From: an uncultured Lachnospiraceae bacterium
GTDB taxonomy: Bacteria > Bacillota > Clostridia > Lachnospirales > Lachnospiraceae
Reading direction: 5' to 3'
Assembly (NCBI GenBank): GCA_946538525.1
Contig: CAMNGU010000012.1
Location: 1 to 34,167 of the forward strand
Length of the DNA stretch: 34,167 nt
The notes under the pieces are model-generated. The model was not told the origin of the DNA. It saw only the letters and a list, made by a program, of their open reading frames with translations, and ran no database searches. Numbering within the stretch: position 1 is the stretch's first letter; every line of letters begins with the position of its first letter. The position numbers and the translations under genes were made by a program. Shown piece after piece: positions 1-34,167 of the stretch.

Positions 1-70
1 AGCTATCTTTGGTGGATTCCCACATTTAATTTCCGAATGTAAATTTACACTGTCGAGATTTGCTTTGTAG

Positions 71-99
71 TTGGATTATTAGTGAAAAAGTGGTATCAT
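71..99 (+). promoter_or_regulatory. Putative promoter, extended -10 type
   Basis: TTGGAT (71-76) and TATCAT (94-99) are 17 bases apart, and TG lies one base before the -10 (91-92), giving an extended -10. It would drive the small genes that follow. Apart from this promoter and the short ORF at 160-195, I see nothing convincing in the first 240 bases. Confidence 0.45.
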
Positions 100-159
100 T
101 GTAATATGTTTTTTCGTATAGAAAAATTGGTTTTCTATATCAATATGGGGGGTGAAGTA

Positions 160-195
160 ATGCCATTTGGTATTATGGATAAAAAGGTATGTTAA
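160..195 (+). CDS. Possible 11-codon leader peptide
   Basis: An ATG at 160 opens an 11-codon frame (MPFGIMDKKVC) ending in TAA. A very strong Shine-Dalgarno-like run, GGGGGGTGA (147-155), sits at good spacing. It lies between the putative promoter and the small membrane protein gene at 241. It could be a translated leader, or the decayed start of a once longer gene. I do not recognise the peptide, and such a short frame can arise by chance; the ribosome-binding site is the only real support. Confidence 0.25.
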   Translation: MPFGIMDKKVC

Positions 196-240
196 GGTGT
201 TTTATTTGAAAGGTATTTGCAAGAAAAAAAAGGTGGGCAA

Positions 241-690
241 ATGATATTATTACTTTTAATTGTATTTGGTGTTATTGCTGTATTTGGATATATAATCTTT
301 TTGATTGTATATTTCTGTTCTCTTGATAATGAACAGAATAAGCCGGCACCTAATTATGCTCCCGTGGACAGACTTGCCATGGATTATGAATATACTGAAA
401 GTCGTGTCTCTGTTATCAAATATGTTCGAGTCACATTTAGGGACTGGAATCATAATATGAAATGTGAAGATATCACATTTACTCTAAGTAATCCCAAGCC
501 ATCAGGAAATAAATGTATGTTTATGATCGATTCAGTGGTTTTCACTATGAAAAACCTGGAGATTTTTAATGTGGTTTTTCTAGATGGAAATCAGAACCTT
601 CTTCCTTCAACAGACTACGGATATAGCTTTGAGGAAGTTAAGGATGGAGGATATGCGAACCTATATATCTGGCTGGCTAATAAGAATTAA
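241..690 (+). CDS. Small membrane-anchored protein of unknown function
   Basis: The product is 149 residues from the ATG at 241, preceded closely by AGGTGGG. An in-frame TTG eight codons earlier (217) is a less likely start. Residues about 1-27 are a hydrophobic segment (MILLLLIVFGVIAVFGYIIF, then more aliphatic residues). This suggests one N-terminal membrane anchor with the remaining ~120 residues in a soluble, beta-rich-looking domain containing several aromatic residues. There is no lipobox. I do not recognise a family. The gene stands alone: about 100 bases separate it from the following protease gene, and the shared + orientation is the only sign of co-transcription. Function unknown. 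Confidence 0.6.
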   Translation: MILLLLIVFGVIAVFGYIIFLIVYFCSLDNEQNKPAPNYAPVDRLAMDYEYTESRVSVIKYVRVTFRDWNHNMKCEDITFTLSNPKPSGNKCMFMIDSVVFTMKNLEIFNVVFLDGNQNLLPSTDYGYSFEEVKDGGYANLYIWLANKN

Positions 691-790
691 TAGTTTATTG
701 GTTAATAAGATAACTTAGAAAAATATAAATAAATAATAAAATAGCCCGGTTTTACTACAATTCTAAAAAAGAAAATGAGAGCAAAAATAT

Positions 791-3028
791 ATGAAAAAGA
801 CTATTTTAAGAAGGCTTAAGAAACCATTTGTGATCTTCCTTTCGGCATTTCTTCTTTTATCCTGCGCAGGATGTGGTGATGAAGAGTATTGGGATGATGA
901 GGAATATGACGAGTATGGCAAAGAAGATTATGATGAAGAATATGACGAAGATTATGATGAAGAATATGACGAAGATTATGATGAAGAATATGAAGATGAA
1001 TATGAAGAATATGAAGAATCATCAAGTTCTGTTCCAAGTACAGCTTCAGCCATGAAGGGTACGCAGATGAGTGTTAGTGGTTCCACAGGCGACCTTTCAA
1101 TCCAGAGAACTTTGGTGTCCGATCTTGGAGAGGTGGGAGATGCAAATACATGGACCATATTTATCTATCTTTGTGGAACTGATCTTGAGTCCGATGGAGG
1201 AATGGGTACTGACGATATAGATGAGATGTTGGGCGCCACTGTAAGTGACCATGTTAGGTTCATTATCCAGACTGGTGGAACCAGCCAGTGGAATACCAGC
1301 GGTGTGGATGACAGTGTGATCCAGAGGTTTTTGATTAGTGATGGCGTTATGGAAAAGGTGGATGAAAAGCCACTGGCCAGCATGGGTACCACAGATTCTT
1401 TGACAGACTTCTTGGTTTGGGGACTAAATGAATTTAAATCCGATAAGATGGGGCTTGTTATGTGGAACCATGGTGGCGGAAGTATATCCGGCGTATGCTT
1501 TGATGAAATGTATGACAATGATTCTATCGATCTGATGGAATTAGATAATGCACTAAGTGAATGTGCAGCTACCTACAATCGTAGATTTAAATTTATCGGT
1601 TTTGATGCCTGTCTCATGGGAACTGTGGAGGTTGCAAATGTGCTTGCTACCTATGCAGACTATATGTATGGTTCTGAAGAGACTGAGCCTGGAAGTGGTT
1701 GGGATTATAAGGCTATTGGCGATTATCTTGCTGAGAATCCTGATGCTGACGGAGCTGATCTGGGCAAGGAAGTCTGCGACAGTTTTTTAGCAGCCTGTGA
1801 GGCTCAAAATGATGATGAGCTTACAACACTTTCAGTTATCGACCTTTCAAAGATTGATGAACTGCTAACTAATTTCAATGTTTTTGCAAAGAATATGTAT
1901 GAGGCCGGACAGGATTCCTCTAATATAGCGGAAATGGTTCGTGGGATTCAGTCAGCTGATAACTATGGAGGTAATAACAAAACTGAAGGTTATACCAACA
2001 TGGTAGATATGGGTGGGATAATAGATGCTTGTTCCTCATTTGCAGATGGTGCAGATGCAGCCAAGAAGTCCCTCGATAGCGCGGTGGTTTATCAGGTTAC
2101 TGGTTCAACACATCCAAATGCGTCCGGACTTTCAATGTATTATCCGCTTTCAATTCAGGGTTCAAATGAGCTTTCTATATTTGAGAAGATTTCAGTAAGC
2201 CCATATTATCTTTCGTTTGTTGATAGACAGAATAAGACTGGTGCCACAGATGATAGCTTTGAGGACTATGATGAGGAGCAGTTCTTCGAGGATGATGGTA
2301 ATTGGGAATACGGTACTTCTGATGATAGCTATTGGAATTACCTGGATAACTATGAGCAGACAGGTGAAAGCTCATATATCACATTTACCACTGAGCCTGA
2401 AGTTGATGATGATGGAGTATTTGGATTCCAGCTGGATGAAAATGGAATCAATAACGCTGCTGGTGTTTACGCACTGGTTTATACTTTGTCGGAAGATGGA
2501 AATGACCTTATAGAGCTTGGTGAAACTGTAGATGTTAATGGTGACTGGTCTACAGGTAAGTTTTCCGATAACTTTGATGGCTACTGGCTGTCCCTTTCTG
2601 ATGGACAGAACATCGCTACATATGTGGTTGAGGAAACAGAGGATTATGTGGTATATACATCGCCTATTCTTCTAAATGGGGATGAAACCAACCTGCGTAT
2701 GAAGCAGTATTATGATGATGGCCGGGTTGAAGTTGAAGGAGCCTGGGATGGAATAAGTGAGGATGGTGTCGCATCCAGAGATATTATAAAGCTTAAGAGC
2801 GGGGATGCTATAACTCCTTGCTATTATGCTTACGATATAAATACTGATGAAGAATTCGAATATGAAGGGGAAGAATTCAAAGTATCAGGAACACTTGAGA
2901 TAGGTTACGATATGATGTATGTGGGAGAATATAGATATTCTTTCTGCATAGATGATATATATGGGGATTATTATATTTCTGATCATGTTGAATTTTCTAT
3001 AGATGAGGATGGAAATATAACCTTCTAA
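791..3028 (+). CDS. Clostripain-like (peptidase family C11) lipoprotein cysteine protease
   Basis: A probable surface-anchored endopeptidase of 745 residues. Residues 1-28 form a lipoprotein signal: basic start, hydrophobic core, then LLLSCAGC with two candidate lipidation cysteines. A tract of almost only Asp, Glu and Tyr follows (about 30-77), then a Ser-rich linker. The C11 domain covers about 110-480. It opens with a strand, WTIFIYLCGTDLE, and carries the expected catalytic pair: His227 in WNHGGG and Cys274 in GFDACLMG. Clostripain-family enzymes usually cleave after Arg or Lys; specificity here cannot be read. Residues after about 490 form a second acidic, Tyr-rich region of unknown fold. 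Only 22 bases separate it from the downstream EAL gene, so the two are probably co-transcribed. The SD before ATG 791 is weak. Family assignment is firm; substrate unknown. Confidence 0.88.
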   Translation: MKKTILRRLKKPFVIFLSAFLLLSCAGCGDEEYWDDEEYDEYGKEDYDEEYDEDYDEEYDEDYDEEYEDEYEEYEESSSSVPSTASAMKGTQMSVSGSTGDLSIQRTLVSDLGEVGDANTWTIFIYLCGTDLESDGGMGTDDIDEMLGATVSDHVRFIIQTGGTSQWNTSGVDDSVIQRFLISDGVMEKVDEKPLASMGTTDSLTDFLVWGLNEFKSDKMGLVMWNHGGGSISGVCFDEMYDNDSIDLMELDNALSECAATYNRRFKFIGFDACLMGTVEVANVLATYADYMYGSEETEPGSGWDYKAIGDYLAENPDADGADLGKEVCDSFLAACEAQNDDELTTLSVIDLSKIDELLTNFNVFAKNMYEAGQDSSNIAEMVRGIQSADNYGGNNKTEGYTNMVDMGGIIDACSSFADGADAAKKSLDSAVVYQVTGSTHPNASGLSMYYPLSIQGSNELSIFEKISVSPYYLSFVDRQNKTGATDDSFEDYDEEQFFEDDGNWEYGTSDDSYWNYLDNYEQTGESSYITFTTEPEVDDDGVFGFQLDENGINNAAGVYALVYTLSEDGNDLIELGETVDVNGDWSTGKFSDNFDGYWLSLSDGQNIATYVVEETEDYVVYTSPILLNGDETNLRMKQYYDDGRVEVEGAWDGISEDGVASRDIIKLKSGDAITPCYYAYDINTDEEFEYEGEEFKVSGTLEIGYDMMYVGEYRYSFCIDDIYGDYYISDHVEFSIDEDGNITF
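923..994 (+). repeat. 24-bp tandem repeat coding for the Asp/Glu/Tyr tract
   Basis: Three 24-base units lie end to end (923-946, 947-970, 971-994). The first two are identical and the third differs at its last base. Each encodes EDYDEEYD. More degenerate GAA/GAT/TAT codons flank the block. The repeat is in frame, so a copy-number change would alter spacer length without breaking the protease gene. Confidence 0.9.
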
Positions 3029-3050
3029 AAAATATTATAGGAGGGGTACT

Positions 3051-4724
3051 ATGGCAAAGAGGGAAATCTATGGTGTGCTCATAGAGCGATTGATTCAGGT
3101 TACTCATCAGATGCACTTTGACAGGGATTTATATGTTGAGCTTATTCATGAAATATGTGAGGTTTATCATCTTGCTAAGGGAGCAATCGAATTTTACTCA
3201 ACACCTATGATGGAATCCTTGGGAAAGGGCGAATATTATTGTGATTTCGATAATGGTAAAGCGGAGAGGATTGTTCTTCGTGAACGGGTAGTATCTACTA
3301 CAAAGGCAGTTTTAATCGGAACACTTTATGCTGAAAAAGGTGATCCGGATAGGGAAACTGAGGAATTGAATCAGCTGCAAAACATGCTTCGGATCATAAT
3401 CGGTTTTGTGAGTCGTAGAAGACTTATAGCTACTTTGGAAAAGTTTGGTTTTTCGGATATTGATGGTTATAATAATTTCCGTGCCTTCGCTCGCTATCTG
3501 GATATAGAGAATGTAGAGAACAGACTTGGAGGCAAAGTTGCATTTCACATAGATCTTCATAACTTCGGTATGGTAAATCATGAGATTGGCCGTGAAAATG
3601 GAGATAAAGTTCTGAAAAATTATTATATGATGCTCCAAGAGGCGATTGGAGATAAGGGCTTCGTTGCTCGTTTGGGTGGAGACAAATTTATAGGAGTTTT
3701 TGACCGTAAGGTTAAAAGAGCTGTCTATGACATATTTACTGGAACTCCTGTTTCTTATGGAGATGAAAGCGGAAATAGAGTTTTGATAACAGCCGCTGCT
3801 GGCATATATATGTTACCAAATCCATTTATGATGAAGACTTATGGTGATATCATGGACAGGATTATGATAGCCAGTTCAACAGCTAAGCGTGAGGCCGGCG
3901 GAAGTATTGTTGTATATGATGATAAGATGAAAGCTCGTAAAGAGCATGTTAAGAAGGTTCAGGCTGAATTTCGTGAAGCGTTAAAGAATGAAGAGTTTGT
4001 AGTTTATTATCAGCCAAAGGTTAATATTGATACGAAGAAACTCTCTGGCTCTGAAGCCCTTTGCAGATGGATTAAGGATAAGAATATAGTTCCTCCTATT
4101 GAATTTATTCCTATTCTAGAAATGAATACGGATATTTGTGACCTGGACTTTTATATGCTGGATCATGTATGTTCAGATATAAGAAGATGGCTGGATGAAG
4201 GTCGAGAAGTTGTAAGAGTATCAGTAAACTTCTCAAGAAAGCATTTGGTATCCATTGATTTTCTTGATCGAATCATATCAACAATTGATAAGTATAATGT
4301 ACCTCATAAGTATATTGAGGTAGAGCTTACTGAGACTACCACAGATGTGGAGTTCAACGATCTTAAGAGAGTTGTATGTGGTCTTCAGAAGGAAGGCGTG
4401 TGGACAGCTGTAGATGATTTTGGGGTAGGCTATTCATCGCTGAATTTGATAAAAGATTTACCGTGGAATGTACTTAAGATAGATAAAAGTTTCGTGCCAA
4501 AAAGTGTTGATGAAGAGGATAGTATCTCCAATAAGATGTTTAAGCATGTTATAGCTCTTGCTCATGACATCGGTCTTGAACTAGTAATCGAAGGAGTGGA
4601 GACTTTGGATCAGTTAGATGTACTGAGATTAAATAATTGCGAGATTGCCCAGGGATATTTCTTCGATAGACCACTTCCTCTTAAGGACTTTGAGGATAGA
4701 CTTACTCAGATGGTATATTCATAG
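3051..4724 (+). CDS. c-di-GMP phosphodiesterase: N-terminal sensory region, degenerate GGDEF, EAL
   Basis: The product is 557 residues with a strong AGGAGGGG before ATG 3051. The N-terminal ~130 residues may be a GAF-like sensory region, with no membrane segment. A GGDEF domain follows whose signature reads GGDKF (209-213), so cyclase activity is doubtful. The C-terminal EAL domain (about 310-555) looks fully catalytic: SEAL at 334-337, Asn in VSVNFS, Glu in ELTET, the DDFGVGYSS loop, Lys in KIDKSF, Glu in IEGVET and Gln in QGYFFDRPL. It should hydrolyse c-di-GMP to pGpG in the cytoplasm, with the GGDKF domain perhaps acting as a GTP or ligand sensor. It is tightly linked to the upstream surface protease gene, which suggests c-di-GMP control of a surface function; this link is inference. 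Confidence 0.9.
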   Translation: MAKREIYGVLIERLIQVTHQMHFDRDLYVELIHEICEVYHLAKGAIEFYSTPMMESLGKGEYYCDFDNGKAERIVLRERVVSTTKAVLIGTLYAEKGDPDRETEELNQLQNMLRIIIGFVSRRRLIATLEKFGFSDIDGYNNFRAFARYLDIENVENRLGGKVAFHIDLHNFGMVNHEIGRENGDKVLKNYYMMLQEAIGDKGFVARLGGDKFIGVFDRKVKRAVYDIFTGTPVSYGDESGNRVLITAAAGIYMLPNPFMMKTYGDIMDRIMIASSTAKREAGGSIVVYDDKMKARKEHVKKVQAEFREALKNEEFVVYYQPKVNIDTKKLSGSEALCRWIKDKNIVPPIEFIPILEMNTDICDLDFYMLDHVCSDIRRWLDEGREVVRVSVNFSRKHLVSIDFLDRIISTIDKYNVPHKYIEVELTETTTDVEFNDLKRVVCGLQKEGVWTAVDDFGVGYSSLNLIKDLPWNVLKIDKSFVPKSVDEEDSISNKMFKHVIALAHDIGLELVIEGVETLDQLDVLRLNNCEIAQGYFFDRPLPLKDFEDRLTQMVYS

Positions 4725-4769
4725 ATCAGAATATAGCTGATTAATATTTTAAAACTAATTAGAAAGATA

Positions 4770-4810
4770 CAGCTCATAGAGTGCCTGATCATATAGGAAT
4801 CTATGAGCTG
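4770..4810 (+). terminator. Hairpin after the EAL gene, possible terminator
   Basis: CAGCTCATAGA (4770-4780) pairs perfectly with TCTATGAGCTG (4800-4810), an 11-bp stem around a 19-base loop. The following bases (ATTTGTTGATTT) are T-rich but not a clean T run. It probably ends the protease-EAL transcript, but attenuation or RNA processing is possible. Confidence 0.5.
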
Positions 4811-4864
4811 ATTTGTTGATTTAGGATTTAACAGAAAAATAGAAATAGAAAGATAACTAGGTTA

Positions 4865-5887
4865 ATGGAATTAGATAACATAGAAAATAAAGATAATCAA
4901 GATAATATAGAAAATACTCAGATAAAAAATACTCAGATAAATAACAGTCGTAGATTTTATGTAAACCAGGTTAAACCAATGCTTGAAAATGAATTCGCTG
5001 AATATGTGGACAGAATAGCAGTGGGACTGGCTGGTGAAGGTTCGGACTGTTTCGGTTATGAAGATTTTATGTCCAGAGATCATGACTTTGGTACAGGTGT
5101 TTGTCTGTGGATTACAGATGAAGATATGCAGGTGTTCGGGGAAAGACTAGATAAAACCTATAACGATCTGATTGACAGTCACCCTGGAAATAATCTTACA
5201 GCCCGTCTGAGAGAGCGAAGAGGAGTCATGACAATTCATGACTTCTATTCAAGTATTTTAGGAATAGACCTTGATACTAAGAACTGCAGACTTACAGAAA
5301 GTGACTGGAGAAATCTGGATCATTCCTGTCTTGCAACGGCGGTGAATGGAGAAGTATTCAGGGATGATTTGGGTGAATTTACAGCATTTAGAAAACTCCT
5401 ACTGGATTACTATCCGGATAATGTTTGGAAGATAAGAATAGTAAATGAGCTGCATAAATTCTCTGCATCCCTGCAGGTGAATTATGCCAGATGTATGTCC
5501 AGAGGGGATAAGGTGGCTGCAAGGCTCTGTCATCTCCATGGGCTGGAAGCGGCTATGCAGTTATTCTTTCTGATGAAGAGAGTTTATCCGCCATATTATA
5601 AATGGACCTACAGAAGACTGGCTGAATTAGATAAAGAGCAAAATAAAGAACAAAATAAAGAGGGCTTGTTCTCCAAATGGATTCTTCAACTGTCTGAAAC
5701 AGATATTGATCTATCCAATTGGGAGGGTAGAACCTATAGCGCCAACTACCTTAACTTGAATGATCAGGTGGTTCTTCTGGCAGAAAGGCTGGCAGAGCAG
5801 ATAGCAAAGATGATGATGGGGCATGGCCTTATCGATAATCCGGATCCATATCTGGAAAGACATATAGATGAGATTATAAATAATTAG
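4865..5887 (+). CDS. DUF4037-type protein with nucleotidyltransferase-like motif
   Basis: The product is 340 residues, soluble, with no signal peptide. Residues 59-76 carry the family hallmark (GSDCFGY, then SRDHDFG), resembling the GS...D-x-D active-site arrangement of nucleotidyltransferase folds. The second half (about 175-245) has the helical region typical of DUF4037, including NVWKIRIVNELHKFS and a Tyr-rich YPPYYKWTYRRL. The substrate of this family is not known to me. Two low-complexity stretches look inserted: an Asn/Gln-rich N-terminus with a duplicated 15-base unit (4913-4942) and a 12-base repeat near 5633-5662 (KEQN units). The SD before ATG 4865 is poor (AGG only), so the true start could lie downstream, near the conserved FYVNQVKPML. 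The exonuclease gene follows on the same strand. Confidence 0.75.
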   Translation: MELDNIENKDNQDNIENTQIKNTQINNSRRFYVNQVKPMLENEFAEYVDRIAVGLAGEGSDCFGYEDFMSRDHDFGTGVCLWITDEDMQVFGERLDKTYNDLIDSHPGNNLTARLRERRGVMTIHDFYSSILGIDLDTKNCRLTESDWRNLDHSCLATAVNGEVFRDDLGEFTAFRKLLLDYYPDNVWKIRIVNELHKFSASLQVNYARCMSRGDKVAARLCHLHGLEAAMQLFFLMKRVYPPYYKWTYRRLAELDKEQNKEQNKEGLFSKWILQLSETDIDLSNWEGRTYSANYLNLNDQVVLLAERLAEQIAKMMMGHGLIDNPDPYLERHIDEIINN

Positions 5888-5947
5888 GTAAAACTATTAA
5901 GAAATTAATTAGAGATAAATAATTAAGAAAAAAATTAGGTAAAAATT

Positions 5948-6490
5948 ATGTTAGGAAGAAAACAGGGAAAAAGCTTAAATACATTTGTAGATGACTATGT
6001 GGTATTCGACTTGGAGACCACAGGTGTATCAAGAAAAAAAGATAAGATTATAGAGATATCAGCTATTAAGGTTAAGAACCGAAAGGTGGTAGACACATTT
6101 AGCACTTTGGTAAATCCTGAAAGGCATATATCTCACTGGGCAAGTGATGTAAATCATATTTATGATGACATGGTGAAGGATGCACCACTTATCTCAGAGG
6201 TGATGCAGGATTTTATAGACTTCATCGAAGAACTGCCGGTGTTGGGTCATAATATTCTGAGGTTTGATATGCCATTTATCTATAAGGAGTGTAGGGATAT
6301 CCTGGATGGCATTCCAAACAATGACTGTATTGATACGCTTCCTATCTCAAGGGCGAAGCTGCCAGATATGGAGCATCATGGTCTGGGGGACCTGGCTAAT
6401 CATTTTGGTATATCTACTGAAGGGGCTCATAGAGCTTTGAAGGATTGCGAGATGACGCAGCAGGTTTATGAATTCATGAGAGATATTTGA
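5948..6490 (+). CDS. DnaQ-like 3'-5' exonuclease (DEDDh family)
   Basis: A 180-residue stand-alone exonuclease domain with all five catalytic residues: Asp21 and Glu23 in FDLETTG, Asp107 in GHNILRFDM, His161 and Asp166 in AHRALKDC. The fold matches the proofreading epsilon/PolC exonuclease type, which removes 3' nucleotides with two metal ions. There is no polymerase or helicase fusion. Small free-standing members can act in proofreading, repair or RNA trimming, and sequence alone does not say which. It lies 113 bases upstream of addB, which would fit a repair role, but co-transcription is unproven. The SD is weak before ATG 5948. Confidence 0.88.
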   Translation: MLGRKQGKSLNTFVDDYVVFDLETTGVSRKKDKIIEISAIKVKNRKVVDTFSTLVNPERHISHWASDVNHIYDDMVKDAPLISEVMQDFIDFIEELPVLGHNILRFDMPFIYKECRDILDGIPNNDCIDTLPISRAKLPDMEHHGLGDLANHFGISTEGAHRALKDCEMTQQVYEFMRDI

Positions 6491-6603
6491 AATTATGAAA
6501 ATCATAGGGAATAATGATTAAGAGAAAAATATCTAAGAATAATAAAGCTATAATCTAATATTGAATTATCTGTTGGTTTACATAACATTTGAGGAGGGCA
6601 TAC

Positions 6604-9360
6604 ATGGAGAAGATAATATTGGCGCCAGGGGTTAGTGGAAATGAGCTTTCTAAGTCACTGGCAATGCATGGGAAGAACTCATTTAATCTTCGTATATGTG
6701 GAGATAAGGAACTGGCCAGGATTGGTCTCATGAGATCCGGTATCTCGGTAACTGAAACTTTTCTGGATTTTCATGAGGAAAATAATGTTGTGGCAGAAGC
6801 TGTAGATGCAGTTAATGAGGATATGTCCGATAGTGGTCAGGATATTTACTTTTCAAATCCATCCAATTCAGATATACAGCAGATTGCAAATGCCTTAAGG
6901 CGTATGAGGAGTTTTGTTGTAGCTGAAGACTCGTCTCAAGAAAAATCTCAAATAATAGAATGTCTTAGTAAGGGTGAATTCATGGATAAGAATAACGCCC
7001 TTATTTCAGTATATAAAAAGTTCATGGATATAATTGAGTCTAGAAAACTTATGGATTCTATTTCTCTTATCCGTCTTGCTATTTCCAGGTGTAATGCTAT
7101 TACCGGAACTGAGTTTTATGTTCTTGAGGAGTTTCCACTCAGTCCTATTCAGGAGAAGCTGCTTGAGGTGCTTTCCGGTGGCACATATAAAGAAACAAAT
7201 CTATTTGAATTATTTGGCACTGAGAAGATTGGTGAAGATAATCCACTTAAGATAAACAGCATAAAGAATTGTTATGGAGCTGCAAATGAGGTTGAAACAA
7301 TTCTTGATGATATCTATAGAAGTAAGTCTTTGGACAAGTGCACTGTAGCAGTAACTGATCCTAAAACCTATAGTCAGCTGTTCTTTGATTATGCTGTTCT
7401 CTACAATATTCCTATCACTTTTGGATGTGGAATTCCTATTACCAATTCCAATCCGGCAAAACTACTTACGATGTATAGTCACTGGATGACAGATAGCTTT
7501 TACAGCGGAGCAGTACTAAATGATTTGTTCAGTAATAATACATTTAATTCTGCAGTTCTTAAGAAAACATTTAGCAATAATATAAGTGATTATGATGAGG
7601 ATAAGTATTATGAGATATTCCGTGGGGTAAAGCGTGTTCTTGAGCATCTTAGATTAACAAATGATATGGCAGTAAATAGGAAACGCCTGTCAGATTATAA
7701 GCAGGTACTTTCTGATAAAATTCAAGAAAAAGACGAATATATAAAAGACGAATATATAAAAGATAAATATATAAAAGATAAATATGAAAAAGAATTAAAA
7801 TGTATTCCATATCTGGAAGTTTTATCCGAAGAATTGGCTCTTCCGGTTGAAGATTTCATAAAGAAATATGCATACATTCGTAAATCCAGTAAGACAAATT
7901 CAGAGAATCTTTTGATGCTTCTTGATATGGCTGCTGTAAATACAATATATGACGAGATGAAAATTTTTAGAGGCTCCAGCGTGGAGCAGAGCGAAGCTGA
8001 TATGATTCGAAATGTGCTTTCTTCCTCTGTTCTTAAGTCCAGAAGTGAGCAGGGAAGTCTCTATGTTACAAGCGTAGAAACAGCTATCTCATTTATTAGG
8101 GATAATCTTTTTGTTGCTGGACTTTCAGCATCTAAGTATCCTGGAACCCCAACTGAAACTTATCTGCTTCTAGATACTGATCTGGCCCTCTTTGGTGAAG
8201 GCACAGAACAGTTTTCTTCTGATTATTCTTCTGATTTTTCTTCTGTTTTTTCTTCCGTGTTTTCTTCTAATGGAAGGATTAGAAACAAGAGGGAGAAACT
8301 GTTTAATCTTGTGGAGCTGGCATCCTCGTTGGGAAGTGAGATAAATATATCCTATGCGGGGCTTAATGTATCCGAGCTGAAGAAGGATAATAGATCTTCT
8401 CTTATCTACGAGTTATATCGTAAGGAAAAGGGAGAAGGCGCCTCCTCTGATATGCTTGATGCAGATACCATAAATATAGGTTATTTTGAACCTGCAATCT
8501 CCGTGAATAGAAAGGTTGGAGAGGCATATAATGCAGGAAAAGTAATAATTCAGCAGGAGATGAAGGAGAGAGCTGAGGTTACTAATGCATGTTCCTTAGA
8601 AAAAGAGTATTCACCTACTGTGCTGGATGATTTTTTCAAGTGCCCAAGAAAATATTTCCTAAAATATGAATTGAATATAAACGAACCGGATGAGAGAAAT
8701 GAATTTGAGATTATCTCTGCGACTGAATCTGGGGTTTTGGCTCATGCTCTTATGGAGGAACTGGCTAATTCAGATATGGATGAAGCTGAGTTCATGGATT
8801 TGGCAGGGGTTTATTTTGACAGATTTATTCGTGAGTATACTCCAGTTGTTCCACAGGATGTGCGAAATGAAAAAGAACAGTTCATGGATATGATGAGGAT
8901 ATCATATAAAATGGATACTCACAGACCTGTGATACTGAAGGAAGAGGATCTGCACTTCGTTCACGAGTCAGGAGTAAAGCTACATGGTTTTCCTGATCGT
9001 GTAGAAAGATTGGAAGATGGTTCTGTTCTTATAGTAGATTATAAAACAGGAAGAACCGTGTCTCACGAACAGGATAGCATAAAGACCTGCCTTCAGGTTA
9101 TTATCTATGCTTACCTCATGGAGAGGGCTGGTGAAAAAGTGGCAGGATGTGAATATAGATATATTCGTCTGGGGGAAACGGTAAGTTGTAAATATGATGA
9201 ATCTATAAAGGATTCCCTTAATAAGTGGCTAAGTATATTTAAAGATAAACTTGAGAAAAATGATTTTCCAATTCCGTCAACTGCTGATAATGAGGATGAC
9301 AGCCTGAATCCTTGCAAATATTGTAAGTTCGGGGCAATATGCGGAAAGGGGGATAAGTAA
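6604..9360 (+). CDS. addB: AddB-like subunit of the AddAB helicase-nuclease
   Basis: The product is 918 residues from the ATG at 6604, chosen because GAGGAGGG (6591-6598) sits just before it; an in-frame TTG at 6589 overlaps that site. With AddA it should resect double-strand breaks for RecA loading. The C-terminal RecB-type nuclease is clear: His in GVLAHALMEEL, PDRVE, then VDYKTG with Asp812 and Lys814, and a QVIIYAY segment. The four iron-sulfur cysteines of AddB are present: Cys680 in FKCPRKYF, and Cys904, Cys907, Cys913 in a C-x2-C-x5-C cluster. Oddities: the N-terminus (IILAPGVSGNELSKSL) lacks the GxGKT Walker A found in Bacillus AddB, and the protein is roughly 250 residues shorter. 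It carries two in-frame repeat inserts. addA starts immediately after its stop codon. Confidence 0.9.
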   Translation: MEKIILAPGVSGNELSKSLAMHGKNSFNLRICGDKELARIGLMRSGISVTETFLDFHEENNVVAEAVDAVNEDMSDSGQDIYFSNPSNSDIQQIANALRRMRSFVVAEDSSQEKSQIIECLSKGEFMDKNNALISVYKKFMDIIESRKLMDSISLIRLAISRCNAITGTEFYVLEEFPLSPIQEKLLEVLSGGTYKETNLFELFGTEKIGEDNPLKINSIKNCYGAANEVETILDDIYRSKSLDKCTVAVTDPKTYSQLFFDYAVLYNIPITFGCGIPITNSNPAKLLTMYSHWMTDSFYSGAVLNDLFSNNTFNSAVLKKTFSNNISDYDEDKYYEIFRGVKRVLEHLRLTNDMAVNRKRLSDYKQVLSDKIQEKDEYIKDEYIKDKYIKDKYEKELKCIPYLEVLSEELALPVEDFIKKYAYIRKSSKTNSENLLMLLDMAAVNTIYDEMKIFRGSSVEQSEADMIRNVLSSSVLKSRSEQGSLYVTSVETAISFIRDNLFVAGLSASKYPGTPTETYLLLDTDLALFGEGTEQFSSDYSSDFSSVFSSVFSSNGRIRNKREKLFNLVELASSLGSEINISYAGLNVSELKKDNRSSLIYELYRKEKGEGASSDMLDADTINIGYFEPAISVNRKVGEAYNAGKVIIQQEMKERAEVTNACSLEKEYSPTVLDDFFKCPRKYFLKYELNINEPDERNEFEIISATESGVLAHALMEELANSDMDEAEFMDLAGVYFDRFIREYTPVVPQDVRNEKEQFMDMMRISYKMDTHRPVILKEEDLHFVHESGVKLHGFPDRVERLEDGSVLIVDYKTGRTVSHEQDSIKTCLQVIIYAYLMERAGEKVAGCEYRYIRLGETVSCKYDESIKDSLNKWLSIFKDKLEKNDFPIPSTADNEDDSLNPCKYCKFGAICGKGDK
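7732..7791 (+). repeat. 15-bp tandem repeat inside addB
   Basis: Four 15-base units (starting at 7732, 7747, 7762, 7777) encode DEYIK, DEYIK, DKYIK, DKYEK. The first two units are identical and later ones differ by a few bases. This forms a highly charged helical insert at residues 377-396 of AddB. Confidence 0.9.
8212..8271 (+). repeat. 12-bp tandem repeat inside addB
   Basis: About five 12-base units of the TTTTCTTCTGAT kind encode a Ser-Ser-Asp/Val-Phe/Tyr tract at residues about 537-556 of AddB. Third bases vary slightly between units, indicating an older expansion that has begun to decay. Confidence 0.8.
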
Positions 9361-12300
9361 ATGAGTGAGATAACTAGTCTTGAAAAAGATACCCAGGCTC
9401 GTAATGATATAGTGAATCATATAGATAGAAGCTATTTTGTTGAAGCTGGGGCTGGCTCCGGCAAGACAACTATGCTTGTAAATCGTATGGTTGCCATGGT
9501 TGAAGCTGGTATTGATATAGATAAGATTTGTGCTATCACATTTACCAAGGCTGCTGCAGGAGAGTTCTTTGAGCGTTTTCAGAATCTGCTTATTGAGAGA
9601 AGTCGTAAGGATTATGTGTGGGAGAGTGCGGGGTATGCCGGTGAGCTTCCGGAACCTACTGAAGAGACCAGACGGAATTGTGAAAAGGCGTTGGAAAATA
9701 TTGACCTCTGCTTTATGGGAACAATAGACTCCTTCTGCAAGATGGTTCTGTTAGAGCATCCTGCTAAAGCTCACATTTCTTCTGATGTAACACTTATTTC
9801 TGATGCAGAAGCAGAAATCTTTTATAAGCAGCTATATGTAAAAATATGTGATGGAGAATATGGGGCTGATATTCAGGAAAAATCCAGAGTATTTAAGCAA
9901 CTATATACGGATGCAGAGGATGTATTTGTGAAGGCTGTATCCATATTTATGAATAATAGGAATGTGGATTATAAATATCCTGTATGTACAAACATGGATA
10001 TAGATACGCTGTTTTCTGCTGAAAGAGACAGAGTTATAAAACTGGCCTCTCTTTTAAATTCACATCATGAACTGCAGTTCCAATCCGATTACACTAATAC
10101 CGAAAAAAGTGATATTGCTTGGAAACAGATTGCTAGTATCAAGAGAAATGTAGAGAAAAAATGGAGTTTGGTCTTTCCGTCAGTTGTATATTTCATTGAT
10201 AAGCTTAGTGATATTATGTTGTGTCCAATTGCTTTAGAGAAATATCCGACTGAAGTGAATGGGCTTTATAAAGCAGCTGGGAAAGGCAGAAATGTCCATC
10301 TTGTAAGTAGTATTGGCGAAACAGGTGGAATTCTTTCCAGACTGCAGGGCTTTAAGTATAACATAACTATGCCATTTATCCTTGAGGCAGTGAATATTAT
10401 TTCTGATGCCATGCATGAAAAGGGTTATATGACCTTCTTTGATTTCTTATTCTATCTGAGGAATATGCTGGCTGAAGATGCTAAAGGGGACGGAAAACTT
10501 ATAAAACATATTTCTGAGAGACATAGTCATTTCCTTATAGATGAGTTTCAGGATACTGATCCTATGCAGTCAGAGATATTCTTCTATCTGGCAAGTGAAT
10601 CTCCAAAGGCTGACTGGAGAGAATGCGTTCCAAGACCAGGTTCCCTCTTTATTGTAGGTGATCCAAAGCAGTCCATATATAGGTTCAGAGGGGCTGATGT
10701 TAGTTCTTTTCTGAAGGTGAAGGCTCTGTTCGAAAAGAATGGGGACGATATTCTGATCCTCTCTAGAAATTTCAGATCCACAAGTAGGATTTGTGATTAT
10801 TTCAATCGTGTATTCACGAAGATGCTTCCAGAGCAGACTTCGGAACAGAATAAATATGAGGAGATTCCACTGCCATCCGAAACCGTTGGTGAGTTCCAGG
10901 GAGTTTATCTCTATAGGACATTTATGGGAAAGACTTTAGCGGCAAGTCCGGAAATGTCGGATTCTAAACAGATTACTAAGATTATTGAGACAATAGTGGA
11001 TAATGATGATTTTAAGATAACAGATAAGGGGGATGCGGCTCCAAGGAATATTAAGTACAAGGATATAATGGTCATTACCAATAACAAGAAGAAGCTGGCT
11101 CCTATTATGGCTGAATTAAAAGATAGAGGGATACCTACCCGAGTGGAGGGAAGTGTACCATTTGACTCCAATGAAGCTCTTATTGAAGTTGCCAGACTTT
11201 ATTCGGCAGTGGCTGACTATAATGACAGAATTTCTCTCTATACTGCATTTACTGGCAAGATTATTGGACTTAAGGAAAGTGAATACCAGAAGTATATTGC
11301 ATATGTAAAGGAAAATGGTATTAAAGGCTCTATTGATGTGGAAAAGTGTAAGGATGAAGCTGTTCTCCTGGTTGCATCAAAGGTAAAGGAGATACAGAAG
11401 CTTCGTGAGGCGTCCCTTTCTTTATCTCCGGCGGCGCTTTTTGAGAAGATAATGGATGACTATCAGGTTTATAAATATACTCCAGCTGAAGAACTAGAAG
11501 TGATTTACTATACTTTGGAGCTCCTGAGAAATGCTGAACAATCAGGTCTTATTTCTTCAGTAAAGGATGCGGCTGATTATCTTTCTCTTTTGGTAAATAA
11601 AGAATCAGATGAGGAGAGATGTCTTTCACTAAATGATAATATTGATGCAGTTCATCTAGCAAATCTGCATAAGGTAAAAGGTCTTGAAGCGCCTGTTGTA
11701 ATTCTGGCATCTTATATTCGAGGCATAAATGATCCTCAGAAGAGAGTGGTTCATAAAGATACTGGCACTGAGGGATACTTCTTCAGTTTAAGCAAACCTA
11801 TAGAAGGTAATAAAGGATTTTATAACAAGAAGTATTTTAAGACTGAAGCCTATAAAGATGAGTATGAAGCGGAGAAACTTTCTATAGACGCTGAATGTAA
11901 AAGATTAATTTATGTTGCTGCAACAAGAGCTAGAAATGCACTGTTCATCTGTCGTGGAGAATATAAAAATTTTAAAGGTGATATAGAATATATGACATCT
12001 TGGAAAGATCTGATTGAGAATAATTATGATCATCAGACAAAGTATTTCTTTGATGTTTATAATAAGGATTATACAAAAACCGTATCTACACCTGAATCCG
12101 CTAATTCCACAGATCTTTACGATGAGGCTAAAGCCACCATTGTACTAAATAACCGTAATATGGAAGAGGAAACCTATGTTCTTAAGACTCCAAGTAGAGA
12201 TAAGCTGGAGTCCAAGACCACTGGTGATACCTCCAGCGATTTTGATGATTTAGGTGAAGAACTTGCAGGGGTTACCCGCGAGATTGGTGCTGATGATGAC

Positions 12301-12885
12301 ACTGGCTCTAATCCGACAACTGGTGTTGTATCATATACCGATGCTGACCAGGATAATACCGAGCTTCATAGCTTCCCTGATGTGTTAGGAACCATGACTC
12401 ATAAGCTTCTGGAGATGCTGGTTTCTTCCAGAGGTAGTATTCAGGTTTCAGATGCAGTAAATGAAACTATAAATGAATTCATGAAACCAAGTTTAGAAGA
12501 TTATAGAGATAAACTTGTAACAGCCCTAACTGAAGTGGCTGAGACCATGAAAAATGGTGGATATCCTCAGTCAAATGGACTGCCACAGAATATGCTCCAG
12601 GTACTGCTGGATGCTGATGAAGTATATGCTGAGGTTCCATTTAGCTGTACTGTAGATGAAACCGAGTCCATCAAGACTCTCTGGAATGGTATTATGGATA
12701 TTATCTACAAGAAGGATGGTAAGTGGCACATCGTGGATTGGAAAACCAATAAAGAAGGGGAAAATCTGGATGTGAAGTACGCCAGTCAAATGGAAGCGTA
12801 TAAGATGGCTTTCAGAACCATCTTTAAAGATAGCTTAGATGTTGATACAGATGTGGATGCTCATACATACCATATAGATATTTAG
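9361..12885 (+). CDS. addA: AddA subunit: UvrD-like helicase plus RecB-type nuclease
   Basis: The product is 1174 residues, near the usual AddA length. Superfamily 1A helicase motifs are in order: Walker A GAGSGKTT (residues 30-37), motif II DEFQDTD (394-400), motif III IVGDPKQSIYRFRGAD, motif IV LSRNFRST, motif V LHKVKGLEAPVV and motif VI YVAATRAR (from 851). The C-terminal nuclease has His in GTMTHKLLE, then NGIMDII, and VDWKT with Asp1126 and Lys1128, followed by QMEAYKMAF. It is the ATP-driven motor and one of two nucleases of AddAB. ATG 9361 abuts the addB stop codon, and the SD lies inside the end of addB, so translation is coupled. An acidic, Ser/Thr-rich stretch (about 960-1010) separates helicase and nuclease. 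Confidence 0.97.
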   Translation: MSEITSLEKDTQARNDIVNHIDRSYFVEAGAGSGKTTMLVNRMVAMVEAGIDIDKICAITFTKAAAGEFFERFQNLLIERSRKDYVWESAGYAGELPEPTEETRRNCEKALENIDLCFMGTIDSFCKMVLLEHPAKAHISSDVTLISDAEAEIFYKQLYVKICDGEYGADIQEKSRVFKQLYTDAEDVFVKAVSIFMNNRNVDYKYPVCTNMDIDTLFSAERDRVIKLASLLNSHHELQFQSDYTNTEKSDIAWKQIASIKRNVEKKWSLVFPSVVYFIDKLSDIMLCPIALEKYPTEVNGLYKAAGKGRNVHLVSSIGETGGILSRLQGFKYNITMPFILEAVNIISDAMHEKGYMTFFDFLFYLRNMLAEDAKGDGKLIKHISERHSHFLIDEFQDTDPMQSEIFFYLASESPKADWRECVPRPGSLFIVGDPKQSIYRFRGADVSSFLKVKALFEKNGDDILILSRNFRSTSRICDYFNRVFTKMLPEQTSEQNKYEEIPLPSETVGEFQGVYLYRTFMGKTLAASPEMSDSKQITKIIETIVDNDDFKITDKGDAAPRNIKYKDIMVITNNKKKLAPIMAELKDRGIPTRVEGSVPFDSNEALIEVARLYSAVADYNDRISLYTAFTGKIIGLKESEYQKYIAYVKENGIKGSIDVEKCKDEAVLLVASKVKEIQKLREASLSLSPAALFEKIMDDYQVYKYTPAEELEVIYYTLELLRNAEQSGLISSVKDAADYLSLLVNKESDEERCLSLNDNIDAVHLANLHKVKGLEAPVVILASYIRGINDPQKRVVHKDTGTEGYFFSLSKPIEGNKGFYNKKYFKTEAYKDEYEAEKLSIDAECKRLIYVAATRARNALFICRGEYKNFKGDIEYMTSWKDLIENNYDHQTKYFFDVYNKDYTKTVSTPESANSTDLYDEAKATIVLNNRNMEEETYVLKTPSRDKLESKTTGDTSSDFDDLGEELAGVTREIGADDDTGSNPTTGVVSYTDADQDNTELHSFPDVLGTMTHKLLEMLVSSRGSIQVSDAVNETINEFMKPSLEDYRDKLVTALTEVAETMKNGGYPQSNGLPQNMLQVLLDADEVYAEVPFSCTVDETESIKTLWNGIMDIIYKKDGKWHIVDWKTNKEGENLDVKYASQMEAYKMAFRTIFKDSLDVDTDVDAHTYHIDI

Positions 12886-12960
12886 TAACAAATTTAATGA
12901 TTATTTAATATAATGATAATAATATTAACCTTGTAGATTGTTTCAACATAGCATAGTATG

Positions 12961-12969
12961 TGATATAAT
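12961..12969 (+). promoter_or_regulatory. Extended -10 promoter of the HD-GYP gene
   Basis: TGATATAAT is a perfect extended -10 (TG, one base, TATAAT at 12964-12969). A weak -35 candidate, TTTCAA, lies 17 bases upstream at 12941-12946. It would start a leader of roughly 90 bases before ATG 13069. Confidence 0.6.
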
Positions 12970-12984
12970 ATATTAGGTGATTAA

Positions 12985-13023
12985 AGCAGTTGATTTGTCC
13001 TGTAATGGGATGAATTAACTGCT
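12985..13023 (+). promoter_or_regulatory. Long leader-RNA hairpin upstream of the HD-GYP gene
   Basis: AGCAGTTGATTTGTCCT (12985-13001) pairs along its whole length with GGGATGAATTAACTGCT (13007-13023): 17 pairs, four of them G-U, around a GTAAT loop. No T run follows, so it is not a standard terminator. It sits between promoter and start codon and is most likely a 5'UTR regulatory or stabilising element. Confidence 0.6.
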
Positions 13024-13035
13024 GTTAAGTCACTG

Positions 13036-13059
13036 TCCACCTTTAGAGGGGAAGGAGGA
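13036..13059 (+). promoter_or_regulatory. Possible SD-sequestering hairpin of the HD-GYP gene
   Basis: TCCACCTT (13036-13043) can pair with AAGGAGGA (13052-13059) at seven of eight positions around an 8-base loop, hiding the main Shine-Dalgarno of ATG 13069. A second, weaker SD-like AGAGGGA lies just downstream. With the hairpin at 12985-13023 this makes a plausible translational control region. Matches by eye only; no folding was run. Confidence 0.45.
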
Positions 13060-13068
13060 GAGGGACGA

Positions 13069-14937
13069 ATGGTTACTAACGCATATATCGTTGCATTTGG
13101 CATATCATTTATACTTTCTATCTTTTATGTATTCATTTGGAAGAAGCATTATAATACCAATATAACAGCGCTTTATATATTGATCCCGATTATTTATCTG
13201 GGGTACATATTCTATTCAAAAGCCACGGACTTTAATACAGCCAAGATAGCTCTCTGTATTAAGTATCTTGCTGGCTGCTATTTAATATTGTTCATGACCT
13301 TTGTAGTCTTTAATCTTTGCGATATTTACATCAACAAATGGTTGAGACTGATTGGTTTCGTGGTCAATTCTATAATTTTTTCCCTGGTTCTTACCATAGG
13401 CTATCAGCCATATTTTTATAAAGAGTTTTCTATTCAAAATACATCTGATGGAGTGGTGATAGTAAAACAGTATGGTCCTGTTCATACGATATTTTATGGT
13501 GTAGTTATTTTCTACTTCCTTGTGGGTGTTTTAGCTATCATCTACAGTTTTATTAAGAAAAAGCAGATTTCAAATTATATTCTTTTTATGCTTATTCTCC
13601 CTGAGGTTCTTGCGATTATTGGCTATTTCTCAAATGCATTTATTAGAAGTAACTTAGAACTGCTTCCATTTGCCTTTACATTAGCGCAGTTCTCATATCT
13701 ATTTATAATTAAGAGGATGAGTCTCTATAACATCAGTGAAAATGTGGTTGAATCCATGGTTCAGACTGGTGAGATAGGGTTTATTTCTATTGATAGTAAG
13801 ATGAGGTATCTTGGAGCAAATGAAACAGCAAAGAATATTGTGCCTGAACTTCGAGAACTTTCGATTGATGAAAAGATTGAAGAGGTCCCGGGGCTTGAGA
13901 AAACTGTGTGTCGCTGGGTGGAGCATTTTAAAAAGTATGAAGAGGGAGAAGAGAGTGCTGGAAATGAGATAAACAGAATCAGGTATGTAAAAAAGGTTGA
14001 GGAACCAAATGAGGATAAATATTCGGAGGTTGGTAAAATTGGTCCTAATTCCCTGAAAAATAAAACGGATTTGTTGTTGAAGTCTCTTTTTACAGAAGAT
14101 TTTGATGATTTCGACGGTGAGAAGATTTATCTGATAGATGTCACATATCTTCATGATGGCGAGAAAAAGTGTGGATATCAGATACTAATCAATGATGATA
14201 CCAGCAATCAGAAATATATTGAGCTTTTGGATAACTACAATGAAGAATTAGAGGATGAGGTTAATGCTAAGACGAAGCACATTCTGGAAATGCATGACAA
14301 CCTGATCTTGAGTATGGCAACCATGGTTGAAAGTAGAGATAATTCCACTGGAGGTCACATTAGAAGAACAAGTGATGTGGTTAGAATGCTCATTGATGAG
14401 ATAATGAAGGAAAATGTATTTGGGCTTACTGATGAATTTTGCAAGGATATTATAAAGGCTGCCCCAATGCATGACTTAGGGAAAATTTCCGTTAGAGATG
14501 ATGTTTTGAAAAAAAAGGGAAGGTTTGAACATGAAGAATATGAAGAAATGAAGAAACATGCGGCTGAAGGGGCTAAGATAGTACATAATATTTTGAAAGA
14601 TACAGATGATGAATCTTTTAAAGTGATTGCTGAAAATGTAGCTCATTACCACCATGAGAGGATGGATGGTTCTGGATATCCTGAAGGCCTTGTGGGTGAG
14701 GAAATTCCGCTTGAAGCGAGAATCATGGCAGTGGCTGATGTGTATGACGCTTTGGTTAGTAAGCGAGTTTATAAAGAAAAATATAGTTTTGAGAAAGCTC
14801 ATAGCATCATGATGGAAAGTATGGGGAAACATTTCGACGAGAGACTAAAACCATATTACCTGAAAGCAAAACCAAGGCTGGAAGAGTATTACATGGCTCT
14901 AGAAGAAAACACACAAGAAAATTCACAAGAAAAATAA
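13069..14937 (+). CDS. Membrane HD-GYP phosphodiesterase with N-terminal 7TM sensor
   Basis: A 622-residue membrane signalling protein. Residues 1-220 contain about seven hydrophobic helices, like the 7TM input region of some clostridial kinases. A PAS-like segment follows (about 225-390, with ETGEIGFISID-like start MVQTGEIGFISID), then a coiled-coil linker. The C-terminal HD-GYP domain (about 405-610) has GGHIRR, the metal-binding pair His468-Asp469 in MHDLGKIS, HHERMDGSGYP with the GYP signature at 536-538, and VADVYDAL. It should hydrolyse c-di-GMP (or a related cyclic dinucleotide) in response to a membrane or extracellular cue. The extreme C-terminus has a short NTQENSQEK repeat tail. 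It is preceded by a structured leader. The calpain-like gene follows after 117 bases with its own likely promoter. Confidence 0.9.
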   Translation: MVTNAYIVAFGISFILSIFYVFIWKKHYNTNITALYILIPIIYLGYIFYSKATDFNTAKIALCIKYLAGCYLILFMTFVVFNLCDIYINKWLRLIGFVVNSIIFSLVLTIGYQPYFYKEFSIQNTSDGVVIVKQYGPVHTIFYGVVIFYFLVGVLAIIYSFIKKKQISNYILFMLILPEVLAIIGYFSNAFIRSNLELLPFAFTLAQFSYLFIIKRMSLYNISENVVESMVQTGEIGFISIDSKMRYLGANETAKNIVPELRELSIDEKIEEVPGLEKTVCRWVEHFKKYEEGEESAGNEINRIRYVKKVEEPNEDKYSEVGKIGPNSLKNKTDLLLKSLFTEDFDDFDGEKIYLIDVTYLHDGEKKCGYQILINDDTSNQKYIELLDNYNEELEDEVNAKTKHILEMHDNLILSMATMVESRDNSTGGHIRRTSDVVRMLIDEIMKENVFGLTDEFCKDIIKAAPMHDLGKISVRDDVLKKKGRFEHEEYEEMKKHAAEGAKIVHNILKDTDDESFKVIAENVAHYHHERMDGSGYPEGLVGEEIPLEARIMAVADVYDALVSKRVYKEKYSFEKAHSIMMESMGKHFDERLKPYYLKAKPRLEEYYMALEENTQENSQEK

Positions 14938-15010
14938 AAACTTAAATCTAAAATTTTTGAAAACCTAAAATATTTAAAATATTACTGTTGCGCTTTTGTT
15001 ATCCTTTGAG

Positions 15011-15019
15011 TGTTATCAT
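15011..15019 (+). promoter_or_regulatory. Extended -10 promoter of the calpain-like gene
   Basis: TGTTATCAT is an extended -10 (TG, one base, TATCAT at 15014-15019). TTGCGC at 14988 is too far away (20 bases) to be a normal -35. The element lies 36 bases before the ATG at 15055. Confidence 0.4.
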
Positions 15020-15054
15020 TTGTTCAAATAGCAAATTTAACGGAGGGAATATCT

Positions 15055-18000
15055 ATGAAAGAGTATAATGAAGAATTAAATATAGATGATGTTTTGAAAG
15101 ACCAGAAGGGTGACGATGCTTTTGATAAGAGCACACAGTTCTTTAGTAAGTACGGAAAGAACAGCCTTGAAGAATTGGAAAGACATGCCAAGATAAATAC
15201 AGGTTTCCATGATTATGAAGAGGATAGTTTTGCTGATAAGCAGATGATAGGAAATCTCTGCGATCTTTACAAGGTTTTCTTTGAAGGAAATCCGCAATTT
15301 AATTCATTTCTTAAGGAAATGAAGGAATATGCTGAACTGGATCCATATACACATGAGAATTATACAAAAGAAAGACTCTTTGTTGAAAGTATTCCTGCAA
15401 AATTGGATGCGCTTAGAGAACTTATAGAAGCTGAAGAAGAGGAATTACAGGATGAAATAAGGCGTATTGAAGAAACAAAGTTCTCGGAGAAAAATAATGA
15501 TGGAAAGACCCCGGAACAGAAAAAGCTGCTGGAGAAAGAAAAAGCGGAATACGATCGTAAATGGTTATTGAGACAGGAAGTTCTTGATAATAGAAGTAGA
15601 GCTCTCGCTTCCTTTGATATGTATTTTTATAACATGGCAAAAGGTGAGATGGCAGACCTGGACGAATTAAGTGATATAGAGATAAAGATTCCAAAGGTTG
15701 AAGAAGATAAAAAGGCTGATAATAAAGAAAATAATAAAGAAATTAATATAGAAGAAAAGGTTCAGGAAAAGGTAAAAGATATCATCGCCAAGACAAATAA
15801 TGAGAAAGGACGAGGATATGCTGAGTTTTATAATAACAAGGGAGTAAAGTGCTATTATATTAATTCATCAGGAGTTGAATTGGATTTGTCTATAAAAGGA
15901 GAAGGACTTAATACAGTTCAGAAGATGCTTGCTGGTTTGGCCAATAAATCTTCTTCTGAAATTGATATAAAAAATGCTCCAATCTTCCCTCATGAGCCAA
16001 GAATGACTGATGTGTCACAGCATGTTTCTGGTGAATGTTATCTTTATGCTGGACTTCAGAATATAGCCAGACTATATCCTCAGAAGATTAAGGAGATGAT
16101 AAAGGACAATGGAGATGGAACAGCAACAGTAAGACTATGGGGGAAATATAAAAATCCTAAAACTTTCGAGAAGGAATATAGACCGGTTTATGTTCGCGTT
16201 GATAAGAAGATTTCAAGGTTTGGAGCAGTTGGTCTTGAATATGAAAGAATGGCAGAAGACTGTCTGTGGGTTAATCTTATAGAGAGAGCTTATGCCATGA
16301 GTGGACTTCATGAATCGGAGCTAAATGATATTAATCTTCCTCTTAGTCCAGAAGAAATTAAAACTAAAAAATGGAAGCCGAGTGTATCGGGGATTGAGGG
16401 TGGTACAGAAAATTCTTTCCTCGAAAAAATGCTTGGGCCTGATGGTGAAAGTCATTCCATCACAATACCTAATTCGGGTACAATTAGAGATGAAAGACTT
16501 AAGGTAGAAAAAAATATGAAGGCTCAAGAGATTATTAAGGATGTGAATATTACAAATCCTGAGTCTATAGCAAAACATGCTTTTTATAGATTTTATAAAG
16601 ATTATGTTGAAAAAACAGGTGGAGAACTCTTGTCTGAAAAAGAATTTCAGAATCTTTCTGAGGGAGATGTCATTAAACAGGTTGAAAATCTTTGTACACT
16701 ATTTAATGTCAGTGATTTTTTGCATTTGGAGAATGCGTATAAAGTTATCAAAAAGACTGCGGAGAATGTTCTGAAGGAGACAGAAGCATCTGGAAGAAGT
16801 ACAATGTATATTAATCATAAGCTGGGTGCGGCATTTGAGAATGCGGTTGATGAAGTTTTGGCGAAGGCAGAGTATGATGATAATGAAGCTGATAATGCAA
16901 AGTCTGATTTCCGAAAGGTTTATAATCATGTTCGTGATGGTATTAGCGAGATAGGAATTGCTGAAGATATTCCAAAGAGAGAAAAAACAATAGAATTTTA
17001 TAATACAGTAAAAAATCTACTTGATAAAGGACTTCCTGTTTCCTGTTCTACTTATAATAATAGGAAGGATATGCTCTCAGATGAACGCCATGCATATTCT
17101 CTTATTGGAGCTGTGGAAACGGATGGAGTTCCGAAAAGATACTTTTTCAGAATTAAGAATCCTCACACAAAGCTTGAAAGCACTAATGGTGCTGAATATA
17201 GAAATGAGAATGGTGAGATAGTTGGAAAATGGGTGAATGTTAAGGATGGAATATTTGATATTGAATTAGAAAACTTCTGCTATGATTTTGAAAATCTTCA
17301 CTACAATGGTGGTGAGGTTCTTACTAATATGACTGCAAAGAAGATGGTGGGTTACGATATCATTTCTCCTGAGCAGATAGCTGAAAATGAGAAGACTACC
17401 GTAACAAATGATAAGCTGGTTGATTACATGAAAGCTGCGAATGATTTATATGATGCACTTGTTTGCACCAATTCAAAGTATTCAAAAGATTCACAGCAGT
17501 ATAAAGATCTTCTGGAAGGTTTTAAGCAGTTCCGTCATAAGCTGGCTGGAACTAATGGAAAAAGTATTGAATCTTTAAAGAGCTTAACGCAGCCACTTAT
17601 GGGACTTGTTAAAGCTTATGAAGATCATGTAGATGGCCAGATTCTAAGGCCAAGTAAAAGACAGAATAGAAGAAAGAATGTTTGCTCTGGAATTCGTGAA
17701 GTAGTAAGTTCTATTGAAAATGGTCATAATCCTCATCAGGAGTATGAGAAGAAATATGCAAAGACTATCATGGAAAAATATTATGATATTAAAGGTATTG
17801 ATGATAAAGCGGCTATTAATGAAGTGGCAGAAAGACTTTATAACAACAAGGCTTTTAGGGGGATTGCTAATAATACAAATATAATGATTATGAAAAAGCC
17901 TGCTAAAGGTCAGCTTGAAAGAGATATAGAGAAAATCGAAAATAGCCTTAAGGGACGAGGCATTGATAAGAGAATTGATATGGCTACGATGAGAGCAATC

Positions 18001-18129
18001 AAGGATCCTCTTAGTTTAAATGCAGCTGAGAAGAATAATCCGAAAAAAGGGGCTAAAAAAGGCTCTGGTAAAAATGATAAGAAAGACACTAATAAAAAAG
18101 AAGAAGTGAAAAAAGTAGTTAAGAAGTAA
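15055..18129 (+). CDS. Calpain-like (family C2) cysteine protease, large, no signal peptide
   Basis: The product is 1024 residues from ATG 15055, which follows GGAGGG; an in-frame TTG 45 bases earlier has no SD. The calpain core is recognisable by eye. Gln322 and Cys328 lie in QHVSGECYLYAGLQNIA, where the Gln-to-Cys spacing of six equals that of calpain's oxyanion Gln and nucleophile. LWVNLIERAYA matches the calpain WxxLlEKAYA segment. His679 is in DERHAYSLIGA and Asn702 in FRIKNPH, 23 residues apart as in calpain. There are about 350 residues between Cys and His, roughly twice the animal calpain distance, so an insertion is present. Flanks: an acidic helical N-terminus (1-260), and a basic tail of about 35 residues rich in Lys. 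No EF hands, C2 domain, signal peptide or membrane helix is visible. Substrate and location unknown. Confidence 0.8.
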   Translation: MKEYNEELNIDDVLKDQKGDDAFDKSTQFFSKYGKNSLEELERHAKINTGFHDYEEDSFADKQMIGNLCDLYKVFFEGNPQFNSFLKEMKEYAELDPYTHENYTKERLFVESIPAKLDALRELIEAEEEELQDEIRRIEETKFSEKNNDGKTPEQKKLLEKEKAEYDRKWLLRQEVLDNRSRALASFDMYFYNMAKGEMADLDELSDIEIKIPKVEEDKKADNKENNKEINIEEKVQEKVKDIIAKTNNEKGRGYAEFYNNKGVKCYYINSSGVELDLSIKGEGLNTVQKMLAGLANKSSSEIDIKNAPIFPHEPRMTDVSQHVSGECYLYAGLQNIARLYPQKIKEMIKDNGDGTATVRLWGKYKNPKTFEKEYRPVYVRVDKKISRFGAVGLEYERMAEDCLWVNLIERAYAMSGLHESELNDINLPLSPEEIKTKKWKPSVSGIEGGTENSFLEKMLGPDGESHSITIPNSGTIRDERLKVEKNMKAQEIIKDVNITNPESIAKHAFYRFYKDYVEKTGGELLSEKEFQNLSEGDVIKQVENLCTLFNVSDFLHLENAYKVIKKTAENVLKETEASGRSTMYINHKLGAAFENAVDEVLAKAEYDDNEADNAKSDFRKVYNHVRDGISEIGIAEDIPKREKTIEFYNTVKNLLDKGLPVSCSTYNNRKDMLSDERHAYSLIGAVETDGVPKRYFFRIKNPHTKLESTNGAEYRNENGEIVGKWVNVKDGIFDIELENFCYDFENLHYNGGEVLTNMTAKKMVGYDIISPEQIAENEKTTVTNDKLVDYMKAANDLYDALVCTNSKYSKDSQQYKDLLEGFKQFRHKLAGTNGKSIESLKSLTQPLMGLVKAYEDHVDGQILRPSKRQNRRKNVCSGIREVVSSIENGHNPHQEYEKKYAKTIMEKYYDIKGIDDKAAINEVAERLYNNKAFRGIANNTNIMIMKKPAKGQLERDIEKIENSLKGRGIDKRIDMATMRAIKDPLSLNAAEKNNPKKGAKKGSGKNDKKDTNKKEEVKKVVKK

Positions 18130-18149
18130 TTTAATAGTGGTTCAATATA

Positions 18150-18182
18150 AGCCATTCATCTTTACAGGTGGGTGGCTTTTTC
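18150..18182 (+). terminator. Rho-independent terminator of the calpain-like gene
   Basis: AGCCATTCATC (18150-18160) pairs with GGTGGGTGGCT (18167-18177), an 11-bp stem including G-U pairs with a 6-base loop, followed by a T run. It stands 20 bases after the stop codon. The rest of the gap to 18395 holds only the promoter candidate at 18291-18299. Confidence 0.85.
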
Positions 18183-18290
18183 ATTTCACACAATTTACAT
18201 ACTACTATGTCAGTTTTGAGATAAAAATGTCATAAATTATAAAAAAATATGAAGAAAATTCTATAAACTATAGTACATCATGCTATCTAT

Positions 18291-18299
18291 TGGTACAAT
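18291..18299 (+). promoter_or_regulatory. Possible extended -10 promoter
   Basis: TGGTACAAT (TG, one base, TACAAT at 18294-18299) lies about 97 bases before ATG 18396. The -35 region is poor (TAGTAC). It would serve the gene at 18396 and perhaps the membrane protein after it. Confidence 0.35.
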
Positions 18300-18395
18300 A
18301 TATAAAAAAGATATTCTGTGTTAGGGTTTTAAACTTGTATATAATTAGGCAGAATGAAAAAGAAATATATGTTTTAGGATGTTCTAGGGGGTTAA

Positions 18396-19046
18396 ATGAA
18401 AAAATCATTAGCACCATTTGTGATTATTATTTTATTAGCGATTGTGGCGGTTATTATATATACCTGTATTCCAAAACCAGGAAAATTAAATGCTATTGCT
18501 GGTCTTGAGGAGCCGGTTCAGACAGAACTGAAAAAAACTGATGAAACTGGTACTAGCTTTAAGAAAGCAGGATATGATGTAAAAGTAACTTATCTATATA
18601 AATATGATGTTGATGCATTAGTAGTATCAGCCCATGATTATACAGGAATTGGTTTACAGGATCAGCTTTCTCCAAAGGATCTGGCTTTAGCATGGGGAAA
18701 GATTGCTGAAACTAATACACTTATTGATTATCAGTGGCATCAATCTAATAGATTTGTATTCTGGCAGGTGGACTCTGGTGATCTTTTAGCGTCTGTTGGC
18801 GGTGTGGAAGGTGTGACAATGGGGTGTTCTAATAATCATATCATTCCTGCAGACAGCGTTGTAAAGAGTCAGCTCAAGAAAGTAAGAAAGGGGGACCATA
18901 TTAGACTTCATGGCTATCTTGTATCTTTAGAGGGCTCAAAGTCCAATGGGGCAACCTTTACTTGGCATTCAAGTACATCGAGAACCGATGATGGTAATGG
19001 TGCCTGCGAAGTGATTTACACGACAGGTATAGAAATTGTTGAATAA
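18396..19046 (+). CDS. Membrane-anchored conserved protein of unknown function
   Basis: The product is 216 residues with AGGGGG upstream of ATG 18396. Residues 5-26 form one membrane anchor; the rest should face outside. The soluble part has distinctive features: SPKDLALAWGKIAE, a Trp-rich stretch (YQWHQSNRFVFW), NNHIIPADS, KGDHIRLHGYLVS and a C-terminal SRTDDGNGACEVIY. To my memory a similar pattern (loss of function name, ends in TRxDxGnGaCE) occurs in scattered bacterial hypothetical proteins, so this is probably a real conserved family, but I cannot name it. The GDxxRLxGYLV segment resembles an OB-fold strand pair. It is followed by an O-antigen-ligase-like gene after 89 bases. Confidence 0.7.
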   Translation: MKKSLAPFVIIILLAIVAVIIYTCIPKPGKLNAIAGLEEPVQTELKKTDETGTSFKKAGYDVKVTYLYKYDVDALVVSAHDYTGIGLQDQLSPKDLALAWGKIAETNTLIDYQWHQSNRFVFWQVDSGDLLASVGGVEGVTMGCSNNHIIPADSVVKSQLKKVRKGDHIRLHGYLVSLEGSKSNGATFTWHSSTSRTDDGNGACEVIYTTGIEIVE

Positions 19047-19067
19047 ATATATTTAAAAAATATATTT
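19045..19067 (+). terminator. Weak AT-only hairpin, doubtful terminator
   Basis: AAATATATTT (19045-19054) and the same palindromic sequence at 19058-19067 can form a 10-bp A-T stem with a 3-base loop, followed by a T-rich stretch. It is thermodynamically weak and could be just AT-rich spacer. Confidence 0.2.
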
Positions 19068-19135
19068 TATTTGTTATTATATTCCTTGCTGTTTGATACA
19101 GGAGATAATCTAAAACAAAACAAGGCAGAAGGAAA

Positions 19136-20827
19136 ATGAGTGACAAGAAAAACACTAATTTGAAAAAAAATAACAATACTAAAGCAAATAAAACTAACTC
19201 TAAAAATTCTAAACCGAATACAACTAGTTCGAATAAAAAGAAAAAGAGTTCAAATTATTCACCGGGTTCAACCTATGATCGTTTTAGGGTGAACAGACCG
19301 GTGGATATCGTAAATATTATTTACCTTATCTTTATTACATCTATATTTTCGCTTTATATGCACAATAAATATTTTGACATCACAGGAACCCGTGCTAAGA
19401 CATTTGCAAATGTCAGCATAATCTATGTGGTTCTTCTTGTGATGGCTGTTGTGATAGAAGTATTTATGATCTGGTACTACGAGCCACAGTTATCCTTTAA
19501 AGATCTTTTCTATAAGGATTCCAAATGGATTGCCATGCCGGAGCTTTGGGCGATTCTCTTTGCAGTGGCCAATATCGTTGCATGGTTCATGTCGCCGGAT
19601 AAGAAAGGTTCCTGGGATGGTTCCACTGGAAGATTTATGGGACTCAGCTTCATATTGGTGCTGGTTCTGGTGGTTGTTTCCCTTTCGAGAGAAGCGTGTC
19701 CAAGTAAATTTATACTTATATCCCTTTTTGCTACTTCCATAATAGTCTACACCATAGCAGTTTTGCAGCATTTCGGAAATGACCCATTTGCCCTAAGAGA
19801 TAGGGTGGTAGACCGTCAGAAGGAAATGTTTATTTCGACTTTTGGAAATATCAATACCTATGGATCTTACCTGGCTATAATTCTTCCTTTATTTGTGGCT
19901 CTTTTCGTGTTCAGCGAGAAACTCTGGATAAGAATAATAACAGGTATATCTATTACCATGGCGGCCATGGCTATAATTCCTGCCAAGAGTGATAATGTAT
20001 ATCTGGGCACAGGAGCGGCGTTCCTGGTGCTTTTCTATATAGCTATTTATTACAAGAGATTTACTGAGTACATATTCTCAGTGCTGCTTATGGGAGCGGG
20101 ACTTCTTTTTATGGCCTATGCCAACAGTGTGCTGAAGGGAAGTCAGAAGCACATTAATGGTGTTGCGGAAATCGTTGAAAATCCAAAGGTTATGTGCTTG
20201 TTTGTATTTCTTATTGTAGTTATCCTGATTCTTTCGATGACATTTAGAACCATGAACTACGAAATGTATAAGCGTATTCAGGGTTGGAAACTGTTGGTTG
20301 TGATCACAGGACTACTCCTGATTGCAGGCGTTGCAGTGGTAGTTCTTGGTATTAAAACTAAGAATTCCTTCTTCGTATTCAATGATAAATGGGGAACCTA
20401 CCGCGGCTATATCTGGAGACGAAGCATGGATATCTTCAAAAATGGAACTGTAGGGCAGAAGTTATTTGGACACGGAAATGAGACAATTGCCCTGAATATG
20501 AGAACCTACTATGATGAGATGGTGTCTATAACAGGCAAGAAGTATGATAACAGCCACTGCGAATTTATTCAGTATCTGGTAACAACAGGTATATTTGGCG
20601 TTATTACTTACTATGGATTTGCTGCATCAGGATTCATCTATATATTGAAGAGAATGGAAGGCGACGCCGTAGCTATAGCAGCGCTTGCTGGATGCATAGG
20701 TTATCTGGTACAGGGACTTGTAAACCTGAACCAGCCAATAACAACACCATTTTACTTTGTTCTTATGGCTTTCGGTATCGGATACATCAGATATCGCGAC
20801 CAGGGATATGGAGTGTTTAGAGACTAA
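19136..20827 (+). CDS. O-antigen ligase / Wzy-like polytopic membrane protein
   Basis: The product is 563 residues with AGAAGGA before ATG 19136. A Lys/Asn/Ser/Thr-rich cytoplasmic tail (1-45) precedes about 11-12 hydrophobic helices. GNINTYGSYLAIILP and a large extracytoplasmic loop containing NSHCEFIQYLVTTGIFGV (His474) match the O-antigen ligase (WaaL/Wzy_C) signature, in which the conserved His lies before the last helices. Such proteins transfer or polymerise lipid-linked glycans outside the membrane; in a Gram-positive the acceptor may be a wall polymer, an exopolysaccharide or a glycoprotein. No glycosyltransferase genes are nearby, so the substrate cannot be guessed. tyrS follows behind its own promoter. 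Confidence 0.85.
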   Translation: MSDKKNTNLKKNNNTKANKTNSKNSKPNTTSSNKKKKSSNYSPGSTYDRFRVNRPVDIVNIIYLIFITSIFSLYMHNKYFDITGTRAKTFANVSIIYVVLLVMAVVIEVFMIWYYEPQLSFKDLFYKDSKWIAMPELWAILFAVANIVAWFMSPDKKGSWDGSTGRFMGLSFILVLVLVVVSLSREACPSKFILISLFATSIIVYTIAVLQHFGNDPFALRDRVVDRQKEMFISTFGNINTYGSYLAIILPLFVALFVFSEKLWIRIITGISITMAAMAIIPAKSDNVYLGTGAAFLVLFYIAIYYKRFTEYIFSVLLMGAGLLFMAYANSVLKGSQKHINGVAEIVENPKVMCLFVFLIVVILILSMTFRTMNYEMYKRIQGWKLLVVITGLLLIAGVAVVVLGIKTKNSFFVFNDKWGTYRGYIWRRSMDIFKNGTVGQKLFGHGNETIALNMRTYYDEMVSITGKKYDNSHCEFIQYLVTTGIFGVITYYGFAASGFIYILKRMEGDAVAIAALAGCIGYLVQGLVNLNQPITTPFYFVLMAFGIGYIRYRDQGYGVFRD

Positions 20828-20869
20828 AAAGATATACCACAAGGCTAGGGCTTCAAAAATATTATAATG

Positions 20870-20898
20870 GTGACAATCCACCATAAAAATGATATAAT
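20870..20898 (+). promoter_or_regulatory. Promoter of tyrS
   Basis: GTGACA (20870-20875), a 17-base spacer and TATAAT (20893-20898), with TG one base before the -10. This is one of the best promoters in the window. Only about 50 bases separate it from the start codon, leaving no room for a T-box leader. Confidence 0.75.
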
Positions 20899-20946
20899 GA
20901 ACTCTATGATTTGAGGATTAATTTGATATAGTTGGAGGAAAAGAAA

Positions 20947-22176
20947 ATGCAGATTTATGAGGAGCTTCTTGAGCGTGGACTTATCGCTCAGGTAACTGAT
21001 GAAGAGGGAGTAAGAGACCTTATCAACAATGGTAAGGCGACTTTCTATATAGGATTTGACCCAACAGCAGATTCTCTGCATGTGGGTCATTTTATGGCGC
21101 TCTGCCTTATGAAGAGACTTCAGATGGCAGGTAATAGACCAATTGCACTTGTTGGTGGTGGTACAGGAATGATTGGTGATCCATCAGGAAGAACTGATCT
21201 TCGTAAGATGATGACAACAGAGATGATAGACCACAACTGTGAGTGCTTTAAGAAACAGATGAGTAGATTTATCGAGTTTGGTGAAGGAAAGGCTATGATG
21301 GTTAATAACGCTGATTGGCTGAGAGACCTTAACTACATCGAGTTCATCCGTGATATTGGATCAATGTTCAAGGTGAATAACATGCTCCGTGCTGAGTGCT
21401 ACAAGCAGAGACTTGCCAGCGAGGAGGGACTTACATTCCTTGAGTTTAACTATATGCTTATGCAGAGCTATGACTTCCTGAAGCTTTACGAAGAGTACGG
21501 CTGCAACCTTGAGTTTGGTGGAGATGACCAGTGGTCAAACATGCTCGGTGGTCGTGAGCTTATTCGTAGAAAGCTTGGCAAGGAAGATGCACAGGCTATG
21601 ACAATTACACTTCTTCTTAATTCTGAAGGCAAGAAGATGGGTAAGACAGGAAAGGGCGCTGTATGGCTTGATGCAGAGAAGACAACTCCATACGAGTTCT
21701 ACCAGTACTGGAGAAATGTTGATGATGCTGATGTCATCAACTGCATTAAGATGCTTACATTTATTCCATTAGAAGAGATTCATGATATGGAGAAATGGGA
21801 AGGCGCAGAGCTTAATAAGGCTAAGGAAATCCTGGCTTACCAGCTTACAGAGCTTGTTCATGGGGAAGAAGAAGCTAAGAAGGCTGAAACAGCAGCTAAG
21901 TCAATCTTTGGTGGCGGCGGTTCAGAGAATATGCCTGAGACAGCACTTGAAGATGGAGACTTTAAAGAGGACGGAACCATCGATCTTATCAGTATTCTCG
22001 TTAAGGCTGGTCTTGTTACAGGCCGTGGCGAGGGTAGAAGAGCTATTGAGCAAAATGGTGTCGCTGTAAATGGGGAAAAGGTGACTGATGTTCGTGCAAG
22101 CTATACAAAAGACGCTTTTGCTGAAGAGTTCGTTGTAAGAAGAGGAAAGAAGAATTTCCGCAAGATTGTTCTGTAA
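20947..22176 (+). CDS. tyrS: Tyrosyl-tRNA synthetase
   Basis: The product is 409 residues from ATG 20947, preceded by GGAGGAAAAG; an in-frame TTG at 20932 overlaps that SD and is rejected. It charges tRNA-Tyr with tyrosine in the cytoplasm. Class I signatures: HVGH (residues 45-48) in DSLHVGHF, GFDPTAD before it, and KMGKT (230-234) as the KMSKS equivalent. The catalytic domain also has GGDDQWSNM for tyrosine and ATP binding. An S4 RNA-binding domain occupies about 340-409 (RRAIEQNGVAVNGEKV). Codon use is more regulated than in neighbours, as expected for a highly expressed gene. Control appears to be from a plain promoter. Confidence 0.98.
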   Translation: MQIYEELLERGLIAQVTDEEGVRDLINNGKATFYIGFDPTADSLHVGHFMALCLMKRLQMAGNRPIALVGGGTGMIGDPSGRTDLRKMMTTEMIDHNCECFKKQMSRFIEFGEGKAMMVNNADWLRDLNYIEFIRDIGSMFKVNNMLRAECYKQRLASEEGLTFLEFNYMLMQSYDFLKLYEEYGCNLEFGGDDQWSNMLGGRELIRRKLGKEDAQAMTITLLLNSEGKKMGKTGKGAVWLDAEKTTPYEFYQYWRNVDDADVINCIKMLTFIPLEEIHDMEKWEGAELNKAKEILAYQLTELVHGEEEAKKAETAAKSIFGGGGSENMPETALEDGDFKEDGTIDLISILVKAGLVTGRGEGRRAIEQNGVAVNGEKVTDVRASYTKDAFAEEFVVRRGKKNFRKIVL

Positions 22177-22217
22177 TTAACATTTAAATAACTTAAAACT
22201 AAATATATTGCTATTAT

Positions 22218-22247
22218 TTGTGCAGAAGGGGTAAGTCTGCATATTAT
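22218..22247 (+). promoter_or_regulatory. Possible promoter with internal inverted repeat
   Basis: TTGTGC (22218-22223) and TATTAT (22242-22247) are 18 bases apart. The spacer contains the inverted repeat TGCAGA (22221-22226) and TCTGCA (22236-22241), which could be an operator. It lies just ahead of the gene at 22268. Confidence 0.4.
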
Positions 22248-22267
22248 ATAAATAATGGGGGTACATT

Positions 22268-23464
22268 ATGGGTAAGATTACGGAAAAAGGCAAGGAACTT
22301 ATTTCTGAGAATATCGAAAATATCAGAAATAAAAGAAAGAAAAAAGGCAGTGATGTAGAATTTTCGGGTCTTTCTGACAAGAGGGTTAATATTGAACACG
22401 AGCTGAGTCTATATACGCAAGATGGTCAGTTCTATGTTTTAGTGGCTGATGCAGACGCTGATGAGAGAGTTGAAATCGAGCGAATGATAGATCAGACCGG
22501 CTGCTTTATTACTTCTGTTTCCAGTGGCATTGAGTGCATGGATCAGGTTAATCATGATAAATATGACCTGATCCTTTTAGCGCGCAATATGCCTAGAATG
22601 GACGGGATTCAGACTTTCAAGAATATCAAGAGCAGTCCGTCATCTAAATGTCGTGATGCGAAGATATATGTGATTGTTGAAGAAAAGTCTGATGAACCTG
22701 ATATTTACTTTGAAAATGTGGGCTTTGATGGAATACTTCGTAGACCGATAGAGAGGACTATCCTGCAAAATGTTATTATTTCGCTGGTTCCTCCTAAGAT
22801 GCTTCCTGATGATGAAGATCTTATAACATCTATCAAGAAAACAGCTGCTAATGCTGAGGTGTTAAAGGGCTGTGGAGTGAGATTTATCGAATCTCTTAAT
22901 GAATATAAAGGTGATCTTGCTGAATATAAGAAAGATGCGGCTAAGTTTGTTGATGATTATGAAGTTGTCAGCTCCGATATGATAGACGCTCTATATTCAG
23001 GCAAGAATCTTGAATATATGGAATATGCCAGAACTTTGAGGGAGGAAGCTCGTAAGATAGGAGCAACCTATCTTTCATATTGTTTCGATGACCATGTGAA
23101 TATGGCTAAGGATGATAGTCTTGATGTTGCTGAAACTAATTGGCGTACACTTATAGTAGAGTGGGAAAATGTTGTTTCTGGAGTTGCGAGTTGGCTGGGT
23201 AAGGATAATGTTCAGCTTGGTTCTACAGAATTTCTTACTACAAATACCAACGGTATAAGACTTCCTATGAGGGATGTTAATGTTAGAATAGATGAGGTGC
23301 TTACTAATCTTGAGTCTAATGACAAGGACACAGCGCTAAGAAATATTAATAAGCTGGCGCAGTACGAACTGGATCCTGACATTAGACTGAAGATAGATAG
23401 AATCATCAAAGCCTTTGATAAAGATAAGATCAATACGGCTGTTGATATTTTGAGAAGCATTTAA
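22268..23464 (+). CDS. Degenerate receiver plus HPt-like protein without phosphorylation sites
   Basis: The product is 398 residues, soluble; GGGGG precedes ATG 22268. After a basic N-terminus, residues about 57-180 have the response-regulator receiver pattern. The phosphoacceptor position in YDLILLARNMPRMDG is Ala105 where Asp is expected, the acidic pair in VLVADADADE is incomplete, and the conserved Lys near the end is Arg (LRRPIE). Residues about 205-310 resemble an HPt four-helix domain (FIESLNEYKGDLAEY, then ARTLREEARKIGATYLS), but the phosphoacceptor His position is Arg255. The last ~85 residues are helical. It therefore cannot work as a normal phosphorelay and may be a protein-interaction scaffold. 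It sits after tyrS with its own likely promoter and converges with the XRE gene. Confidence 0.75.
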   Translation: MGKITEKGKELISENIENIRNKRKKKGSDVEFSGLSDKRVNIEHELSLYTQDGQFYVLVADADADERVEIERMIDQTGCFITSVSSGIECMDQVNHDKYDLILLARNMPRMDGIQTFKNIKSSPSSKCRDAKIYVIVEEKSDEPDIYFENVGFDGILRRPIERTILQNVIISLVPPKMLPDDEDLITSIKKTAANAEVLKGCGVRFIESLNEYKGDLAEYKKDAAKFVDDYEVVSSDMIDALYSGKNLEYMEYARTLREEARKIGATYLSYCFDDHVNMAKDDSLDVAETNWRTLIVEWENVVSGVASWLGKDNVQLGSTEFLTTNTNGIRLPMRDVNVRIDEVLTNLESNDKDTALRNINKLAQYELDPDIRLKIDRIIKAFDKDKINTAVDILRSI

Positions 23465-23514
23465 TTGTTTAGATACATATTTAAAAGCTCAAATAATGTC
23501 TCTTAATATGGAGA

Positions 23515-23850
23515 TTAGTTATCATTACGCTTTTTCCTGGGAGAGCTTTTCTTGGATTCAATATATTTTTCGATCTTTTTTCTATGTTTATCGGAAACGG
23601 TGGTTTTAAATACATGCTTTTCCGCCACATATTCCTGAGGGAGATTGTTTAAAACGTATTCAAATAGGTCCACCTCATAGATGTCGGACAATACTGCTAT
23701 CATGATAGCAGTAGGCTTAACTCGTCCGAGTTCGATAGAGTTGTAGTTCTGCCTTGAGGTATGTAGGATTTCTGCGACTTCTCCTTGAGTGAGTCCGTTG
23801 TCCTTTCTTAAGTCGGTTAAGATTGGTGACCAGTTAAAGGATAATTCCAT
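23515..23850 (-). CDS. XRE-family helix-turn-helix regulator
   Basis: The product is 111 residues on the minus strand, with AAAGGAGA just upstream of its ATG. Residues about 8-65 form a Cro/C1-type HTH: LRKDNGLTQGEVAEILHTSR, QNYNSIELGR, PTAIMIAVLSDIYEV. The C-terminal ~45 residues are charged and end in a Lys/Arg-rich tail (KKSSPRKKRNDN). It is the only clear minus-strand gene, transcribed away from thyA with 183 bases between the two start codons. Regulators of this layout often bind their own promoter region, and tandem 11-base repeats lie there. Target unknown. Confidence 0.9.
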   Translation of the reverse strand: MELSFNWSPILTDLRKDNGLTQGEVAEILHTSRQNYNSIELGRVKPTAIMIAVLSDIYEVDLFEYVLNNLPQEYVAEKHVFKTTVSDKHRKKIEKYIESKKSSPRKKRNDN

Positions 23851-23896
23851 AGATGTCTCCTTTCGTTATGAGAATGCTTTTGAGTTTGATTGCAAA

Positions 23897-23924
23897 TTGA
23901 TTAAAAAAGAGTATATGCTACAAA
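23897..23924 (+). promoter_or_regulatory. Probable thyA promoter
   Basis: TTGATT (23897-23902), a 16-base spacer and TACAAA (23919-23924), with TG one base before the -10. It lies 110 bases before the TTG start of thyA and upstream of the 11-base repeats. Confidence 0.4.
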
Positions 23925-23968
23925 TACAGGCAGTAACCATGGTGGTACATAACCTGTCAAAATTTGTA

Positions 23969-24001
23969 GATATCCTGTAGATATCCTGTAGATGTTCTGC
24001 A
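23969..24001 (+). repeat. Three 11-bp direct repeats upstream of thyA
   Basis: GATATCCTGTA occurs twice without a gap (23969-23979, 23980-23990), then a third, diverged copy GATGTTCTGCA (23991-24001). A period of 11 bases places each copy on nearly the same face of the helix. They lie in the thyA leader between promoter and start, in the gap shared with the divergent XRE gene; operator or leader-RNA element. Confidence 0.7.
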
Positions 24002-24033
24002 GGATGTATAGTGTGTTAAATGGAGGTTGTGCT

Positions 24034-24864
24034 TTGAGTAAGGCTGATGAAATTTTTATTAAAATGTGTACTGACATTCTCGAAAGTGGAATAAGTACAG
24101 AAGGTGAGAAGGTCAGACCCAAATGGCCGGATGGTTCATTTGCATATACTGTTAAAAAGTTTGGCGTGATAAATCGCTACGATCTGCAGGAAGAATTTCC
24201 GGCAATTACTCTTAGAAAGACTTATATCAAGTCAGCTATTGACGAGATTCTTTGGATTTGGCAGAAGAAATCCAACAATATAAATGATCTTAATAGCTCC
24301 ATCTGGGATGAGTGGGCAGATGAAGATGGCTCAATCGGTAAGGCTTATGGCTACCAGTTGGGGGTTAAGCATAAGTATAAAGAAGGCGAATTCGATCAGG
24401 TTGATAGAGTGCTCTTTGATCTCAAAGAGAATCCATACAGTCGTCGTATTATGACGAATATTTATGTGCATCAGGATCTTCATGAGATGAGACTTTATCC
24501 CTGTGCATATAGCGTGACATTTAATGTGACAGGAGATAAGCTAAATGCGATTCTCAATCAGCGTTCACAGGATGTGCTTGCTGCGGGTAACTGGAATGTG
24601 GTTCAGTATGCGGCACTTCTTATGATGATTGCCCAGGTTACAGGCTTCAAGCCGGGTGAACTGGTACATGTAATTGCTGACGCTCACATTTACGATAAGC
24701 ACATTCCGATCGTTAAGGAGCTTATTACTCGTGAGACCTATCCTGCACCAAAGGTAACTCTTAACCCTGATGTGAAGAATTTCTATGACTTCACACCAAA
24801 GGATTTCACAGTTGAAGATTACCAGACTGGTCCACAGATTAAGGATATTCCTATCGCGATTTAG
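24034..24864 (+). CDS. thyA: Thymidylate synthase, TTG start
   Basis: The product is 276 residues. The TTG at 24034 is chosen because GGAGG (24022-24026) sits seven bases before it and translation from there (MSKADEIFIKMC) matches the family's N-terminus; the ATG at 23992 lies inside the repeat block and has no SD. ThyA methylates dUMP to dTMP with methylene-tetrahydrofolate. Visible motifs: NPYSRRIM (phosphate-binding Arg), catalytic Cys157 in LYPCAYS, NQRSQDVLAAGNWNV, and ADAHIYDKH for dUMP binding. folA follows after 44 bases without a terminator, so the pair forms an operon that regenerates tetrahydrofolate from the dihydrofolate made by this enzyme. Confidence 0.96.
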   Translation: MSKADEIFIKMCTDILESGISTEGEKVRPKWPDGSFAYTVKKFGVINRYDLQEEFPAITLRKTYIKSAIDEILWIWQKKSNNINDLNSSIWDEWADEDGSIGKAYGYQLGVKHKYKEGEFDQVDRVLFDLKENPYSRRIMTNIYVHQDLHEMRLYPCAYSVTFNVTGDKLNAILNQRSQDVLAAGNWNVVQYAALLMMIAQVTGFKPGELVHVIADAHIYDKHIPIVKELITRETYPAPKVTLNPDVKNFYDFTPKDFTVEDYQTGPQIKDIPIAI

Positions 24865-24908
24865 TTAGGGAAATATTAAGGTTATTAAAAGATAAAGAGG
24901 AATAGAAC

Positions 24909-25421
24909 ATGAAATTAATAGCAGCAGTAGACAATAACTGGGCAATTGGAAACAAAGACAGTCTGCTGGTTAGCATTCCAGCCGATCAGAAGAGATTTAG
25001 ACAGATAACCACAGGACATACAGTGGTTCTTGGTCGTAAGACTCTGGCAGGTTTTCCAAATGGACAGCCTCTGAAGAATAGATATAATATCATTCTTACA
25101 CAGAACCCAGAAATCACATTTGACAGTGAAGAAGTTGATGTGGTTCACAGCATGGAAGAACTGTTCGACATACTGAGGGTTATGGTGTCGGATGATATCT
25201 TTATAATCGGTGGGGGTACCGTTTATAAAGCACTGGAGCCATATTGTGATACTGCCTATATTACAAAGCTTGATTATAACTATCAGGCGGACACTTATTT
25301 CCCTAATCTTGACGAGATGGAAAACTGGAAAATTGTTGAGGAGAGTGACGAAGAAACATATTTCGATATTTGCTATACATATGTGACTTATAAAAATAAA
25401 TCTCCTAAGCAGATTCCGTAA
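24909..25421 (+). CDS. folA: Dihydrofolate reductase
   Basis: The product is 170 residues with AGAGGAA before ATG 24909. It reduces dihydrofolate to tetrahydrofolate with NADPH. The chromosomal-type fold is clear: LIAAVDNNWAIGNKD at the N-terminus, the catalytic acid Asp26 in IPADQKRFR, VVLGRKTLAGFP for NADPH, and the FIIGGGTVYKALEP glycine motif. The C-terminal YFDICYTYVTYK strand is also typical. It is the usual partner of thyA. No fusion and nothing unusual in the active-site segments that would suggest a resistance variant. Confidence 0.96.
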   Translation: MKLIAAVDNNWAIGNKDSLLVSIPADQKRFRQITTGHTVVLGRKTLAGFPNGQPLKNRYNIILTQNPEITFDSEEVDVVHSMEELFDILRVMVSDDIFIIGGGTVYKALEPYCDTAYITKLDYNYQADTYFPNLDEMENWKIVEESDEETYFDICYTYVTYKNKSPKQIP

Positions 25422-25448
25422 TTTCGGCTTTTAATAACAACTGAAAAA

Positions 25449-25457
25449 TGCTATAAT
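25449..25457 (+). promoter_or_regulatory. Extended -10 promoter of the YbjQ-like gene
   Basis: TGCTATAAT is a perfect extended -10 with TATAAT at 25452-25457. The -35 (TTTTAA near 25429) is weak. It probably starts a transcript running through the three genes to 32809, since the next gaps are 60 and 61 bases without terminators. Confidence 0.55.
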
Positions 25458-25494
25458 AAACTGTATGTTAAAATGACCTAGGAGGGGTAAAAAG

Positions 25495-26598
25495 GTGGCA
25501 GAAGATATTTTAGTAACTAGTGGAACTGGATTTGAGGGGTATGCAATTTCAGAGTATTTAGGATTTGTATCGAGCCAGCAGATTCTTGGCTCTAATTTCA
25601 TTTCTGGAATAGCAGCAAATGTAGCGGATTTATCCCGTAAGGACATGGCTAAACTTGAGCAGTGCCGTGAGGATGCTGAAACTCAGCTGATTAAAACGGC
25701 TAAGAAGAGGGGCGCAAATGCAATCATTGGAATGAATATTACATATGCACCATTTGAAGCAGGCTCATTTGGCATAATCATGTCGGGTACAGCAGTTAAG
25801 GTTGTAAAGCATATCAATATAACCGATGCAGTTCATAAGGAAATTTATGTAACGAATTATTACAACAGATTAGTTCCGAGACCAGTAAAGATTGTTCTTG
25901 ATGGTGATTCGGAGCAGATAAATATGCGGCTTGTCTGCTATAATTATAACCACGACGATGTTCAGGCACTTCGTTGCGACATCGAATTAACAAATCTCTA
26001 CGATGAGAGACTTGTAATCAAGAATGTTGACTTCGTATTTACAGAGAATATTAATCTTTCAGTTATCGAATCTGATTTCATTAGAAGCAAGGTTGCTCCA
26101 AGTGATCTTCAGCTTCTCAAGGATGCAAAGATTACTCTTACTAAGTATGCGACACCTCGTGGTGTATTCGCAGTAAATGATCAGCCTATAAATGTAACGC
26201 TCAGCACAAGGCGTCTTGAGGCTCTTAAGGCTAAGAGAGGCATCGATGCTGTTGAGAAGTACAGAACAGATGGAATGATCTGGACATGTAACTGCGGACA
26301 TGTAAATGAAGCTGGTTCGGAAGAATGTGTTATCTGTGGTCGTAAGCAGAAAGACATCATGACAAAAGCAAGCTTCAATTACGAAGAAATGATCGATCGC
26401 ATGAAAGAAAAGGAATATGTGGTTGAGATTAAGGATGTTTTGATGCAGTACATCAAGGAGATTGATTCAGGAATGAGACTTGAACTTCTTGAGATTATGG
26501 AGTCAGGACTTCAGTATGAAAAGACTAGAGGCAATATGAAAGAGACTGTTATCGAGAAGGTAGAGAAGGTCTTTGAAGATGCTTCAGTAGATGATTAA
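25495..26598 (+). CDS. YbjQ/UPF0145 domain protein with C-terminal zinc ribbon
   Basis: The product is 367 residues starting with GTG 25495 behind AGGAGGGG. Residues 1-105 are a YbjQ (UPF0145) domain: ILVTSGTGFEGYAISEYLG, then GSNFISGIAANVADL, KRGANAIIGMNI and MSGTAVKV. Family members form oligomeric rings in crystal structures and have been called putative metal binders; activity unknown. A middle beta-rich domain (about 115-250) is not recognised. A small zinc ribbon follows, with Cys265, Cys267, Cys278 and Cys281 around a RanBP2-like W-x-C...N...C-x2-C pattern. The last ~80 residues are helical and acidic. YbjQ proteins are normally about 105 residues, so the extension is unusual. The TPR protein gene follows on the same transcript. 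Confidence 0.8.
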   Translation: MAEDILVTSGTGFEGYAISEYLGFVSSQQILGSNFISGIAANVADLSRKDMAKLEQCREDAETQLIKTAKKRGANAIIGMNITYAPFEAGSFGIIMSGTAVKVVKHINITDAVHKEIYVTNYYNRLVPRPVKIVLDGDSEQINMRLVCYNYNHDDVQALRCDIELTNLYDERLVIKNVDFVFTENINLSVIESDFIRSKVAPSDLQLLKDAKITLTKYATPRGVFAVNDQPINVTLSTRRLEALKAKRGIDAVEKYRTDGMIWTCNCGHVNEAGSEECVICGRKQKDIMTKASFNYEEMIDRMKEKEYVVEIKDVLMQYIKEIDSGMRLELLEIMESGLQYEKTRGNMKETVIEKVEKVFEDASVDD

Positions 26599-26658
26599 GA
26601 TTATTCTAGGGTAGTCCCTAAGAATTATTAAGAAATATATTTGTAGAGGTACGAAAAG

Positions 26659-29262
26659 TTGGGTTCAGGACTTAGCATGGCCAGTATCAACAAAATAAAA
26701 GAGCTTGCAGATGCTCATGAGTATAGTCTTGCTGCTCCAATTCTAGATTCACAGGATCTTGAAAAGTCATATAATGCGCAGTTTTTAAGACTCTGCGGTG
26801 AAATATATGAAAATGTTGGTCGACTCAAAGATGCAAGACATATGTATGTAAAAGCACATGTTCTTGCTCCAGAGGCAACACAAATCATTTTCTCACTTAT
26901 CGAGTTCTATCTTAAGCGTGGTTATTTTGAACTTGCAGAAAGATACTTTGAGGAATATATAGAATATTGCAGTGGAAGAGGGCGTGAACTCTCAAATGTC
27001 CGTTATATTATGAAGAAAGCGAAGCTTCCTGATTTCATAGAGCTTTATGATATGCTCTTTCCATATTATCGAGATAATATGGATGAAAAGTGGAGCTTCG
27101 AGCTTTTGATGCTTACAAAGCTTATCGATAAGAGCGATCTTGATGTTATAGCTTCGGATTACAAGGCTACATTTAAGAATGGTCTTTATACACATTTAGT
27201 TGATGAAGTAGTAGATAATAAGGCAGCAGCATGGGATAATTTCTTCGTTTACGCTGAGAATGAGGTCCCTGATGATGATCCTGATCAGCAGGAAATCCGT
27301 GATATGGAACAGGAACAGCTGAAGGCTGATTATCTAAAACTCAATCCTCCTGAAGAGGAAGAGGCAGTTATCACTGAGATGGTTTCTGTTGAAGAAAAGG
27401 GATCTGGTGAAGGCGGTCTTAAAGAAGGACTCAAGAATGTTAAGAATGTAGAGAATGTAGAGAAGGGCCTGAAAAACTTCATTAAGAAAAGATTCAAGAA
27501 GATTCAGGATGAGGATCTTGAAGGCGAAGAGAACGAATCAGAAGAAGATTCTGATGATGAAAATGATGTTGAAGGCGTTGTAGCTTCTGCTGAAGAGATT
27601 GAAACAGCAGGTGCGACAGATGCAACACCTAAAGCCGAGGAATCTACTGAGAGTGCTCCGGCTGGACCGGATGCAAGCATACTTGGAGGAAGTGCCGAGA
27701 ATGCAGGAGATTCAGCTACTGATGCTGAAAAGGGTGAGGCTGATAAAGAAGCTAATATAGAAGCTAATAAAGAAGCTAATGCAGATTCAAATGCCGAGTC
27801 TGATGCCGAAACAAATGAAAAAGAAGAGTTTGTTCAAGACTTCGTAACCTACGAATTTGATGATGGATTTGCTCCAGAGTCAGATACCATTGCAGGACTC
27901 GAAGATATTGATGATGAATTTGAAGATAGCACTGAAGAAGCATTTAGTGCATTTAGGGATTATGTTCAGTATCAGGATTCTGATCAGGTTGTAGAATCAT
28001 TTGTACCTGATGAAGAAGCTGATGGAGAAGCTGTCGAAGAAGAATATGTTCCTGAAGTAGAGGAAGAACCAGAAACTACTCCAGTATTTGAGAAAGCTGT
28101 AGAGGAACCAGTAGATACTCCGGTATTTGAAAAGACTGTAGAGGAAGAACCAGAAACTACTCCAGTATTCGAGAAAGCTGTAGAGGAACCAGTAGATACT
28201 CCAGTATTTGAAAAGACTGTAGAGGAGCCAGTGGTTACTCCTGTTGAAGAAGAATTTGTACCTGAAGTAGAAGAGTTCGTTCCAGAAGTAGAGGAAGAAC
28301 CAGAAACTACTCCAGTATTTGAAAAGACTGTAGAGGAAGAACCAGAAACTACTCCAGTATTTGAGAAAGCTGTAGAGGAATCAGTAGATACTCCAGTATT
28401 TGAAAAGACTGTAGAGGAGCCGGTTGTTACTCCAGTTGAAGAAGAATTTGTACCTGAAGTAGAAGAGTTCGTTCCAGAAGTAGAAGAAGAACCAGAAACT
28501 ACTCCAGTGTTTGAAAAGACTGTAGAGAAAGAACCAGAAACTACTCCAGTATTCGAGAAAGCTGTAGAGGAACCAGTAGTTACTCCAGTATTTGAAAAGA
28601 CTGTAGAGGAGCCGGTTGTTACTCCAGTAGTTGAGGAGCCAGAGTTTACAACTGTTTCAGAGGAACCAGTTGCATTTACTCCAATTGCAGAAGAAGAGTT
28701 TGTTCCTGATGTTGAGGAATCGCTTGAGGAACTTGAAGAAGCAAATGAAGGCTTCAATACAATTCCAGAACCAGTATATGAGAAGGTTGAGCCATACATT
28801 GCTCCAGAACCAGAGGTAACTCCAGAGCCAGTATACACAGTAGAGCCAGAAGTTACTCCAGAGCCAGTATATACAGCTGAACCAGAAGTTACTCCAGAGC
28901 CAGTATATACAGCTGAACCAGAAGTAACTTCAAAACCAGTATACACAGCTGAGCCGGAAGTTGCTCCAGAAACTGTATTTGCACCAGAGTCAGGGGTTGC
29001 TGAAGAGCCAGTTGCAAGTTCAGACAATCTTCCAGTTCCGGCTTATATGAAGGATGATATTCCTGCAATAGACTTTACACAGTTTAGTAGCGACTTATTC
29101 CCAGGACTTAATACAGTCGATGCGGGAAGTGCAGTCGTAGAAAATAAATTTAACAAAGTAATTGAGACCGAGGGGGAGAAACTCGACGAGGGCTTGAAGG
29201 AAGAGGAAGCTAAGCTTAGAGAAGCTGAAGCACTTCTTGCTTCACTTGGCATTAAGCTCTAG
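26659..29262 (+). CDS. TPR-like protein with long acidic Pro/Glu/Val tandem repeats
   Basis: The product is 867 residues. The start is uncertain: TTG 26659 has GAGG nine bases before it, as in the GTG-started flanking genes; ATG 26677 has a weaker AGGA. Residues about 1-200 are helical TPR-like repeats (FLRLCGEIYENVGRLKDARHMY, AERYFEEYIEY and similar). From about 225 the chain is strongly acidic and disordered-looking. Residues about 454-655 hold repeats of EEPETTPVFEKTV/EEPVDTPVFEK, and 715-770 hold four copies of a 12-residue EPEVTPEPVYTA unit. The C-terminus (about 800-867) returns to a likely folded or helical segment. No signal peptide or membrane helix is seen, so it should be cytoplasmic. 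I do not know the family; a scaffold role is inference from TPRs plus a long linker. Confidence 0.75.
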   Translation: MGSGLSMASINKIKELADAHEYSLAAPILDSQDLEKSYNAQFLRLCGEIYENVGRLKDARHMYVKAHVLAPEATQIIFSLIEFYLKRGYFELAERYFEEYIEYCSGRGRELSNVRYIMKKAKLPDFIELYDMLFPYYRDNMDEKWSFELLMLTKLIDKSDLDVIASDYKATFKNGLYTHLVDEVVDNKAAAWDNFFVYAENEVPDDDPDQQEIRDMEQEQLKADYLKLNPPEEEEAVITEMVSVEEKGSGEGGLKEGLKNVKNVENVEKGLKNFIKKRFKKIQDEDLEGEENESEEDSDDENDVEGVVASAEEIETAGATDATPKAEESTESAPAGPDASILGGSAENAGDSATDAEKGEADKEANIEANKEANADSNAESDAETNEKEEFVQDFVTYEFDDGFAPESDTIAGLEDIDDEFEDSTEEAFSAFRDYVQYQDSDQVVESFVPDEEADGEAVEEEYVPEVEEEPETTPVFEKAVEEPVDTPVFEKTVEEEPETTPVFEKAVEEPVDTPVFEKTVEEPVVTPVEEEFVPEVEEFVPEVEEEPETTPVFEKTVEEEPETTPVFEKAVEESVDTPVFEKTVEEPVVTPVEEEFVPEVEEFVPEVEEEPETTPVFEKTVEKEPETTPVFEKAVEEPVVTPVFEKTVEEPVVTPVVEEPEFTTVSEEPVAFTPIAEEEFVPDVEESLEELEEANEGFNTIPEPVYEKVEPYIAPEPEVTPEPVYTVEPEVTPEPVYTAEPEVTPEPVYTAEPEVTSKPVYTAEPEVAPETVFAPESGVAEEPVASSDNLPVPAYMKDDIPAIDFTQFSSDLFPGLNTVDAGSAVVENKFNKVIETEGEKLDEGLKEEEAKLREAEALLASLGIKL
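28054..28630 (+). repeat. Coding tandem repeats, 192-bp higher-order unit
   Basis: Short modules encoding PVFEKTVEE and PETTPVFEK alternate throughout. A larger unit of 192 bases (64 codons) begins with the GAAGAAGAATTTGTA stretch at 28246 and again at 28438 with few differences. High DNA identity between units points to recent duplication. Confidence 0.85.
28805..28970 (+). repeat. 36-bp coding tandem repeat
   Basis: Four to five 36-base units encode EPVYTAEPEVTP. The middle copies are nearly identical at the DNA level; outer copies carry substitutions such as SKPVYT. Confidence 0.85.
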
Positions 29263-29323
29263 TTATATCCGGAACAGGTTTTAAGTACAAGGTATAGAAA
29301 TGAAATAAGGAGGTAGTAGCACA

Positions 29324-32300
29324 GTGGCTGTTGATCAAAGAGAGGCGCTAATCGCTGCTGTCCGTGCGCAGGTAGAGAAGGAACGTGCGGAGAAACAAAA
29401 GAAACTTGAAAGAGAACAGGAAGCCATGGCTTTATCACATAAGAAGTCTGGCGATAAAAAGAAGGATGAAACCAAGAAATATAAAACTCTTTCACCTGAA
29501 GAACTTCGTCGTATCGAAGAGAAGAAGAGAAAGAAGAGAGCTGAGGAGCTTGGTATTCCTTATGTTCCACTTGAAGATGATATTAAAACTGAAGAACCAA
29601 CTGCAGAAGATATCCTTAAGGCTGCAGAAGGTTTAGGTGGAAAGAAATCAGGAGGTCTTGGTGAGGCTGGGCTTGGCGGCGGCCTTGGAGATACACCTAG
29701 TGAAGGCGGTTTAGGAAGCGCTGGACTTGGCGGAGGACTTGGCGAAGCTGGCCTTGGTGGCGGCCTTGGCGCTGATATTGGAGTTAAAGTTGTTGATGGT
29801 GGGGCTGATGATAAATATTCATTTGCCAAAGGTGAGACAGTATCTAAGGATAATGGTTGGGTAGCAGATGAGTCAGCGCAGCCATTTGATGATATTGATA
29901 GCATAATCCCAACAAATAGAACAACTCCTACAGATGATGTTGATTCAATGTATGACATTGATGATGAGGATGCAGGTTTTGATGCTCAAACATCTAACAT
30001 GGATGGTTTCCAGGATGCCGGAAAGTCTGAAGAAGGTTTTGAAGAGATATCTGATGATAAAGAGCATACAGATGAAGACGGCAAGACTGATAAGAAGCAT
30101 AAGAAAAAGGGAAGCAGCATAGACGATCAGGAGAGAAGACTTGCTGCTGCCAGAGAAAAAGCTGCTGCTCGTAAGAAAGCTGAGTTTGATAAGGACTCTG
30201 CTGAAGATAAGGGCAAGGTTGATATATCAAAGAAATCTGAAGAAGATTCTGCTAAGCAGACTGAAGAGGATGCAGCTGCTAAGGCTGAAGCTAGGCGCAA
30301 GGCTGAGGAAGAGTATAAGAAGAAAGCTGAAGAACTTGCTGAAAAAGAAGCAGAAGAAGCTGCAAGAAAGCAGGCTGAAATTGCTGAGAAGCGTAGAGTT
30401 CTTGAAGAGCAGAGACAGAAAGCTGCAGAAGCTGCTCGTAAAGAAGCAGAAGCTGCACTTCGTCTGAGATATAGAGAAGAAGCAGAGGCTGAGATTAAGG
30501 ATGCTAAGGCTGCTGTTGAAGAAGCTGAGAAGGCCCTTGAAGAAGCTAAGAAGACTGCTGCAGTTAAACCTGAAAATGTTGAGGTTGTTAAGTCTGAGGC
30601 TGAGTCTAGTGCGGAAGCAAAGGTTAAGGAAGCTGAGCTCAACAAGATTGCAGCTGAGGAAGCAGTAAAGGCTGCAGAAGTTGCAGTAAAGGCTGCTAAG
30701 GATTCTGTTAAGGCTAAGGAAGCTGATGTTGAAGCTGTTAAGGCTGAAATCGAAACTGCAGTTCAGAAGGCTGCTACAGATAGAGAAAAGGCTATCTCAG
30801 ATGCTAAGCTTACAATAGATGATGTTAAGGCAAGCATTCTTGAAACTGCTCTTGCGCTTGCTGAAAAGACTATCAGAGAAAAGGCTGCTGAAGAGAAGAA
30901 GGCTAGACAAGCCGAAATGGAAGCTGCTATAGCTGAAGATGATAAGAAGTTTGAAGCTGAAGCTGATGTACTTCGTGGAAATATAGAAGCAGCACATGCA
31001 GAAGTTGATGCAGCTGAAACAAAGGTTGCAGAAGCTGAGTTTAATTTAGAGGCTGCAAAGGTTGAGATTACATCATCTCAGGATAAGGTGAAACTTGCTG
31101 AGGCTGAACTTGAGTCTGCGGAGACTGGTGTTCAGTCAGCTAAAGATAATGTAGAGTTAGTAAAGGGCGGAATTGATGACGCAAAGGCACTTGTATCTGC
31201 TGCTGTTGTAGAAGTCGGTGATGCTCAGGAAGTAGCTGAAGCTGCAAAGGCTGCTGTTGAAGAAGCTCAAAAGGCTCTTGAAGCAGCACAGGCTAAGGAA
31301 GCAGAAGCTCGTGCTGGTGTAGAAGCAGCACAGGCTAAGGTTGAGGCAGCACAGGCTAAGGTGGCTGAAGCTGAGAACAAAGTAACTGAGGCAGAAGCTA
31401 AGGTTAAAGAAGCAGAAGCTAAGGTTGATGACGCTAAGAATGAAGTTGAGATAACAAAGGCTTCAGTAGAAGTTGCAGTAAATGCAAAGGCTGATGCTGA
31501 GGTTGCTCTTGAAGATGCTAAGAATGTTGTTCTTTCTAAGAAGGATGCAGTTAAGGCGATTCAGGATGATCTTAGTGCAATTGATGCTAAGAAAGCACAG
31601 TCTGCAGAAGATAGAAAGAGTGCACTTGAACTTGCAAATAAAGATGCAGAGAAGGTAGTTGCTGAAGATCTTGCTAAGGCTCTTGAACTTGCTGAAAATG
31701 AGTCAGTTGAGAAGGCTGAAGCAGAAGTTGCTATTAAGGCAGAAGAAGCTGCTAAGGCTGTTGATGAAGAGCTTGAGAAGACAAAGGCTGAGATTGAAGC
31801 TAGAGTTAAAAAGGCTGAGGAAGATGTTGAAAAGGCGCATCTTGGTGTTAAGGCTGCTGAGAAGATTAAGAGTAAAGCTGAAGCTGAAGTTGAATCAGTT
31901 GAGAAAGAGATTGAAGCAGCTAAGGCTGAAGTTGAGAAAGAACATCAGAAGACAATTGAGGATGCTGAGGCTAGAGCTAAGGCTGAGTCAGTAGATGTAG
32001 GAGAGTTTGAGAAAGCTCTTGAAGCTGCTAAGGAAGCAGTTAAGGCTGCTGAGCAGAAGGCTAAAGATGTTGATACTATGGAGCTGGATCTTACACATAT
32101 TGCTCCAGGATCAAGACTTCCGCTTGCAGCTAATTACCTTGAGAAATATCTTGGTATTGCAGGATCAGCCGATGAAATCGTTGAAACATTTAACGATATT
32201 GCAGCTAATATGGAAGAGACAATCCGTTCAAGAAATATCGTTATCCTTGGACAGTACGGATTTGGCTCATTATCAGTTGGTGAAGACTTCGCACGAAGCT

Positions 32301-32809
32301 TCTATGATATGGGTATCTGTAGCGCTAGAACAATCGCAAAGATTAAGGCTACTGCACTTAACAAGATGCCATCTGATAAGATTAAAACAAACATGGAGAA
32401 GCTTGCTGGTGGATGTCTCATAATCGATAATGCTGGACTTCTTGTTCCGGATAAACTTGTTGAGATAGTTAATCTTTCAGCTAAGGATGCTAATGACTTT
32501 ATCATCATTCTGACAGGTGAGATTGAGAACCTCTTCAAAGTTCTTACAACTACTGAAGTTTCTTCAGAGTTTGAGTACCTCATCGATATGACAAAGATTG
32601 AAAGATCTGATATGGTTCAGGTTGCTCTTGGTTATATCAAGCAGAGAGGATATAAGACAGAAGACGGAATTGAGAAGAAGATCAACGACATACTTATGGG
32701 TATGGAACAGGGTAACCTGGATAGAATGATCACAGCTATCGATGAAGCAATCGCTAAATGTGATAAGAGAGATGATAACAAGAAGATTATCATTTCAGCA
32801 GACTTCTAG
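29324..32809 (+). CDS. Long coiled-coil protein with C-terminal degenerate AAA+ domain
   Basis: The product is 1161 residues, GTG start behind AAGGAGGT. Residues 1-95 are a charged helical head; about 104-152 are Gly-rich GLGGGLG repeats; 160-260 are acidic. Residues about 265-915 are a very long Ala/Glu/Lys heptad-like coiled coil, rich in AEAKV-type units. The last ~240 residues look like an AAA+ module of the CbxX/SpoVK kind. NIVILGQYGFGSLSV (Walker A at 976-983) has Ser-Leu where Lys-Thr/Ser is needed, and LIIDNAG has Asp1035 but Asn1036 where the catalytic Glu should be. A sensor-like FIIILTGEIENLF and SSEFEYLIDM (SRF-like position) follow. ATP hydrolysis is therefore unlikely. It has no signal peptide or membrane helix. 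It is likely co-expressed with the TPR and YbjQ-like proteins; a structural or filament-forming role is inference. Confidence 0.78.
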   Translation: MAVDQREALIAAVRAQVEKERAEKQKKLEREQEAMALSHKKSGDKKKDETKKYKTLSPEELRRIEEKKRKKRAEELGIPYVPLEDDIKTEEPTAEDILKAAEGLGGKKSGGLGEAGLGGGLGDTPSEGGLGSAGLGGGLGEAGLGGGLGADIGVKVVDGGADDKYSFAKGETVSKDNGWVADESAQPFDDIDSIIPTNRTTPTDDVDSMYDIDDEDAGFDAQTSNMDGFQDAGKSEEGFEEISDDKEHTDEDGKTDKKHKKKGSSIDDQERRLAAAREKAAARKKAEFDKDSAEDKGKVDISKKSEEDSAKQTEEDAAAKAEARRKAEEEYKKKAEELAEKEAEEAARKQAEIAEKRRVLEEQRQKAAEAARKEAEAALRLRYREEAEAEIKDAKAAVEEAEKALEEAKKTAAVKPENVEVVKSEAESSAEAKVKEAELNKIAAEEAVKAAEVAVKAAKDSVKAKEADVEAVKAEIETAVQKAATDREKAISDAKLTIDDVKASILETALALAEKTIREKAAEEKKARQAEMEAAIAEDDKKFEAEADVLRGNIEAAHAEVDAAETKVAEAEFNLEAAKVEITSSQDKVKLAEAELESAETGVQSAKDNVELVKGGIDDAKALVSAAVVEVGDAQEVAEAAKAAVEEAQKALEAAQAKEAEARAGVEAAQAKVEAAQAKVAEAENKVTEAEAKVKEAEAKVDDAKNEVEITKASVEVAVNAKADAEVALEDAKNVVLSKKDAVKAIQDDLSAIDAKKAQSAEDRKSALELANKDAEKVVAEDLAKALELAENESVEKAEAEVAIKAEEAAKAVDEELEKTKAEIEARVKKAEEDVEKAHLGVKAAEKIKSKAEAEVESVEKEIEAAKAEVEKEHQKTIEDAEARAKAESVDVGEFEKALEAAKEAVKAAEQKAKDVDTMELDLTHIAPGSRLPLAANYLEKYLGIAGSADEIVETFNDIAANMEETIRSRNIVILGQYGFGSLSVGEDFARSFYDMGICSARTIAKIKATALNKMPSDKIKTNMEKLAGGCLIIDNAGLLVPDKLVEIVNLSAKDANDFIIILTGEIENLFKVLTTTEVSSEFEYLIDMTKIERSDMVQVALGYIKQRGYKTEDGIEKKINDILMGMEQGNLDRMITAIDEAIAKCDKRDDNKKIIISADF
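29634..29780 (+). repeat. Gly-rich GLGGGLG coding repeat
   Basis: Four imperfect units of GLGEAGLGGGLG and similar, in the N-terminal third of the coiled-coil protein. They probably form a flexible hinge between the charged head and the rod. Confidence 0.75.
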
Positions 32810-32837
32810 ATATTACAAAATTAAAGACTTTATGTAT

Positions 32838-32863
32838 GTGCCGAGACCTGTTGGTTTCGGCAC
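32838..32863 (+). terminator. Strong hairpin after the coiled-coil gene
   Basis: GTGCCGAGACC (32838-32848) pairs with GGTTTCGGCAC (32853-32863) over 11 bp with one G-U and a TGTT loop. The T run after it is poor (TACTTATGTG), so termination may be partial. It lies 29 bases after the stop codon. Confidence 0.65.
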
Positions 32864-32968
32864 TACTTATGTGTTATGATATTTTGATGCAAATTCTTAA
32901 TAATATATGTTTTGTTTGTGGCGGATTTAGTGTATTATAGTCACAGAAAAAATTTTCATGGAGAAATT

Positions 32969-33973
32969 ATGTATCGTATAGACATTGGAATTGATTTAGG
33001 AACCTCAAAGGTTTCTGTATATATGAGAGACAAGGGAATAGTTATCAATCAGCCTTCGGTCATTGCGTATGAGAAGAAGGAGAAAAAAATTATCGCCGTA
33101 GGTAAGAAAGCGAAGAAGATGCTGGGAAAGACAGGCGAAGGTGTTATCGTAGCTCAGCCTATAAAGAATGGAGTTATATCCGAATATGCCCTTGCAGAAA
33201 GAATGATTAAGGCCTTCGTTAAGAATGCTCTTCGTAAGAGAAGGATTCTTGGCCGTCCGAATATCTGTGTGGCTGTACCTCAGGGAATCACTGAAGTAGA
33301 GCGTAGAGCTGTTGAAGATGCAATCGTAAAGACTGGTGCAAAGGAAGTCTTTCTGCTGGAGTCACCTATTGCGGCGGCTCTTGGAACCGGCGTAGATATC
33401 ATGGAAACCATGGGCCATATGGTCGTAGATATTGGCGGTGGTACCACAGATATAGCTGTCATCTCAGCCGGTGACATTTCCTATGGAATATCCCTTAAGG
33501 TTGGTGGAGATGATTTCACAGAAGCCATTGCCAGATATGTTCGTCGTAAGTACAGTATCGAGATGGGCGAGCAGTCTGCGGAAGATGCAAAGATAGAGAT
33601 AGCCAGCGTTATATACAGAAAGGTCGACAGTTCCTACGAGATTAAAGGTAAGAACATGGTAAATGGTCTTCCTGTCCGCCTGGATCTCAGTGCAAATGAG
33701 ACTATTGAGCCACTTGAGGAGATAACCAGCCAGATTATTGACGGTATTACTCAGGTGCTTGAAAAGGCTGAACCTGAAATTGTTGCGGATGTGGCTAAGG
33801 AAGGTATTCTTCTTTCAGGTGGAGGAAGTCTTATCTACGGAATGGATAGACTTATCTCAGACAGAACCGGAATTAGAACAATCATTTCAGATGAGCCTGA
33901 AAATGTGGTTGCTGCCGGTGCGGGACTTGCAGGTGAGTATATCATGGTTCAGGATGAAGAAAGTAAAAAGTAA
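32969..33973 (+). CDS. mreB: MreB/Mbl-like bacterial actin
   Basis: The product is 334 residues from ATG 32969, which has GGAGA five bases upstream; an in-frame TTG at 32912 would add 19 residues that do not fit the family and is rejected. It is an ATP-binding actin homologue that organises side-wall synthesis at the inner membrane face. Actin motifs: phosphate-1 DLGTSK (9-14), phosphate-2 VDIGGGTTD (153-161) and adenosine motif GILLSGGGSLIYGMD near 280. ESPIAAALG and VGGDDF are also typical of MreB. No mreC or mreD follows, since a strong terminator ends the unit, so this is a solitary MreB or Mbl paralogue. Which paralogue it is cannot be told without an alignment. Confidence 0.92.
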   Translation: MYRIDIGIDLGTSKVSVYMRDKGIVINQPSVIAYEKKEKKIIAVGKKAKKMLGKTGEGVIVAQPIKNGVISEYALAERMIKAFVKNALRKRRILGRPNICVAVPQGITEVERRAVEDAIVKTGAKEVFLLESPIAAALGTGVDIMETMGHMVVDIGGGTTDIAVISAGDISYGISLKVGGDDFTEAIARYVRRKYSIEMGEQSAEDAKIEIASVIYRKVDSSYEIKGKNMVNGLPVRLDLSANETIEPLEEITSQIIDGITQVLEKAEPEIVADVAKEGILLSGGGSLIYGMDRLISDRTGIRTIISDEPENVVAAGAGLAGEYIMVQDEESKK

Positions 33974-33979
33974 ATTGTT

Positions 33980-34015
33980 AAAGGCATTTTATCTGATTGA
34001 TAAGATGCCTTTTTT
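33980..34015 (+). terminator. Rho-independent terminator of the mreB-like gene
   Basis: AAAGGCATTTTATC (33980-33993) pairs with GATAAGATGCCTTT (33999-34012), a 14-bp stem with one G-U and a TGATT loop, ending in a run of six T. It starts seven bases after the stop codon. Confidence 0.92.
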
Positions 34016-34035
34016 ATTGTCTAATAACAAAAAAT

Positions 34036-34081
34036 ACACTATATAGTGGTTTTTGTGGTTGACACATACATCATATAGTGG
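34036..34081 (+). promoter_or_regulatory. Two operator-like repeats, 32 bases apart
   Basis: ACACTATATAGTGG (34036-34049) contains the perfect palindrome CACTATATAGTG. ACATCATATAGTGG (34068-34081) repeats 12 of its 14 bases. The 32-base distance is about three helical turns. The second copy lies in the promoter spacer, as expected for a repressor site. Confidence 0.55.
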
Positions 34082-34087
34082 TACATT
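34059..34087 (+). promoter_or_regulatory. Strong promoter for a gene beyond the window
   Basis: Consensus TTGACA (34059-34064), 17-base spacer, TACATT (34082-34087) with TG one base before. It points out of the window on the + strand. The remaining ~80 bases hold an inverted repeat, TTCCTG-CTTG-CAGGAA (34150-34165), but no gene I can call. Confidence 0.7.
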
Positions 34088-34167
34088 TGAAATCCATACA
34101 GTGAAGAATAAAGATATAATATGACATAAGTGTCAAAAGTCAAAATGCGTTCCTGCTTGCAGGAAAA

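Follow-up and report, generated by a model that had tools for sequence, protein, structure and literature searches.

A candidate split form of a family-wide TPR-acidic-linker-AAA-like protein in Lachnospiraceae, encoded together with a YbjQ-zinc-finger protein

Introduction

A published account of the CbbX/SpoVK/EccA clade of AAA+ proteins describes its members as dedicated chaperones that recruit through N-termini of variable make-up, TPRs in the case of EccA, and gives a sensor-1 GY as the signature of the clade (PMC10659427). For SpoVK, the same source names the peptidoglycan enzyme MurG as the protein acted upon and sporulation as the limit of its role (PMC10659427). CbbX (CbxX/CfxQ) is the activase of red-type Rubisco and EccA belongs to type VII secretion. 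A further family, YbjQ/UPF0145, is represented by solved structures of small proteins (103–133 aa among the relatives listed here) deposited with five chains each. The zinc finger of the RanBP2 type follows the consensus W-x-C-x(2,4)-C-x3-N-x6-C-x2-C.

Relatives of these proteins meet in three adjacent genes of an uncultured Lachnospiraceae bacterium (GCA_946538525.1, contig CAMNGU010000012.1). The window, i.e., the whole stretch of DNA that was analysed, comprises 34,167 nucleotides, and all features below lie on its forward strand. The initial annotation knew of no described system of this composition; in line with this, literature searches listed no paper on the TPR-linker-AAA-like protein or on the three-gene set, and the family libraries searched held no name for that protein.

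Gene order and transcription

Gene 1 (25495..26598; GTG start, 367 aa) encodes a YbjQ domain, a beta-rich middle, a CxC-CxxC zinc finger and a helical tail. Gene 2 (26659..29262; TTG start, 867 aa) encodes a TPR domain and an acidic repeat linker, corresponding to the N-terminal half of a family-wide fused protein, and gene 3 (29324..32809; GTG start, 1161 aa) an N-terminal motif, Gly-rich and acidic segments, a helical rod and a pseudo-AAA+ head. According to the ORF list the inner gaps measure 60 and 61 bases, SD-like sequences (AGGAGG, AGAGG and AAGGAGG for genes 1, 2 and 3) were read 9–10 bases 5' of the starts, and a terminator scan of the window returned no terminator-like site on the forward strand in either inner gap; these three sources agree with the features from which a single unit had initially been proposed. 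An extended -10 promoter element, TGCTATAAT, is located upstream of gene 1 (25449..25457) and is conserved in the gap preceding the YbjQ gene, with TGNTATAAT present in 66 of 78 folA-YbjQ gaps (1.5 expected) and in none of the inner gaps (0/77 between genes 1 and 2, 0/39 between genes 2 and 3). Separate transcripts within the gene set were rejected on these counts. Against this stands a two-hexamer promoter scan that listed 17 promoter-like sites, vs. 21.9 in shuffles, and did not include the element 5' of gene 1. Likewise, a conserved structured RNA was discarded as a candidate, with no Rfam match in the window and inner gaps barely more stable than shuffles (z -1.58 and -0.50).

The scan of named genomes covered 80 of 121 relatives. 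Among these relatives, the order YbjQ to TPR was maintained in all 77 testable loci and the order TPR to gene 3 in all 44; two loci (L204, L207) carry gene 3 as a pair of separate ORFs, and the spacing between the TPR ORF and gene 3 reaches 821 bases in another (L253). Genes 1–3 are thus one real unit, as judged from the gene order, the gaps and a promoter element conserved solely upstream of gene 1, which upholds the initial proposal. Since the TyrRS-thyA-folA neighbours are likewise conserved, the constant order at genus level is partly inertia. A cytoplasmic location, predicted previously as well, agrees with a maximum 19-residue hydropathy of 1.35, so that no membrane helix is expected.

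Downstream of gene 3 follows an mreB paralogue (32969..33973), which is not counted in the operon. Its start is probably the ATG at 32969 rather than the first TTG (32912); the cluster mreB ORFs listed encode 327–389 aa, except for one cut by a contig end. A strong RNA hairpin without a T run separates both genes (32834..32866), the stretch 32805–32900 reaching z -4.29 with none of 200 shuffles equally stable, and TATAAT occurs upstream of mreB in 25 of the 39 gaps, against 7.8 expected. The paralogue probably forms its own transcript, and its link to the three-gene set is positional only.

Domain architecture of the three proteins

Residues 5–103 of gene 1 (25507..25803) form a YbjQ domain (Pfam PF01906, YbjQ_1, 2.4e-16; structure 2gtc, 9.5e-19), and with 60.7 bits against a cut-off of 23 the protein belongs to YbjQ/UPF0145. 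All structure matches at E < 0.001 were of the YbjQ type. The protein differs from these solved relatives by about 260 extra residues, comprising the beta-rich middle, the zinc finger and the helical tail. Beyond the YbjQ domain no fold is claimed, because the model is modest (pLDDT 77, pTM 0.42). The zinc finger, W263-x-C265-x-C267-x3-N271-x6-C278-x2-C281 (26281..26337), is invariant in 10 of 10 and 30 of 30 aligned rows, and Pfam returned no zinc-finger match in gene 1; the sequence deviates from the RanBP2 consensus in that its first cysteine pair reads C-x-C, whereas the remaining residues are invariant. Hence the combination of YbjQ domain and zinc finger noted at the outset stands.

In gene 2, the TPR domain covers residues 10–181 (26686..27201). 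All Pfam TPR matches were sub-threshold, and the N-terminus matches the TPR profile of the family at 1.8e-24 (9.5e-20 with the one-ORF protein L300 removed from the profile). The remainder is a linker with 17–31% Glu, the whole protein carrying a net charge of -173, which bears out the description of gene 2 as TPRs plus acidic linker. It closes with a C-terminal helical motif ending KLREAEALLASLGIKL (29170..29259), alike in most, not all, of the split copies shown.

Gene 3 begins with the motif DQREALIAAVRAQVEKERAEK (29333..29395), which has a counterpart inside L300, and holds a conserved island, DSIIPTNRTTPTDDVDSMYDIDDED, in its low-complexity part (29897..29971; 12 of 16 copies shown). A K/E/A-rich helical rod of about 640 residues (aa 281–920; 30164..32083) with heptad-like repeats follows. 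Its identity autocorrelation is raised 1.70-fold at lag 7 and 1.52-fold at lag 14, and V/I/L/M/F recur with a period of 7.0, but this peak disappears once alanine counts as hydrophobic; the coiled coil of the initial annotation is accordingly retained as a rod with lag 7/14 repeats, its hydrophobic period depending on how alanine is classed. NCBIfam SMC matches (E 2.4e-7, far below cut-off) coincided with the coiled coil, and an SMC head was not detected, so the identification of gene 3 as an SMC protein was dismissed. The head (aa 923–1161; 32090..32806) has an AAA+ fold with CbbX as its nearest relative, which places it within the CbbX/SpoVK/EccA fold, and it matches the family head profile at 1.8e-42 (9e-38 without L300). 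As previously recognized it is degenerate: the motif census found GQYGFGSL at the Walker A position (32249..32272), with the lysine lost, and D-N at the Walker B position (32426..32431), with the catalytic glutamate lost.

A family-wide fused protein and its split form

The TPR of the family-wide protein was matched in 288 of 298 sampled genera of Lachnospiraceae, the family of the window, and in a class-wide sample of 246 genomes a single non-family genome matched it better than 1e-8. The 52 fused loci studied were drawn from the best AAA matches of the family search, and 41 of them, L300 included, built the profiles; in 51 of the 52, TPR and AAA-like half share one ORF, as they do in 9 of 12 additional family loci with low scores or unusual features. 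In two other genera (G118, G255) a TPR is present and a head is undetectable in the same ORF. Of 49 measured fused linkers, 48 exceed 20% D+E. In one genus, genes 2 and 3 are merged into one ORF, and the N-terminal motif of gene 3 lies where the two parts meet: the ORF of L300 combines a gene-2-like TPR, this motif at residue 549, the rod and the head.

A profile of the 41 fused N-termini matched every gene 2 ORF from the named loci (77 of 77) and that of the window at E 1.3e-14 or better and, among 4152 ORFs, nothing besides gene 2 and fused ORFs. Without L300, the TPR profile still matched 76 of the 77 and the window's gene 2 (1.2e-12 or better), and the head profile 42 of 42 gene 3 heads and that of the window (2.7e-23 or better), while profile-profile comparison (hhalign) of split and fused forms gave 99.5% for the TPR over 172 columns and 99.9% for the head. 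Eleven fused loci outside the profiles were matched by the TPR profile in 10 cases and by the head profile in all. Since TPR plus acidic linker and AAA-like head are halves of one near-family-wide protein, genes 2 and 3 together represent a single ancestral module, and on this homology they are predicted to be its split form. Three separate lineage-specific extensions, as originally supposed, give way to this view; unrelated inventions are ruled out by the fused orthologues.

Fused and split forms show a complementary distribution. In the window's genus gene 2 is the sole strong TPR copy. It occurs in 42 of 49 genomes, and exactly these also encode the YbjQ protein; the other seven, including one that is 97% complete (G045), lack both. 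A tree of the heads placed the split heads and the one-ORF L300 within one supported clade, both tree and motif census covering a hand-picked subset of split heads (17 of the genus type and 7 others). Because the root is weak (74/46) and L300 sits among split forms, re-fusion is indistinguishable from repeated fission.

The close form of the YbjQ protein (46–67% identity, full length) occurs, within a 299-genome family sample, in 8 genera, the same 8 as the split pair, these genera being mutually related and fusion having been inspected in part of the sampled genera. In the seven besides that of the window, the YbjQ gene is adjacent to the pair in four, interrupted by inserted genes in two (G254, G179) and on another contig in one (G080); a genome with the one-ORF form (G203) had no YbjQ match. 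Other genera contain more distant relatives (28–31% identity; four of full length, one incomplete), and the 4-kb stretches fetched around three of them contained no AAA or TPR reference match. The YbjQ protein is thus a companion of the split pair, not a fixed neighbour, and its close zinc-finger form appears, from the genomes searched so far, to occur only beside or together with that pair. The expected co-occurrence in relatives was therefore found for the window's genus, but adjacency of the YbjQ gene in only 4 of the 7 other genera.

Loss of ATPase motifs and comparison with described systems

None of the 33 split-clade heads (split forms, L300 and short paralogues) has the Walker A motif GxxxxGK[ST], which 9 of 9 readable CbxX controls show, and K[ST] is kept in 44 of 51 fused heads. 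All 10 controls have Walker B DE, as against 1 of the 51 fused heads and none of the 33 from the split clade. At the sensor-1 place, the commonest strings are TGE or TGQ in most split heads, ED in fused heads and GY in the controls.

Compared with CbbX, the split clade hence lacks the Walker A lysine, the Walker B glutamate and the sensor-1 GY, and the gene set differs by a TPR on a separate chain, a long rod and an acidic linker. EccA resembles the fused form in joining a TPR N-terminus to a CbxX-type AAA+ C-terminus, the fused-head profile matching EccA1 at 1.9e-10, but the head of the present family is degenerate, its fused linkers are acidic, and in the window TPR and AAA+ are distributed over two chains. 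No ESX genes were recognized among the window ORFs scanned, and EccA1 was absent among the 60 matches listed for the TPR profile search. SpoVK shares the AAA+ clade, and NCBIfam SpoVK matches, all weak and far below cut-off, were obtained for the short paralogue as well as for 4 of the 5 fused proteins that were scanned; it differs in its N-terminal parts, in the catalytic motifs that the split clade lacks, and in being sporulation-limited (PMC10659427), as opposed to the family-wide spread seen here.

Proposed function and alternative explanations

The best explanation, and in our judgment a fairly probable one, is that the split TPR-linker-pseudo-AAA+ protein is a non-hydrolysing assembly scaffold related to CbbX, SpoVK and EccA, its head having lost the hydrolysis motifs. 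Fusion and fission, operon organization, fold and homology were computed; from these, we infer the scaffold role, re-association and oligomerization. In the Eubacterium ruminantium-like clade the protein would be made as two chains, a partner-binding TPR chain and a long rod with a dead AAA+ head, both from one operon with the YbjQ-zinc-finger protein. The chains may re-join via conserved linear motifs, the C-terminal helix of gene 2 and the N-terminus of gene 3. The head could form an AAA-type oligomer serving as static hub, the rod would provide reach, and TPR and acidic linker would recruit a client. With such a hub, rod and recruiting part, the whole would serve as a dedicated scaffold for assembly that goes through no ATP-driven cycle.

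Other readings start from the neighbouring genes. That rod and pseudo-AAA head organize the adjacent MreB or envelope synthesis, as an MreB-linked cytoskeletal or cell-shape scaffold, is unlikely. It could draw on mreB lying 3' of gene 3 in each of the 41 named loci whose sequence extends far enough and following in 7 of 8 split-pair genera, on the cluster mreB standing beside a second mreB (~45% identity) in 17 of 30 genus genomes (the other 13 having the second type or pieces only), and on the action of the related chaperone SpoVK on MurG (PMC10659427). Nevertheless, none of the 52 inspected fused loci has an MreB homologue within two genes, the neighbours being glgB, ksgA, jetC-like and other genes, and mreB has its own promoter-like sites and an upstream hairpin, so that of the cytoskeletal link initially drawn the position is confirmed and the rest weakened. 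Glycogen metabolism, with the protein as scaffold or targeting factor near glycogen granules, has a slender chance: a glgB-like gene lies at most two genes from the fused gene in 21 of 52 loci on several tree branches, and a glgP-like gene in 4, their references carrying CBM_48/alpha-amylase and carbohydrate phosphorylase domains (Pfam). In 31 of 52 loci, however, glgB is not that close and other neighbours such as ksgA, recR, jetC-like or DUF6240 genes occur, and the conserved neighbours of the split clade are thyA/folA and mreB. A similarly small likelihood is given to a partnership with an SMC-type DNA-handling complex, the fused protein working in part of the family with JetABC (type III Wadjet-like) encoded just upstream. 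Nearly full-length upstream matches were found for JetA3, JetB3 and JetC3 at L269, JetA3 at L160, and JetB3 and JetC3 at L163, and no JetD match in the next downstream gene of four loci scanned (L269, L160, L274, L262). A jetC-like gene is no more than two genes away in 10 of the 52 loci, spread over several tree branches; in 42 it is not that close, nor was one seen near the split pair in any locus whose neighbours were read. Pfam domains bore out the GlgB-, GlgP-, KsgA- and RecR-type references, putative IleRS and EtfAB genes are among the further neighbours, and the neighbours first read as FliD and MksB proved to be a DUF6240 protein and a match to JetC3. Function from the neighbours of the fused gene was given up as an approach, the neighbourhood being too mixed across the 52 loci.

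A client-specific chaperone that still uses nucleotide, in which ATP binding would switch the fused form and an active CbxX paralogue would be the partner of the split form, seems quite improbable. The K[ST] retained by most fused heads would suit it, as would the CbxX-type proteins of the window's genome (L309, L310), which look active and have their motifs intact, but Walker B is nearly absent from fused heads, the split clade has lost it together with the lysine, and an active paralogue did not turn up among the conserved neighbours. Somewhat less doubtful, yet still on the unlikely side, is that gene 1 has no functional tie to genes 2 and 3 beyond a shared promoter, which would be compatible with the scaffold reading of these two. 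Adjacency broken in 3 of 8 split-pair genera and distant YbjQ relatives whose three fetched surroundings had no AAA or TPR reference match point that way; the presence of the close form in the same 8 genera as the split pair argues against it, though these genera are related and fusion was inspected in part of the sampled genera.

Conclusion

For the Lachnospiraceae as a whole, a broader picture can be drawn tentatively, and we hold it at somewhat less than even probability: a family-wide, essentially single-copy core TPR-acidic-linker-pseudo-AAA+ hub would have arisen stepwise from an ATP-driven CbxX/EccA-type chaperone via an ATP-binding form to a dead scaffold, in one rumen clade divided into two chains, its rod reaching up to about 95 nm (from residue number), and joined by a YbjQ ring with zinc fingers. 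With its TPR half in nearly all sampled genera and one match outside the family, the protein is a candidate for a family-defining core function in a dominant gut and rumen family. The natural fission marks a domain boundary and predicts a binary contact between the products of genes 2 and 3, and the YbjQ-zinc-finger protein, the MreB paralogue and, in part of the family, JetABC are added as candidate partners. Moreover, the graded loss of ATPase motifs makes the question of what an AAA+ ring does without ATP addressable within one family.

Organization of the Three-Gene Unit

The three ORFs of the initial annotation were borne out on the plus strand at 25495–26598 (gene 1, YbjQ and zinc finger, 367 aa), 26659–29262 (gene 2, TPR and acidic linker, 867 aa) and 29324–32809 (gene 3, rod and pseudo-AAA+ head, 1161 aa), with the starts GTG, TTG and GTG, and are separated by 60 and 61 bases. 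Likewise, the proposed lack of internal terminators agrees with the terminator scan, which found none on the plus strand in either inner gap. Gene 1 features a YbjQ domain (Pfam PF01906, 60.7 bits vs. a cut-off of 23) and a finger of the form W-x-C-x-C-x3-N-x6-C-x2-C, all four cysteines being invariant in 30/30 aligned rows. Pfam returned weak TPR matches and nothing more for gene 2, the product of which has a net charge of -173, and zero matches for gene 3. The maximum 19-residue hydropathy among the three proteins is 1.35. Residues 281–920 of gene 3 show repeats at lag 7 (1.70 times expectation) and lag 14 (1.52 times), with a period of 7.0 for V/I/L/M/F that is absent once alanine counts as hydrophobic, and are read as a putative heptad rod. 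The rod of L154, a locus of another genus, repeats every 8 residues and presumably is a single charged helix. Elsewhere in the window, a 1039-aa protein (15010–18129) matches the calpain-type Peptidase_C2 domain (32.8 bits vs. a cut-off of 23.8); such proteins are unusual in bacteria.

In a set of 80 genomes, comprising 49 of the window's genus (its own included) and 31 from other families of the order, the full-length YbjQ protein was present in 42/49 genus genomes and the gene 2 TPR in those same 42, while both were absent from all 31 others, eight of which contain short YbjQ-domain matches. A further scan covered 80 of 121 named relatives, whose titles are mostly Lachnospiraceae or Eubacterium, many from the rumen, and include Eubacterium ruminantium ATCC 17233. 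As these loci are related and the neighbouring thyA-folA and TyrRS genes are conserved too, the order and promoter counts represent non-independent events: YbjQ was followed by TPR in 77/77 named loci with at least 800 bases downstream, TPR by gene 3 in 44/44 with the TPR ORF ending well inside the contig, and gene 3 by mreB in 41/41. Among the 44, gene 3 is cut by the contig end in two and present as two ORFs in L204 and L207; at L253, 821 bases separate the TPR ORF from gene 3. The extended -10 element TGNTATAAT occurs in 66/78 folA-YbjQ gaps (1.5 expected from shuffles), in 0/72 thyA-folA, 0/77 YbjQ-TPR and 0/39 TPR-AAA gaps, and in 6/39 AAA-mreB gaps, 25/39 of the latter containing a plain TATAAT vs. 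7.8 expected. A general two-hexamer promoter scan of the window did not list the element before gene 1. A strong hairpin without a T run follows gene 3 at 32834–32866, before mreB (stretch z -4.29). Thus, order, promoter elements and hairpin uphold the proposal of one unit, and by sequence genes 1–3 look like one transcript with mreB as the next.

Genes 2 and 3 as Halves of One Protein

Sequence comparison shows genes 2 and 3 to be the two parts of a single protein. In a family sample of 299 genomes (298 genera), the gene 3 head as query gave matches in 217 genera; the listed ones mostly show 20–30% identity and lie within long ORFs, the N-termini of which, where read, are TPR domains resembling that of gene 2. 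A TPR profile built from 41 fused N-termini, run against 4152 ORFs, matched all 77 gene 2 ORFs from the named loci, that of the window, and 51 fused ORFs, with no match among the 4152 beyond gene 2 and fused ORFs; the matching head profile found 42/42 gene 3 heads and that of the window. Because the fused locus L300 is among the 41 and close to the split form, the test was repeated without it, which still recovered 76/77 gene 2 ORFs at 1.2e-12 or better (window 9.5e-20) and 42/42 heads at 2.7e-23 or better (window 9e-38). Profile-profile comparison, again excluding L300, gave 99.5% over 172 columns for the TPR and 99.9% over 222 columns for the head. Both domains lie in a single ORF in 51/52 inspected loci, the lone exception being cut short; as 41 of these had gone into the profile, only the remaining 11 test it independently, and 10 of them match the TPR profile and all 11 the head profile. 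The two domains share an ORF in nine of 12 additional family loci that score low or look odd; the other three are two TPR-only genera (G118, G255) and a locus near a contig edge (G267).

A natural intermediate is found in L300 (genus G203), a single 1108-aa ORF featuring a gene-2-like TPR, a charged linker, EELIAAVRAQVERERA at residue 549 as counterpart of the gene 3 N-terminus, a glycine-rich part, a K/E/A rod and the head; no YbjQ match was found in G203. Of the 4152 ORFs, 43 contain the motif: L300, 37 copies of gene 3 that include a head, and five shorter ORFs from split loci that, by their listed positions, are consistent with fragments of gene 3. In a tree with a weak deep root, L300 falls within a single clade (100/99) together with the split heads and the short paralogues. 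These short paralogues of the head (about 370–465 aa, without TPR or rod) occur elsewhere in many genus genomes, e.g., at G000:C21:6814–7983 on the minus strand (L114) and at L113, L115–L119 and L121, and their neighbours vary among the loci read.

Distribution and the Looser Companion

The TPR profile matches 288/298 family genera, with more than one match in 15 of 289 matching genomes. In the window's genus, gene 2 is the only strong TPR copy (one extra weak match in two genomes), so that no genome was seen to combine a fused copy with the split pair. Among 246 genomes sampled across the class, 30 from outside the family match at 1e-3, and G525 is the only one of them to do better than 1e-8. 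This genome of another family encodes a 1336-aa protein (L331:2476–6486, minus strand) in which four CbxX-like AAA stretches come after a related TPR; it may be related to the ancestral form.

Besides the window's genus, the split pair was found in seven sample genera (G080, G114, G143, G179, G201, G247, G254). The expectation that relatives keep all three genes together held for TPR and AAA, which neighbour each other in all seven (gene 3 in pieces in G201; a masked stretch and small ORF between them in G254), but only partly for YbjQ, which adjoins the pair in G114, G143, G201 and G247, is set apart by one intervening gene (rhomboid) in G254 and by three (carbohydrate-kinase, HAD-phosphatase and rhomboid) in G179, and lies beside thyA on a different contig in G080. 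Accordingly, TPR and AAA form the core, with YbjQ more loosely associated. The pair is followed by mreB in six of the seven and by an argininosuccinate synthase gene in G080. Within the family sample, the close YbjQ form (46–67%) turned up only in the eight split-pair genera, which are mutually related. Full-length YbjQ-beta-finger-helix proteins of 28–31% identity occur at L178 (G313), L179 (G227) and L180 (G215), where the 4-kb stretches retrieved matched neither TPR nor AAA references. In three genera, the gene directly preceding TPR encodes a membrane protease of the rhomboid family (Pfam 3e-31 or better; L154:11584–12600, L155:5289–6308, L157:11216–12247).

Candidate Clients and Possible Function

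Three client processes are candidates. The envelope is suggested by mreB next door and by SpoVK's link to MurG; in 17/30 genus genomes searched, the cluster mreB is accompanied by a second MreB (about 45% identity). Glycogen is favoured by the 21/52 loci that have a glgB-like gene no more than two genes from the fused gene, and, for part of the family, a role in SMC-type DNA handling by the 10/52 loci with a jetC-like gene at the same distance (L269:8292–18001, L160:8157–17627, L163:54–9660; also L262, L266, L267, L274, L278, L289, L295), with JetA3, JetB3 and JetC3 (type III Wadjet) models matching upstream genes in the loci scanned. Such systems have the gene order JetABCD; at four loci, JetD models were unmatched in the next gene downstream, and the TPR-AAA protein may itself stand at the expected JetD place. 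Of the 52 loci, 11 have ksgA near the fused gene and seven have DUF6240 genes within two genes, supporting none of these roles. At L158:7116–10010, close to the fused gene, the gene after glgB encodes a DUF6240 protein (Pfam 1.3e-109), and similar neighbours occur.

Pfam and NCBIfam give no family name for the protein, the members scanned giving sub-threshold matches alone (TPR, P-loop, CbbX, SpoVK, EccA, coiled-coil), and literature search listings contained no account of it. It is best filed as an EccA-like TPR-AAA+ arrangement which, unlike EccA, is catalytically degenerate and split in the window, where the head lacks the Walker A lysine and Walker B glutamate. PMC10659427 portrays members of the SpoVK/CbbX/EccA clade as dedicated chaperones that recruit through variable N-terminal domains, which in EccA are TPRs, and that aid assembly and not degradation. 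By analogy with this portrayal (PMC10659427), the TPR of the fused protein would recruit a client and hand it to an AAA-type oligomer; with a dead motor, the protein would hold its client instead of remodelling it. In the split clade, the two chains would likely re-associate through the conserved motifs that end gene 2 and begin gene 3, at the C- and N-terminus respectively, and, as YbjQ relatives are deposited as structures with five chains, gene 1 may contribute a ring bearing zinc fingers.
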